Shown one piece after another: positions 1 to 49,644 of a stretch of DNA of 49,644 bases. The translations under genes and the position numbers were made by a program. Location of the stretch: positions 42,702 to 92,345 of the forward strand of contig JASFYI010000004.1 of assembly GCA_030055515.1 (NCBI GenBank). The letters are read 5' to 3'. Source of the stretch: Methanolinea sp. Its GTDB lineage: Archaea > Halobacteriota > Methanomicrobia > Methanomicrobiales > Methanospirillaceae. The notes under the pieces are model-generated. The model saw only the letters and a program-made list of their open reading frames with translations. It was not told the origin of the DNA and made no database searches. The first letter of the stretch is position 1; each line of letters starts with the position of its first letter.

Positions 1-356
1 CCGTCCCCGACTCCGGCCCCGTCACCAGCCTCCACGCCTGCGCCGCCCCGTACCCTGCCACCGCCTCCCACCCCGACACCGGACGTCGCGGTGACACAGT
101 CTCCTGCTCCGACTCCGTCCCCGACTCCGGCCCCGTCACCAGCCTCCACGCCTGCGCCGCCCCGTACCCTGCCACCGCCTCCCACCCCGACACCGGACGT
201 CGCGGTGACACAGTCTCCTGCTCCGACTCCGTCCCCGACTCCGACCTTGTCACCAGCCTCCACGCCTGCGCCGCCCCGTACCCTGCCACCGCCTCCCACC
301 CCGACACCGGACGTCGCGGTGACACAGTCTCCTGCTCCGACTCCGTCCCCGGTATC
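1..356. repeat. 114-bp tandem repeat (about 3 copies) encoding a Pro/Thr stalk
   Basis: The unit starting CCGTCCCCGACTCC recurs at 1, 115, 229 and, partially, 343, a period of exactly 114 bp (38 codons). The copies are almost identical; the third differs where GGCCCCGTC becomes GACCTTGTC. The array continues beyond the left edge. The near-identity at DNA level implies recent expansion or homogenisation, and the period preserves frame so copy number can vary without breaking the gene. Confidence 0.95.
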
Positions 357-1329
357 CACGCCGGCACCCGCGGCCACGCGACCCGCGGGGGAGTCTCCTC
401 CCCCGGCCGGCGCGGCGGAACCCGGCGGGCAGGGGGAGGTGCACGGTGAAGGCACCCCGGGCGGCCCGTGCGGCTGCACCCTCTGCATCGAGTCCGAGCC
501 GGCCGGCGCACAGGTCACGGTCGGCGGGGACGTGGCGGGCCGCACGCCCCTCTGCGTCTCCCTCCCGCCCGGGACCCACCGCATCCGGGTCGCGCTCGAG
601 GGCCGCGTCCCGTGGGAGAGCGAGATCACCCTCGCGGGATCCCAGACGCTCTACCTCCCGGTCCTCTCGCTCCGCACCGCCGTCCCGCCTGCCGCGGCAA
701 TCCAGACCGTGGCCGGGGACGGGCAGGACCCGCTCGCCGTCGGGTTCCGCGACGTCTCCACCGGTGACGTCTCGCACAGGACGTGGGACTTCGGCGACGG
801 CGCGACCTCGACCGACGCCGAGACCGTCCACGCGTACCGTGCGCCCGGGAACTACACGGTGACACTCGTCGCGTGCGGTCCCGCGGGCTGCGACACCGCT
901 TCGGTCCTCGTCCGCGTCGGAAACCAGGCACCGCCCGGGAGCCCGGCAAACGCGACGGCCGGCGGGCCCCTCCAGCCCTCCGGGGATAACCCGCCGGTCA
1001 TCGGGGGGAGCACGGGCTTCATCGAGGTGAGGTGCCCGGTCGAGGGGGCGGCCGTCTACGTCGATGGTATCTACAGGGGGGAGGTGCGGGGCGGCACCCT
1101 GCGGATTCCCATCTACCTGACGGGGAGTCCCTGCAGGACTCTCACGGTTCGTGCCGAGGGGTACCTCCCGGCGACTGTCCCCATCCAGAAGTATCCCGGC
1201 GAGGGGGAGACTGTCACGGTGGAGATCCGCCCGGTGCGCATCGGGCCGGTTCCCGCGCTTTCCGCGGGACTCGCGAACCTCACCCCCCGCCCCGGGAACG
1301 TGACGGTCCCCCCCGCGTCTCCCCGCTGA
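1..1329 (+). CDS. PEGA/PKD surface protein, 5'-truncated by window start
   Basis: The frame is open from base 1, so the N-terminus lies outside the window; 442 codons are visible. The first ~115 codons are a Pro/Thr/Ser-rich stalk made of a 38-residue tandem repeat. After it come a PEGA-type domain (Cys-x-Cys entry followed by a [10 protein letters not shown]-like strand, about codons 158-220), a PKD domain with the WDFGDG motif (about codons 225-305), and a second PEGA domain ([12 protein letters not shown], about codons 340-405). PEGA and PKD are beta-sandwich modules of archaeal cell-surface proteins. No C-terminal membrane anchor follows the second PEGA; the protein ends in a Pro-rich tail, so it may be secreted or anchored by its unseen N-terminus. 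The substrate is unknown. Confidence 0.85.
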
Positions 1330-1343
1330 AGGGAAAGATTATC

Positions 1344-1360
1344 TTTGGTACGCCACCAAA
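1344..1360. promoter_or_regulatory. Candidate operator: inverted repeat TTTGGT-N5-ACCAAA
   Basis: A perfect 6-5-6 inverted repeat (TTTGGT ACGCC ACCAAA) lies 34 bp before the start of the DtxR-type regulator gene, beside an A+T-rich TATA-like element (ATTATC, 1339-1344) and a T6 run. DtxR/MntR regulators bind short palindromes of TTAGG/CCTAA type, so this is a plausible metal-responsive autoregulatory operator for the four-gene operon. The role is inferred from position and symmetry only. Confidence 0.55.
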
Positions 1361-1394
1361 TTTTTTCGCGAAACTGGCCTCGGGAGGTGGAGAG

Positions 1395-1853
1395 GTGGAT
1401 CCGATTCCAGACGAGGGACTCTCGCCCCGCAAGATCGCGTACCTCAAGTTCCTGCGCGAGAGGGGCAACGGGGCGAGGACGGGGGAGATCGCGGGGCACT
1501 TCTCGGTCGACCCGTCGACGGTGACGAAGGCTGTCAGGGAACTCGCGGCGTGCGGCTACGTCGCCCACCAGCCCTACGGCGAGATCACCCTCACCGAGAT
1601 GGGGATCGCATGCGCCGACTTCCTCATCTGGAGGCACAGGGTTCTTGGGCTCGTCCTCTCCCACTACGGGCTCACGGGGGAAGAGGCATGCCGCGAGGCA
1701 GAGCGGTTCGAGGCGTACGTCTCGGCCGAGGCCGTCCGGAGGATCTGCGCGTCGCTCGGCCACCCGACGACGGGGATATGCGGCGCGATCTCCCACGGCG
1801 CCCTGTGCGAGAGGGGTCCGCGGGCGGAAAATATTGGGGAGGTACCAAAATGA
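1395..1853 (+). CDS. DtxR/MntR-family metal-dependent transcriptional regulator
   Basis: Predicted 152-residue protein with an N-terminal winged helix-turn-helix (residues ~10-65; TGEIAGHFSVDPSTVTKAVR recognition region) and a C-terminal helical dimerisation/metal-binding half (EEACREAERFE, LGHPTTG) as in DtxR/MntR/SirR regulators. The start is GTG 1395, preceded by a strong GGAGGTG ribosome site at 1384-1390. Its stop overlaps the ATG of the metal-binding lipoprotein gene (ATGA at 1850-1853), so it is the first gene of a regulator-transporter operon and probably represses it when metal is replete. The co-repressor metal (Mn, Fe or Zn) cannot be read from the sequence. No C-terminal SH3/FeoA domain is present. 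Confidence 0.8.
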   Translation: MDPIPDEGLSPRKIAYLKFLRERGNGARTGEIAGHFSVDPSTVTKAVRELAACGYVAHQPYGEITLTEMGIACADFLIWRHRVLGLVLSHYGLTGEEACREAERFEAYVSAEAVRRICASLGHPTTGICGAISHGALCERGPRAENIGEVPK

Positions 1854-2794
1854 TCCCGGGTGGCCCCGTCCACGACGTAGCCCACCCGCGCCCTCCTGCC
1901 CGCGCGGCAAGGACCCTCCTTTCCTCCCTCCTCGCCCTCCTCGTGCTTGCCTCGGTCGCGGGGTGCCTCGACGGGCCGGCGCACGGGAGGGGACCACCCC
2001 ACGCGAGGACCGCGGTCGTCACGGTACCCCCGCAGGAAGAGGTCGTCAGGGAGATCGCGGGCGACGGCTGGGAGATCGTCGCGATGGTCCCGCCGGGGGC
2101 AGAACCGCACACCTACGAGCCACCCGTCTCGACGGTGGGACGGGCGAGCACTGCCGACGCCTACTTCAGGCTCGGCCCCGGCCTCCTCCCCCTCGAGGAC
2201 GTACTGGTCGCGCGGCTCGTGGCGCAGAACCCCCGCATGGCCGTCGTGAACATGTCGGATGGGATCGCCCTCCTGCGGGGCGGGGACGGGGGCGGCGCGG
2301 GGGGCGTCGACCCCCACGTGTGGCTCTCGCCGGCCAACCTCCGGGTGATGGCGACGAACGTCGCGGCAGCCCTCTCTGCCATGGATCCTGACCGCGCGGG
2401 CGAGTACGCCGCGAGGAGGGACGCGTACCTCCGGAAGGTCGACTCCTGCGAGGAAGCGATCGAGAGGAACCTCATGGGGCTCGAGGGGAGGTCGTTCCTC
2501 GTCTTCCACCCGGCGTTCGGGTACTTCGCGCGCGACTTCGGGCTTTCCCAGGTGGCGGTGGAGGCCGGCGGCCACGAACCGGGACCCGCGGAAATCTCGC
2601 GGATCGTCACGTTCGCGCGCGAGAACGGGATAACGGTCGTCTTCGCCGCGCCCCAGTTCAGCACGAGGGAGAGCGAGGTCATCGCGCGCGAGATCAACGG
2701 GACGGTCGCCCTCGTCGACCCCCTCTCCCCCGACGTGACCGGGAACCTCGTCAGGATATCGGGTGCGATCGCGGAGGGCATGCGGTCCCGATGA
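1850..2794 (+). CDS. znuA: Zinc/manganese ABC transporter substrate-binding lipoprotein (ZnuA-like)
   Basis: Predicted 314-residue cluster A-I metal-binding protein. It has a hydrophobic N-terminal segment ending in a lipobox-like VAGC (Cys39), so it is probably lipid-anchored outside the cell. The four usual metal ligands can be placed: His87 in PHTYEP, His156 in DPHVWLSP, His220 in VFHPAFGYF and Asp290 in LVDPLSPD. The His-rich loop of many zinc-specific ZnuA proteins is replaced by a short Gly-rich stretch (GGDGGGAGG), so specificity for Zn versus Mn is open. The ATG overlaps the regulator stop and its own stop overlaps the next ATG, so translation is probably coupled. Confidence 0.88.
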   Translation: MIPGGPVHDVAHPRPPARAARTLLSSLLALLVLASVAGCLDGPAHGRGPPHARTAVVTVPPQEEVVREIAGDGWEIVAMVPPGAEPHTYEPPVSTVGRASTADAYFRLGPGLLPLEDVLVARLVAQNPRMAVVNMSDGIALLRGGDGGGAGGVDPHVWLSPANLRVMATNVAAALSAMDPDRAGEYAARRDAYLRKVDSCEEAIERNLMGLEGRSFLVFHPAFGYFARDFGLSQVAVEAGGHEPGPAEISRIVTFARENGITVVFAAPQFSTRESEVIAREINGTVALVDPLSPDVTGNLVRISGAIAEGMRSR

Positions 2795-3582
2795 CGCGTG
2801 CAGGGAGCGGCGAGGGGGACGTGATCGAGGTCGAGGGGGTCTCGTTCTCCCGCGACGGGGTCCCGATCCTCGAGGACGTCTCCCTCCGCGTGAGGAGGGG
2901 GGACTTCTACGCGCTGATCGGCCCGAACGGCGGGGGGAAAACGACGCTCCTGCGCATCATCCTCGGCCTCCTCTCACCCACCCGCGGGAGTGTCCGCGTG
3001 CTCGGGCAGCCGCCGGGGAAGGCGAGGTCGCGGATCGGGTACGTCCCGCAGTTCAGGACCTTCGACTTCAGCTACCCCATCACGGTCGGGGAGATGGTCC
3101 TCTCGGGGAGGCTCTCGAGGACCCGGTTCCCGTGGGCGAGGTACACCCCCGCAGACAGGGAGGCCGCCGCGCGGGTCCTCTCGCTGCTGAGGATGGAGGA
3201 GCTTTCTGACCGGCCCCTCTCCTCCCTCTCGGGCGGCGAGCAGCAGCGGGCGATCCTCGCCCGGGCACTCGTCTCCGACCCCGAGATCCTCGTCCTCGAC
3301 GAGCCGACGGTGTACATCGACGCACCCACGGAGCTCCAGTTCTTCACCCTCCTCGAGAACCTCGGGCGAAAGCTCACGGTCCTCCTCGTGAGCCACGACG
3401 TCGGGGTCATCTCGCGGCACGTGACGAGGGTCGCGTGCCTGAACCGCAGGCTCTACACGCACGACTCGCCCGAGATCACGGAGGACATGATCGAGGCGAC
3501 GTACCATTGTCCCGTCGACCTCATCGCCCACGGGATCCCGCACAGGGTCTTCCGCGACCACGGGGAGGGGGGCGCGACGTGA
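2791..3582 (+). CDS. znuC: Metal ABC transporter ATP-binding protein (ZnuC-like)
   Basis: Predicted 263-residue ABC ATPase energising metal uptake with its neighbours. Walker A GPNGGGKTT is at residues 44-52, a Q-loop Gln at 87, the LSGGE signature at 146-150, Walker B ILVLDE at 166-171 and the switch His202. Length and motif spacing are normal for ZnuC/MntA-type ATPases. The ATG overlaps the znuA-like stop (ATGA) and the stop overlaps the GTG of the permease gene (GTGA). Confidence 0.92.
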   Translation: MTRAGSGEGDVIEVEGVSFSRDGVPILEDVSLRVRRGDFYALIGPNGGGKTTLLRIILGLLSPTRGSVRVLGQPPGKARSRIGYVPQFRTFDFSYPITVGEMVLSGRLSRTRFPWARYTPADREAAARVLSLLRMEELSDRPLSSLSGGEQQRAILARALVSDPEILVLDEPTVYIDAPTELQFFTLLENLGRKLTVLLVSHDVGVISRHVTRVACLNRRLYTHDSPEITEDMIEATYHCPVDLIAHGIPHRVFRDHGEGGAT

Positions 3583-4439
3583 TCCCGGACCCGGGCATCC
3601 TCGCGTTCGGGTTCTTCAGGAACGCGATCGCGGCCGCGGTCCTCGCGAGCGTCGCCTGCGGGATCATCGGGAGCCTCGTCGTGGTGAGGAGGATGGTGAC
3701 CGTGAGCGGCGGGATATCGCACGCGGCGTTCGGGGGCGTGGGACTCGCGTACCTCTTCTCCCTCGACCCACTCCTCGGTGCATTCCTGTTCACCGTTGCC
3801 GTCGCGCTCGCGGTCGGTCTCCTCTCGGAGAAGGCCGGGCAGGATGTCGACACCCTCATCGGGGCGGTCTGGGCGACGGGGATGGCGGTCGGGATCGTCG
3901 CGGTCAGCTTCGCGAGGGGGTACACCCCGGACCTCTTCGGCTACCTCTTCGGCAACATCCTCCTCGTCCCGCCCTCGGATCTCTGGGCCATGGCCGCCTT
4001 CTGCGGTCTCATCGTGGGGGTCGTCGCCCTCCTCTTCAATCCCCTCAAGGCGGTCACCTTCGACGAGGAGTACGCGCGGGTCATGAACCTCCCCGTGACC
4101 GCGCTCACCCTCCTCCTCTTCCTCCTCACCGCGGCCTGCATCGTCATGCTGATCCGCATCGTCGGGATCATCCTCGTCATCGCGCTCCTCGTCCTCCCGG
4201 CGGCGAGCGTGCGGGGATTTTCGACGGGACTCCTCCCGATGATGGTCGCGGCGACGGGCCTTGCGCTCGCGCTCTCCCTCTCGGGGCTCTTCCTCTCGTA
4301 CCTCTGGGACCTCCCCTCGGGCGCGACGATCGTCCTCCTCGGGACCGCGGTCTACGCGGCGTCCCTCGCCCTCTCCCGGTTCAGGCGGGAACGGCCGGCC
4401 GGCGGCACTCGCACCGGCCGATGGTCGCCGCGACGGTGA
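3579..4439 (+). CDS. znuB: Metal ABC transporter permease (ZnuB-like)
   Basis: Predicted 286-residue, highly hydrophobic ABC-3 family permease with about eight membrane segments, starting VIPDPGILAFGFFRNAI and including the family-typical early SLVVVRRMVTVSGGISHAAFGGVGLAY region. It forms the membrane channel for the metal delivered by the ZnuA-like lipoprotein. The start is GTG 3579, overlapping the ATPase stop. The last 59 bp overlap the end of the convergent MFS gene on minus, an overlap of two C-terminal coding ends. Confidence 0.9.
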   Translation: MIPDPGILAFGFFRNAIAAAVLASVACGIIGSLVVVRRMVTVSGGISHAAFGGVGLAYLFSLDPLLGAFLFTVAVALAVGLLSEKAGQDVDTLIGAVWATGMAVGIVAVSFARGYTPDLFGYLFGNILLVPPSDLWAMAAFCGLIVGVVALLFNPLKAVTFDEEYARVMNLPVTALTLLLFLLTAACIVMLIRIVGIILVIALLVLPAASVRGFSTGLLPMMVAATGLALALSLSGLFLSYLWDLPSGATIVLLGTAVYAASLALSRFRRERPAGGTRTGRWSPRR

Positions 4440-5481
4440 GGGCAGAGAGTGCCGTGAGGAAGTACGCCGCGGGGAACCCGGCGAGCTCCGCGGTGATCCC
4501 CGCGAGGAACGGCACGGCGGACATGCCCCCGTAACTCGCGGTGTTGAAGAGTCCCATGAGCACGCCCTGCCGCCTCCCCGCGGCGGCGAGGAAGGAGAGC
4601 TGGGCTATCATCACCATTCCCGCGAGCCAGCCGATCACGAGGAAGCCCCACATCGAGAAGAAGGTGAGGGCGACGCCGCCCGCCATGGCGATCGACGCGG
4701 CACGTATCGTCGGGACGGGGGGGAGGCTCGCGTGCGAGGTGACGAGGACCGAGGCGACGGTGGCGATGTTCATGAGCGCGATCTGGGCGGAGACGGGGCC
4801 GGCGGAGAGGCCGCTGTGCTCGGGGTGGAGGGCGGTGAGGGCCCCCGTGATCCCGACGAGCACGACGGCAGAGAACCAGAGCCAGAAGTAGGTCCGGAGC
4901 GCCCAGGCGAGCCTCTCCCTCGTCTCCCCCGCCGGCTCGCCCCCGTTCCCGGGGGAGCCCTTCCCCTCCCCCATGCCGAGCGAGAGCGCGAGGGGGAGGA
5001 GCGAGACCCACGTGAAGAGGACGATCCCCTCGCGGGGCCCCCCGCCCGCAGAGACGAGCCACCCCGTCACGAGGAGGCCGGAGAGCAGGCCGAGGTTCAG
5101 GAGCCCCATGAAGTACCCGCTCATCCGCTCGTGGTCCGGACGCGCGTTGAGGCGCGCGAGCGCCGCGGGGACGAAGAGACCTGCCCCGATCCCCTCGGCG
5201 AGCCGCCCGGCGAGGACGAGGAGCGGCGATCCGGCTGCCGAGAGGACGATCCCCGAGAGGAGGGTGAGCGAGAGCCCGGCGCGGACGAGCGGGACTGCAC
5301 CGACCCTGTCGGCGAGGTACCCCGAGGGCAGGACGAAGAGGAACGCCCCGAGGAAGTACGCGGAGAACACCGCGCCCTGGAGCGCTGTCCCGGGCGCGAA
5401 GGAGGGGAGGACGGGCACTATCGCGTTCGAGAGTGCCATGACCGAGAAGACACCGGGGAGGAGGGCGAGGCTCTCCTTCAT
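4381..5481 (-). CDS. MFS transporter
   Basis: Predicted 366-residue major facilitator superfamily permease with about 11-12 hydrophobic segments. The motif-A-like loop [17 protein letters not shown] lies between the second and third helices and a [10 protein letters not shown] segment in the fourth. It starts at ATG 5481, overlapping the aCPSF1 stop codon (ATGA, 5478-5481), so it is probably translated from the same mRNA. The substrate cannot be assigned; drug or metabolite efflux is possible. Linkage to aCPSF1 may be no more than read-through convenience. Confidence 0.85.
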
Positions 5482-7367
5482 ATCATCCGGTACGTCTCCA
5501 AGTTCATGGGCGAGTGAGTCTCGATGTGGTATCTCTTGTAGATAGAGCTCGCGAGGTCGATGGTGTTGTTCTCGTCGCCGTGGACCGTGAAGATCTTCTC
5601 GGGCCGCGGCTGGATGTGGGCGATGTAGTTCATCAGCTGTTTCCGGTCGGAGTGGCCGGAGAACCCGTCGATCGTCACGATATCCATGTTGATGAGGATC
5701 GTCCCCTTCCTCCCGACCGGGATCTCGCGCCACCCCTTCTGGATGCGGCGGCCGAGCGTCCCCTCCGCCTGGTACCCGACGAAGACGAGCGCGTTCTTCT
5801 CGTCGGGCGCGAGGTTGCTCAGGTACTCCATCACGGGGCCGCCGTTGAGCATCCCCGAGGTCGTGATGATGACGCAGGGGTCGCCGGAGATGACCTTCTC
5901 CCGCAGGTCGGGGGAGTCGACCGGGACGAAGCACTCCGCGAGGAACGGGTTGTGCCCCTCCTTGAAGATCTGGTTGCGCAGGTCGCTATTGAGGTACTCG
6001 GGGTACGTGGTGTGGATGGCGGTTGCCTCCCGGATCATCCCGTCGAGGTAGATCTTGACGGAGGGGATCTTCTGCTTGCGCATCCCCTCCTCAAGCGCGA
6101 GCATCACCTCCTGCGACCTCCCGACGGCAAACGCGGGGATGATGACCTTCCCGCCCCTCCGGAGCGTGTTTCTCACGATCTCATACAGCCTCTCCTCGGC
6201 CTCGGCCCGCGTGGGCTGGATGTCGCCCGAGCCCCCGTACGTGCTCTCCATGATGAGGGCCTCGAGCCGCGGGAAGTTGCAGGTCGCGGGGTTGAAGAGG
6301 CGGCTCTTGCTGAAGTTGAAGTCCCCGGTGAACGCGATGTTGTAGAGGCCGTCGCCGATGTGGAAGTGGGCGATCGCCGAGCCGAGGATGTGCCCGGCGT
6401 TGTGGAAGGTGAGCTTGATGTCCGGGGCGATATCGGTCACGCTGCCGTAGTTGAGGGTGATCGAGTGGCGGACGTAGCTCTTCACCTCGTTCGAGCTGTA
6501 GGGGATCTTCCTGTCCTCCTTGCTCACCACGTCGAGGTAGTCGAGCTGGAGCATCGCGGCGAGGTCCCTCGTCGGCGGCGTGCTGTACACCGGCCCGTCG
6601 TACCCGTACTTGTAGAGGAGGGGGACGAGCGCGCAGTGGTCGAGGTGGGCGTGGGTGAGGACGACCGCGTCGAGCTGGCTCAAGGGGTGTATCTCGGGGA
6701 CATAGAGGTACGGGGTGCTCGCGTTCGTGTCGGGTTTCTCGCCGCAGTCGATGAGGACCCTCGACTCGGGCGTCGAGAGGAGGAACGCTGCCCGCCCGAC
6801 CTCCCTGCAGCACCCGAGCATCGTCACCCTGACCCACTGGTCCTTCGCGATGACGTCGCGGTGGATCCTCCTCCCGATGGTCCTCAGGAACTCCTTCCTC
6901 TCCTCGTTCACGGACCGGAGGTACTGCCTGATCTGCTTGACCGTGGTGGACTCTATCGGGGGCGTCCGGACGACCTTCGGCGTCCACCCGATGTGCCGCG
7001 TGATCTCGCGGAGCGTCGCGCCGTTCTTCCCGATCACGACGCCGGGTTTCTCGGCCTCGATCAGGACCTCGCCCGTGTCGGCGTCAAAGTAGATGTCCGT
7101 GATCCCCGCGCTCTCCGCGACGACCGCCCGGATGTCCTTCACCGCCTTCTCGGGGTCCTCGAGGACGTTCGGCCGGACGACGATCCGCTTGCGCAGGTCG
7201 CGCGCGAGGATCTTGATGAGGTCCGCCTGGTCGGCGAACTTCTTGGGATCGTCCGTGTAGATGACGAGTTCCGGTCCCTCGAACTCCACGTCGGAGACCG
7301 TGATCCCCGCCGGGACCTTCTCGTTGATCTTGTCCTTGAGCTCCTTGAGCCGCTCTTCGATCTGCAT
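5478..7367 (-). CDS. fttA: KH-domain metallo-beta-lactamase/beta-CASP ribonuclease aCPSF1 (FttA), transcription termination factor
   Basis: Predicted 629 residues, the usual length of archaeal aCPSF1. Order: two N-terminal KH-like domains (residues ~1-145, GxxG-like VIGKNG at 111-116), then a metallo-beta-lactamase core (ligand motif HAHLDH at 239-244; later FTGDFNFS) interrupted by a beta-CASP domain and ending in [11 protein letters not shown] and FTVHGD. The family cleaves nascent RNA at U-rich sites and terminates archaeal transcription. I chose ATG 7367; a TTG directly before it would add one residue. It lies 26 bp downstream of psmB and overlaps the MFS gene. An unbroken T8 tract lies just before its start codon. 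Confidence 0.95.
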
Positions 7368-7379
7368 CAAGACCTACCT

Positions 7380-7387
7380 AAAAAAAA
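7380..7387 (-). terminator. T8 tract between psmB and fttA
   Basis: On minus the 26-bp psmB-fttA spacer contains eight consecutive T residues directly after the psmB stop region, with no hairpin. U-tracts of this kind are the sites at which archaeal RNA polymerase and aCPSF1 terminate, so part of the psmB transcripts may end here. Alternatively it is only spacer. Confidence 0.45.
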
Positions 7388-7393
7388 GGGTGA

Positions 7394-8035
7394 CTAGGCG
7401 GGTACAGCCCGGGAAATTCCCTCGATCTCGCTCTCGGGGAGTTCCCTGTACGCCTCCCTCGTGATGACGACGACGTGGATGCCCTCGCCGGACCCCGCGT
7501 CCCTCTTCATCGCGGACCGGATGGCCCGCACGGCGAGCGCGACCGCCTCGTCTACCGAGAGGTCCTTGCGGTACCTGTCCTCGAGGACCCCGAACGCCAT
7601 GGGCGAGCCGGACCCCGTCGCGACCATCTCCTCCTCGCGGGATGCTCCCCCGAGGGCGTCCACCGCGTAGAGCTTAGGGCCATCGTCGTCGATCCCGCCC
7701 ACGAGGAGCTGGACGTAGAAGGGGTAGAACCGGTTCGCGTTGAGGATGTTCGAGAGGAGCGTTGCCACCGCGCCGACCGTCATCGGCTTTCCGCGCCGGA
7801 TCTGGTAGAGGCTGCACTCCACGGTCATCAGCCGCGCGATCTGCTGGGCATCCCCGACGCCGCCCGCGGTCGTCATCCCTATCCTCTCCGCGATCTGGTA
7901 GATCTTCTTTGCCTTCTTCGAGGCGATCAGGTATCCCATCGTGGCCCTCATCTCGGACGCGAGGACCACTGCATCCCGGAGGACGAGGCCGACCGTGGTC
8001 GTGCCCTTTAGTCCTTCCCTGTATTGGTCATTCAT
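7394..8035 (-). CDS. psmB: Proteasome subunit beta
   Basis: Predicted 213-residue precursor of the 20S proteasome catalytic subunit. A short propeptide of 11 residues ends LKG, and cleavage would expose Thr12. In mature numbering Thr1, Glu17 and Lys33 are all present (TTTVGL...SEMR...AKK), as is the SGS...MAFGVLE region, so it should be an active N-terminal threonine peptidase. It degrades proteins in the cytosol together with alpha rings and PAN, neither of which is in the window. A TATA-like TTTATACG (minus, 8118-8111) lies upstream. Confidence 0.96.
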
Positions 8036-8110
8036 GGAAGCACCCCAAAATATCGGAAAACGCTGGGAAATTACCTTAAAAGCGCTTCAATGAGTATAGT
8101 GTCATCCACG

Positions 8111-8118
8111 CGTATAAA
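8111..8118 (-). promoter_or_regulatory. Box A (TATA) candidate for psmB
   Basis: TTTATACG on minus is close to the archaeal box A consensus and lies in the 91-bp gap between the CBS gene and psmB. Transcription would start near 8088, giving a leader of about 50 nt. A weaker CTTTTAAGG element nearer the gene is an alternative. Confidence 0.45.
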
Positions 8119-8126
8119 CATTTTTG

Positions 8127-8966
8127 TCAGGCCTTGCAGAGGGCCCTGATGAGCTCCCTGTCGAAGAGCATGGCAACGAGCTTCCGGTCGCCGTTCACGA
8201 CGGGGAGCTGGTCGACGCGTGCACGCTTCATCTTGAGTGCGCACTCGCTCACCTCGGCGTTCATCGGCACCGAGATGACGTTCCTGACCATCGCCGTCTT
8301 GACGGGGCGGTTGGGGAGCTGGATGCGCGAGATCCCGTAGCTGATGACGTGCGTGTCGCGGATGCTCTCCCACGTCCACTCGTCGTCGTCCGTGCCGTTC
8401 GAGAAGTCGCTCACCTCCACGAGGTCCTCTATCATGGAGTGGCGGATGAGATCGCGCTCGGAGATGATCCCCTGCAGCGTGCTCTCCCCGTCGAGGATGG
8501 GGATCGCGTCGAACCCCGATATCTCCATGATCCGCCCGACGAGCGGGAGCGGCGTCTCCTCCCAGAGGGCAAACGTCTGGCTGATGTACGAGTCCTTTAT
8601 CTCCTCCCTGATCTTCATCTGGGCGATCGCCGCGATCAGGTCGGCGACCGAGATGATGCCGACGAGCCTGTCGTCCTCGACGACGGGGAGGCGGCGGACA
8701 GAGTGCCTCGTCATGAGGGCCGCGGCCTCCTGTATGGTCGCGTCCGGCCCGATGGTGATGGGATTTGGGGTCATGAGGAGGCCTAGCTGCGTCTCCTCCG
8801 CCTTCCGGAGGAGGTCCTTCCTCGTGATTATCCCGACGAGCTTGCCCTTCTTGAGGACGGGAACGCCGGATATCCCGGTGCGCTTGAGGATCTTGAGGAC
8901 GTCGTCGCGGTTCCCCGGGATCTCCACGGAGACCACGTCGGTCGTCATGTAGTCCCGGACTCTCAT
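8127..8966 (-). CDS. Four-CBS-domain protein
   Basis: Predicted 279-residue soluble protein made of two Bateman modules, i.e. four CBS motifs (about residues 1-55, 62-118, 138-190, 222-279). Typical CBS strands are visible: GVPVLKKGKLVGIITRKDL, RLPVVEDDRLVGIISVADL, AIPILDGESTLQGIISERDL and QLPVVNGDRKLVAMLFDREL. CBS pairs bind adenosyl ligands such as AMP, ATP, SAM or NAD; there is no fused catalytic domain, so a regulatory or energy-sensing role is likely but unknown. Its ATG overlaps the stop of the universal stress protein gene (8963-8966), suggesting the two stress/nucleotide-sensing proteins are made together. Confidence 0.92.
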   Translation of the reverse strand: MRVRDYMTTDVVSVEIPGNRDDVLKILKRTGISGVPVLKKGKLVGIITRKDLLRKAEETQLGLLMTPNPITIGPDATIQEAAALMTRHSVRRLPVVEDDRLVGIISVADLIAAIAQMKIREEIKDSYISQTFALWEETPLPLVGRIMEISGFDAIPILDGESTLQGIISERDLIRHSMIEDLVEVSDFSNGTDDDEWTWESIRDTHVISYGISRIQLPNRPVKTAMVRNVISVPMNAEVSECALKMKRARVDQLPVVNGDRKLVAMLFDRELIRALCKA

Positions 8967-9400
8967 TTCTGCGATGGTCTCACCACCAGGACGGCCACCC
9001 TGCTGTTGCCGACGACGAAGTTCGATACGCTCCCGAGGAGGAGCCTGTCGACCTCGCTCTTCCCGTGCGAGCCCACGACGATCAGGTCTGCCCCCACCTC
9101 GGACGCGGTCTTGAGGATCTCTGACCCCGCGTGCCCCTGCCGGATGTGGGTCTCGGCGTGGACGCCGGCCTTCTGCGCTGCCTCCCTCGCGCGTTCGAGG
9201 GTCTCCTTCCCCTCCTTCTCGAGCATGCTGAACATTATCTCCCAGGTGCTGTCCATGGGCAGGGAGGAAAAGAGCCCTGTCTCCACGACGTAGACCACGT
9301 GGACTTTTGCCTTCCAGACCCGGGCCTCCTCGAGGGCGATCTCGAATGCCCTCCTCCCCATGTTTGACCCGTCAACAGCGACCAAGATATTCGAGAACAT
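8963..9400 (-). CDS. Universal stress protein, UspA family
   Basis: Predicted 145-residue Usp-fold protein with the N-terminal strand ILVAVDGS and the ATP-binding pattern G-x2-G-x9-G-S (GSHGKSEVDRLLLGS) near residues 111-125, so it belongs to the nucleotide-binding subgroup. Probably a homodimeric cytosolic ATP-binding protein. It is translationally coupled to the CBS protein downstream. A 37-bp gap separates it from the amidohydrolase gene upstream. Confidence 0.93.
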   Translation of the reverse strand: MFSNILVAVDGSNMGRRAFEIALEEARVWKAKVHVVYVVETGLFSSLPMDSTWEIMFSMLEKEGKETLERAREAAQKAGVHAETHIRQGHAGSEILKTASEVGADLIVVGSHGKSEVDRLLLGSVSNFVVGNSRVAVLVVRPSQK

Positions 9401-9437
9401 CAGTACGCTCCAAAATAGTCTGCCTATGTAATGTCCT

Positions 9438-10493
9438 TTACAATTTAATAACTTTTCTCACGATATTCGCGGGTCCTGCCCTGTGGACGAGCGTGGCCGC
9501 GATGTCGCGGCTGAGGGCGAGGTTGGACCCGCGCGGGTCGACGACGAGGAAGCGTGCAGGGTTCCCCTCGGCGAGCAGGGAGGGGGCCCTGCCGAGGACC
9601 GATGCCCCGGCCGTTGCAGCCCGGAGGGCGTCCCGCGGTGCGACGCGGTAGACCGTGCAGAGGAAGGCCATCTCCCCCCACATGTCGGGCTGGACGCACA
9701 TCGCGTTGTCCGTCCCGAGGAGGAGCGTGCACCCGAGGGAGAGGAGTTCCCGGACGGGCGGCTTTTCGGGCGAGCTCGTGACGGCGAACCGCCAGTTCGC
9801 GCGGGGACAGACGGCGACGGGGACCCCGAGGTCCGCGATCCGGCGGAGTTGCTCGCGCGTCGCGTGCGTGCAGTGGACGAGGAGGTCGGGGTCGTACGAG
9901 AGGGCGGCGTCGATGTCGCCGGGGTCCCTCTCGCCGGCGTGGAACGCGACGATCTTTCCCGCCTCCCGCGCGCGGGAGACCATCCCGTCGAGGTCGTGGC
10001 CGACGACGTCCCGCGCGCTGGATATCCCGATGCCGTCCGCGATCTCCTCGCCCCCCTCGCGCCCGAGGATGACCGGCCTGCAGGGGATGCCCCTCGCGGC
10101 CTCGCGGAGTGCCCCGACACCCTCCCTGCCCCCCTCGCGGAAATCCGCGAAACCCGCGGTCCCGCCGCGCGCCATCGCCCGGATAGAGAGCCGCATCGCG
10201 CGGACGAGATCGCCGCGGGGCGTCGCGCGGAGGATCCTGTGCTTGAGCCCGTCGGGGGGCCGGACGATCGCGTCGAGGTCCCCCTCGAGCGGGATGTCCA
10301 TCGCGATGCTGTCCCCGAGGTGGGTGTGCGCGTTGAAGAACGCGGGGAGGATCCACGGGAGGTCGCCGCGCCTCTCCCCGATCTCCTCGATCCTCCTCAC
10401 GGTCCCGCCCTCGACCACGATCCGTGCGGGGACCTCCTCGAAGTCATCCCCGAGGAGGGCGACCCCCTCCACGGCGAGTTCCCGGGCCGCCAT
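9438..10493 (-). CDS. Amidohydrolase (metal-dependent, cytosine/SAH deaminase-like superfamily)
   Basis: Predicted 351-residue TIM-barrel hydrolase. Metal-site motifs are present in order: NAHTHLGDS (His-x-His), VAFHAGE, LLVHCTHA and GTDNAM (the catalytic Asp). A composite N/C-terminal beta sandwich (ARIVVEGGTVRRI; NPARFLVVDPRGSN) is typical of the chlorohydrolase/deaminase branch. The substrate is not evident. ATG 10493 (MAARELAVEG) is preferred; a longer start would read through the TATA region shared with the divergent Sec61-beta gene. Confidence 0.82.
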   Translation of the reverse strand: MAARELAVEGVALLGDDFEEVPARIVVEGGTVRRIEEIGERRGDLPWILPAFFNAHTHLGDSIAMDIPLEGDLDAIVRPPDGLKHRILRATPRGDLVRAMRLSIRAMARGGTAGFADFREGGREGVGALREAARGIPCRPVILGREGGEEIADGIGISSARDVVGHDLDGMVSRAREAGKIVAFHAGERDPGDIDAALSYDPDLLVHCTHATREQLRRIADLGVPVAVCPRANWRFAVTSSPEKPPVRELLSLGCTLLLGTDNAMCVQPDMWGEMAFLCTVYRVAPRDALRAATAGASVLGRAPSLLAEGNPARFLVVDPRGSNLALSRDIAATLVHRAGPANIVRKVIKL

Positions 10494-10508
10494 GGTTCCT
10501 GCCAGCCT

Positions 10509-10516
10509 TTTATATA
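10509..10516 (+). promoter_or_regulatory. Box A TTTATATA promoter for the Sec61-beta gene
   Basis: An exact TTTATATA box A is centred about 28 bp before ATG 10541. Archaeal transcription starts roughly 26 bp downstream of the box centre, which places the start within a base or two of the ATG and implies a leaderless or nearly leaderless mRNA. It sits in the 47-bp space before the divergent amidohydrolase gene. Confidence 0.65.
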
Positions 10517-10540
10517 TGGAGAACGAGAAATATGTTTTGC

Positions 10541-10699
10541 ATGGCAAGGAAACAGGGAGGACGCCTGATCTCCTCGGCGGGGCTCGTCAATTACTACGAG
10601 AGCGAGGACAGGAGGGCAATCCGCGTGAGCCCGTACTCTGTCATCGCCGTGAGTGCCGCAATCGGTGTCGCGGTGCTCGTCCTCAACATCATCTACTGA
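10541..10699 (+). CDS. secG: Preprotein translocase subunit Sec61-beta (SecG, archaeal)
   Basis: A 52-residue protein: a charged N-terminal segment (MARKQGGRLISSAGLVNYYE), then VSPYSVIAVSAAI and one C-terminal transmembrane helix ending NIIY. This is the standard layout of archaeal Sec61-beta, the tail-anchored third subunit of the SecYE translocation channel. ATG 10541 is used because the protein begins MARK and the box A spacing fits. The surrounding window encodes many exported surface proteins and an EMC6-like insertase component, but SecY and SecE are not here. Confidence 0.9.
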   Translation: MARKQGGRLISSAGLVNYYESEDRRAIRVSPYSVIAVSAAIGVAVLVLNIIY

Positions 10700-10782
10700 A
10701 TAAAATCTTTTCCCGGAATCCCATTCGCCCGCGGTTTCCCGGTCCGCACACCGTTCCCCCGCGAGCGCCGCTCCCGTCAATA

Positions 10783-10790
10783 TTTATATA
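10783..10790 (+). promoter_or_regulatory. Box A TTTATATA promoter for the zinc-ribbon gene
   Basis: Exact TTTATATA centred 34 bp before ATG 10821; the expected start near 10813 gives a leader of about 8 nt. It separates the gene from Sec61-beta, so the two are probably transcribed independently. Confidence 0.6.
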
Positions 10791-10820
10791 CAATGGGAGC
10801 TGCAATCACCAATTGCCGAG

Positions 10821-11135
10821 ATGTTCCTGATCATCCGCTGCCCGGGGTGCCGGACCTTTTCGTACGTCGACCGGTTCCAGCAGTGGAAACTCTGCCCGGT
10901 CTGCGGGGAGGCGTTCGAGGTCGGGAAGGCACAGGTGTACGTCGAGGTGGACGAGTACCAGGTCGCCGAGCAGATTGTCGGGCAGCTCGAGGAATACCTG
11001 CACAGGAACAAAAAGAAGGACCTCTCCGCCGAGGAACTCGCGGCACTCCGCGCGCAGTACGCGGAGTGGCTCCGGAAGAGGGCAGGCGGGGAGGACGTCA
11101 CCATTTCTTCCCGCAACCCGGGCATAAGAGGGTGA
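10821..11135 (+). CDS. DUF1922-type zinc-ribbon protein
   Basis: A 104-residue protein beginning MFLIIRCPGCRTFSYVDRF, with two Cys pairs (Cys7/10 and Cys25/28) forming a zinc ribbon, followed by a helical charged tail (VAEQIVGQLEEYL, KKKDLSAEEL). This matches the short archaeal DUF1922 family, of unknown function. Its last 38 bp overlap the end of a tiny convergent zinc-ribbon gene. A nucleic-acid-binding role is possible but unproven. Confidence 0.8.
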   Translation: MFLIIRCPGCRTFSYVDRFQQWKLCPVCGEAFEVGKAQVYVEVDEYQVAEQIVGQLEEYLHRNKKKDLSAEELAALRAQYAEWLRKRAGGEDVTISSRNPGIRG

Positions 11136-11247
11136 TCTCGCGCCCGCAGCGGGGGCAGTGGAGCCCTATCCTCTGGTTGTAGAGGACGGGGGACCCGCAC
11201 CTCCGGCAGAGGATCTCCTGCTCGAACCCGCACTCGTGCCGGACCAT
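11098..11247 (-). CDS. Small zinc-ribbon protein, COG2888-like, 49 residues
   Basis: A complete reading frame, easily missed for its size: ATG 11247 to TGA 11098. It holds three CxxC knuckles (Cys14/17, Cys31/34, Cys42/45) plus Cys6, and ends CPGCGKKW. The pattern CRRCG-x12-CPRCG-x6-CPGC resembles the short archaeal predicted RNA-binding zinc-ribbon family linked to translation. There is no Shine-Dalgarno site. It follows ABCE1 by 65 bp on the same strand and overlaps the 3' end of the DUF1922 gene. The dense, regular cysteine spacing is the main argument that it is real. Confidence 0.72.
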   Translation of the reverse strand: MVRHECGFEQEILCRRCGSPVLYNQRIGLHCPRCGREITLLCPGCGKKW

Positions 11248-11312
11248 GAGGAGGATATGGCGGGAGGGGGGAGAAAAAGTTTCTGAAGCGGTTATGGTGA
11301 CCCCCGCGTCCT

Positions 11313-13103
11313 TCAGTGCCCGGGCGCGCCGGTCTCCTCCCTCTCAGAGAAGTAGTAGTACTCCCCCGCCGATTTCTGTTCCCTGTCGAGGTATGACCCC
11401 GGCTTGTTGATCCGCGGCCTGCCGGTCTTGTCCCTGCGGAACGTCACGTCGAGCTTCGCGAGGAACCTGTTCATCCCCTCCCTCATCCCGAAGGGGCCGG
11501 TCGCGACACCCCTCTCGCCCGGCACGCCGTCGAAGACGAGTATCCGGTCGCTGATCATGTCCACGAGGTAAATGTCGTGGTCGATGACGAGGATCGCGGC
11601 GTCCTTCCCGTCCACGAAGTGGCGGAACATCCGCGTGATCCTGACCCTCTGCTCGACGTCGAGGTGGGCACTCGGCTCGTCGAGGACGTAGAGGTCGGCC
11701 GACCGCGAGAGGCACGCCGCGATGGCGACCCTCTGGAGCTCGCCGCCCGAGAGCGTGTCGAGGGGCGACTGGAGGATGGGCCGGAGCGCGAGGGGCTCGA
11801 GGATGTCGTGCTGGTAGAGGGACGTGTCGAACTGGTTCGTGATGGACCGGAGGAAGAACTCGACGGTGTCCCCGCTCTCGGCCTTGATGTACTGGGGCTT
11901 GTAGGAGACCCTGAGGGGGAACCGGACGGCCCCCGCGTCCGGAGTCTCCACGCCCGCGAGGAGGCGCGCAAACGTGCTCTTCCCGATCCCGTTCTGGCCG
12001 AGCACGCCGAGGACCTCGCCCGCCCGGATGTCTCCCCCCGCGACCTCGAGGCGGAACCGGGAATAGGTCTTCTCCATGCGGGGGAACTCGAGGAGGATGG
12101 GCCTCTCAGACCCGTCCGCGTGGGTCCTCCTCTCGAAGACGACGGGGTAATCCCTGAACCGGACGTTCTCCTCGGGGAGGTACCCCGCGAGGTACTCGTT
12201 GATCCCGACCCTGACTCCCCTCGGCTGGGTGATGACACCGAAGACCGCGGGCTTTCCGTACGCGATGTGCACGACGTCGGCGAGCATGTCGAGGATGGCG
12301 AGGTCGTGTTCCACGATGACGACGGGGCGCTCGAGGGCCGTCTCCCGGACGAGGCGTGCCGCTGCGACCCTCTGGTAGATGTCGAGGTACGGCGTGATCT
12401 CGTCGAGGAAGTAGAAGTCCGCGTCGCGCGCGAGGCACGCGACGAGCGCGACCCTCTGGAGTTCCCCGCCCGAGAGCGTGGAGATGTCCCGGTCGAGCAC
12501 GGGGGAGAGGCCCATCGCCTCGGCGAGGGACGAGAGCTTCCCGCGCTCGTCGGTCTTCCTGAGGAGTTCCCGCGGGGTCCCGGAGAAGAACCGGGGGATG
12601 CTGTCGATGTACTGGGGCTTGAGCGCGATCCGGATCTTCTTCTGGGAGATCGTCTGGAGGTAGTCGAAGAGCTCGGTCCCAGCGTACAGCTTCAGGATCT
12701 CCTTCCAGTCCCTCTCGCCGTGGAATACCCCGAGGTTCGGCCGGAGCTGGCCCGAGAGAATCTTGATCGCGGTCGTCTTGCCTATCCCGTTCGGCCCGAG
12801 GATGCCCGTCACACGCCCCCCCGCCGGGACGGGGAGCCCGTACAGGGCAAAGCCGTTCTCGCCGTACCGGTGCGTGGGGCGATCGAGCTCCTCGGGGAGG
12901 CTGACGATGTCGATCGCCTCGAACGGGCATTTCTTCACGCAGATGCCGCACCCGACGCAGAGCTCCTCGGAGATGTGGGCCTTCTGGTCCTCCCCGAGGA
13001 TGACCGTCTCGTCGCCGGTGCGGACTTTCGGGCAGTAGATGATGCACTCGGTCCCGCACTTCTTCGAGTGACAGCGGTCCTTGTGGACGACTGCGATCCG
13101 CAT
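11313..13103 (-). CDS. rli1: ABCE1 / Rli1 ribosome-recycling ATPase
   Basis: Predicted 596-residue twin ABC ATPase that splits ribosomes after termination or rescue. The N-terminus carries two 4Fe-4S clusters: Cys11, 16, 20, 24 and Cys49, 52, 55, 59. ABC1 has Walker A GPNGIGKT (103-110), LSGGE (210-214) and YFLDE (231-235). ABC2 has Walker A GQNGIGKST (369-377), LSGGE (451-455) and YVLDE (472-476). All catalytic motifs look intact and the length is normal. It lies 30 bp downstream of the EMC6-like gene on the same strand, and back-to-back with the RqcH-pelota pair. Confidence 0.97.
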   Translation of the reverse strand: MRIAVVHKDRCHSKKCGTECIIYCPKVRTGDETVILGEDQKAHISEELCVGCGICVKKCPFEAIDIVSLPEELDRPTHRYGENGFALYGLPVPAGGRVTGILGPNGIGKTTAIKILSGQLRPNLGVFHGERDWKEILKLYAGTELFDYLQTISQKKIRIALKPQYIDSIPRFFSGTPRELLRKTDERGKLSSLAEAMGLSPVLDRDISTLSGGELQRVALVACLARDADFYFLDEITPYLDIYQRVAAARLVRETALERPVVIVEHDLAILDMLADVVHIAYGKPAVFGVITQPRGVRVGINEYLAGYLPEENVRFRDYPVVFERRTHADGSERPILLEFPRMEKTYSRFRLEVAGGDIRAGEVLGVLGQNGIGKSTFARLLAGVETPDAGAVRFPLRVSYKPQYIKAESGDTVEFFLRSITNQFDTSLYQHDILEPLALRPILQSPLDTLSGGELQRVAIAACLSRSADLYVLDEPSAHLDVEQRVRITRMFRHFVDGKDAAILVIDHDIYLVDMISDRILVFDGVPGERGVATGPFGMREGMNRFLAKLDVTFRRDKTGRPRINKPGSYLDREQKSAGEYYYFSEREETGAPGH

Positions 13104-13133
13104 GCGAGGGAATCCCCCTTCTGCCGTCTCCCG

Positions 13134-13652
13134 TCAGGTGCCCTGGGTGAGGAGGATCGTCCAGGCGATGAACCAGAACGCGAACGTCATGAACCCCTGG
13201 TAGAACCAGTCCTTTGCCCCCATCTTCTCCGCGCCGAGCCCGAGCAGGATGAAGAGGTGCTTCTGGAGGACGATCCCCGCCACCATGACGAGGAACGCGA
13301 GGACAGTGTAGGGCTGGATCCCGGCGACCTGGCCGGGCTCGACGAGGAGGTACGACGCGACGCCCGTTCCGATGCCGAGCAGGGACGCTGCCAGCGTCCT
13401 GTAGATCCGCACGAGGTGCTCGGCCTGCTTCTCCTCACGCGTCTTCTTCCGGGGCAATTCCACGGTCTCCACCGCCCCGGTGTCGTCTTCCCCGGCATCC
13501 GCCCCGCCTTTCCCCCCTTCGAGGGCCTTCAGCCTCTTTTCCCTCTCCCTCTCCCTCTCGGCCCTTTCCCTCTCGAGGGCCTCCCTGTACTTCTCGAGGA
13601 ACGACTTTTTCCCGGGGTTCCTGCCCTTCCTGCCGGGGGAATCCGCACTCAT
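13134..13652 (-). CDS. EMC6-like (archaeal) membrane protein with charged coiled-coil N-terminus
   Basis: Predicted 172 residues. Residues ~1-85 are cytosolic and highly charged, including a Glu/Arg-rich coiled coil (KYREALERERAERERERE). Residues ~88-172 hold three membrane segments (LVRIYRTLAASLLGIG..., YTVLAFLVMVAGIVLQ..., GFMTFAFWFIAWTILLT). The membrane part resembles the archaeal EMC6-like family, related to the EMC/GET1/Oxa1-associated insertase machinery. It directly precedes ABCE1 and shares a divergent promoter region with rqcH. The family call rests on recalled resemblance, and the role in membrane insertion is inferred. Confidence 0.72.
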   Translation of the reverse strand: MSADSPGRKGRNPGKKSFLEKYREALERERAEREREREKRLKALEGGKGGADAGEDDTGAVETVELPRKKTREEKQAEHLVRIYRTLAASLLGIGTGVASYLLVEPGQVAGIQPYTVLAFLVMVAGIVLQKHLFILLGLGAEKMGAKDWFYQGFMTFAFWFIAWTILLTQGT

Positions 13653-13670
13653 CGTGGACACACCAGTAGT

Positions 13671-13682
13671 CCTATTTTTAGG
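13671..13682. promoter_or_regulatory. Near-palindromic shared core promoter CCTATTTTTAGG
   Basis: The 60-bp gap between the EMC6-like gene (start 13652, minus) and rqcH (start 13713, plus) holds one A+T-rich element, CCTATTTTTAGG, almost its own reverse complement. Its centre is about 25 bp from the minus ATG (leaderless spacing) and 36 bp from the plus ATG (about 10-nt leader). One element could therefore serve both directions and co-regulate ABCE1 with RqcH/pelota. Confidence 0.5.
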
Positions 13683-13712
13683 TGCCCCGGAAATATGTAG
13701 CTTGGTATACCG

Positions 13713-15620
13713 ATGGCGACCGCGCAGGGCCTGTCCGGGATCGACGTGAGGGCACTCGTGACCGAGTGGGAGCGTCTCCTCCCCCTCTGGGTCGACAAGG
13801 CCTACGAGGTCGTACCCGGCGCCCTCCTCATACGGCTGAAGGGAAAGGAGCACGCGAAGTACCAGCTCCTCGTCGAGCCGCCGGTGAGGGCCTACCTCAC
13901 CGCCCGCGAAATACAGGTCCCGAAGATGCCGACGGCGTTCCCCATGCTCCTGCGCAAGTACCTCCTCGGGGGGCGCGTCCTCTCCGTCCGCCAGCACGGG
14001 ATCCAGCGGATCGTCCTCCTCGAGGTGGGCAAGAGCGACCACCTCTTCCGCCTCGTCATCGAGCTCTTCGACAGGGGCAACGTCGTCCTCTGCGACCGGG
14101 ACTGGACGATCATCCAGCCGCTCCGCCACCTCCGCTTTAAAGAGAGGGACGTTGTCCCCGGCGCGACCTACACCCTCCCCCCGGAGGGCCCCGCGACCTC
14201 GGGGCCCGAGGAGTTCGCCCGGTTCCTCTCGGGGGACCCTAGGGACATCGTCCGGGCCCTCGCGGTCGGGGCGATGCTCGGCGGGCCGTACGCGGAGTAC
14301 ATCTGCCGCAGGGCGGGGATCGAGAAGAAGGCGCCGGCAGGGGAGGTCCCCGCGGCAGCGCTCTACGGCGAGGTCGAGGCCCTCCTCCGCCGCGCCTCGG
14401 AGGGGATAGAGCCTGTCACCTCCCCGGACTCGTGCATCCCCTTCCCGCTCGAAGGGGGAGGCGGGACTGTACCGGGGGATCCCCTCGCCTTCAACCGGGC
14501 GCTCGACGCGTTCTTCCCCCCACCCGCGCAGCCGGCGGCCGGGGTGGAGGCGAGGATGGCGGAGGAGCGCGCGCGGGAGGACCACGTCAGGGCGCGGCAG
14601 CAGGAGGCGGTCAGGAAGTTCGAGGAGAAGATCGCGGCGTGCGAGAGGGCCGTCGAGGCTCTCTACTCCCACTATCCGCTTGTCTCCGAGGTCCTCGAAA
14701 CGCTCCGGAAGGCCCGCGAGAGGTACTCGTGGCAGGAGATCGAGGCGATCGTCCGGGGTGCCCGCGAGGGTCCCGCGACGAGAATCGTCGCGTTCCACCC
14801 GGAGCGGAATGCAATCGAGATAGACCTCGGCGAGCGCGTCACCCTCGATGTGGGGGAGAGCATCGAGGCGAACGCGGCCGCGTACTACGAGGAGATCAAG
14901 AAGTACCGGAGGAAGATCGCCGGAGCGCTCGCCGCGATGGAGAGGGTCGTCCCCCGGAAGGAGCGCGGGGAGACCCGCGTGGCGCCGCCGAAGAAGAGGT
15001 GGTACCACCGGTTCCGCTGGTTCTTCACCTCTGACGGGGCACTCGTGGTCGGGGGGAGGGACGCGTCGCAGAACGAGGAACTCGTGAAGAAGTACATGGA
15101 GGGGAACGATTCCTTCGTCCACGCCGACGTGCACGGCGCGCCGGTCGTGATCGTGAAGGGCAGGACAGAGAAGTGGGACGAGGTCGCGTGTTTCGCCGCG
15201 TCGTACTCGGGCGCGTGGAAGAGCGGGCACCACTCCGCGGACGTGTACTGCGTGCGGCCGGAACAGGTGAGCAAGACCCCAGAGGCAGGCGAGTACGTGG
15301 CGAAGGGCGGGTTCATCGTGAGGGGCGAGCGCCGGTACTTCAGGGACGTCCCGCTCGGGGTCGCGATCGGGCTGCGGAAGGCCCCCGCGGCAGAGGTGAT
15401 CGGGGGGCCGCCGGCGGCTGTCCGGGCATCCACAGGAATCGCGGTAAACCTCGTGCCGGGCCGTTTCGAGCCGAACGACGCGGCGAAGAAGGTGCTGCGG
15501 GCACTCCGGGAGAAGCTCTCCCCGGCGGAGCAGAGGGACTACAGGAAGGTCCTCACTGAGGAGGCGGTGGCCGCGTTCGTCCCCCCCGGGGGATCCGACC
15601 TCGTGGAGGAGGGCGGATGA
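13713..15620 (+). CDS. rqcH: RqcH/NEMF (Rqc2)-family ribosome quality control protein
   Basis: Predicted 635 residues with the layout of NEMF/Rqc2/RqcH: an N-terminal NFACT-N domain (starting MATAQGLSGIDVRALVTEW), a central helical and coiled-coil region (about residues 270-420), and a C-terminal NFACT-R domain from about residue 430 (WYHRFRWFFTSDGALVVGGR, then NEELVKKY, HADVHGAP). The family binds 50S subunits carrying stalled peptidyl-tRNA and can add C-terminal tails. The stop overlaps the pelA start (ATGA at 15617-15620), so ribosome splitting and nascent-chain handling are translationally coupled. ABCE1 is divergent 0.6 kb away. Confidence 0.93.
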   Translation: MATAQGLSGIDVRALVTEWERLLPLWVDKAYEVVPGALLIRLKGKEHAKYQLLVEPPVRAYLTAREIQVPKMPTAFPMLLRKYLLGGRVLSVRQHGIQRIVLLEVGKSDHLFRLVIELFDRGNVVLCDRDWTIIQPLRHLRFKERDVVPGATYTLPPEGPATSGPEEFARFLSGDPRDIVRALAVGAMLGGPYAEYICRRAGIEKKAPAGEVPAAALYGEVEALLRRASEGIEPVTSPDSCIPFPLEGGGGTVPGDPLAFNRALDAFFPPPAQPAAGVEARMAEERAREDHVRARQQEAVRKFEEKIAACERAVEALYSHYPLVSEVLETLRKARERYSWQEIEAIVRGAREGPATRIVAFHPERNAIEIDLGERVTLDVGESIEANAAAYYEEIKKYRRKIAGALAAMERVVPRKERGETRVAPPKKRWYHRFRWFFTSDGALVVGGRDASQNEELVKKYMEGNDSFVHADVHGAPVVIVKGRTEKWDEVACFAASYSGAWKSGHHSADVYCVRPEQVSKTPEAGEYVAKGGFIVRGERRYFRDVPLGVAIGLRKAPAAEVIGGPPAAVRASTGIAVNLVPGRFEPNDAAKKVLRALREKLSPAEQRDYRKVLTEEAVAAFVPPGGSDLVEEGG

Positions 15621-16642
15621 AGGCCGAGGTCGGGGAACTGAAGAGGTCGTTTGGGGAGATTCGGCTCCTCCCCGAGAACGCCGACGACCTCTGGCACCTC
15701 TCCCACATCGTCGGCCCCGGGGACCTCGTCTTTGGGACCACGCTGCGGACGGTCGATGCGCCGTCCGACAAGCTGAGGCCGGAGAAGATGGAGAAGAGGC
15801 CCGTCCGGCTCGGGATCCGCGTGGAGAAGATCGAGCTCCACGAGCACTCGGGCCGCCTGCGGATCGCGGGGACGATCGAGCACGGCATCGACACCGGCGC
15901 CCACCACACCCTCAACGTCGAGCCGGGGTACGAGATCTCTGTCATCAGGCACTGGAAGCCGCACGACCTCGAGAGGATCGAGAGGGCTGTGAAAGCATCG
16001 GTCCACGAGCCCGTGCACGTCCTCGCAATCGAGGAGGGGGAGGCGACGCTCTTCCGCGTCCGCCAGTCGGGCCCCGAGGAGGTGGCATCGGTCTTTATGG
16101 GGAGCGGCAAGGGCGGGGAAGGGGGCTCGCGGCACGCGTTCTTTTCGCGGGTCGCGGGGGAGGTCTCGGCGGTCCGCGGGCCGCTCGTCATCGCGGGACC
16201 CGGCTTTGCGAAGGACGACTTCGCGCGGTTCCTCTCCTCCCACCACCCCGAGGTCGCGGGGAGGGTGATCCTCGTCGAGACGCGCAGGGCGGGCGCGGGG
16301 GCCGTCAGGGAGGTCGCGGGGCAGGGCGTGCTCGACCGCATCTGCGAGGACGCGCAGCTCGGGCGGGAGGTGCGGGCGATCGAGGAGCTCCTCCTGCGGA
16401 TCGCAAAGGAGATGCCAGCCGCGTATGGGAGGGGGGAGGTCGAACGCGCGGTCGACTTCGGCGCGGCGGAGGAGGTCATGGTCTGCGATTCACTCCTCCA
16501 CGACGCGGGAATCGCGGCGCTGCTCGAGAGGGCCGAGCAGCAGGGGGCCCGCGTGACCGTCCTCTCGGGCAGGTTCGACCCGGGAAAGCAGCTTGACGCC
16601 CTCGGCGGGATCGCCGCGATCCTGCGGTTCCACCTCGGGTGA
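15617..16642 (+). CDS. pelA: mRNA surveillance protein pelota (Dom34)
   Basis: Predicted 341 residues, full length for archaeal pelota. The N-terminal Sm-like domain (MKAEVGELKRSFGEIRLLPE) is followed by the eRF1-like central domain (~residues 130-245) and C-terminal domain (~250-341, EEVMVCDSLL, LGGIAAILRF). No GGQ peptide-release motif is seen, as expected. Pelota enters the A site of stalled ribosomes and works with aEF1A and ABCE1 to split them. It is coupled to rqcH upstream and ends 51 bp from the convergent surface-protein gene. Confidence 0.95.
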   Translation: MKAEVGELKRSFGEIRLLPENADDLWHLSHIVGPGDLVFGTTLRTVDAPSDKLRPEKMEKRPVRLGIRVEKIELHEHSGRLRIAGTIEHGIDTGAHHTLNVEPGYEISVIRHWKPHDLERIERAVKASVHEPVHVLAIEEGEATLFRVRQSGPEEVASVFMGSGKGGEGGSRHAFFSRVAGEVSAVRGPLVIAGPGFAKDDFARFLSSHHPEVAGRVILVETRRAGAGAVREVAGQGVLDRICEDAQLGREVRAIEELLLRIAKEMPAAYGRGEVERAVDFGAAEEVMVCDSLLHDAGIAALLERAEQQGARVTVLSGRFDPGKQLDALGGIAAILRFHLG

Positions 16643-16685
16643 GGGGGACTCCCCTCCGGTTACCTGCCGGCAGGGGATTCCCGGG

Positions 16686-16691
16686 AAAAAA
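16686..16691 (-). terminator. U-tract terminator of the 656-residue surface-protein gene
   Basis: On minus, T6 begins 2 nt after the TAA stop. In the same 51-bp convergent spacer lies a perfect 12-bp palindrome CCTGCCGGCAGG (16663-16674) that could act for either strand. U-tracts are the main archaeal termination signal. Confidence 0.5.
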
Positions 16692-16693
16692 GT

Positions 16694-18664
16694 TTACTTG
16701 AGGCCCTTAATCTCCCAGTCCTCTTCGGGGGCCTCGGCGGGGGCGGTGCGGCCGCCCCTCCTGCGGAGGAAGAAGAGGGCGACCGATACCCCTGCCGCGA
16801 CGATGACCACGACTATCACGAGCTTGAGCACGAGGTCCATCGGGATTCCCCCGACCTCGGGTGCCGTGGGCGTGGGCGTCGTGGCCGTCGTCTCGGGCGG
16901 CGGCGTGGGCGGCGGCGGGGTGGCGACGAACAGGGCAAAGGTGCTCGTGTGGGTGATCTTCGCGCTGACGGTCCGCGATGCGCTGTCGACGGTCGTGGGC
17001 AGGTTCTCCCACGCGGACGTGGCCGGGTTGAACCACTTCAGGGAGAGGTCCTTGCCCGCGAGGCGCGGCCAGTCTCCCTCGGGGATGACGAGGGAGAGCG
17101 TGACGTAGGGATCGAACCGGGCGCCGGACGGCTCCACCTCGTAGGCGTAGCCGGCGAACGCGAACCCTGCTGCGGGGACATTCGGGAGTTTACCCTCGGA
17201 AAGCGGCTTTATGCTCAGCGTGCGGAGCGGTGCGCCCGAGGCGTCCTCCGGCTTCATCCCGTTGGGCAGGAAGAGCGTCCCGACCCCGTCCTCGGCGACG
17301 ATCGTGACCGACTGGGAGAGGGTGAGCGCCGAGTTCAGGGGCAGGATGCCTCCGGGGACCGGCGGGACGCCGGGCGTCGTCGGGGTCGGGGTGGGGGTCG
17401 CGGTCGGCGTCGCGGTCGCGCCGCCCACGGCGAAGAACCCTCCACCGCCACCCCCACCGCCGCCACCCCCGCCACCTCCGCCGCCCGCGGCGCTGCGGAC
17501 GTTGATGTAGTGCAGCTTCGTCATGGCCCCGCTCGTCTCGTTGTTCCACGCGGTGAGCGTGACGGTGTAGGTCCCATAGAGGTACTGGTGGCTCGGGTTC
17601 TGCTCCGTGGACGTCTTCCCGTCGCCGAAGTCCCACAGCCAGTTCGTGGGGAATCCGACCGTGAGGTCAGTGAAGTTCACGACGAGGGGTTCCGTCCCCG
17701 TGACCGGGCTCCCGATGAAATCCACCACGAAGACGGATCGGTTCGTCCTGAGGTTGAGCCGCGTGAGCTGGCCCGAGCGGAAAGGATACGTATTCGTCCA
17801 CGTTCCTCCTGCCTGGACGTCCAGGCATTCCGCGGGAACCCTGTCGATGAAGAACTGTATCGGAGCCCCCTCCTCTATGCAGCCGTAGACCTGGAGCCTC
17901 TGGTCAAAGGAACCAGGACCACCGTAGAACCCGGGATTCGTCACGGTGAAGGGGTTCCCGGCCCCCGTCTGGCCACCCACGACGCGCGCCTCGATCGTCG
18001 TACCAGCGGGTGCGGGGATGCCATCCCTGACAGTCACCTCGCCGTAGAACTGGTGGGGCAGCGGGGGAACGCAGGTCGGGGTTGGCGTCGGTGTCACTGT
18101 GGGGGTGGGCGTTGGAGAAATTGTGGGAGAAGCGGTGGGTGGAGCGGTCGGGGAAGTGGTCGGGACCGGGGATGTGGTCGGGACCGGGGATGTCGTGGGG
18201 CTGGCCGTCGGGGTTGTTGTGGAGGTTGTTGGGGGGACGGTCGTCGGTGGTGGCGTCGTCGGCGATGCTGTGGGTACCGGCGACGTGGTGGGCTGCGTGG
18301 TGGGCGTCACGACACCCGTGACCGCGAGGTCCACGTTCTTGTAACCCCCCGCAGAGAACGTGGATGTCTGCGGTGCCTTGATCCCATTCACGTAGAACTC
18401 GACAGGGATCCTGCAGCCGCACTCGTACTCACTCGAGGTGACTGCGGCGATGAGGTGGTCGTAGACTCCCGGTACTGTCACGGTGATGTCACCGCGGACG
18501 GTGCCGTACACGACTGTCTGGATAACTGTTCCGACCGGCGCGGGGGCACCGTTAATCGTGACCGTCCCGTAGTACGTGCAGGGGATTGGAGGGGGGGAAT
18601 CGGCCACTGCGATCCCTGCTGCGAGTCCGATAATCAGGAAAAAAATGAGTGGCTTCGTCGACAT
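16694..18664 (-). CDS. Secreted, C-terminally anchored PKD surface protein (656 residues)
   Basis: Layout: signal peptide (1-22, cleaved near AVADS); a beta module with two Cys (~25-115, [17 protein letters not shown]); a Thr/Pro/Ser stalk of short repeats (~120-190); a second copy of the beta module (~192-300, [18 protein letters not shown]); a PKD domain (~302-388, [11 protein letters not shown]); a run of 16 Gly; a Thr/Pro spacer; a beta domain common to Methanomicrobiales surface proteins (~430-570, [16 protein letters not shown]); another stalk; a membrane helix (~610-632) and a basic cytoplasmic tail RRRGGR. ATG 18664 gives a clean signal peptide. It lies 34 bp downstream of the 1078-residue gene on the same strand. 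Its ligand is unknown. Confidence 0.85.
17438..17485 (-). repeat. Poly-Gly codon run (16 Gly)
   Basis: Sixteen consecutive GGN codons on minus, of mixed third bases. A flexible hinge between the PKD domain and the Thr/Pro spacer; triplet repeats of this kind can change length in frame. Confidence 0.9.
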
Positions 18665-18698
18665 TTCGCTCCTCGCTGGGTACCGGGATGGGCCGCGA

Positions 18699-21600
18699 TC
18701 AGGCACTGATCGCGGCCAGGGTCCCGGGCGAGCTCATGAACAACCAGTAGCCCTTGAACGGGTACATTGGGTTCGTGTCGCTGTGGCTCCCCGAGCCACC
18801 GTTGATCAGGGAGGTCTCGTAGGCCTGCGACGCTGCATTGAACCCGATGGCCTGCGTCCACTGGTTCTTCACGGATATCAGGGTGTCCTTCGCACTCGTC
18901 GGGTTCACGTCCGAGAACCCGATCGCGTTCCAGCCGGAGGAGAGATCCTTCGTCGGCGGGAGGGCAAGCGGGTCGTTCTTGTACGTCAAGGGCACGTCGA
19001 CCGTCGCCGTCGAGTAGATCCAGATCCCGTCGAGGGGTTTGACGACCGAATCTTCCGTCATCTGCCTCCAGATCCCGCTCGCGGCGTCGTAGAGGAAGAC
19101 CGACCTTCCGCCCTTATCCACACCCGCAAAGACCGTCCCGACAGTGTTCTGGCCGTCGGCAAGAGTCCTCGGCGTCGAGACGAAGTTCCAGCCGGGGTAC
19201 AGCCTCATCGTGCTCGCCGGCGGGGTCGTCGGGGTCGGGGTGGGGGTGCCCGTCGGCCCGGGTCCTGCCGTCACTGTGATGTACGCGTTCTTCGTGATCG
19301 AGGAGGTTCCGGTGGCACCCGTAATTGTGAGAGTCACCGAGTACGTCCCCGGGCTCGAATAGACGTGCAGGGGATTCTCCTCGCCGGAAGTGGATCCGTC
19401 ACCGAAGTTCCACTCGCGCGTCGTCGGCGACCCTATGGAGAGGTCGGTGAACTGGACGGAGAGCGGGGCGGGACCGTTTCTCGGCGTCCCGGAGAAATCT
19501 GCCTGCAGGGCCGTGTTGCTCTCGACGGTGAAGTTCAGGACCAGAATCCTGTCATCGACGTTCCTGTCACTGAATCCCTGGAGAAGGGCATGGAGCGCTG
19601 CCGTCCCCGCGAGGCGGTCTGGCCCGTCGATAACGAAGAGCTTGCTCCAACGGACTGGCGTAGCAGTGACGACGAACTTCTTGTTGACGTCAGGGTACCA
19701 TACCTCATCTCTAAGGACCGCAGGGTCAAACCGTAACCACGGGCACCAGTCTGACTGGTCACAAATCTTTGTTTCAGGTATAATATCGAGCCTGTGGTTA
19801 TACATGGGATGCTGGACAACGATGGTATAGGTTCCGGGCTCGAGGGCAAGGGTATTAATATAATTAGCTAAATTAATGGAGTATTTTCCTGTATTACAGT
19901 CAGGGAAAACAGTATCGAAAACGTATTTCTGACCAGCCACTTTATTCTCGCCAAACACCCAGAACCCGAGTGGTACGGTATTATATTGTTGACCAATTGC
20001 CTCTCCCCTCATACCTGTCACGGTTCCACTCACAGATATGGAAGGAGGAATACAGCATACAATCTTCAAGACCTTTGGATTGATTGTTCCTGTAATGGAA
20101 GGTTCAAGGAATGTAAACGGTTTTTTAGCCCATGCAGCGCATGTCACATTCACGCCACTGCACTCGTTACAAGGTACACCTTCGAGAGCAGGGGCATCAT
20201 TAGGCATACTTGTCGCATAGATCGTATATCTTCCAAGATCTATCTGCAGATTACGCGTGACCCACCTGTATTCCCATGTTCCGTCAGATTTCACAGGAAT
20301 AGCCGTGAACGTCGAGGCATTTCCGTTCACAACCGTTTTTGTTGCATTCATATCGACGCCAGCGCAGTTCTGGCATGGTCCCGTGATGAAGAGATAGGTT
20401 GTGCGGGAATCTGTGTTTGTTCCGAAAATTCTGATGGTTTCACCAAGGTACCCTTCGTCGGAAGTTACCCCACACACCTCAGTATTGATTGTCACAACAC
20501 CTTTCTGCACATTCACGCACGTTTCTGCGTACGGCCTTGTTGGGTCCAATTCACAGACATCGTATGGAATCCATCGCTGCGTTCGTATCTTGTACGAAGA
20601 TGGGGCAGTACATGTGCTTGTTTGCCATTCGATTGTTCTTTCTCCTTTTTCGTCAGTATAAACAAGAGCATAGTAATATTTCCCCCCATCTGGGCTGTGG
20701 GGAAGTATGCCATATAGTTTTTCGGTGCAGTAACATCCACACCATTCGATGAGTGTATCACCAATCGTGTAATATTTGCCATTTATTCCCCCACCATTGA
20801 CCGGTTGTCTATATGTGCAGCCACAGTCACTGCACGTTTGATACATATCACAAATACTGCCTATTGTGCGGGGACAGGAAATCTCGAAAGAACCATACTG
20901 GTCTGTAAATTTAATCCCCTCTTGTCCAGGCGTAATCATTGGGGGTTGGTCACAACATACACCTGACATAGCATCGTCGCAGCAGCCATTTGGACAGCCA
21001 TCACAATCCTTAATCCATATGAGATAAGTGGTATTGGGAATTCCTTTTACTGTTGTATAAAATTTGTCTCCTCGAATGAGGGATGCAGGATTGACTGTCA
21101 GGGTAGGTTTCTCTTCTTCAAGTGTTACTGTTTTAATTGTCCCCTTAAATCCTAAATTATTTTGATTGCATTCTATCCATACCTGGTAGGTTCCGGGACT
21201 ATACACGGGGAAACTCGTGATAGGATCGATAGCGTCTGTTTTCCACCCATTTGCTTTATAATAAATAGATCCATTTCCTGACGACCAATACCAGGGTGAC
21301 GAATTAACGGCAAGATAAGTGAGATCTCTCTGCGAAGCGGTGGGAACTGTCGGAGACCACAGTTTATTGTACGTGACCCCTCCTGGTCCTTTCACAACAA
21401 TCCTGCAATCAAATGTCGATGAAGGACTTCTCAGGAAAATGTAATGGAGTGAAGACTGGGTGAGCTCAAAGTCAAGAATGTCCCCGATGAGGGCAGTACC
21501 ATCTGTGACATCCGTATTATAACCGACAGTGCTTGGCCCAAGATCCCTGATTCTCAATATGGCTTCCGGAGCGACAACTGTAAATGCAGGCTCTGTTGGA

Positions 21601-21935
21601 TTAGTCTGCCCAGATTCATACAATCTCCACCAAAAACCTTTTCCTTCGGTTCCAACGAACGGAGATGTTGGACTGTCATCGATATTAAAATTCGTCAGAA
21701 CATACCCAGAGAGGTCGATTTGCCTGTCAGGGGGATTGCTCATACTCGATGTTGAATCCCACCATGCGAGATATTGTGCACTCCCAACAGCGGCGGTTAC
21801 ATCGAGGCCTTCCTCTCCCAGAATAACAGTTCCACCCTGGGGAACAACATTCAACTGCGCCGAAGCCGGTAGCACCATCGCGGCGATCGCGATGCCCATC
21901 ACTAACGAGAGGAGAACTTTCTCTTGAAGCGTCAT
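18699..21935 (-). CDS. Large secreted DUF3821-like/PKD surface protein with A+T-rich Cys-rich core (1078 residues)
   Basis: ATG 21935 follows AAGGTGG at good spacing and gives a signal peptide (ending LPASAQ). The mature N-terminus [19 protein letters not shown] matches the start of DUF3821-type S-layer-like proteins of Methanomicrobiales. A long core (~50-730) includes Cys-rich segments such as [30 protein letters not shown] and CGCYC. Then come a PKD domain (~805-895, [11 protein letters not shown]), a Thr/Pro linker, and a C-terminal domain of two PGWNFVSTP / [10 protein letters not shown]-type repeats. There is no C-terminal membrane helix, so anchoring is unclear. The DNA for the core is markedly A+T-rich against G+C-rich ends, suggesting domain acquisition. 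Probable promoters lie at 22003-22042. Confidence 0.83.
19740..21780. other. A+T-rich segment inside a G+C-rich gene
   Basis: By eye the base composition drops sharply near 19740 and recovers near 21780, while the reading frame stays open. The segment encodes the core of the DUF3821-like protein, including its Cys-rich part. Codon choice here favours A/T third positions (ATA, TTA, AAA, TGT), unlike nearly every other gene in the window. Confidence 0.85.
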
Positions 21936-22453
21936 TTTGGACCACCTTGATTGTATATAACAAGAGAGGTATCCCGGACGTCCAGCTTGGGGATTATCCA
22001 CTCTTTTATATGGTGAGGGTTAAGGTGGATATACATATATATTTTTCCATCGCCCATTTCGGTGAATGACCCCTCGGGCACCCCGGGACTGCGATTCCGG
22101 GGTTAGTCCGGTGAGATTCACGGTGATGTTTGGTATATTAAGCTATCCTTTTTTTCACGAGTGTTGCGGTAACATATCATGTTAAAAAACCGTATTTTCA
22201 ATCCGGGCTGCATCAATTCCATTTTTATTCGATTATTCAGGGCAGAAGTCCTCGCGGCACTGGTGCCAACGGTGTGCGACATTCCCGTGGCAGTCGCGCG
22301 AGATCGTGCACGTGAGAACGAGTGCGCTCCCATTGCCAGTCGCGGGAGGTTCTGCCCTTTTTTTGTGAGATCAAAGGGAGAAGATCGTGATATAGATAGT
22401 GAAAAATTGGAAGAATGGCGAAATTTAGAAGAAAGATTCATTTTTTAGAGCGC
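21936..22453. other. 518-bp intergenic region between two surface-protein genes
   Basis: It holds promoter elements for the downstream minus gene: ATATATATG (22030-22042, minus) and CATATAAAAG (22002-22012, minus), the latter giving a start near 21981. A CCCCGG-N10-CCGGGG inverted repeat sits at 22081-22102. The stretch 22140-22450 is A+T-rich at the edges and G+C-richer in the middle; short open frames exist on both strands there, but none shows recognisable motifs or a good start. Confidence 0.6.
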
Positions 22454-25400
22454 TCACTCCGGCGGTCCCCCGCGTCCCGGCCTTATCCTTACGATGTAGA
22501 ACGCCACTCCCGCGGCGACGGCGATGACCACGACAAGGATCGCAACGGGCACCTGCGGGAATTCTGCCCCGGGGGTGGGAGTGGGAGCCGGGGTCCCGGC
22601 GGTCGGGACGGGCGTTTCTGCCGGTGCCCTCGCGAACAGCCCGTAGATGCCGCCTTGGGTGATGGGCGCACTCACCGTGCGGCTGTCCTGGTCCGTGGAT
22701 GTGGGAAGCGGTATCCAAGTCCCTTTTAGCGGGTCGAAATGCATGAGGACGAGGTCGCGGCCCGCGAGGGCATTCCACTCCTCGGCGGTGAACTGGAGCG
22801 ACAGCGTCGCACCGGGGTCGAGGAGCGTGCAGTTCGGGCTGACTATGTAGGCATATCCCGTGAACGCGGGATCAGCAGGGACGGGGGGGAGGTCCCGCTC
22901 GGCAACCGGGAACAGCTCGATCGTCAGGGGCTGCGGACCATCCCCGCAGGTCACTGCGACGGCCGTCCCGATGGATACCGAGGCCCTGCCGTCCGGCGAG
23001 ACGATCGTGACCGGCTGCAGGGTCCTGCCGTCGGGCCCGAGCGGGAGAGGTCCTGCCGGCGTTACCGTGGGAGTCGGTGTGGGTGTGGGGGTGGGCGTCG
23101 GGGTTCCCGTGATGAGGAAGGTGCCCCCTCCTCCGCCTCCACCGCCACCACCGCCGCCACCCCTCTGGGACGCGATGATGTAGTCGGTCCGGGTCACGGT
23201 ATCCGTCGCCGTGCCGTTCGAGACCGTGAGCGACACGGTGTACCCTCCCGGCCGGGTGTAGATGTGGCTTGGGTTCCTCTCGTCGGAGTAGCTCCCGTCA
23301 CCGAACGACCAGTTCCACGAGGTGGGGTTCCCCGTGGAGATGTCCGCGAAGAGGACCGTGAGCGGGATGAAACCAGACCTCGGGGCTCCCACGAAGTCTG
23401 CCTGCAGGCCCGGCGGCGGCGGTGGTGGCTGTCCTGTCACATTGATGTAATTGGTCCTCGTCTTGGAGCCTGACCCGTATTCATTTGCGACGGTGAGGGA
23501 AACGGTGTAGGTCCCGCCGTACTGGTACACGTGGACAGGGTTCTGCACGGAGGAGACACTGCCGTCGCCGAACGTCCATGACCATGCCGTCGGTTCACCC
23601 GTGGAGAGGTCGGAGAATGCGACCGGGAGCGGGGCCTCTCCGGACGTGACGTTGGCAACGAAGTCGGCGACGGGCGGGATCCCGTGCACGGCGATGTAAT
23701 TTGTCTTGGTCTCGGTGTCGATACCGCCAAGACCCCTCACCCGGAGCGAGACGGTGTAGTTCCCGGGCTGTGCATAGGTGTGGACCGGGTTTCTCGCCGT
23801 GGAACTGCCCCCGTCACCGAAATTCCAGATCCACTCGTACATGGACCCCGTGGAGAGGTCGGTGAACTGGACGGTGAGAGGCACGGGCCCCGACGTCACG
23901 TTCGCAACGAACTGTGCGACGGGCGGGGGAGGCACGGGCACGACCCTTATGTAGTCAACCCTCGTCATCGTCGACGGTGTACCCGCCCCCTGTCTCACCG
24001 TCAGCGAGACGGTGTAGGTGCCGACAGACCCGTATGTGTGGACCGGATTCTGCGCTGTGGATGTCCCACCGTCACCGAAAGTCCAGAACCACGTGTCGTG
24101 GGGTCCGGTGGACGTGTCCGTGAACTGGACCGCGAGGGGAACGAATCCCACCGTGGGGTCAGCGGTGAAACCGGCCTGCAGCGGAGGAGCAGTGGGCGTG
24201 GGTGTCGGGGTAGGTGTCGAGGTAGGAGTGGACGTAGGTGTCGGTGTCAAGGTAGGTGTGGGCGTGGGTGTCGGTGTCGGCGCGGGCCCCGTGACGTTGA
24301 TGTACTGGGCCTTCGTCTCGGTCCCGGAACCGATATCGTTTGTCACGGTCAGGGTGACATCGTAGAGGCCAGGGTTGTTGTAGGTGTGGACCGGGTCCTG
24401 TGCGGTTCCGTTCGGAGTATTGTCACCGAAGTCCCACTGGTAACCTAAGGGCCGGGTACCGTCGGAGAGATCGGTGAACTCCACTGTGAGCGGCGCGGTC
24501 CCCGCGGTCCGGTTGGCAGTGAAGTTTGCGCGCGGAGAGGTCCCGAGGAGGACGGTATCGTGGTCGAGGGCCACGACCGTGTTGTTCCCGTCCGCGCCGA
24601 GGGCGTAGAGGTCGAAAGTCCCGTCGAGGAGCCCCTGCAGGTCGCCGTGGGGAATCGTGACCTGGGACGCGTGCGTCGCGTACCCCGACGTCCCGTATCC
24701 CGGCGTGATGTTGATCTTCGAGAAGTGGGCCGAGTGCGGCGGGGTTGCGTTCCCGACGGCGAAGACGGAATAGGAGACGACCTTCTTGAAGTCGTCCAAG
24801 CCTAGGCCTGTCTCCCGGAGAATGGCGAGGAAGGGATTCCCGGAGAGGACCTGCTCGGGGGTAACGGAACCCCCAACCTCCCCGAGGGCCGTCATGTTCA
24901 CCCTCACGAGTACATCGTAGGTCTCGTTCCCTTTCACGAGGAGGTACGTGATATTCTTCACGGGTGCCGGGTTCTGGAACGTGAGCTCGAGGTCTGCGCC
25001 GGACCGCTTGTCGTACCTGTAGGGAGGGGTCTTTCCAACCAGTTCCAGCCTGTTGTCACCGTCTGTCACGAGGACCGGCCATGCCGCGTAGACGGCGATT
25101 TTATTTTCAGGGGGCGGGGAATAACGGAACGCGTAGAGGACATGATTCCCGGACTTTGGAATTACAATCGAGCTTTGGGATGTTATCTGGGCAATATTCC
25201 TCTCGAGGAGAAAACCGGAAAGGTTGTTCTCGTTCTTTAAGAGCGTGAAGCCGAGGTCATGCTCCCTGAAGTCGTCGGGATCGATATTGATAAGTACTTT
25301 TTTCCCTATTGTTCCGTCCGGTTGAATCTCGAGGCCGAGGATCCCAGACTGGCTGTCGTAGGAGCGCATGACGTAGAGCCGGTCGGTATTCTTCAGTAGT

Positions 25401-25927
25401 CCCTCCATGGTGAGATTGAGGCGGAGATTCGGGTCGATGATCCTCGAGAGAAATACGTCCCCGCTGGCCGGTCCTTGCACGACCACGTGGACCACGGGTA
25501 CCGCGACGACCTTGAAGAAGGTGTAATTCCTGAATCCTATCCCCGAGACGGTCGTGTCCGTGCCGCCGAGGATGGTGAGTGTGTTCCCGTGCCACGTCGC
25601 ATTTTCAGACGAGAAGATCCTCCGGATATTCCGGACTTCCGGAAAGAGGATGTTCTTCACGTCCGAATCATCGCCGGCGGTCGAGTGGATGGTGACCCTC
25701 GAGACCGAGAGATTCATGAGGTCAACGGTCTCGACCGACGAGACCGTCATATTTTTGTAAGTCTGGCTCGCGTTCAGGTCGAGACGGGCAAAAGGGGGTG
25801 GTGCCGCGCTGCACGGCAGCACCATGCCCACGACGAGGACAATCGCGACGGGGAGCAGGAACGTGGTGGTTCCCGGACCGGAACGTCGTGGGATTATCCG
25901 GTCTTTCCCCGCAGGGTACCATTTCAT
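22454..25927 (-). CDS. Large anchored surface protein with five PKD domains (1157 residues)
   Basis: ATG 25927 has GGAGGAAG upstream. A basic N-terminal leader (~20 residues) precedes the signal helix (FLLPVAIVLVVGMVLPCSA). Residues ~45-500 are a beta-rich N-glycosylation-site-rich domain, possibly the TIGR04279-type methanogen surface domain (KIAVYAAWPVLV). Then five PKD domains follow, each with a W-x-FGD-[GN] signature, the first two split by a (PT)n stalk. After them come a 13-Gly hinge, a (PT)n linker, the conserved pre-anchor beta domain (TIVSPDGRASVSIGTA), a Thr/Pro spacer, a membrane helix (VAILVVVIAVAAGVAFYIV) and a short basic tail. A box A lies at 25997-26004. Function unknown; adhesion or cell-wall structure is likely. 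Confidence 0.87.
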   Translation of the reverse strand: MKWYPAGKDRIIPRRSGPGTTTFLLPVAIVLVVGMVLPCSAAPPPFARLDLNASQTYKNMTVSSVETVDLMNLSVSRVTIHSTAGDDSDVKNILFPEVRNIRRIFSSENATWHGNTLTILGGTDTTVSGIGFRNYTFFKVVAVPVVHVVVQGPASGDVFLSRIIDPNLRLNLTMEGLLKNTDRLYVMRSYDSQSGILGLEIQPDGTIGKKVLINIDPDDFREHDLGFTLLKNENNLSGFLLERNIAQITSQSSIVIPKSGNHVLYAFRYSPPPENKIAVYAAWPVLVTDGDNRLELVGKTPPYRYDKRSGADLELTFQNPAPVKNITYLLVKGNETYDVLVRVNMTALGEVGGSVTPEQVLSGNPFLAILRETGLGLDDFKKVVSYSVFAVGNATPPHSAHFSKINITPGYGTSGYATHASQVTIPHGDLQGLLDGTFDLYALGADGNNTVVALDHDTVLLGTSPRANFTANRTAGTAPLTVEFTDLSDGTRPLGYQWDFGDNTPNGTAQDPVHTYNNPGLYDVTLTVTNDIGSGTETKAQYINVTGPAPTPTPTPTPTLTPTPTSTPTSTPTPTPTPTAPPLQAGFTADPTVGFVPLAVQFTDTSTGPHDTWFWTFGDGGTSTAQNPVHTYGSVGTYTVSLTVRQGAGTPSTMTRVDYIRVVPVPPPPVAQFVANVTSGPVPLTVQFTDLSTGSMYEWIWNFGDGGSSTARNPVHTYAQPGNYTVSLRVRGLGGIDTETKTNYIAVHGIPPVADFVANVTSGEAPLPVAFSDLSTGEPTAWSWTFGDGSVSSVQNPVHVYQYGGTYTVSLTVANEYGSGSKTRTNYINVTGQPPPPPPGLQADFVGAPRSGFIPLTVLFADISTGNPTSWNWSFGDGSYSDERNPSHIYTRPGGYTVSLTVSNGTATDTVTRTDYIIASQRGGGGGGGGGGGGGTFLITGTPTPTPTPTPTPTVTPAGPLPLGPDGRTLQPVTIVSPDGRASVSIGTAVAVTCGDGPQPLTIELFPVAERDLPPVPADPAFTGYAYIVSPNCTLLDPGATLSLQFTAEEWNALAGRDLVLMHFDPLKGTWIPLPTSTDQDSRTVSAPITQGGIYGLFARAPAETPVPTAGTPAPTPTPGAEFPQVPVAILVVVIAVAAGVAFYIVRIRPGRGGPPE
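23123..23161 (-). repeat. Poly-Gly codon run (13 Gly)
   Basis: Thirteen GGN codons on minus between the last PKD domain and the (PT)n linker, in the same relative place as the runs in the other surface proteins. Confidence 0.9.
24185..24290 (-). repeat. Thr-Pro dipeptide repeat tract
   Basis: Repeated (GTAGGTGTCGG)-like 6- and 12-bp units encode a PTPTPTLTPTPTSTP-type stalk between PKD domains 1 and 2 of the 1157-residue protein. Low-complexity, length-variable DNA, probably an O-glycosylated spacer. Confidence 0.85.
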
Positions 25928-26247
25928 ACTCTTCGCTTCCTCCACGTGGCGTGTTCCCCGGGGCCTTTGGTTCGCCCTCCTAAAGGGGTCCACACGTTTA
26001 TATACATGGTGCTTGTTCGAGGTTACATTTAAACTTATGGGGAAAAAGGCCGTTTCCGGCCCTCGATTCACCGCGGGAGGAAAGGTGCAGGGACACCTGC
26101 TGACGGAAGACGGACGCGTGGCAGGAGTCGCGGGTGAATGGGAGGCGACGGTGGAAACCGGGGAAAGGGGCGGGCACTCCCACCCGCGTGAGCTCCCCGG
26201 AAATCCATTGCATCGGCTTGATAACGGGGAACCGATAATAGTCTCTC
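25928..26247. other. 320-bp divergent intergenic region
   Basis: It contains a strong TATATAAA/TTTATATA element at 25997-26004 that fits a minus start near 25974 for the 1157-residue gene. For the plus gene only a weak TTGATAA (26218-26224), about 27 bp before ATG 26248, is seen. No coding frame in the remainder has recognisable motifs. Confidence 0.6.
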
Positions 26248-27219
26248 ATGGGAACGGAAAGCGAAAACCACGGCCATGTTTTTTTCCTGCGCATCCTCTT
26301 TGCCATCTCCCTCCTCGTCCCGGCAGCAAGTGCCCTCTCGGTCACGGTCACCCCGGACCGCATCGGGGCGGGCGACACGGTCACGATCGCCGTCACGGAT
26401 CTCGCGGACAACAGCACATTCGCGCTCAGGGTGGACGGGGCATTCCCGGTCGGCGCGGACGGGAAGTTCACCTTCAGGGTGGAGAACCTCGTCCTGCCAT
26501 TCGCGCTCCGCGACGGGACCCTCTCGGCCACCCTGAGGAACACCGAGACGAACGTCCTCACCGTGCAGAAGGGTGACACCGAGGTGAAGAAGGTGGGGAC
26601 GTCCCGGGACGGGGTCTTCACGACGAGCGACTCCGGCTCGATCCCCGCGGGGACCTACGAAGTGATATCGCTCGAGGGGACGGCGGCCCCGGGCGCGACG
26701 ATGGTCGTCGCGGCACTCACCCTCGAAGGGAAGAAGAGCGGGCCCGCCGACTCTGTCATCACGTTCGTCGTTGCCGGGATCCCCCAGGGTACCGTCACCG
26801 TGACCGTGACCGTCGACGGCGCGATGGCCCTCTCGCGCACCTACGCCCTCGGGGGACAGCCGGCGACCACGGCGACGACACCCGCGACGAGCCCGACTAC
26901 CAGTCCTGCCACTACGGTGGCGACCGCGACCCCGACGCCGACACCGCTCCCCGCGGGAGGAGGCGGTGGTGGAGGGGGCGGGGGGACGGCGTCCATCGGG
27001 ATCCCGGGGACGACCACCGCCACCGTGACGGCCACGCCGGCAGTGACGGAGAGCCCGCACGCGAACATCTCGCAGCCCGTCCCGCCCGAAACGGCAGTGA
27101 CGGTCACGGAAACGGAACCCGCGACGACCCCGCCCCCGCCCACGAGGTCACCGTCCTTCCCGCTCGCCGCGGCTCTCGCCCTCGCCCTCGTGGCCATTGC
27201 CACCCGGAAGGTGCCCTGA
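26248..27219 (+). CDS. Secreted surface protein with poly-Gly hinge and sorting-signal-like C-terminus (323 residues)
   Basis: Signal peptide (~12-29, FLRILFAISLLVPAASA), then beta-sandwich domains (~30-205; LSVTVTPDRIGAGDTVTIAV, GTVTVTVTVDGAMALS), a Thr/Pro stalk with 10 Gly (~237-246), a second Thr-rich stalk, and a C-terminus SPSFPLAAALALALVAIATRK. That end has the tripartite form (short motif, hydrophobic helix, basic residues) of archaeosortase-processed PGF-CTERM proteins, but with SFP instead of PGF. ATG 26248 is used. The gene ends 7 bp before the DUF1616 gene, so the two may be co-transcribed. Function unknown. Confidence 0.82.
   Translation: MGTESENHGHVFFLRILFAISLLVPAASALSVTVTPDRIGAGDTVTIAVTDLADNSTFALRVDGAFPVGADGKFTFRVENLVLPFALRDGTLSATLRNTETNVLTVQKGDTEVKKVGTSRDGVFTTSDSGSIPAGTYEVISLEGTAAPGATMVVAALTLEGKKSGPADSVITFVVAGIPQGTVTVTVTVDGAMALSRTYALGGQPATTATTPATSPTTSPATTVATATPTPTPLPAGGGGGGGGGGTASIGIPGTTTATVTATPAVTESPHANISQPVPPETAVTVTETEPATTPPPPTRSPSFPLAAALALALVAIATRKVP
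26956..26985 (+). repeat. Poly-Gly codon run (10 Gly)
   Basis: Ten GGN codons between two Thr/Pro-rich stalks of the 323-residue surface protein. Confidence 0.9.
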
Positions 27220-27226
27220 TCCCCGC

Positions 27227-28246
27227 ATGCCCGATCTCACCCCGGACGAGCGCCCTCCCCTCCCCCCCCTCGGGGAGATCCTCCTCGCCCTCAACCCCGC
27301 GGAGACTCCCGCGGACCTCGCGCTCGTCTACGCGTGGACGTTCCTCTCGGTGGTCGCGATCTACGCCCCGGTCGTCAGCGAAAGCCCCCTCCGCGTCGTC
27401 CTCGCTCTCCCCATGGTCCTCTTCGTCCCGGGGTATGCCCTGATCGCGGCACTCTTCCCCGGGAAGGGGGAGATCGACGGGATAGAGCGTCTCGCCCTCT
27501 CGTTCGGCCTCTCGATAGCGGTCGTCCCGCTCATCGGCCTCGTCCTTAACTACACGCCATTTGGGATCAGGCTCGACCCCGTCGTCGTCTCGCTCGTCGT
27601 GTTCACGTGGTCGATGGCAGTGACCGCGCAGGTGAGGCGCGCGAGGCTCCCCCCCGGGGAACGGTTCTCGGTTCCATTCCGCGAGATGTGGGCGGAAGCG
27701 AAGAGCGAACTCTTCCCCGCGGACGCTTCCCGCCTCGACCGTGCCCTCTCGGTCCTCCTCGTCGCCGCGGTGGTGGCTGCAGTCGGGACGACCGTGTACG
27801 TCATCGCCGTCCCGAAGGAAGGGGAAAAATTCACCGAGTTCTACATCCTCGGCAGGGAGGGGAAGGCCGCGGACTATCCTACCGAGCTCGTCGTCGGGAG
27901 ACCCGAGTCCATCATCGTCGGCATCGGCAACCACGAGTACAGGAACGTCACGTACTTCGTCGAGATCCTCCTGCTCGAGGCGCGTTTCGACACCGCCACG
28001 AACGAGAGCACCATCCCCTCGATGAAGAGGATGGCCTCATTCGCGGTCACTGTCCCGCACAACGCGACCTACGAGCAGCGCCACAACTTCACGCCGGGGA
28101 ACCGCGAGGCAAACCAGGTGAAGTTCCTCCTCTTCAGGGACGAGCCGCCCCCCGACTCGGTCTGGGGCATGGACAGGATCAACGCGAGTTACCGGGACCT
28201 CCACCTGTGGGTCCGCGTGAGGGAAGGCCCCGGAAGACCGCGGTAA
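27227..28246 (+). CDS. DUF1616 family membrane protein
   Basis: Predicted 339 residues. Four N-terminal membrane segments (from ~38: LVYAWTFLSVVAIYAPVV, VVLALPMVLFVPGYALIAALF, LALSFGLSIAVVPLIGLVLN, VVSLVVFTWSMAVTAQ) precede a cytosolic loop, a fifth helix (~167-187) and an outer beta domain (~195-339) with N-glycosylation sites. FVPGYAL and the layout fit archaeal DUF1616 proteins, of unknown function, often found near MoxR-DUF58 clusters and surface polysaccharide loci. Start ATG 27227. Its last 68 bp overlap the convergent 269-residue gene. Confidence 0.82.
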   Translation: MPDLTPDERPPLPPLGEILLALNPAETPADLALVYAWTFLSVVAIYAPVVSESPLRVVLALPMVLFVPGYALIAALFPGKGEIDGIERLALSFGLSIAVVPLIGLVLNYTPFGIRLDPVVVSLVVFTWSMAVTAQVRRARLPPGERFSVPFREMWAEAKSELFPADASRLDRALSVLLVAAVVAAVGTTVYVIAVPKEGEKFTEFYILGREGKAADYPTELVVGRPESIIVGIGNHEYRNVTYFVEILLLEARFDTATNESTIPSMKRMASFAVTVPHNATYEQRHNFTPGNREANQVKFLLFRDEPPPDSVWGMDRINASYRDLHLWVRVREGPGRPR

Positions 28247-28988
28247 CCTTCTTTTCCCCCTCGTCGAGCGAGACGTGCGTGACCTGCCACGGGATGCCCG
28301 TTCCCCGCGCGAGCATGCATGCCGCGAGGCTGCAGAGGCCGCAGGGATGCATCGTGCAGCACTTGGGGGACTCCCGCGCTACTGCAAGGCAACCGGGAAA
28401 GAGCCGGTATCCCCGCGCGGTCACCACGAGCGACTCGCCCTCCCGTTCCACCTCCACGCTCTCCGCGAGCCCGAGGACGTCCACGGCGAGCTCGCGTACC
28501 GCGGCCACAATCTCTCCTTCCGCCTCCGGGACAACGAGGGCGAGCTTGCGCTCGCAGTACTCGAGGAGGTGGGCTGCCGCCGGGAGGAGGGCGATTCCCG
28601 GCGTCCCGGTCCCCGTCACGAAGGTGAAGTCGGGAATCTCACCCGGCAGGCCCTGCCCGGCGACAGGCACGAACTCGCGGACCGGCCCGCCGCCCGGGGT
28701 GGGGACGAACCACGCGTCCCCCCTGACCCCGAGGTCGGCGCAGGCGCGGCACAGGTTCACCGTGGATGACGCCGAGAGGAGGGATGCGACCTCCGCGTCG
28801 AAGGGCTGCTCCCTTGCAAAGGACAGGACGAAGACGGCGGAGAGGAACGTCCCGACCCCGCTGAGGAAGAGCGTGGCAGTGACGACGTCATTCCTGCCGG
28901 TCAGCGTCGCGACGGAGAGGAGGACCGCGGCGGCGCCGAGGAGGACGCACCCCGCGACGAGGGAATCGTGGGCGGCGGGAATCTTCAC
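28179..28988 (-). CDS. Membrane protein with Cys-rich C-terminal domain (last gene of the MoxR operon)
   Basis: Predicted 269 residues. Two N-terminal membrane helices (~10-29, ~36-57) are followed by a soluble domain. Cysteines cluster: Cys80/Cys83 (NLCRAC) and Cys200, 210, 211, 216, 219, 224 (KCCTMHPCGLCSLAAC), compatible with a metal or Fe-S site. I do not recognise the family. GTG 28988 has AGGTGG upstream and overlaps the preceding stop (GTGA). It is the last gene of the MoxR-DUF58 operon and overlaps the convergent DUF1616 gene by 68 bp. Confidence 0.75.
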   Translation of the reverse strand: MKIPAAHDSLVAGCVLLGAAAVLLSVATLTGRNDVVTATLFLSGVGTFLSAVFVLSFAREQPFDAEVASLLSASSTVNLCRACADLGVRGDAWFVPTPGGGPVREFVPVAGQGLPGEIPDFTFVTGTGTPGIALLPAAAHLLEYCERKLALVVPEAEGEIVAAVRELAVDVLGLAESVEVEREGESLVVTARGYRLFPGCLAVARESPKCCTMHPCGLCSLAACMLARGTGIPWQVTHVSLDEGEKKVTAVFRGLPSRGPTGGGPGNSR

Positions 28989-29452
28989 GGGGAACCACCT
29001 GTGGCGCGGGAGACGATGTGCGACGCGGTACCGAGGACAACGAGGGCCGCCGCGGCGGACGCGGCGAGGATGGCGAGGAGGGGGATAAAAACGTGCCTCT
29101 GCGACGCGAGGGAGAACGCGAGCACCCACGGGATGAGGAGAACGACACCGGGCGGGAGGGTATCTTCCCCCGTCCCGCGGGCCTTGCAGGAGAGGACGAG
29201 GGCGAGCAGGAGGAATGTCTCGGCGGTGGCCGAGAGGTACGGGGACGCGTCCCACGCGAGGAACACGGGGGGCTGCCCCGCGAGGAAGAGTGCGACGGGG
29301 TCCTGCTTCCCGCGGTGGGCAGAGAGTGCCGGCAGGGCAAGGACCGGCCCGCACGCGATCGCGGCGAGGGCGGGGGAGGTGCCCGCGAGGACGACCGCCG
29401 CGGCGGCAGAGCCCACGGAAATTCCAATGAAGACGGGAAATTCCCCCCTCAC
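28985..29452 (-). CDS. Small polytopic membrane protein of the MoxR-DUF58 operon
   Basis: Predicted 155 residues, four to five hydrophobic segments (VFIGISVGSAAAAVVLAG, ALAAIACGPVLALPAL, TAETFLLLALVLSC, VVLLIPWVLAFSLA, LLAILAASAAAALVVLG). GTG 29452 overlaps the DUF58 stop and its own stop overlaps the next GTG. No known family is recognised; similar small membrane proteins accompany archaeal MoxR-DUF58 clusters. Confidence 0.72.
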   Translation of the reverse strand: MRGEFPVFIGISVGSAAAAVVLAGTSPALAAIACGPVLALPALSAHRGKQDPVALFLAGQPPVFLAWDASPYLSATAETFLLLALVLSCKARGTGEDTLPPGVVLLIPWVLAFSLASQRHVFIPLLAILAASAAAALVVLGTASHIVSRATGGSP

Positions 29453-30753
29453 GCGATCACCCTCACCGCAGAGAAACCGCTGCCCCGCAGGCGGCGCACG
29501 AGCCCGGGGGAGAGGGCCTCTTCCGGGATGCCGATCCGCGCGTCGATCCCGCGCCGGCGTGCGTGCAGGCCGAGGATCGCGAGGTGGCTTGGGTCCCCCG
29601 TCCCGTGCGAGAGGACGTAGAGCGCGGTCTCCCTCTCCCTCGCGAGCGCGCGGGCGCACTGGACCTCGAAGGGGATTGGTTCCACCGCGGGGACGAACGC
29701 GTTGTACACCTCGAGGAGGCGGCGCGTGAACTCCTCACCTCCGGTGCCGGCGGCCTCGCCCGCGAGTCTCTGCCGGAACCCCTCCGCGATCCCCGGGTCG
29801 AGGAGTCTGTAGCAGCGGACAGCCTGCGGGGGGGAGTGGTATTCCCGCAGGGCCTTCTCGACCCGTGCCGGCGACCTCCCGCCCGGGAGGAACGAGAGGA
29901 GGTTGGGCCCGGAGATGACCATGAGGCTGCACCCGCGGGGACTCTTGCACATCTCGCGCGCGGCGTCGAGCGCCGCACCGAGAACCGCGTCCCGGAGGCG
30001 CGCGGGAAAGGGGACGGACCCGTCCGGGAGGTCGACGACGAGGAGGGGGCTCTTGCCCTCGAGGCCGGAGAGCTCCCTCACGAATACCTTCCCGTGCTTC
30101 GCCGTGAGCTTCCAGTCGATCATTCGCGGGTCGTCCCCCGGGATGTACTCGCGGAATGACCGCACCCCGTGTCCCTGGAGCAGAGCCCGGGCATCTCCCT
30201 CGACCTCGCCGAACACCTGCGTCCCCTCGCCCGGCCTGAACCGGGCGACGGGGTCCACCCAGAGGGTGGGGGAAGAGAAACTGCCCCCCCTGAACGGGAG
30301 GAGGAGCGAGAAGAACGCGTCCTGCACGACGATATCGAGACCGCGGAAGGGGAGCCTGCCGCACGAGAAGGGGGAGATCGCGTAGGCGAGGGGCACGGTG
30401 GCAGGTCCCGGGATGCCGTGCACCGCGGTCGCCGTCCCGCCCGTGACCTGTGCGCCGGCGGGCGGGCGATCGGCGATCGCGACGCGGAGCCCGCGGGGGA
30501 GGGTGAACTGCACGGTGCACGCGACCTTGACCGCCCCGCCCTGCCGGAGGAATGCGGGAGTGGCATCCCGCCGGACACTCGTGCCCGAGGCGAGGATCTT
30601 CGCGGAATGGAGGAAAGAGAACGCCCTCCACGCGACGAGCCCGGCGATCGAGCCCGAGAGGAAGAGGGCCGGCGCGGAGTCGAGGAGGAAGGCGTAGAGG
30701 AGGAGGAAGGCTGCAGCGGAGAGGAGCACGAGGGAATGGCGCGTCGGCCTCAC
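29449..30753 (-). CDS. DUF58 domain protein
   Basis: Predicted 434 residues: two N-terminal membrane helices (~8-48), an extended beta region, and the DUF58 signature REYIPGDDPRMIDWKLTAKHGKVFVRE at ~201-227, followed by a von Willebrand factor A-like fold (LLVVDLPDGSV). DUF58 proteins partner MoxR AAA+ ATPases in chaperone-like or envelope-maturation systems. GTG 30753 lies 3 bp after the MoxR stop; the 3' end overlaps the next gene (GTGA). Confidence 0.9.
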   Translation of the reverse strand: MRPTRHSLVLLSAAAFLLLYAFLLDSAPALFLSGSIAGLVAWRAFSFLHSAKILASGTSVRRDATPAFLRQGGAVKVACTVQFTLPRGLRVAIADRPPAGAQVTGGTATAVHGIPGPATVPLAYAISPFSCGRLPFRGLDIVVQDAFFSLLLPFRGGSFSSPTLWVDPVARFRPGEGTQVFGEVEGDARALLQGHGVRSFREYIPGDDPRMIDWKLTAKHGKVFVRELSGLEGKSPLLVVDLPDGSVPFPARLRDAVLGAALDAAREMCKSPRGCSLMVISGPNLLSFLPGGRSPARVEKALREYHSPPQAVRCYRLLDPGIAEGFRQRLAGEAAGTGGEEFTRRLLEVYNAFVPAVEPIPFEVQCARALARERETALYVLSHGTGDPSHLAILGLHARRRGIDARIGIPEEALSPGLVRRLRGSGFSAVRVIA

Positions 30754-30756
30754 GGG

Positions 30757-31728
30757 TCAGGGCACCTCGATTCTCGCAAGGATGTCCCTAACGACCTCCG
30801 GGGGAGTGAGCGCGCTCACCCCTGCCTCCTGCGTGAGGATGATCCTGTGCTGGAGCACGGGCATCGCGAGGTACTTGATGTCGTCAGGGATGACGTACGT
30901 CCTCCCGCGGAGTGCCGCGAGGACCTTGCTCCCCCGGACGAGCGCGATGGACGCGCGCGAGCTCGCCCCGATGTGCACGTCGCCGTGGGTCCGGGTTGCC
31001 ACCACGATGTCGCGGATGTACTCGAGCAGGTGCCCGTCGATGTGCACACCGGTGACCGAACCGGAGAGCGAGAGGATCAGCCTGCTGTTCATCACGGGCC
31101 GGAGCTGGGAGTAGTATGATTCCCAGTCGAGCCGGCCGGCATGCTCCCGGCGGATGATCTCGAGTTCCCCCTCCCCGTCCAGTTGTGAGAGGGTCATCGA
31201 GAACATGAACCGGTCTTTCTGCGCCTCGATCAGGGGGAACGTCCCCTCGTACTCGAACGGGTTCTGCGTCGCGATCACGGTGAAGGGAGAGGCGATCGGG
31301 AGGGTGATCCCGTCGATCGTGACCTGCCTCTCGCTCATCGCCTCGATGAACGCGCTCTGGGTCCGGGGAGCGAGCCTGTTTATCTCGTCGATGAGGAGGA
31401 AGTTGGTGAAGATGGGACCCTTCCGGAGGACGAAGTCCCTCTTCTCCTGGTCGTAGATGCGGACGCCGAGGATGTCTGCAGGCTGGCTGTCCACAGCGCA
31501 CTGGAAGCGGGCAAACTCGCAGCCGGTCAGCCTCGCGAGGGCCTTGACCATCGATGTCTTCCCTGTACCGGGTGTCCCCTCCATGAGGAGGTGCCCCCCC
31601 GAGAGGAGCGAGATCACGCAGAGTTCGAGCAGGGAGTCGTTCCCCACGAAGAATTCACCCATCCTCTTCCTGATCTCCCCGTAGTACCGTGCGAGGACGG
31701 CGAGGTCGTCTGCCGGGACGGTCATCAT
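30757..31728 (-). CDS. MoxR family AAA+ ATPase
   Basis: Predicted 323 residues with Walker A GTPGTGKT (51-58), Walker B LLIDEINR (111-118), sensor-1 region VIATQNPFEYEGTFPL (about 152-167) and the C-terminal lid domain (GASSRASIALVRGSKVLAALRG). MoxR ATPases act as chaperones that load cofactors or assemble complexes with VWA/DUF58 partners. The ATG overlaps the DUF4350 stop (ATGA at 31725-31728). All catalytic motifs look intact. Confidence 0.95.
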   Translation of the reverse strand: MMTVPADDLAVLARYYGEIRKRMGEFFVGNDSLLELCVISLLSGGHLLMEGTPGTGKTSMVKALARLTGCEFARFQCAVDSQPADILGVRIYDQEKRDFVLRKGPIFTNFLLIDEINRLAPRTQSAFIEAMSERQVTIDGITLPIASPFTVIATQNPFEYEGTFPLIEAQKDRFMFSMTLSQLDGEGELEIIRREHAGRLDWESYYSQLRPVMNSRLILSLSGSVTGVHIDGHLLEYIRDIVVATRTHGDVHIGASSRASIALVRGSKVLAALRGRTYVIPDDIKYLAMPVLQHRIILTQEAGVSALTPPEVVRDILARIEVP

Positions 31729-32588
31729 TCCCGCCTCCCGCGCGAAAGGAAGAGCCCAAGGGAGAGCATCGAGAGGGTGATTATCGCCATTTGGAGAGTA
31801 ATTTCACCTTTCACAAGATTAATGCCTTGGGTCAGCGGGCCGCATGCCGCGGTCCGCGAGTACTTCTGGTCGACGAGGACGCGGGGTTTCAGCGCGAGGA
31901 CGCGGGAGACGAACTCGGCGTTCCCCGTGGGGGGTCGCGCCGAGAGCATCCCGTTGATGAAGATGCTCGGGTCGGATACCACGTAGAGCGTCCCCGCCCC
32001 CACGTTCTCCCTGGAGACGACGGGGAACCTCTCGAGGACTTCCCCGCCCCCCAGCCGGGAGTCCCCGTCCGCGTCCTCGAACGAGAGGAGCGACGTGGAG
32101 AAGACCGGGGTTCCCCCCTCGAGGGTGACCGGGTCGTTGCAGGCGATCCGGGATAACCCCTCCGAGAGGGGGTCGTTTCTCGCGGGGAACGCGACGACGG
32201 AGGACGGGTCGTCGAAGAGGCGGTCAACGCTCACGACATTCGCTTCGCGTACCCGGATGGACCCCCCGATTCCCGATATGAAGGCGTTGTCCTCCTCCCT
32301 GTCCGTCGCGACGAGGACGGTGTTCCCCCGCGAGAGAAAGTCCCTGACACGTTCCATTTCGTCATGCGGGATGCCCGGGACGGGTGCGATCACGAGGAGC
32401 AGTGCATCGCCGTCCCCGGAGAGGAGGGAATAGTCGGCGAGGGCCATCCCGCCGGCCGCGTCGATCGCGTCAAAGAGGAGCGATGTCCCGTTCCACTCGA
32501 TGTTGCACCGGCTGTAATCCTCGGCGGTGACGGAGAGGTGGAAGAGGACGAGGACTGCGCCGGCCGCGGCGATCGTCCCCGCGACCAA
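31725..32588 (-). CDS. DUF4350-type membrane protein
   Basis: About 287 residues from TTG 32588. An N-terminal membrane helix (GTIAAAGAVLVLFHLSV), a Rossmann-like extracytoplasmic domain (SLLFDAIDAAGGMALADYSLL..., ERVRDFLSRGNTVLVATD) typical of DUF4350, and a second helix near the C-terminus (MAIITLSMLSLGLFLS). No in-frame ATG or GTG exists at the 5' end. An alternative is an ATT codon at 32603, which overlaps the upstream TAG stop and is better placed after the GGAGGGGG ribosome-site-like sequence. Function unknown; usual partner of MoxR/DUF58. Confidence 0.82.
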   Translation of the reverse strand: MVAGTIAAAGAVLVLFHLSVTAEDYSRCNIEWNGTSLLFDAIDAAGGMALADYSLLSGDGDALLLVIAPVPGIPHDEMERVRDFLSRGNTVLVATDREEDNAFISGIGGSIRVREANVVSVDRLFDDPSSVVAFPARNDPLSEGLSRIACNDPVTLEGGTPVFSTSLLSFEDADGDSRLGGGEVLERFPVVSRENVGAGTLYVVSDPSIFINGMLSARPPTGNAEFVSRVLALKPRVLVDQKYSRTAACGPLTQGINLVKGEITLQMAIITLSMLSLGLFLSRGRRE

Positions 32589-32598
32589 GAGTACCCGG

Positions 32599-34377
32599 CT
32601 AATGGTCCCCCTCCCCGAGGATGCGCAGGGCGTCGCGGGCGTGCTGGACCACGAGGAGCCCCTCCTCCTCCGGGAGGGTCTCCCCCGCGTACACCACCTT
32701 CTCGTACCACTCCGCGAACCGGCAGACGAGGTCCCTCGCGCGCAGGTCCCTGCAGATCCCGCACATCTCCCGCGGCGTGAGGGACTGGGGGGAACGGATG
32801 GACTCCCGCTCGCCGATCGCCCCGCGCAGGCTCCGCAGGAGGCCCTGCCACGTGATCTCGACCGTAGTGGCGGCATGCCCTTCCGGAGCGACCCCGGGGG
32901 CAGCGGCATCACGGGGATGCACCACGTCCTCCTCCCGTGGCGCCTCATTCTCCAGGCTCCGGGGGACCTGCTGCTGCGGCCGGCGGGCCGCGCGTGACCC
33001 CGCCGCCCTGCGGCGGAGGTAATAGAGCGATCCCGCCCCCGCGAGGCAGAGGAGACCGGCGGGAACGAGGAGGGCGACCGGTCCGGCCGCGGGCTCTCCG
33101 CCCGGGGCCCCCGCCGCGGGCGCGGGGACGACGACCTCCCGGGGCTCGCTCTCCGAGGGGAGGAGCGGGAATCCATCCGCGTGGAACACTGCCCTGACCC
33201 GGTAGGCCCCAGGCGCAAGCCGGAGCCCCGCGGAGAAGGAGCCGTCGTCGCCGGTGTGCACGGTGGCGAGTTTCGACCCGCCCGCGAATATCTCCACGGG
33301 AGCCTGCCGCACGGGGCGCGGTCCCGCGTGGAGGTTCCCCCGGCATTGGACCTTCCCGGGAGAGGCGAGGGGGGTATCGAGCGAGAGCGCGGTCGGGATC
33401 TCCTCGACGGAGAACGAGTCCATGGGGGAGAAGACCGACCCCCCGAGCACGGCGAAGACGGTATGGGTTCCCGCGCGGTCCCTCTCCACGGGATGGGAAT
33501 ACGAGAAGGATCCGTCGGGATTGCCGGTGACGGTTCCCGCCTTCTCGAGGTCGATGTAGAGGTCGATCTCGGGGCCCAGGCCGGCGGGTGCATTCTCCAC
33601 CCGTCCCCGCGCGACCACCGTGTCCCCGTAGGATGCACGGCGCGGGGAGACCTCGAGGGTCAGGAGTGGCTTTGTCCCCGAGGGATACAGGTATTCCACG
33701 GGAGATCCGGGACCGGACGCGCCCTCCTCGTGCTCGCGGGTGACCCGGTCGACGATCTCCCTGAAGTCGGAAATGCTCGCCCTGTAGCCGGACGTGTCGA
33801 TCTCGAAACGCTCCCCGGTGGAGAGGATGACCTCGTCGTGCGCGAGGTACTCGCGGTAGAGGTCCTGTATCCGCATATTCAGTGCCTCGCCCTCGTACCG
33901 TATGCTGGTCACGGCGCCGGTGTCGCCAGCCTCCCTGAACCGCAGTTCGAGGGACCGGAGCTCGTCCCACCTCTCCGTCCCGTTCAGGAGCTCGGCGAGG
34001 ATCTGCAGGTTCTTCTTGCTCGCGCGCCGGAACTCTGTGATATCCTTCTCATCAAGGTCGATTTGGACGACGAGCGAGTCGAGGCTCTTCACAAGATTGC
34101 TATACTCCCGGAGGTCGCGCGCCGCGTTCTCGAAATCGCCCGATTTGATGTTCAGTACGATGGACCCCGGGGTTCCGATGACATCCGCGAGGAGAGTGAT
34201 CATCCGTGCACCCCTCTCCCCGGTCACCGGCCTGAGCGCGAGGGGATTTACGTGGCCATCGGCACGGGCATCGGAGGCAGGACTGTAGAGGAGCGGCGAC
34301 CCCGCGCGCATCCCGGCGAGTGCGAGGCAGGCGATGCAGAGCACGGTGGCTGCCGCGAGGAGGATGGTCCGCCTCAT
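32599..34377 (-). CDS. Membrane protein with Ig-like domains and C-terminal DUF4129-like domain
   Basis: Predicted 592 residues. An N-terminal signal/anchor helix, an outer helical domain (~55-225), two Ig-like beta domains (~238-330, ~333-415; PLLTLEVSPRRASYGDTVVA), a membrane helix (~430-450, VALLVPAGLLCLAGAGSLYYL), and a cytosolic tail ending in a helical domain (~515-590; SLTPREMCGICRDLRARDLV, FAEWYEKVVYAGE) resembling DUF4129. This is the arrangement expected of the transglutaminase-associated DUF4129 component of MoxR clusters, here without a transglutaminase domain. ATG 34377 overlaps the upstream stop. Confidence 0.78.
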   Translation of the reverse strand: MRRTILLAAATVLCIACLALAGMRAGSPLLYSPASDARADGHVNPLALRPVTGERGARMITLLADVIGTPGSIVLNIKSGDFENAARDLREYSNLVKSLDSLVVQIDLDEKDITEFRRASKKNLQILAELLNGTERWDELRSLELRFREAGDTGAVTSIRYEGEALNMRIQDLYREYLAHDEVILSTGERFEIDTSGYRASISDFREIVDRVTREHEEGASGPGSPVEYLYPSGTKPLLTLEVSPRRASYGDTVVARGRVENAPAGLGPEIDLYIDLEKAGTVTGNPDGSFSYSHPVERDRAGTHTVFAVLGGSVFSPMDSFSVEEIPTALSLDTPLASPGKVQCRGNLHAGPRPVRQAPVEIFAGGSKLATVHTGDDGSFSAGLRLAPGAYRVRAVFHADGFPLLPSESEPREVVVPAPAAGAPGGEPAAGPVALLVPAGLLCLAGAGSLYYLRRRAAGSRAARRPQQQVPRSLENEAPREEDVVHPRDAAAPGVAPEGHAATTVEITWQGLLRSLRGAIGERESIRSPQSLTPREMCGICRDLRARDLVCRFAEWYEKVVYAGETLPEEEGLLVVQHARDALRILGEGDH

Positions 34378-34634
34378 CGCGCGAGTATCTCCATGACTTT
34401 CCGGGCCACGATCGCGCCGAAGAGCACGATCCCCGCTGCGATCACGAGGTTCTGGAACTGGACGTGCCGGGGCGTCGCGAATCTATCGGCGGCAAGCTCG
34501 GTGACCACGAGGGTCCCGACCAGCCACAGGACGAAGAATACCTCGAGGTCGAGCGTGCGGGCGAGGAGCATGAACCCGGCCACGACGATTGCCCACGCCG
34601 CGAGGACGCTTGCGGCAAGGTGTCCCTTTCTCAT
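34374..34634 (-). CDS. Small three-helix membrane protein, first gene of the MoxR operon
   Basis: An 86-residue hydrophobic protein (LAASVLAAWAIVVAGFML, FFVLWLVGTLVVTELAAD, LVIAAGIVLFGAIVARK), about three membrane segments. It starts the run of seven tightly packed minus-strand genes and its stop overlaps the next ATG. A TCTTTACGG element near 34670 on minus may be its TATA box. No family recognised. Confidence 0.72.
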   Translation of the reverse strand: MRKGHLAASVLAAWAIVVAGFMLLARTLDLEVFFVLWLVGTLVVTELAADRFATPRHVQFQNLVIAAGIVLFGAIVARKVMEILAR

Positions 34635-34700
34635 CGGTTACCACTCGGTTGGGACCACTCCGTAAAGAGGGTATCGCCGCGAAATCTCCGGGACGCGGGG

Positions 34701-34710
34701 GAAAATTTAT
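34701..34710 (+). promoter_or_regulatory. Box A-like element for the 169-residue secreted protein
   Basis: GAAAATTTAT lies about 46 bp before ATG 34752 in otherwise G+C-rich DNA; the expected leader of about 19 nt would contain the GGGAGG ribosome site. Confidence 0.45.
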
Positions 34711-34751
34711 CCCGGGGGAGCGCAACCCCCACTGAAAGGGAGGAATTGTGC

Positions 34752-35261
34752 ATGCGCCCCATGACATTGCGGGCAGGCGTGGCAGTCCTGCTCCTCGTCC
34801 TCGCCGCGTTCCCCGCCGGCGCCATGACGTCCGAGAGGCTCGACATATCCATCGGGCAGGACGGGAATGCCGACATCCAGTTCACGTACTCGCTGGACTG
34901 GCTCGAGTACATCGCAGTGTACCTCCGGCTGGTCGATCCCGCGGCGGAACTCCAGAAGGCTCTCGAGTCGAACTTCAAAAAACCGGTCGAGGTAAAGTCC
35001 GTCACGGGGGAGAGCGTCAGTCTCTCGGTCAGATCTTTCGCGCGGGTCGAGAGCAGGAACGGGACGTTCACGGCGCGGACGCCGGGACTCTCGTTCTCGG
35101 AAGGCGAGAAGATCCTGAAATCGTACTGGTTTGCACCCCTCGTGAAGGCCGACCTCTCCCCGGCGGAGACGACGATCCGGTTCCCCGACGGGCACACCGA
35201 GACGTTCACGGAGCAGGTCGCGATCCCGCCGCTCGTCCACTCGTGGGAAGGGGAGAGGTAG
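34752..35261 (+). CDS. Small secreted protein of unknown function (169 residues)
   Basis: ATG 34752 follows GGGAGG at 8 bp; a TTG at 34746 is a weaker alternative. Residues 1-24 form a signal peptide (VAVLLLVLAAFPAGA). The mature part has alternating strands (ERLDISIGQDGNADIQFTYS), a helical stretch (LVDPAAELQKALESNF) and a beta-rich end. No cysteines and no C-terminal anchor. It is not in a recognisable family. A GAAAATTTAT element (34701-34710) gives a start near 34733. It is divergent from the MoxR operon. Confidence 0.78.
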   Translation: MRPMTLRAGVAVLLLVLAAFPAGAMTSERLDISIGQDGNADIQFTYSLDWLEYIAVYLRLVDPAAELQKALESNFKKPVEVKSVTGESVSLSVRSFARVESRNGTFTARTPGLSFSEGEKILKSYWFAPLVKADLSPAETTIRFPDGHTETFTEQVAIPPLVHSWEGER

Positions 35262-35386
35262 GGCCGGACCGCGCCTCCGGGGAGTTCCTCCCCCCATTTT
35301 TCCCCGCCGGCAGGGCCCTGAAGTCCCAGAGTGCCGTGCACTTCCCCTGCCCGCAGCGTCGCCCCTTATGACCCTGCACGATCCAC

Positions 35387-36760
35387 ATGACAGGCATGGA
35401 CGTGGAGGAGTTTGCGAGGCGTGCGCTATCCTCGGGCGCGGCGCCCGGCGAGGTCAGGGACCGCCTCGTGGAGCGGGTGAGGGAATACAAGCCGGGCATG
35501 CCGGAAAAGTACCTAAGAGAGTTTGCCTCGGCCGTCGTCTCCGAGGTCCGCAACACTTCCGGGCTTTCCGGCGACCTCTTCTCGTTTTGCCCTGCCGGCG
35601 TCACAATGGGTGAGTTCGGCGTAGGGTCCCGGGGGACGGGGGATTTCTTCGCGCACCGCCAGATCGCGAGAATCATCGGCGAGACGTCGGCATCCGTCGG
35701 CGTGGACGATATGGACGACGCGGGCGCGGTCGCGATCCCCGGGGACCGGAGCAGGGGACCCCTCTACCTCGTCTGCACGGTGGACGGGATGCACTCGCGC
35801 CTCTCGGACTTCCCCTTCCTCGCCGGGTTCCACGCGACGAGGGCGACCCTCCGCGACGTGTACGTCATGGGTGCGCGCCCCCTCCTCCTCTTCTCGGACA
35901 TCCACGTCGCCGACGACGGGGACGTCGCCAAGATCTTCGACTACACGGCGGGCATCTGCACCGTCGGGGAGTCGGTGGGAGTCCCGCTCGTCGCGGGGTC
36001 CACCCTCAGGGTCGGCGGCGACATGGTCCTCGGTTCCCGCATGACGGGGTGCGTCGGGGCCGTCGGGATCGCATCCCGCCTCACCGCGCGCCGGGAGGCA
36101 CGGCCCGGCGACGTCATCCTGATGACGGAGGGGGCCGGTGGGGGGACGATCGCGACGGCGGCACTCTACTCGGGCTACCCCGAGGTCGTGGACGAGACGA
36201 TCAACCTCCACTTCATCCGGGCGTGCGAGGCGCTCCTCGCGAGCCCCGCGCTCGGCGAGGTCCACGCGATGACGGACGTGACGAACGGCGGCCTGCGGGG
36301 CGATGCCCACGAGCTCGCGAAGACCGCGGGGTGCAGGGTCGTCATCGAGGAGGAGAGGGTCGGGGAACTCGTCCAGGAAAAGGTATTTTCCATGCTGGAA
36401 GCCCTCTCCATCGATTACCTCGGCGTCTCTCTCGACTCCCTGCTCGTCACGGTCCCCCCGGAGGCCGCGGACAGGGTCGCCGCGGTCGTGCGCGGCGCGG
36501 GGGTGAGGATCGGCGAGGTGGGGTACATCGAGGAGGGAGAGCCGGGGGCGTACCTCCGGAGGGGGGGAGAGACCGTGGAGTTCGCCCCCCGGTTCCGCGA
36601 GTCTGCCTACACGCCGGTCAAGCGCGTCGTCGACTCGGCGCACAGGGACTTTGGAGAGATGAAGAGGGCAGTCGAGGACGCGGCAACGGCTGCAATCGAG
36701 AAGAAGGAACGGGTGAAAGCGTTACTCGCGGGGAAGGTCGCGGGGAAGGGCGGGAGGTGA
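35387..36760 (+). CDS. AIR synthase-related (PurM/HypE superfamily) protein
   Basis: Predicted 457 residues (or 454 from ATG 35396). After a ~90-residue helical N-terminal extension comes a PurM/HypE-like ATP-binding fold: GVDDMDDAGAVAIPG (the Asp-rich strand), CTVDGMHSRL, RATLRDVYVMGARPLLLF, then GDVILMTEGAGGGTI and the C-terminal half with MTDVTNGGLRGDAHELAK. These match HypE/AIR-synthase-related proteins conserved in methanogens (COG1973-like). The exact reaction is unknown; HypE makes thiocarboxamide-derived cyanide ligands, and PurM closes the imidazole ring. It stands alone on plus with a T5 run upstream (35296-35300) that may end the preceding transcript. Confidence 0.82.
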   Translation: MTGMDVEEFARRALSSGAAPGEVRDRLVERVREYKPGMPEKYLREFASAVVSEVRNTSGLSGDLFSFCPAGVTMGEFGVGSRGTGDFFAHRQIARIIGETSASVGVDDMDDAGAVAIPGDRSRGPLYLVCTVDGMHSRLSDFPFLAGFHATRATLRDVYVMGARPLLLFSDIHVADDGDVAKIFDYTAGICTVGESVGVPLVAGSTLRVGGDMVLGSRMTGCVGAVGIASRLTARREARPGDVILMTEGAGGGTIATAALYSGYPEVVDETINLHFIRACEALLASPALGEVHAMTDVTNGGLRGDAHELAKTAGCRVVIEEERVGELVQEKVFSMLEALSIDYLGVSLDSLLVTVPPEAADRVAAVVRGAGVRIGEVGYIEEGEPGAYLRRGGETVEFAPRFRESAYTPVKRVVDSAHRDFGEMKRAVEDAATAAIEKKERVKALLAGKVAGKGGR

Positions 36761-36792
36761 CACGCCGGCGGCGATGGCCGCACCCGTCCCCC

Positions 36793-37800
36793 TCATCCCC
36801 CGTGATCCTCGCGGATGGCGCTCCCGAGCCGCGCGACGATGCCGTTCAGCTGGATGAACTCGTTGTGCCCGTGGACGAGGTGTGCATCCCCGTCCCCGAG
36901 GATGGCCGCGACCCGGGGATCGTTGTACTCCCTCCGCGCGGCGTCCGATATCTTCCGGAGGACTTCCTGCGGGGAGAGGCCGTACTCGATGACGAGGTTT
37001 TCCACCTTCCTGAAGGCGAGGGAGACTTCCCCCTTCCTGATCGCGGAGAACGCGGACTGCGCGACCTTCCCTGCCTCGCCCTCGGAGAGGGCGGAGAGGC
37101 CCGTCTCCCTCCCCGCCTCGGAGACGAGCTGGAGGAGGACGATTGCCTTCCGGAGGTCCCCCTGCGCGGCCGCCGTGACGAGGTCGAGGTCATCGTCCGT
37201 GAGCGCGTCCCCCTTCTCCTCGCGGTCGAGGATGGCCCGGAGGTGGTTCCGGACGAGGTCGTCGGGGAGCGGCGAGAAGGAGAGGGGCAGGCAGCGCGAC
37301 GCGATCGCGGGGATGATCGCGGACGGGTGGCACGTGCAGTACACGAACCTGCACGTCCGCGACGACCGCTCCATGATCCTGCGCAGGGCCTGCTGGGCCT
37401 CGCGGGGGAGGGAGGAGGCCCCCTCGAAGACGAGGATCTTGAACGGTGCGTCGAGGGGTTTGAGGCTCGCGTACTCCCTCGTGATCCTCTTGAAGTTGGC
37501 AAGCACGCTCTCCTCGGGCCGGTAGAGGTGCGCGTACCTCTCCTCACGCTCGAGGAACTTCTTTCCCTGCGAGAAGAGGTCGGAGGTGGGGATCACCGTG
37601 AGGTTCTCCCCGGCGAAGTCGCCATAGAGGGCATTCGCGAGGCACTCGACGCTCGCGCTCTTGCCCGTCCCCGGGGGGCCGGCGAGGATCATGTGCGGGA
37701 CGGTGCGGGTCTGCGCGAAGTGCGCCATCCTCGTGACGACCCTCTCCTGCCCGACCATCTCCCGAAATGTCCTCGGCCGGTACTTCTCAATCCAGAGCAC
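36793..37800 (-). CDS. Divergent replication factor C small-subunit paralog
   Basis: Predicted 335-residue AAA+ clamp-loader-like protein. Walker A GPPGTGKS is at 41-48 and the arginine-finger SRC motif at 168-170, but Walker B reads ILVFEGASS (122-130) instead of the LDEADAL of the true RfcS in this window, and the RfcS motif [14 protein letters not shown] is replaced by VIPTSDLFSQGKKFLE. The collar domain is retained. It may be a second small or large-like clamp-loader subunit with weak or no ATP hydrolysis. GTG 37800 overlaps the phosphopantothenate synthetase stop by 14 bp, so it is the last gene of the CoA operon. Confidence 0.85.
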   Translation of the reverse strand: MLWIEKYRPRTFREMVGQERVVTRMAHFAQTRTVPHMILAGPPGTGKSASVECLANALYGDFAGENLTVIPTSDLFSQGKKFLEREERYAHLYRPEESVLANFKRITREYASLKPLDAPFKILVFEGASSLPREAQQALRRIMERSSRTCRFVYCTCHPSAIIPAIASRCLPLSFSPLPDDLVRNHLRAILDREEKGDALTDDDLDLVTAAAQGDLRKAIVLLQLVSEAGRETGLSALSEGEAGKVAQSAFSAIRKGEVSLAFRKVENLVIEYGLSPQEVLRKISDAARREYNDPRVAAILGDGDAHLVHGHNEFIQLNGIVARLGSAIREDHGG

Positions 37801-38518
37801 GGGAAAGCCTCCTCTGGATCTCTTCCAGCGCCTCGGATAGAAACTTTCTGTTGTCGTACGTGGTGGCGAGGTGGCGCGCCTCCTCCCGCGAGAGCGACCT
37901 GCAGGCCTCGGTGATGCGGGGGAGTGCCCGCGTCAGCTCGTCCACTATCGTGAGGCTCGCGGTCCTCGCGGTCCGGGAGAGGGGGTTTAGGTCTATCGCG
38001 ATGACGGTCTTCCCGAGGCCCCGCAGCGCACTGCACCGGTCCCCGTCCTCGAGGGGGACGAGGACGGTGTCCGCGGCGTAGATGCCGTCCCGGAGGCAGA
38101 GCGCACGGTCGTGCGAGAGGGGGAGGAGGCGTTCTGCCTTCCCCTTCAGCACGGTGGCACCCGCCTCCTCGAGCAGCCGCGCGATCTTCTCCACGCGCTC
38201 CTCCGTCCTGTGGAAGAGGTTCACCTCGACGCGGGCCCCGGAGGCCTCCTGCAGGCGTGCGATCTCGCCCGCGGCGAGCGCCGCGGTGTTCCCGTTGACG
38301 GATATCACCGGGTGATGCGCGCAGAGGAGGAGCGCCGCGGCAGTCCTCTCCGCGAGGAGGGCGCTCTCCGTCGTCCTCTCCCCGATGAGGTAGTCGAACG
38401 CCTCCCCCCTCCCGTGGGCGCAGAGCCCCTCGAGCGTGACGATGCCCTCCGCGGCGAACCGGGCGATCCTCTCCCTCGCGACGAGGGAGTGGTACCTCGG
38501 GTGGTCCCTCGGGATCAC
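37787..38518 (-). CDS. 4-phosphopantoate--beta-alanine ligase (phosphopantothenate synthetase)
   Basis: Predicted 243 residues. Family landmarks: IPRDHPRYHSLVARERI at the N-terminus, HGRGEAFDYLIGE, PVISVNGNTAAL, the central ARVEVNLFHRTEERV strand and DLNPLSRTARTASLTIVDELTRA near the C-terminus. It joins 4-phosphopantoate and beta-alanine with ATP, the second step of the archaeal CoA route that replaces bacterial PanC/PanK. GTG 38518 overlaps the pantoate kinase stop (GTGA), placing both enzymes of the route in one transcript. Confidence 0.93.
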   Translation of the reverse strand: MIPRDHPRYHSLVARERIARFAAEGIVTLEGLCAHGRGEAFDYLIGERTTESALLAERTAAALLLCAHHPVISVNGNTAALAAGEIARLQEASGARVEVNLFHRTEERVEKIARLLEEAGATVLKGKAERLLPLSHDRALCLRDGIYAADTVLVPLEDGDRCSALRGLGKTVIAIDLNPLSRTARTASLTIVDELTRALPRITEACRSLSREEARHLATTYDNRKFLSEALEEIQRRLSRALD

Positions 38519-39381
38519 CTGCTCACCCCGTGGAGCCGGGCGCCCTTGTCGTCGGGGTGGAGGACGAACACCTCGCCGAGCGGCGAGAGGACGTCGATAG
38601 CGGTCTTCCCGTACGCGAATATCCCGTTCCCGAGCATCGTCATCGTCGCGGGGATCCCGGCGGAGTCGCAGGCGGAGAGGGCGTGCCGGACCTCGGGCGT
38701 CACGAGGCCGCTCTCCTCCGCGAACCTGCGGGAGAGCCTGAAGAAGTCGAGGACGTCCCGCGGGCACCGTCCGGGGTAGGCCGCGGCCACACGCTCCATT
38801 GTCTCGCGGGAGCGGAGGACGGAAGGGGAGGGGAGGGGCCCGAAGACGAGCGCGCAGAGCGGCTCGATGACGTCGTGCGCGCGGTCGATGGGCGCGGCAA
38901 CGCCCGGTCCCCTCCTGCAGTCCCTGCCGCCACCCGTGCACGCGGCAACGTCCCCGAGGCCCGTGTGGAACTCGAGCTCCACCCGGTGGGCGAGTTCCGC
39001 TCTCCCCCGCGGCCCGAGCGAGAGGTCAAAGAGTGCGTCCGCGGCAATTGCCGTCGCGAGGAGGGCTGCGGCGGAGAGGCCGAAGCCGGCACCGATAGGG
39101 AGGACGCACCGCGTCTCCACGGACGCCCTCACGCCGAGCTCGGCGAGGAGATACTCGACCGGGGGGGAGGTGAGGAAGACCGCGCGCATTGAGCCATCGC
39201 GCGGGTCGCGCCTCTCGACTCTGACGCTGTTTTCGCGTGCCGGCCGGACCGTGACGGTCACGCCCTCGCGTATCACGATGCCCGCGCCGAGGCTCCCCGT
39301 CTCCGCGGGGGTGGGCCCGTACACGGGCCTGAAGTACCCGGAGAGGTGCCCGGGACTCGATGCTGTGGCAGCCGGTGTCAT
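38515..39381 (-). CDS. Pantoate kinase (archaeal GHMP kinase)
   Basis: Predicted 288 residues of the GHMP kinase superfamily. The ATP-binding motif is LPIGAGFGLSAAALL (94-108); the N-terminus SPGHLSGYFRPVYG and the conserved HTGLGDVAACTGGG segment are typical of archaeal pantoate kinase. It phosphorylates pantoate to 4-phosphopantoate for CoA synthesis. It lies 92 bp after coaBC with no obvious promoter between and overlaps the downstream synthetase gene. Confidence 0.93.
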   Translation of the reverse strand: MTPAATASSPGHLSGYFRPVYGPTPAETGSLGAGIVIREGVTVTVRPARENSVRVERRDPRDGSMRAVFLTSPPVEYLLAELGVRASVETRCVLPIGAGFGLSAAALLATAIAADALFDLSLGPRGRAELAHRVELEFHTGLGDVAACTGGGRDCRRGPGVAAPIDRAHDVIEPLCALVFGPLPSPSVLRSRETMERVAAAYPGRCPRDVLDFFRLSRRFAEESGLVTPEVRHALSACDSAGIPATMTMLGNGIFAYGKTAIDVLSPLGEVFVLHPDDKGARLHGVSR

Positions 39382-39473
39382 GGGCGGTCGAGCCTGTGCC
39401 GGGATTCAAGGGGAGGGGCCACCACGGGCAGGGAGGGCCATCCTCCCGTTCGCGTGCGGGCAGTCATCCCCCC

Positions 39474-40640
39474 TCACCCCCGCGAGAGCGAGAATACCCT
39501 GATCGCGTCCGAGAGGATCTCGGCGGCGACGGCGTCCTTTCTCTCCGAGACCTGCCGGGCGGAACCATCCCGGGTGAGGATCGTCACGCGGGCATCCTCG
39601 CTTCCCATCGCGTCGGGATCGTTCGCAACGACGACCCCGATCTGCCCGCCGAGCATCTCCCCTCCCCGCGACGCGGCATCGCGCCCGAGCTTGAACGCGA
39701 CGCAGGGGATCCCGAATTCCTCCGCGACCTCGCGGACGATCTTCGGGAGCGGGCGGAGGGTGATGGTCACGGGTTTCCCGCTCGGGATCTTCCCCTCGAA
39801 GGGATCCGGGGCGAAGTCCGAGACCGCCGCGGCCGATACGAAGAGGTCCGGCGGGTCCGTGGCGCAGATCCTCCGCACCTCCTCCCTCATTTCTGCCGCG
39901 TCGACCGCGGGGACGTTGCGCACGAGGGGGAACGTGTCGCCGTGCACGACCGTGACCCGCGCCCCGAGGCGGAACGCGTGGAGCGCGAGCGCCCGGCCCA
40001 TCCTGCCCGAGGAACGTGTCGTGAGAATGCGCACGTCATCGACCCTCTCCCGGCACGGCCCGCTCGTGACGAGGACGTGCCGCCCGGCGAGGGGTTTTCC
40101 CGAGAGCTCGCGCTCGCAGAGGAGGACGATCTCCTCGGTCCCGGCGATCTTCGCCCGCCCCTCCTCGACACGGGGTTCCGCGACCACGATGCCCCACTCC
40201 GAGAGGAGGGAGAGGGCGCGGCGGACCGCGGGGTGGCGATACATCGACTCGTGCATCGCCGGTGCGACGACGACTGGCATCCCCCTCCCGATCGCCGTGG
40301 TCGCGAAGGTGGTGACGGGCGTGTCGTCTATCCCCGCCGCGATCTTGCAGATCGTGTTCGCCGTCGCGGGCGCGACGAGGAGGAGGTCTGCCGAGCCGCC
40401 CTCCCCGCAGTGGCGCACGTGCTCCACGAGCCCCGATATCCCGGTGATGGCGGGCCTCCCCGTCGCGTACGCGAGTGCCTCCGGCCCGACGATCCCGCAC
40501 GCGGCGGCACTCATCACTGCCTGAACCGTGGCCCCCCTCCTCCGGAGAGCACGCGCGAGCCTGACAGTCTCGACCGCAGCGATGCTGCCACACACCGCGA
40601 GCACGATCTCCTTCCCGGAGAGGATCGCGTCCGGCCTCAT
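39474..40640 (-). CDS. coaBC: Bifunctional phosphopantothenoylcysteine decarboxylase/phosphopantothenate-cysteine ligase
   Basis: Predicted 388 residues. The N-terminal flavoprotein domain (VLAVCGSIAAVE, PATANTICKIAAGI, PAMHESMY) is the FMN-dependent decarboxylase CoaC; the C-terminal domain (LVTSGPCRERVDDVR, TTRSSGRMG, SAAAVSDF) is the ligase CoaB. Together they convert 4'-phosphopantothenate to 4'-phosphopantetheine. ATG 40640 overlaps the stop of the Taw2-like gene (ATGA). Its place beside pantoate kinase and phosphopantothenate synthetase makes a near-complete CoA operon. Confidence 0.95.
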   Translation of the reverse strand: MRPDAILSGKEIVLAVCGSIAAVETVRLARALRRRGATVQAVMSAAACGIVGPEALAYATGRPAITGISGLVEHVRHCGEGGSADLLLVAPATANTICKIAAGIDDTPVTTFATTAIGRGMPVVVAPAMHESMYRHPAVRRALSLLSEWGIVVAEPRVEEGRAKIAGTEEIVLLCERELSGKPLAGRHVLVTSGPCRERVDDVRILTTRSSGRMGRALALHAFRLGARVTVVHGDTFPLVRNVPAVDAAEMREEVRRICATDPPDLFVSAAAVSDFAPDPFEGKIPSGKPVTITLRPLPKIVREVAEEFGIPCVAFKLGRDAASRGGEMLGGQIGVVVANDPDAMGSEDARVTILTRDGSARQVSERKDAVAAEILSDAIRVFSLSRG

Positions 40641-41512
40641 TCCACCGTCACGTCCTGCACGCAGTGCCACGTGCGGGGCCCTAGCTTCTTCACCCTCCTC
40701 GTCCTCACGTGCGCGCGGATCCCCGCCGCGCCGAGGATCTCCCGTATCCTCGCGGTCGCGTCGCCGGCCGTGTGGACGTGGATGAGGGTCCCCCCCTTCA
40801 CGTGCGCGAGCGCAGTGTCGAGGTAGTCGCACGAGTCGAAGTGTCCCATGATGATCCTATCGTAAGTCCCGGTAAGGCAGGAACGGCAGTCCCCGAGTTC
40901 CGGGGTGACCCTGTCTGCGACGCCATTTGCGCGGACATTCCTCACGAGGAAGGAGTATGCCTCGGCGTCTATCTCCACGGCGTGGACCCTCGCCCCGCCG
41001 AGGGCGGCGGGGAGCGTGAAGTACCCGATACCCGCGAACATGTCTGCGACCCTCTCGCCCGGCCTGACAGCCCTCCGGATGACCTCCTTCTCGCCCCTGT
41101 TCCCCGCGGAGAACATCACGCGCGTCGGGTCGAGGTGGAAGACGATGCCGTTCTCCCTGTGGACGACCTCCCCCGGCGTGCCCGCGAGGACGTGGACGCG
41201 GGGCTTGCGCCTCTGCCCCTCGCAGCCGGGAATCCACAGGACCGCCGTCGGTTTCCTCCACGAGAGGACGGCATCCACGTCCTTCTCCGCGGGCATCTGC
41301 TTCCCGTGGAAGACTGCGATCGTCCCCACCATCGTGTATCCCCTCCCGCGGGGGGGGACAGGGTCGGGGAGCGTCCGGGAACACGGGAAACCCTCCCTCA
41401 CGGGGACGAAAGCCACGTCTCCCTGCACGAACGGACGCCTTGACCAGTCCACCCACTCCTCGCGCCGGATTGACCGGAGCTCGTCCCTTGGGATCTCCCG
41501 CACCCTCATCAT
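40637..41512 (-). CDS. taw2: tRNA wybutosine-synthesising Taw2-like (Trm5/TYW2 family) enzyme
   Basis: Predicted 291 residues. SAM-binding DMFAGIGYFTLP (157-168), the preceding VMFSAGNRGEK (132-142), and IIMGHFDSCDYL in place of the Trm5 MNLP motif point to the TYW2/Taw2 branch, which transfers the aminocarboxypropyl group of SAM to the tricyclic base at tRNA-Phe position 37, rather than to the Trm5 methyltransferase. I rate Taw2 above Trm5 from these two motifs. ATG 41512 or the adjacent ATG 41509. It follows NMD3 by 4 bp and overlaps coaBC. Confidence 0.8.
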   Translation of the reverse strand: MMRVREIPRDELRSIRREEWVDWSRRPFVQGDVAFVPVREGFPCSRTLPDPVPPRGRGYTMVGTIAVFHGKQMPAEKDVDAVLSWRKPTAVLWIPGCEGQRRKPRVHVLAGTPGEVVHRENGIVFHLDPTRVMFSAGNRGEKEVIRRAVRPGERVADMFAGIGYFTLPAALGGARVHAVEIDAEAYSFLVRNVRANGVADRVTPELGDCRSCLTGTYDRIIMGHFDSCDYLDTALAHVKGGTLIHVHTAGDATARIREILGAAGIRAHVRTRRVKKLGPRTWHCVQDVTVE

Positions 41513-41516
41513 GTTC

Positions 41517-42557
41517 TCACGGGAGGATGACCGGAACCTCCCTGTCGAGGAGAACGTGCACTATACTGCCCGGCGGGTATACTCCGCGCAGCGGAGCCAT
41601 GACCTCGTGCGTCGTGCCTGTCGCGGGGTCGAGGAGGCCGAGGAGTTCCCGGTCGCGGAAGACTACTTCCCACCGGACGGAATCTTCTCTCCTCCCCACC
41701 CGCCTCTCCACCTGCCCTTCCCCCACGAGTCTCACCGTGCCCGAGTCGATGTCGATGCAGCGGAGGAGGCGCCCCTCGAGGCCGATGACCTCGACGTGCC
41801 TGCCCCGCACGGTCAGGACGTCCCCGGGGGAGAACCGCGGGAGGCGGACGAGGTACGTCACGCGGAAGAGCTGCCGCCCCGCCTTCTCGCCGACGAGCTT
41901 AGGGTGCGCGGAGTACTTCCCGCCGAGGGACTGCGTGATCGCGTGCGCGATCTCCCGTCCGAGCCTCTGCGAACCCACCGTGATGTCGAGGCCGTCCCTG
42001 TGCTCGTCCCACTTCGTGATGAAGGCGAGCCGCTCGCCCGAGGCGACCATCTCCCCGAGTGTTTCGCTCGCGATGCGCCGAGCCTCCTTTATCTCGCGGG
42101 GGGCAGGCTTGCGCCCCGTCGCCCTCAGTTGCACGATGCCCTCGTAGTAATTCCCGCTGATGAGCGAACACCGGTCGCACTGCTCCTTCTTCCACTCGAC
42201 CTCTACCCCGCAGGTCCCCTCGACCGGAACCGAGAAGAGGGTTCCCCGGACGGTGCACTCGACGAGAGTCCTGTTCGGGCTCTTCTCCCGCCGGGAGAGG
42301 CTGAACGTGACCCCCGAGAGCTCTCTGTGGAGGGAGAGGGACTGCCGGACGAGGGAGAACACGAGTTCATCATCGTCCCCCCTCTCGTCCACCCACGCGC
42401 CTGCCTGCCGGTGGGCCCCGCACGTCGGGCAGACGACGATCCGGACGCGTGCCGGGCACTCAAGCCACCTCGTCTTTGCAACCCGGCAGGTCCCGCAGAT
42501 CTCGCCGTTCGGGGACGGTCTCCCGCAGAGGGGGCACATGGAATCCTTAATGGACAT
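41517..42557 (-). CDS. NMD3-family ribosomal large-subunit maturation protein
   Basis: Predicted 346 residues. The N-terminal zinc-binding half has paired CxxC motifs (Cys8/11, Cys21/24, VCPTCG near 43-46, CDRCSL near 133), as in eukaryotic NMD3, then the DITVGSQRLGREIAHAI and RVTYLVRLPRFSPGDVL segments and an OB-like C-terminus. Eukaryotic NMD3 is the 60S export adaptor; the archaeal homolog must act in cytosolic 50S assembly or translation. It begins 9 bp after DUF424 and precedes Taw2, a ribosome/tRNA grouping. Confidence 0.92.
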   Translation of the reverse strand: MSIKDSMCPLCGRPSPNGEICGTCRVAKTRWLECPARVRIVVCPTCGAHRQAGAWVDERGDDDELVFSLVRQSLSLHRELSGVTFSLSRREKSPNRTLVECTVRGTLFSVPVEGTCGVEVEWKKEQCDRCSLISGNYYEGIVQLRATGRKPAPREIKEARRIASETLGEMVASGERLAFITKWDEHRDGLDITVGSQRLGREIAHAITQSLGGKYSAHPKLVGEKAGRQLFRVTYLVRLPRFSPGDVLTVRGRHVEVIGLEGRLLRCIDIDSGTVRLVGEGQVERRVGRREDSVRWEVVFRDRELLGLLDPATGTTHEVMAPLRGVYPPGSIVHVLLDREVPVILP

Positions 42558-42566
42558 GTCTCTTCC

Positions 42567-42860
42567 TTAAATGCGGAATATCTGGGCGTGCGGGACGTCG
42601 CCGATCATGAGGCAGGACGACCGGGAGATGAGTCCCATCTCGACGGCGAGTGTGATCGTCCTCTCCCCCATGAGGTTTGCGTTCTCGGCGTTCTTCAGCG
42701 CGTCCCTGACCTCTTCTTCACTCGCGAGGCGGTTCCCGTAGAACTCTTCCCTGATATGAACCTCCACGCCCTCCCTGCGGAGGGTCGTGTTCAGGAGTTC
42801 CCTGTCACACACCGCGACCACCTCCTCTCCCTTGGGGGTCCGGTGGATCTTCATGTACAT
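42567..42860 (-). CDS. DUF424 family protein
   Basis: Predicted 97 residues, start MYMKIHRTPKGEEVVAVCD at ATG 42860 (an ATG at 42854 is possible). The sequence LLNTTLRREGVEVHIREEFYG, EVRDALKNAENANLMGERTITLA is typical of the small archaeal DUF424 family, function unknown. A CTTAATATCC element (42884-42893) centred 28 bp upstream suggests a leaderless transcript heading the DUF424-NMD3-Taw2-CoA operon. Confidence 0.88.
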   Translation of the reverse strand: MYMKIHRTPKGEEVVAVCDRELLNTTLRREGVEVHIREEFYGNRLASEEEVRDALKNAENANLMGERTITLAVEMGLISRSSCLMIGDVPHAQIFRI

Positions 42861-42883
42861 CCTGGTGAATATGGGGCGGGATG

Positions 42884-42893
42884 GGATATTAAG
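42884..42893 (-). promoter_or_regulatory. Box A-like element before DUF424 and the CoA operon
   Basis: CTTAATATCC on minus, in the 49-bp gap after the TatD-like gene; the expected start falls within about 2 nt of ATG 42860. It would drive DUF424, NMD3, Taw2, CoaBC, pantoate kinase, phosphopantothenate synthetase and the RFC paralog. Confidence 0.5.
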
Positions 42894-42909
42894 GCTCCAA
42901 CGGCGGCCG

Positions 42910-43737
42910 TCACAGGTGTATCTCCACCCCGTACACGCGGGAGGGCGTCTCCGCGTGGATCCTGTGCACGCTCTCCTCGTCGATTGCACCTGACGCGAGG
43001 AGATTCCGGGTCGCCCGCGGGACGGAACGGGGCCCCGTGACGGCACCCGGCCGCGCGTTCTCGTCCATGTAGTCGCTCTCCATCATGAACGCCCGCCCCT
43101 CCCTCGCCAGGGCGGGGACCGCGGGGTGCGTCGCGATCAGGGAGGGGACGAGGGGTGTCGTGGGAACCGCGTAGTGCTTGACGATGCGGTCGGGGTCGAG
43201 TCCCGCGCGCGATGCCATCTCCCTCATGTCCGCGCAGTCACCGCTCTCCGCGTGGACCTGGACGGCACACCCCACCTCGGCTGCCCGCTCGAAAGCGAAA
43301 GAGAGGACATCACACGACGCGGCCCAGACTTCCGGGGGCACCTCGTAGTGCGGCCTCCCGCTCTTGATGGCAACGGCGGCACCCTCTTCCACGAACCGGG
43401 CCGCGAGGGCGATCCCCTCCTTCATGATCTCAACAACCCTCCCGAGCGGGAGATGTTCCGAGAGCCGCGTGATCTCGGCCGGGTGCACGCCGAGGACCGG
43501 GAACGCGACGGCGCCGGCAGCATTGACCATCGACGCGACCTCGAGGGTCCCCTCGAAAACCGGGCGGAAGTCCTCGCCCCGGAGGGGGAAGATCCCGAAT
43601 GACCCGGAGGGCTTGCTCACGAGGAAGACGTGCGTTCCCCCGGAGCGGAGGAAGTCCCTTGCCGCTGCCACACCCCTCCCGTTCCTCGGGTCGATGTGGA
43701 TGTGGTCGTCCGTGATCGGGAACGGGTTCTTCCCCAT
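42910..43737 (-). CDS. TatD-related metal-dependent hydrolase
   Basis: Predicted 275-residue TIM-barrel hydrolase. Metal ligand motifs: DDHIHID (His-x-His, ~11-15), QVHAESGD (~160), KHYAVP (~188) and MESDYMDE (Asp, ~220). This is the archaeal TatD-like branch, whose substrate is unknown; DNase or other phosphohydrolase activity is possible. The ATG directly abuts the mptD stop (TAG|ATG). Confidence 0.85.
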   Translation of the reverse strand: MGKNPFPITDDHIHIDPRNGRGVAAARDFLRSGGTHVFLVSKPSGSFGIFPLRGEDFRPVFEGTLEVASMVNAAGAVAFPVLGVHPAEITRLSEHLPLGRVVEIMKEGIALAARFVEEGAAVAIKSGRPHYEVPPEVWAASCDVLSFAFERAAEVGCAVQVHAESGDCADMREMASRAGLDPDRIVKHYAVPTTPLVPSLIATHPAVPALAREGRAFMMESDYMDENARPGAVTGPRSVPRATRNLLASGAIDEESVHRIHAETPSRVYGVEIHL

Positions 43738-44061
43738 CTAGTCCACGATCTCCATGAGGGGGTAGTCTCCCTTCCTGCGCAGGCGCGCCCGGCAGGGCAC
43801 GCCGTCGACGCGCGTCGTGATCTCGACATCGAGCATGGGTCCCGAGAGCTCCGAGTAGCCGAACGCGTTTGGTACCATGAGATCCCTGTCGAGGTGCACC
43901 GTGACACTCTCCACGAACGGCTGGAGGGCCACGCTCTCCGCGATTGCCCTCTCGAGCGAGGGCGCGGTCCGCGGGCTGACGGGCGACCCGACCCACTGGT
44001 GGTAGAGGGCGCCCAGCTTGATCCCAGCCTCAAACGCTGCCTTCTCCCGTGCGGTCACCAT
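43738..44061 (-). CDS. mptD: Archaeal dihydroneopterin aldolase MptD
   Basis: Predicted 107 residues: AFEAGIKLGALYHQWVG, SLERAIAESVALQPFVESV, NAFGYSELSG and the C-terminal DYPLMEIV match the archaeal dihydroneopterin aldolase family (formerly DUF381). It converts 7,8-dihydroneopterin to 6-hydroxymethyl-dihydropterin for tetrahydromethanopterin, the C1 carrier of methanogenesis. It is unrelated to bacterial FolB. It follows mcm by 45 bp and abuts the TatD-like gene. Confidence 0.92.
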   Translation of the reverse strand: MVTAREKAAFEAGIKLGALYHQWVGSPVSPRTAPSLERAIAESVALQPFVESVTVHLDRDLMVPNAFGYSELSGPMLDVEITTRVDGVPCRARLRRKGDYPLMEIVD

Positions 44062-44106
44062 GGATTACCCATTGTCGGCGGAATTGAAAAAGCGGTCGGG
44101 ACCGCG

Positions 44107-46248
44107 TCAGATGAGCTTGATGTACCCCGATTTCGGCTCCATCGCCTCCCCCTCGCGGAGGAAGAGGTCGATCTGGGCCTTGATCTCCTCGCGCGAGAAC
44201 CCCTGGGGCACGAGGATGTCCATCAGCTCGGCGATGGCGACGCGATCGTTGCCCGTGTCCTTCTGGATCTGCCGGATGGTCTGCTTGATCGTCCTGATGA
44301 GGTCGCGCCTCCCCTTCGTGATGCCGCTCGAGACGCGGTCGATCTCGAACATCCCTGTCTTGGGGTCGTACGCGACCTCCCGCAGGCAGGAGTCGACGAT
44401 CCTGATCACCCTCTCGGCATCCTCCCTCGTGATCTCCTGCGAGAGGCGGACCCTCGCGCTCGCCTCCGCGAGCCTGACCAGCGCCTCGAGCTGGCGCGCG
44501 GTGATGGGAACGGGCTTGTCCGATCCCGCCGCGAGGTCGCGCAGCTGGATGTAGTACGCCGAGAGCGCCTCCCTCGCCTCGTCCGTGAGCCGCGGGAAAC
44601 ACGTCCGCCTCGCGTAGGCAACGTACTTCCTGAAGAGCTGCGGGTCGATCTCCGGTGTCACGGGCCGGAGCTGCTCCTCGATGTACTTCTCGTCCACGCC
44701 GGGGATGGGCCGGTGGCGGTGCTGGGCAATCATCTCGCCGATGCTGTGCGCCTTGAGGATGTGAGACGCGATCGCGGTGTCGCGGGTGTGGTCCGGCTTG
44801 TCACTCATCTTGAAGATGAGGTCGAAGCGCGAGAGGAGCGACCCCGGCATGTTGATCTGGTCGTGGATGGGCAGGTAATCGTCAAACCGCCCGAGCTTCG
44901 GGTTCGCGGCACCGAGGAGGGCGCAGCGTGACTTGAGGGTCGCCGTGATGCCGGCCTTCGCGACGCTTATCGACTGCTGTTCCATCGCCTCGTGGAGGGC
45001 GGACCGGTCCTCCTTCTGCATCTTGTCCATCTCGTCCACCGCGGCGATGCCCATGTCCGCGAGGACGAGTGCCCCGGCCTCGAGCGTCCACCGCCCGTCC
45101 CCGAACTCGTCCTTCACGGCCGTCGCGGTGAGCCCCGCGGAGGTCGAGGACTGCCCGCTCGTGTAGATCGCGCGCGGGGAGAGCTTGACGACGTACCGCA
45201 GGAGCTGGCTCTTTGCAATCCCCGGGTCCCCGATGAGGAGGACGTGGATGTCCCCGCGGAGGCGGCTCCCGTCCGGCATCTCCTTGGGGATCCCGCCGAA
45301 GAGCTGGTACGCGATGGCCTCCTTCACCTCCTCGTTCCCGTAGATCGTGGGCGCGATCGAGTGGATGATCTTCCGGTAGATCTGGGGATCGCGGGAGAGG
45401 GCGAGGATCTTCTCCTCGTCCTTCTCGTCGATCTGGACCTCCTCGAACTCCTTCTCCGCGATCTCAATCGAGTTGCACTCGAGGTAGATGTCAAAGACCG
45501 TGTTCTTCTCGCCGTGGGTGACGCGCTGGACCGAGCGGAGTATCCCGTTGATCACCACGCGGTCGCCCGGGGCGACCTTCCCCGTGAGGTCGTCGGTGAC
45601 GTCGACATCCAGCGTCTGGGGCTGTTCCCCACCCCTCAGTCCTTCCGGGGACTCCTGTATCCGTATCTTCTGGGAATCGACGAAACGCGACCGCTTGGGA
45701 ATGAGCTCGAGCTTCTTGAACGTGCACCCCTCGACCGCGCATCCGTCGGGCTCCCTGAACTTCCCGTACCCCTGCTCCCTGACCGTGATGTGGCCTGCCG
45801 GGCAGCGGAAGACGGCCTGCACGATCCGCGGCCGGACCTCGGTCGTCTTGCGCAGGATGCCCTCGACGCTGATGAACTTGTTGATGTGGTCGGCGCGGAT
45901 GTTCCGGATGGCAACCTTCCGGGGGAGGTTGTAGAACCGGACGTTCACTTCCCCGGTGGGTTTCCCGTCCTTCCCCTTGACGAGCTGGTGGTTCTTTATC
46001 GCGTTCTTCACGTCCTCGATGACCTTGCCGGGGTTCTCGAGGAGCTCGTCGGCCATGCGGAGCCCGGTCTTGCCGAAGCTCTCCAGTTCCCTGTAGTCTA
46101 TCTCGAGGGAACGCTTGTACGGGTACTCGCGGGCAAGCTCGAGGAGCTGTTTCCTGTAGCGGCTCCGGAGGAACCTGCTCCAGTCGGCGTCGCGGTCGAT
46201 GATCTCCTCGTCGCTTTCCCGTTCCGGAATCGGCTCTTTTCCCTTCAT
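44107..46248 (-). CDS. mcm: Replicative minichromosome maintenance helicase MCM
   Basis: Predicted 713 residues. N-terminal A domain, zinc site Cys149/His153/Cys170/Cys175, OB fold with beta-hairpin, then AAA+ core: Walker A GDPGIAKS (340-347), Walker B AVDEMDK (403-409), sensor-1 AANP (447-450), arginine finger SRFD (473-476), and a C-terminal winged helix (~640-713). No intein interrupts it. It forms the hexameric 3'-5' replicative helicase. Its ATG overlaps the rfcS stop (46245-46248), coupling helicase and clamp loader. Confidence 0.97.
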
Positions 46249-47210
46249 CTCTCGCGCGCGAGGAGGACGAAACGAGCGATCATGGCATCCATCTGGATGT
46301 CGGTGCTCGCGCCCTCGGAGAGCCGGAAGTCGGTTGTCCCCATCTGGTCGATGAGGGCGACCCTGAGGTCAGGGTCCATCTCGCGCTTCGTGATGGCCCT
46401 GTAACACTGGTTTATCAGCTCGTTGGGCGCAATGCCCCTCTCGTCGAGGAGGTGGTGGAGGATGGCAATCGACCCCTCGAAGTCGCCGGAGAGCGCGGTC
46501 GAGAGGAGTTCCTCGATCTCCTTCGGGCGTGCCGTGGCCGTGATCTCGTAGATCATATCCCCCTTTATCTCCGGGGAGAGGATTGCCGCTCCCTGGAGGG
46601 CGTTGATGGCCTTCCTCATGTCACCCTGCGCAATGTCGATGATTGCCGCGATCGCATCCTCGCTCACCTTGAGGCCCTCGCAGTCCGCGATCCTCAAGAT
46701 CTCCTTCGTGATCGCCTCGGGCGAGAGGCTCCTGAACCGGTAGATGGCACACCTGCTCTGGATGGGATCGATGATCCGCGAGGAGTAGTTGCACGAGAGG
46801 ATGAACCTGCAGGTGGACGCGTAGCTCTCCATGGTCCTCCGGAGGGCGGCCTGCGCGTCGGGCGTGAGGGCATCGGCCTCGTCGAGGAAGAGGATCTTGA
46901 ATTCCGCGCCCCCGAGGGGGGAAGTCCTCGCGAACTGCTTGATCTGGTTCCGCACGACGTCAATCCCCCTCTCGTCCGAGGCGTTCAGCTCCCTGAAGTT
47001 CATGTGCCACGATTCCCCGAAGAATTCCCGCGCGAGGGCAATGGCAGCCGTCGTCTTTCCCACCCCCGCGCTCCCCGTGAAGAGGAGGTGCGGGAGGTTC
47101 CCTGTCCGGACGTACCCAGAGAGCCTCTCCACGATCTGGTCCTGTCCCACGATGTCCGCGAGCCTCGTCGGCCGGTACTTCTCGATCCAGATCAGGTTCT
47201 CCTCTTCCAT
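46245..47210 (-). CDS. rfcS: Replication factor C small subunit
   Basis: Predicted 321-residue clamp-loader ATPase. Walker [10 protein letters not shown] (46-54), RFC box [14 protein letters not shown] (74-87), DEAD Walker B (110-113), SRC motif (152-154) and a C-terminal collar. No intein. With the large subunit it loads PCNA; the large subunit is not in the window. ATG 47210 ([14 protein letters not shown]) is chosen over an upstream in-frame start because the box A at 47255-47259 would leave a 20-nt leader. Confidence 0.96.
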
Positions 47211-47250
47211 GGGGTTCCCCTCGCGGGGTCGATTGGCCCCCCGCGTGTCT

Positions 47251-47262
47251 CCACTATATCTG
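47251..47262 (-). promoter_or_regulatory. Box A-like element for rfcS-mcm
   Basis: CAGATATAGTGG on minus, centred about 47 bp before ATG 47210; the expected start near 47230 would give a leader of about 20 nt. Confidence 0.5.
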
Positions 47263-47355
47263 CGCGGGGAGGGCAAAGACGTTTTGTTCCCGGGGTGGTT
47301 TCCCCGCGCGCGGTGCGATATCCGCGCGCGTTTATTTCCCGGGAAGCCCTGGTGG

Positions 47356-47361
47356 AAAAAA
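47356..47361 (-). terminator. U-tract terminator after the PKD/PEGA gene
   Basis: T6 on minus starts 8 bp after the TAG stop of the surface-protein gene and precedes the rfcS promoter. No hairpin. It probably separates the two transcription units. Confidence 0.5.
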
Positions 47362-47369
47362 GGTGGGCC

Positions 47370-49644
47370 CTATTTCTCCTCCTCGAAGAGCGCTACCTTC
47401 GCCTGCTGTTTCTTCCAGTAGTAGTACCCGACAGCGGCGAGGGCGAGGATGACGAGGAGGAGGAGCAGGAGCCACGCGAGGGAGAAACCGACCCAGTAGG
47501 GAGTCGCGGGCGGGAGTGTCGTGGCCGTGACGGTCGTCGCGTTCCCTTCGCCGGGCCCTTCCGTCGGCATTGGGGTCAGGGTCGGCGTGACGTTGCCCCC
47601 TGTCACCCCACTCTCGGACTCGCCGGTGGCGGCTGCCTCAAGGGTGGGCTGCGTCGTGGGGACAGTGGTGGGGATGAACCCTCCACCACCGCCACCACCG
47701 CCCCCGCCACCGCCACCGCCGCCACCTGACCGCTCGAAGGTGACGCTGATCGTGTGGTTTGCGAGGACGTTCGTGAACGTCCACGTCGCCTGCGGGCCCT
47801 TGCTGTCCCCGTCGACGACCACGTTCCTCGTGTAGTATCCCACCGAGGGCGTCATGGTGAACGTGATGTTGCTCCCCGCGGGGACGCTCACGAGGCCCGA
47901 GGGGACGATCGTCCCGCCCTCGCTGGCCGTTGCCTCGATGTAGAACGTGAGCGTCCCGTTGGGCATGAACACCGCGTGTATCGTGTGGTTGGACGTGACG
48001 TTCGAGAACGTGTAGACCGGGACGGGCGCGACACCCACGCCGTCGATGGAGAGGCCCGCTGTGTAGAAGCCGGGATCCGGCACGATCTCGTACACCTGCG
48101 TGCCCATGTACGGGACGAGTGTCAGCCCGGGCGGGATGATCGTCCCGTTCTCGGTCGGGAGGGCGGTGATCCCGAACATCGCCCTCTCGAATTCAGCGTG
48201 GAGCGTGTGGTTCGCGCGGATGTCCGAGAGCGTGTAGCTCCTCGGTGCACCCACGTCTTCCCCGTCGAGGAGGAGGCGCTTCACGTTGTGGCCGGTCTCC
48301 GGGACGAGGGTGAAGTCGATGCCGGATCCTTCCTGGGCATAAAGCGTGCCGTTGGGGATGATCGTCCCGTTCGGGCCGGCCGTCGCGACGACTGTGTAGA
48401 GGACCGGCGGGATCGGGGTGAGGTTTGCGTAGAGGTCGACGGTCTGGTCCTTTGCGGGGTACGTGGGGATCGGCTGGGTGAGGGGGTAGTATCCGGGATG
48501 CGCCACGGTGAAATTGGTGTAGCGCGGTGCGGTCAGGTAGACGGTCACGAGCAGGGTCCCGCCGGATATCTGGCCCTTGTAGTCTTGGTCGAAGTGCACC
48601 GTGGCCCCATCCACGTTGGAGTGGACGCGGAAGTAGCCCTTGTCACCCCCGGTAGGGGGAAGGACAATGATGTAGCCCGACCGGGTGAGGGTGCTGTACC
48701 CGTACTCGTTTGCCACGGTGAGGTTCACGGTGTATATCCCTGCCTCCTGGTACCGGTGGACGGGGTTCTGCTCGGTGGATGTCCCGCCGTCGCCGAACGT
48801 CCAGCTCCACGTCTGGGGATTCCCGGTCGAGAGGTCGTAGAAGGCGACGTCGAACGGGAGGACGCCCGTGGTCGCGTTCGCGACGAAGTTCGCATTGGGC
48901 GGGCCGACGGGGGACGGGGTGACATTGATGTAGTGCACCTTCGTCATGGTGTCGGGCCCGCAGTCGTTCCAGACCGTGAGGGATACCGTGTAGATGCCCG
49001 GTTCCCTGTACACGTGGAACGGTCTCTGCTCGTCGGATGTATTCCCGTCGCCAAACTCCCAGTACCAGCTCACGATCTCGCCGGTCGAATTGTCGCAGAA
49101 CTGGACGCCGAGGGGGTTGTTCCCGCTTCGGGGACTCCCAGTGAAGTCCGCGACGGGGAGTTCGCAGGGCTCGACTGCCCTTATGTACATGGATTTTACC
49201 TCGGAGTCTGACCCGCAGTCGTTTGCGACCGCGAGGGAGACTGTGTAGTTCCCGGGCTCGGTGTAGGTGTGGGTGGGGTCTTTCTCCGGGGAAGTGGTGT
49301 TGTCGCCGAAGGACCAGGAGTACGCGAGTGGCGGGGTCCCGGTGGAATTGTCGGTGAACCGGACTGCGAGCGGGACAAACCCCCACGTCCTGTTCGCGGA
49401 GAAGTCAGCGGTGGGCGGGGTGCAGGGCGGTCTCACGAGGACGTACGCGGTCTTCGTCTCGGTATCCTCGCCGCAGTCGTTTGCGACCGTGAGGGAGACC
49501 GTGTAATTCCCGGGCTTGGTGTAGGTGTGGGTGGGGTCTTTCTCCGCGGAAGTGGTGTTGTCGCCGAAGGACCAGGAGTAGGAGAACGGCTCTGTTCCCG
49601 TCACGGTGCTTTCGAACGCGACGGTGAGGGGTGCGTACCCCGAG
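47370..49644 (-). CDS. PKD/PEGA surface protein with C-terminal anchor, 5' end beyond window
   Basis: The frame is open to the window edge, so the N-terminus is missing; ~757 codons are seen. Order: four PKD domains (the first partial; WSFGDNTTS twice, WEFGDGNTS, WTFGDGGTS), a PEGA domain (YFRVHSNVDGATVHFDQDY), three to four ~65-residue beta repeats of the type found in bacterial surface proteins (FTLVPETGHNVKRLLLDG; YEIVPDPGFYTAGLSIDG; FTMTPSVGYYTRNVVVDG), a 16-Gly run, a Thr-rich stalk, a membrane helix (LAWLLLLLLVILALAAVGYYY) and the tail KKQQAKVALFEEEK. The acidic tail differs from the Arg tails of the other anchored proteins here. Function unknown. Confidence 0.87.
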   Translation of the reverse strand, partial: SGYAPLTVAFESTVTGTEPFSYSWSFGDNTTSAEKDPTHTYTKPGNYTVSLTVANDCGEDTETKTAYVLVRPPCTPPTADFSANRTWGFVPLAVRFTDNSTGTPPLAYSWSFGDNTTSPEKDPTHTYTEPGNYTVSLAVANDCGSDSEVKSMYIRAVEPCELPVADFTGSPRSGNNPLGVQFCDNSTGEIVSWYWEFGDGNTSDEQRPFHVYREPGIYTVSLTVWNDCGPDTMTKVHYINVTPSPVGPPNANFVANATTGVLPFDVAFYDLSTGNPQTWSWTFGDGGTSTEQNPVHRYQEAGIYTVNLTVANEYGYSTLTRSGYIIVLPPTGGDKGYFRVHSNVDGATVHFDQDYKGQISGGTLLVTVYLTAPRYTNFTVAHPGYYPLTQPIPTYPAKDQTVDLYANLTPIPPVLYTVVATAGPNGTIIPNGTLYAQEGSGIDFTLVPETGHNVKRLLLDGEDVGAPRSYTLSDIRANHTLHAEFERAMFGITALPTENGTIIPPGLTLVPYMGTQVYEIVPDPGFYTAGLSIDGVGVAPVPVYTFSNVTSNHTIHAVFMPNGTLTFYIEATASEGGTIVPSGLVSVPAGSNITFTMTPSVGYYTRNVVVDGDSKGPQATWTFTNVLANHTISVTFERSGGGGGGGGGGGGGGGGFIPTTVPTTQPTLEAAATGESESGVTGGNVTPTLTPMPTEGPGEGNATTVTATTLPPATPYWVGFSLAWLLLLLLVILALAAVGYYYWKKQQAKVALFEEEK
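47679..47726 (-). repeat. Poly-Gly codon run (16 Gly)
   Basis: Sixteen GGN codons on minus between the last beta repeat and the Thr-rich stalk of the PKD/PEGA protein. Confidence 0.9.
49213..49581 (-). repeat. Recent tandem duplication of a PKD domain (258-bp offset)
   Basis: About 110 bp from 49213 recur with only a few changes from 49471 (CCGCAGTCGTTTGCGACC..., GTGGGTGGGGTCTTTCTCC...), an offset of 258 bp or 86 codons, one PKD unit. The other PKD domains of the gene are far more divergent in DNA. Confidence 0.85.

Follow-up and report, generated by a model that had tools for sequence, protein, structure and literature searches.

Does the archaeal termination factor FttA (aCPSF1) limit the expression of its own gene? 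The question is raised by an uninterrupted T8 on the minus strand between psmB and fttA, in a 49,644-nt stretch of Methanolinea sp. DNA (the window, from here on). The genome measures 1.76 Mb, and most of the named relatives closest to it are Methanolinea, in the order Methanomicrobiales. FttA is homologous to the eukaryotic cleavage subunits (PMC11616081), and aCPSF1 is described as binding U-tracts, needing U4 or more and preferring two such tracts, with KH domains that add specificity (PMC8716108). NCBIfam models identify the fttA product as the beta-CASP ribonuclease aCPSF1 (TIGR03675, 1003.6 bits, cut-off 580.2) and the psmB product as the archaeal proteasome beta subunit (TIGR03634, 264.7 bits, cut-off 224). 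The junction between the two genes is laid out as follows.

5478-7367, minus strand: fttA (aCPSF1, TIGR03675), with its ATG at 7367
7368-7393, minus strand: psmB-fttA intergenic gap of 26 nt, from the sequence and the ORF positions
7369-7372, minus strand: U-rich TCTT between SD and ATG, where the rule of PMC11616081 predicts the FttA cut
7373-7379, minus strand: SD-like AGGTAGG of fttA (the commonest form in the order, seen in relatives, is AGGACG)
7380-7387, minus strand: U8 tract, conserved, 6 nt past the psmB stop and abutting the fttA SD
7394-8035, minus strand: psmB, archaeal proteasome beta subunit (TIGR03634)

Read along the minus strand, the psmB stop TAG (7396-7394) is followed by TCACCC, the T8 (7387-7380), AGGTAGG, TCTTG and the fttA ATG (7367-7365), with a TTG at 7370 as an alternative start codon. 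An earlier, sequence-only reading of this DNA had located both the gap and the T8 correctly. The 26 nt that separate the genes suggest that psmB and fttA are co-transcribed. The word TTTTTTTT has a single occurrence in the whole window with both strands counted, against 0.02 expected from shuffles. Over the entire genome, T8 gives 69 overlapping matches, or 43 separate runs when counted by hand. In the annotated part (400 kb of contig 1 plus the window), eight of the nine runs of at least eight T's are intergenic, and seven of the nine lie 6 to 63 nt past the end of a gene on the same strand.

We compared this gap among 85 distinct Methanomicrobiales loci, made up of 46 named loci, 40 fetched by region (of 80 so fetched) and the own locus, minus duplicates; they are part of the fttA places found by search rather than all of them, and related rows are not independent. 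Left out were three loci with the 5' end missing (L080, L083, L087), one with an N run (L090) and the duplicates L187 and L219, while the named loci L092-L121, mostly from other lineages, stand outside the set. Conservation of the tract in related genomes had been proposed as a check, and it holds throughout the order: 77 of the 85 gaps carry at least six consecutive T's (at least five in 84, at least seven in 48, at least eight in 23), and a run of at least six A's is present in one. Shuffled gaps reach at least six T's in 13.6 of 85 (largest value 22). The tract is kept at high (28/29), middle (37/42) and low (12/14) G+C, and windows of equal length just inside psmB or fttA contain no run of five or more T's (0/84 each). 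In an alignment of 21 sequences, three T columns are as invariant as the start codon. The exceptions within the order are L215, with a T5 away from the SD, and L220, with a 279-nt gap that lacks the tract. The T8 observation is therefore confirmed, in a stronger form than had been claimed.

Outside the order, where psmB lies upstream of fttA, 15 of 32 gaps have at least five T's and 10 have at least six (L222-L252, L261), many of these gaps being long and A+T-rich; the named Methanothrix loci keep a T6 beside the fttA SD. The 15 fttA loci lacking an adjacent psmB (L109, L110, L112, L114, L116, L118, L119, L253-L260; the seven named ones are Halobacteria) have no run of at least five T's within 60 nt, a weak comparison since nearly all of them are G+C-rich. 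One contig titled Proteobacteria bacterium (L117) codes for an FttA (57% identity) and, upstream of it, has a psmB-like gene; it is probably mislabelled or part of a mixed assembly.

The position of the tract is set by the fttA side of the gap. In 80 of the 85 loci 0-2 nt separate its end from the GG of the fttA SD, and in these 80 the distance from tract end to fttA start is 12.8 nt with an sd of 1.4 (range 11-17), against 7.9 nt with an sd of 8.9 (range 1-38) from the psmB stop to the tract. In long gaps (38-55 nt) the tract keeps close to fttA. Past the tract, T is again frequent at +8 to +11 (0.55-0.78, against 0.12-0.32 at -8 to -1 of other genes), so that the layout reads U-tract, SD, a short U-rich stretch and AUG (U-SD-U), the second group of U's being usual but not universal. 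This arrangement indicates that the tract belongs with the ribosome site of fttA and not with the end of psmB, and anchoring to the SD is a new point. The original idea of U-tract termination is plausible and has partial support, in that the tract is conserved, of the 3'-end type, placed in a co-directional gap and in keeping with the published U-tract specificity. Since the tract keeps its distance from the SD, plain termination has to be weighed together with cleavage of the RNA or a contest with the ribosome.

How T-runs are used in these genomes was assessed in the own genome (about 450 kb) and in three relatives (1.6 Mb), with a simple custom gene caller; an orthologue-pair background amounted to 34 pairs with starts, and within-genome counts were used instead. 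In the three relatives, 76 of the 322 convergent gaps have a run of at least six T's past the stop, as do 98 of the 423 wide co-directional ones (34 and 33, respectively, for A); before divergent starts such runs occur in 4 of 396 (11 for A). T-runs in the relatives therefore behave as 3'-end signals. Runs of five or more T's beside an SD are seen there in 7 of the 112 short co-directional gaps, in 3 of the 423 wide ones and in none of the 396 divergent leaders (short gaps versus divergent leaders, p=2e-5), and the equivalent with A in none, four and two. The combination of T-run and SD is found mainly at operon junctions, three of the seven short-gap cases being fttA and two rpsJ; two remain without these, so that few genes carry the short-gap signal. 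In the own genome the T version is present in 1 of 38 short gaps, 2 of 122 wide gaps and none of 116 divergent leaders, and the A version in 3 of the 38 short gaps, so this genome alone has no T preference in short gaps.

The tract is in keeping with what has been published on FttA specificity. The FttA cut end in T. kodakarensis should have a U at -1, with U-rich RNA from -9 to -14 (PMC11616081), and as a match of sequence only, 79 of 80 loci have a fitting U at +8 to +10 past the tract. By this structure-based rule the cut is predicted about 8-11 nt past the tract, at 7369-7372 in the own locus, and in M. maripaludis the Term-seq 3' ends come directly after the U-tract. The positions at which 3' ends had originally been expected, 7380-7387, are therefore too narrow a range. 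By the preference for two U4 tracts within about 18 nt, the own gap counts two units (in one U8), and 29 of the 85 gaps hold one, fewer than the two that bind best, a point against the reading of the tract as an FttA site. The internal operon terminators of M. maripaludis depend on poly-U as well as on aCPSF1 and reduce the output of the gene downstream (PMC10450193). Like those ioTTS, the psmB-fttA gap has a poly-U tract between co-directional genes; unlike them, the tract adjoins an SD, the downstream gene is that of the termination factor itself, and the site is a candidate.

A conserved U-tract at the SD of fttA suggests that FttA limits its own production. The proposed course of events starts with psmB and fttA being transcribed together. 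The KH domains of FttA would bind the U-tract in the nascent RNA, and FttA would cut a little further on, the U's between SD and AUG being the likeliest place. A cut there (7372-7369 in the own locus) would separate the SD from fttA, RNA polymerase would then terminate, and the fttA message would be lost while the psmB mRNA is kept. A ribosome on the SD would need the same stretch of RNA as FttA, in line with a competition between the two put forward in the discussion of PMC11616081. More FttA would mean more cutting and less new FttA, hence a negative feedback that holds fttA below psmB. Co-transcription, binding, cutting, termination and feedback are here deduced from the presence, conservation and placement of the tract, the gathering of exact copies at fttA and the 3'-end character of T-runs in these genomes. 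For an FttA-dependent site of termination or cleavage inside the operon, at the fttA SD and with negative feedback on fttA, we estimate a probability of about 0.45; that the tract is used for termination or cleavage, feedback aside, is probable.

A possible, though less than likely, alternative is a fixed internal terminator that sets only the psmB:fttA ratio, with FttA saturating and its level without regulatory effect. Internal poly-U terminators do set operon ratios in M. maripaludis (PMC10450193). The same design is moreover present ahead of rpsJ, which has no role in termination.

L292-L321: loci upstream of rpsJ, compared for the T-run and SD design; the own locus is L292, around 1484-1500

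This set lacks a locus for 2 of 32 matches, and the gene ahead of rpsJ, recognised by eye, we take to be that of EF-1alpha. The rpsJ design is less faithful, with at least six T's in 17 of 30 species and T5 plus GG in 18 of 30, the own one included, and the far stricter tract at fttA (77/85) speaks against a fixed terminator. So does the SD-U part, which is special to fttA. GGACG is seldom an SD (4 of 360 genes on contig 1 of the own genome, 10 of 659 in the relative G024). The 18-mer TTTTTTAGGACGATTTTA was searched in 101 related genomes: all 12 exact copies lie at the fttA start, as do 11 of the 13 with one mismatch (one of the others is elsewhere and one, in G272, is unplaced) and 11 of 30 with two. 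Allowing up to two mismatches there are 55 matches versus 65 for the reversed control (sums made by hand), and 56 of the 101 genomes have none, the own genome among them, whose copy of the element deviates (AGGTAGGTCTTG). A further form, TTTTTTAGGACG, has 12 of its 16 copies in 31 genomes at fttA. The exact U-SD-U element is thus concentrated at fttA, and looser matches are not specific. A regulon defined by TTTTTTNGGACG was rejected: its 48 matches in the 31 genomes compare with 136 of the reversed control (again hand sums); 9 of the 30 matches inspected among the 48 are at fttA.

Unlikely, in our judgement, is a translational operator, in which FttA or another U-binding protein on the U-SD-U RNA would block the ribosome with no termination involved. 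Anchoring of the tract to the SD instead of the psmB stop, and the U's that return on the far side of the SD, are what such an operator would lead one to expect, but in the relatives T-runs mark 3' ends, and divergent leaders are not enriched in them. A conserved fold hiding the SD was also considered and discarded, as the sole consensus stem of the 21-sequence alignment sits in the coding part. Nor is there a case for a bacterial-type intrinsic terminator: no minus-strand hairpin site was found at 7380 and no G+C-rich hairpin directly before the T-run, no stem is conserved at the tract, and the fold z-score is -0.18.

It is very unlikely that the tract merely serves as an unstructured U-rich stretch that aids ribosome loading on fttA, FttA being uninvolved. 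Its fixed position relative to the SD would suit this role, and U's also precede the SD at the start of psmB (T5 in 47 of 89, at least six T's in 9 of 89). Against it, T5 or longer beside an SD is absent from the 396 divergent leaders of the three relatives, and for the same reason a general translation signal of U's before the SD was set aside as the main reading. Nor does folding predict an unpaired tract: over 80 loci, in a calculation that carries no shuffle control, the mean unpaired value is 0.33 for the tract and 0.38 for the SD, i.e., both are mostly paired. A chance or neutral A+T-rich spacer, to which the T-richness of the gaps (0.49 over the 85) would lend itself, is scarcely credible beside order-wide conservation in separate assemblies, the expectation of 0.02 for T8 in the window and the 13.6 shuffled gaps against 77.

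The leader of psmB may hold a second site.

8036-8085, minus strand: psmB leader with three U4 tracts, GCGCTTTT (8078-8085), GCGTTTT (8057-8063) and ATTTTGGGGTG (8041-8051)
8111-8118, minus strand: putative TATA-like TTTATACG before psmB (TATA-like words in 69 of 84 loci)

With 84 of the 85 loci usable, AGCGCTTTT, GCGTTT and ATTTTGGGGTG are conserved in many of them, not all, and CGCTTTT is found in 55 of 84. Two or more U4 units are present in 70 of the 84 psmB leaders and three or more in 44, versus 10 and 0 of 472 divergent leaders in four genomes, a contrast that is inflated because the 84 loci include A+T-rich species. Ranking leaders within genomes (gaps of at least 60 nt) is free of that bias. 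In the own genome the psmB leader has three U4 runs (as has one other leader of 209 on contig 1); it has four in G024 (first of 391), three in G022 (a tie with three more among 198) and two in G103 (a tie with four more among 203). Self-control could involve two sites, with early termination by FttA in the multi-U4 leader (AGCGCUUUU, GCGUUU, AUUUUGGGGUG) and a U-SD-U site at which FttA cutting and ribosome loading would be mutually exclusive, a scheme that we regard as doubtful. The leader as a putative FttA site is speculative, and a DNA-level operator built on the palindrome AGCGCT is an equally open reading. If true, the two-site circuit would let FttA level and free ribosomes jointly set FttA output, and would be an archaeal counterpart of the self-control of Rho, PCF11 and CSTF3.

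Several known systems resemble the self-control proposed for FttA. The bacterial factor Rho is autoregulated by attenuation in the rho leader (PMC6582626); FttA, like Rho, would be a termination factor that holds down its own gene by ending transcription early, but for Rho this has been shown, and it takes place in a leader and not at an operon junction. CSTF3, PCF11 and Nrd1, which are 3'-end factors, control themselves by premature termination of their own transcripts (PMC7471841); they differ in being eukaryotic and acting in introns or near the start, through polyadenylation for CSTF3 and PCF11. The FttA-dependent terminator described by structure has U-rich RNA some 9-14 nt upstream of a cut made after a U (PMC11616081), and the likeness of the fttA site to it concerns the sequence fit. 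In Saccharolobus, aCPSF1 is reported on promoter-proximal complexes, more so where output is low (PMC8448881). We found no report of self-control of FttA/aCPSF1 in the open-licence papers searched, the inspected hits being a reference title that concerns another enzyme and a remark on initiation in general, and one may be in print elsewhere; PMC8653824 yielded nothing on the genome neighbourhood of aCPSF1. The U-SD-U element at fttA offers a concrete site for testing archaeal termination-factor self-control, and it would also test the ribosome-FttA competition proposed in PMC11616081.

Two other features of the window deserve mention. On the plus strand, CCTATTTTTAGGTGCC (13671-13686) lies about 30 nt ahead of a plus-strand start, and the relative G024 has a similar TATTTTTAGGTGC ahead of the orthologue of that gene. 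From about 19500 to 22500, G+C drops to 0.43-0.50 in a window that is mostly at 0.60-0.72, and this stretch is possibly acquired DNA.
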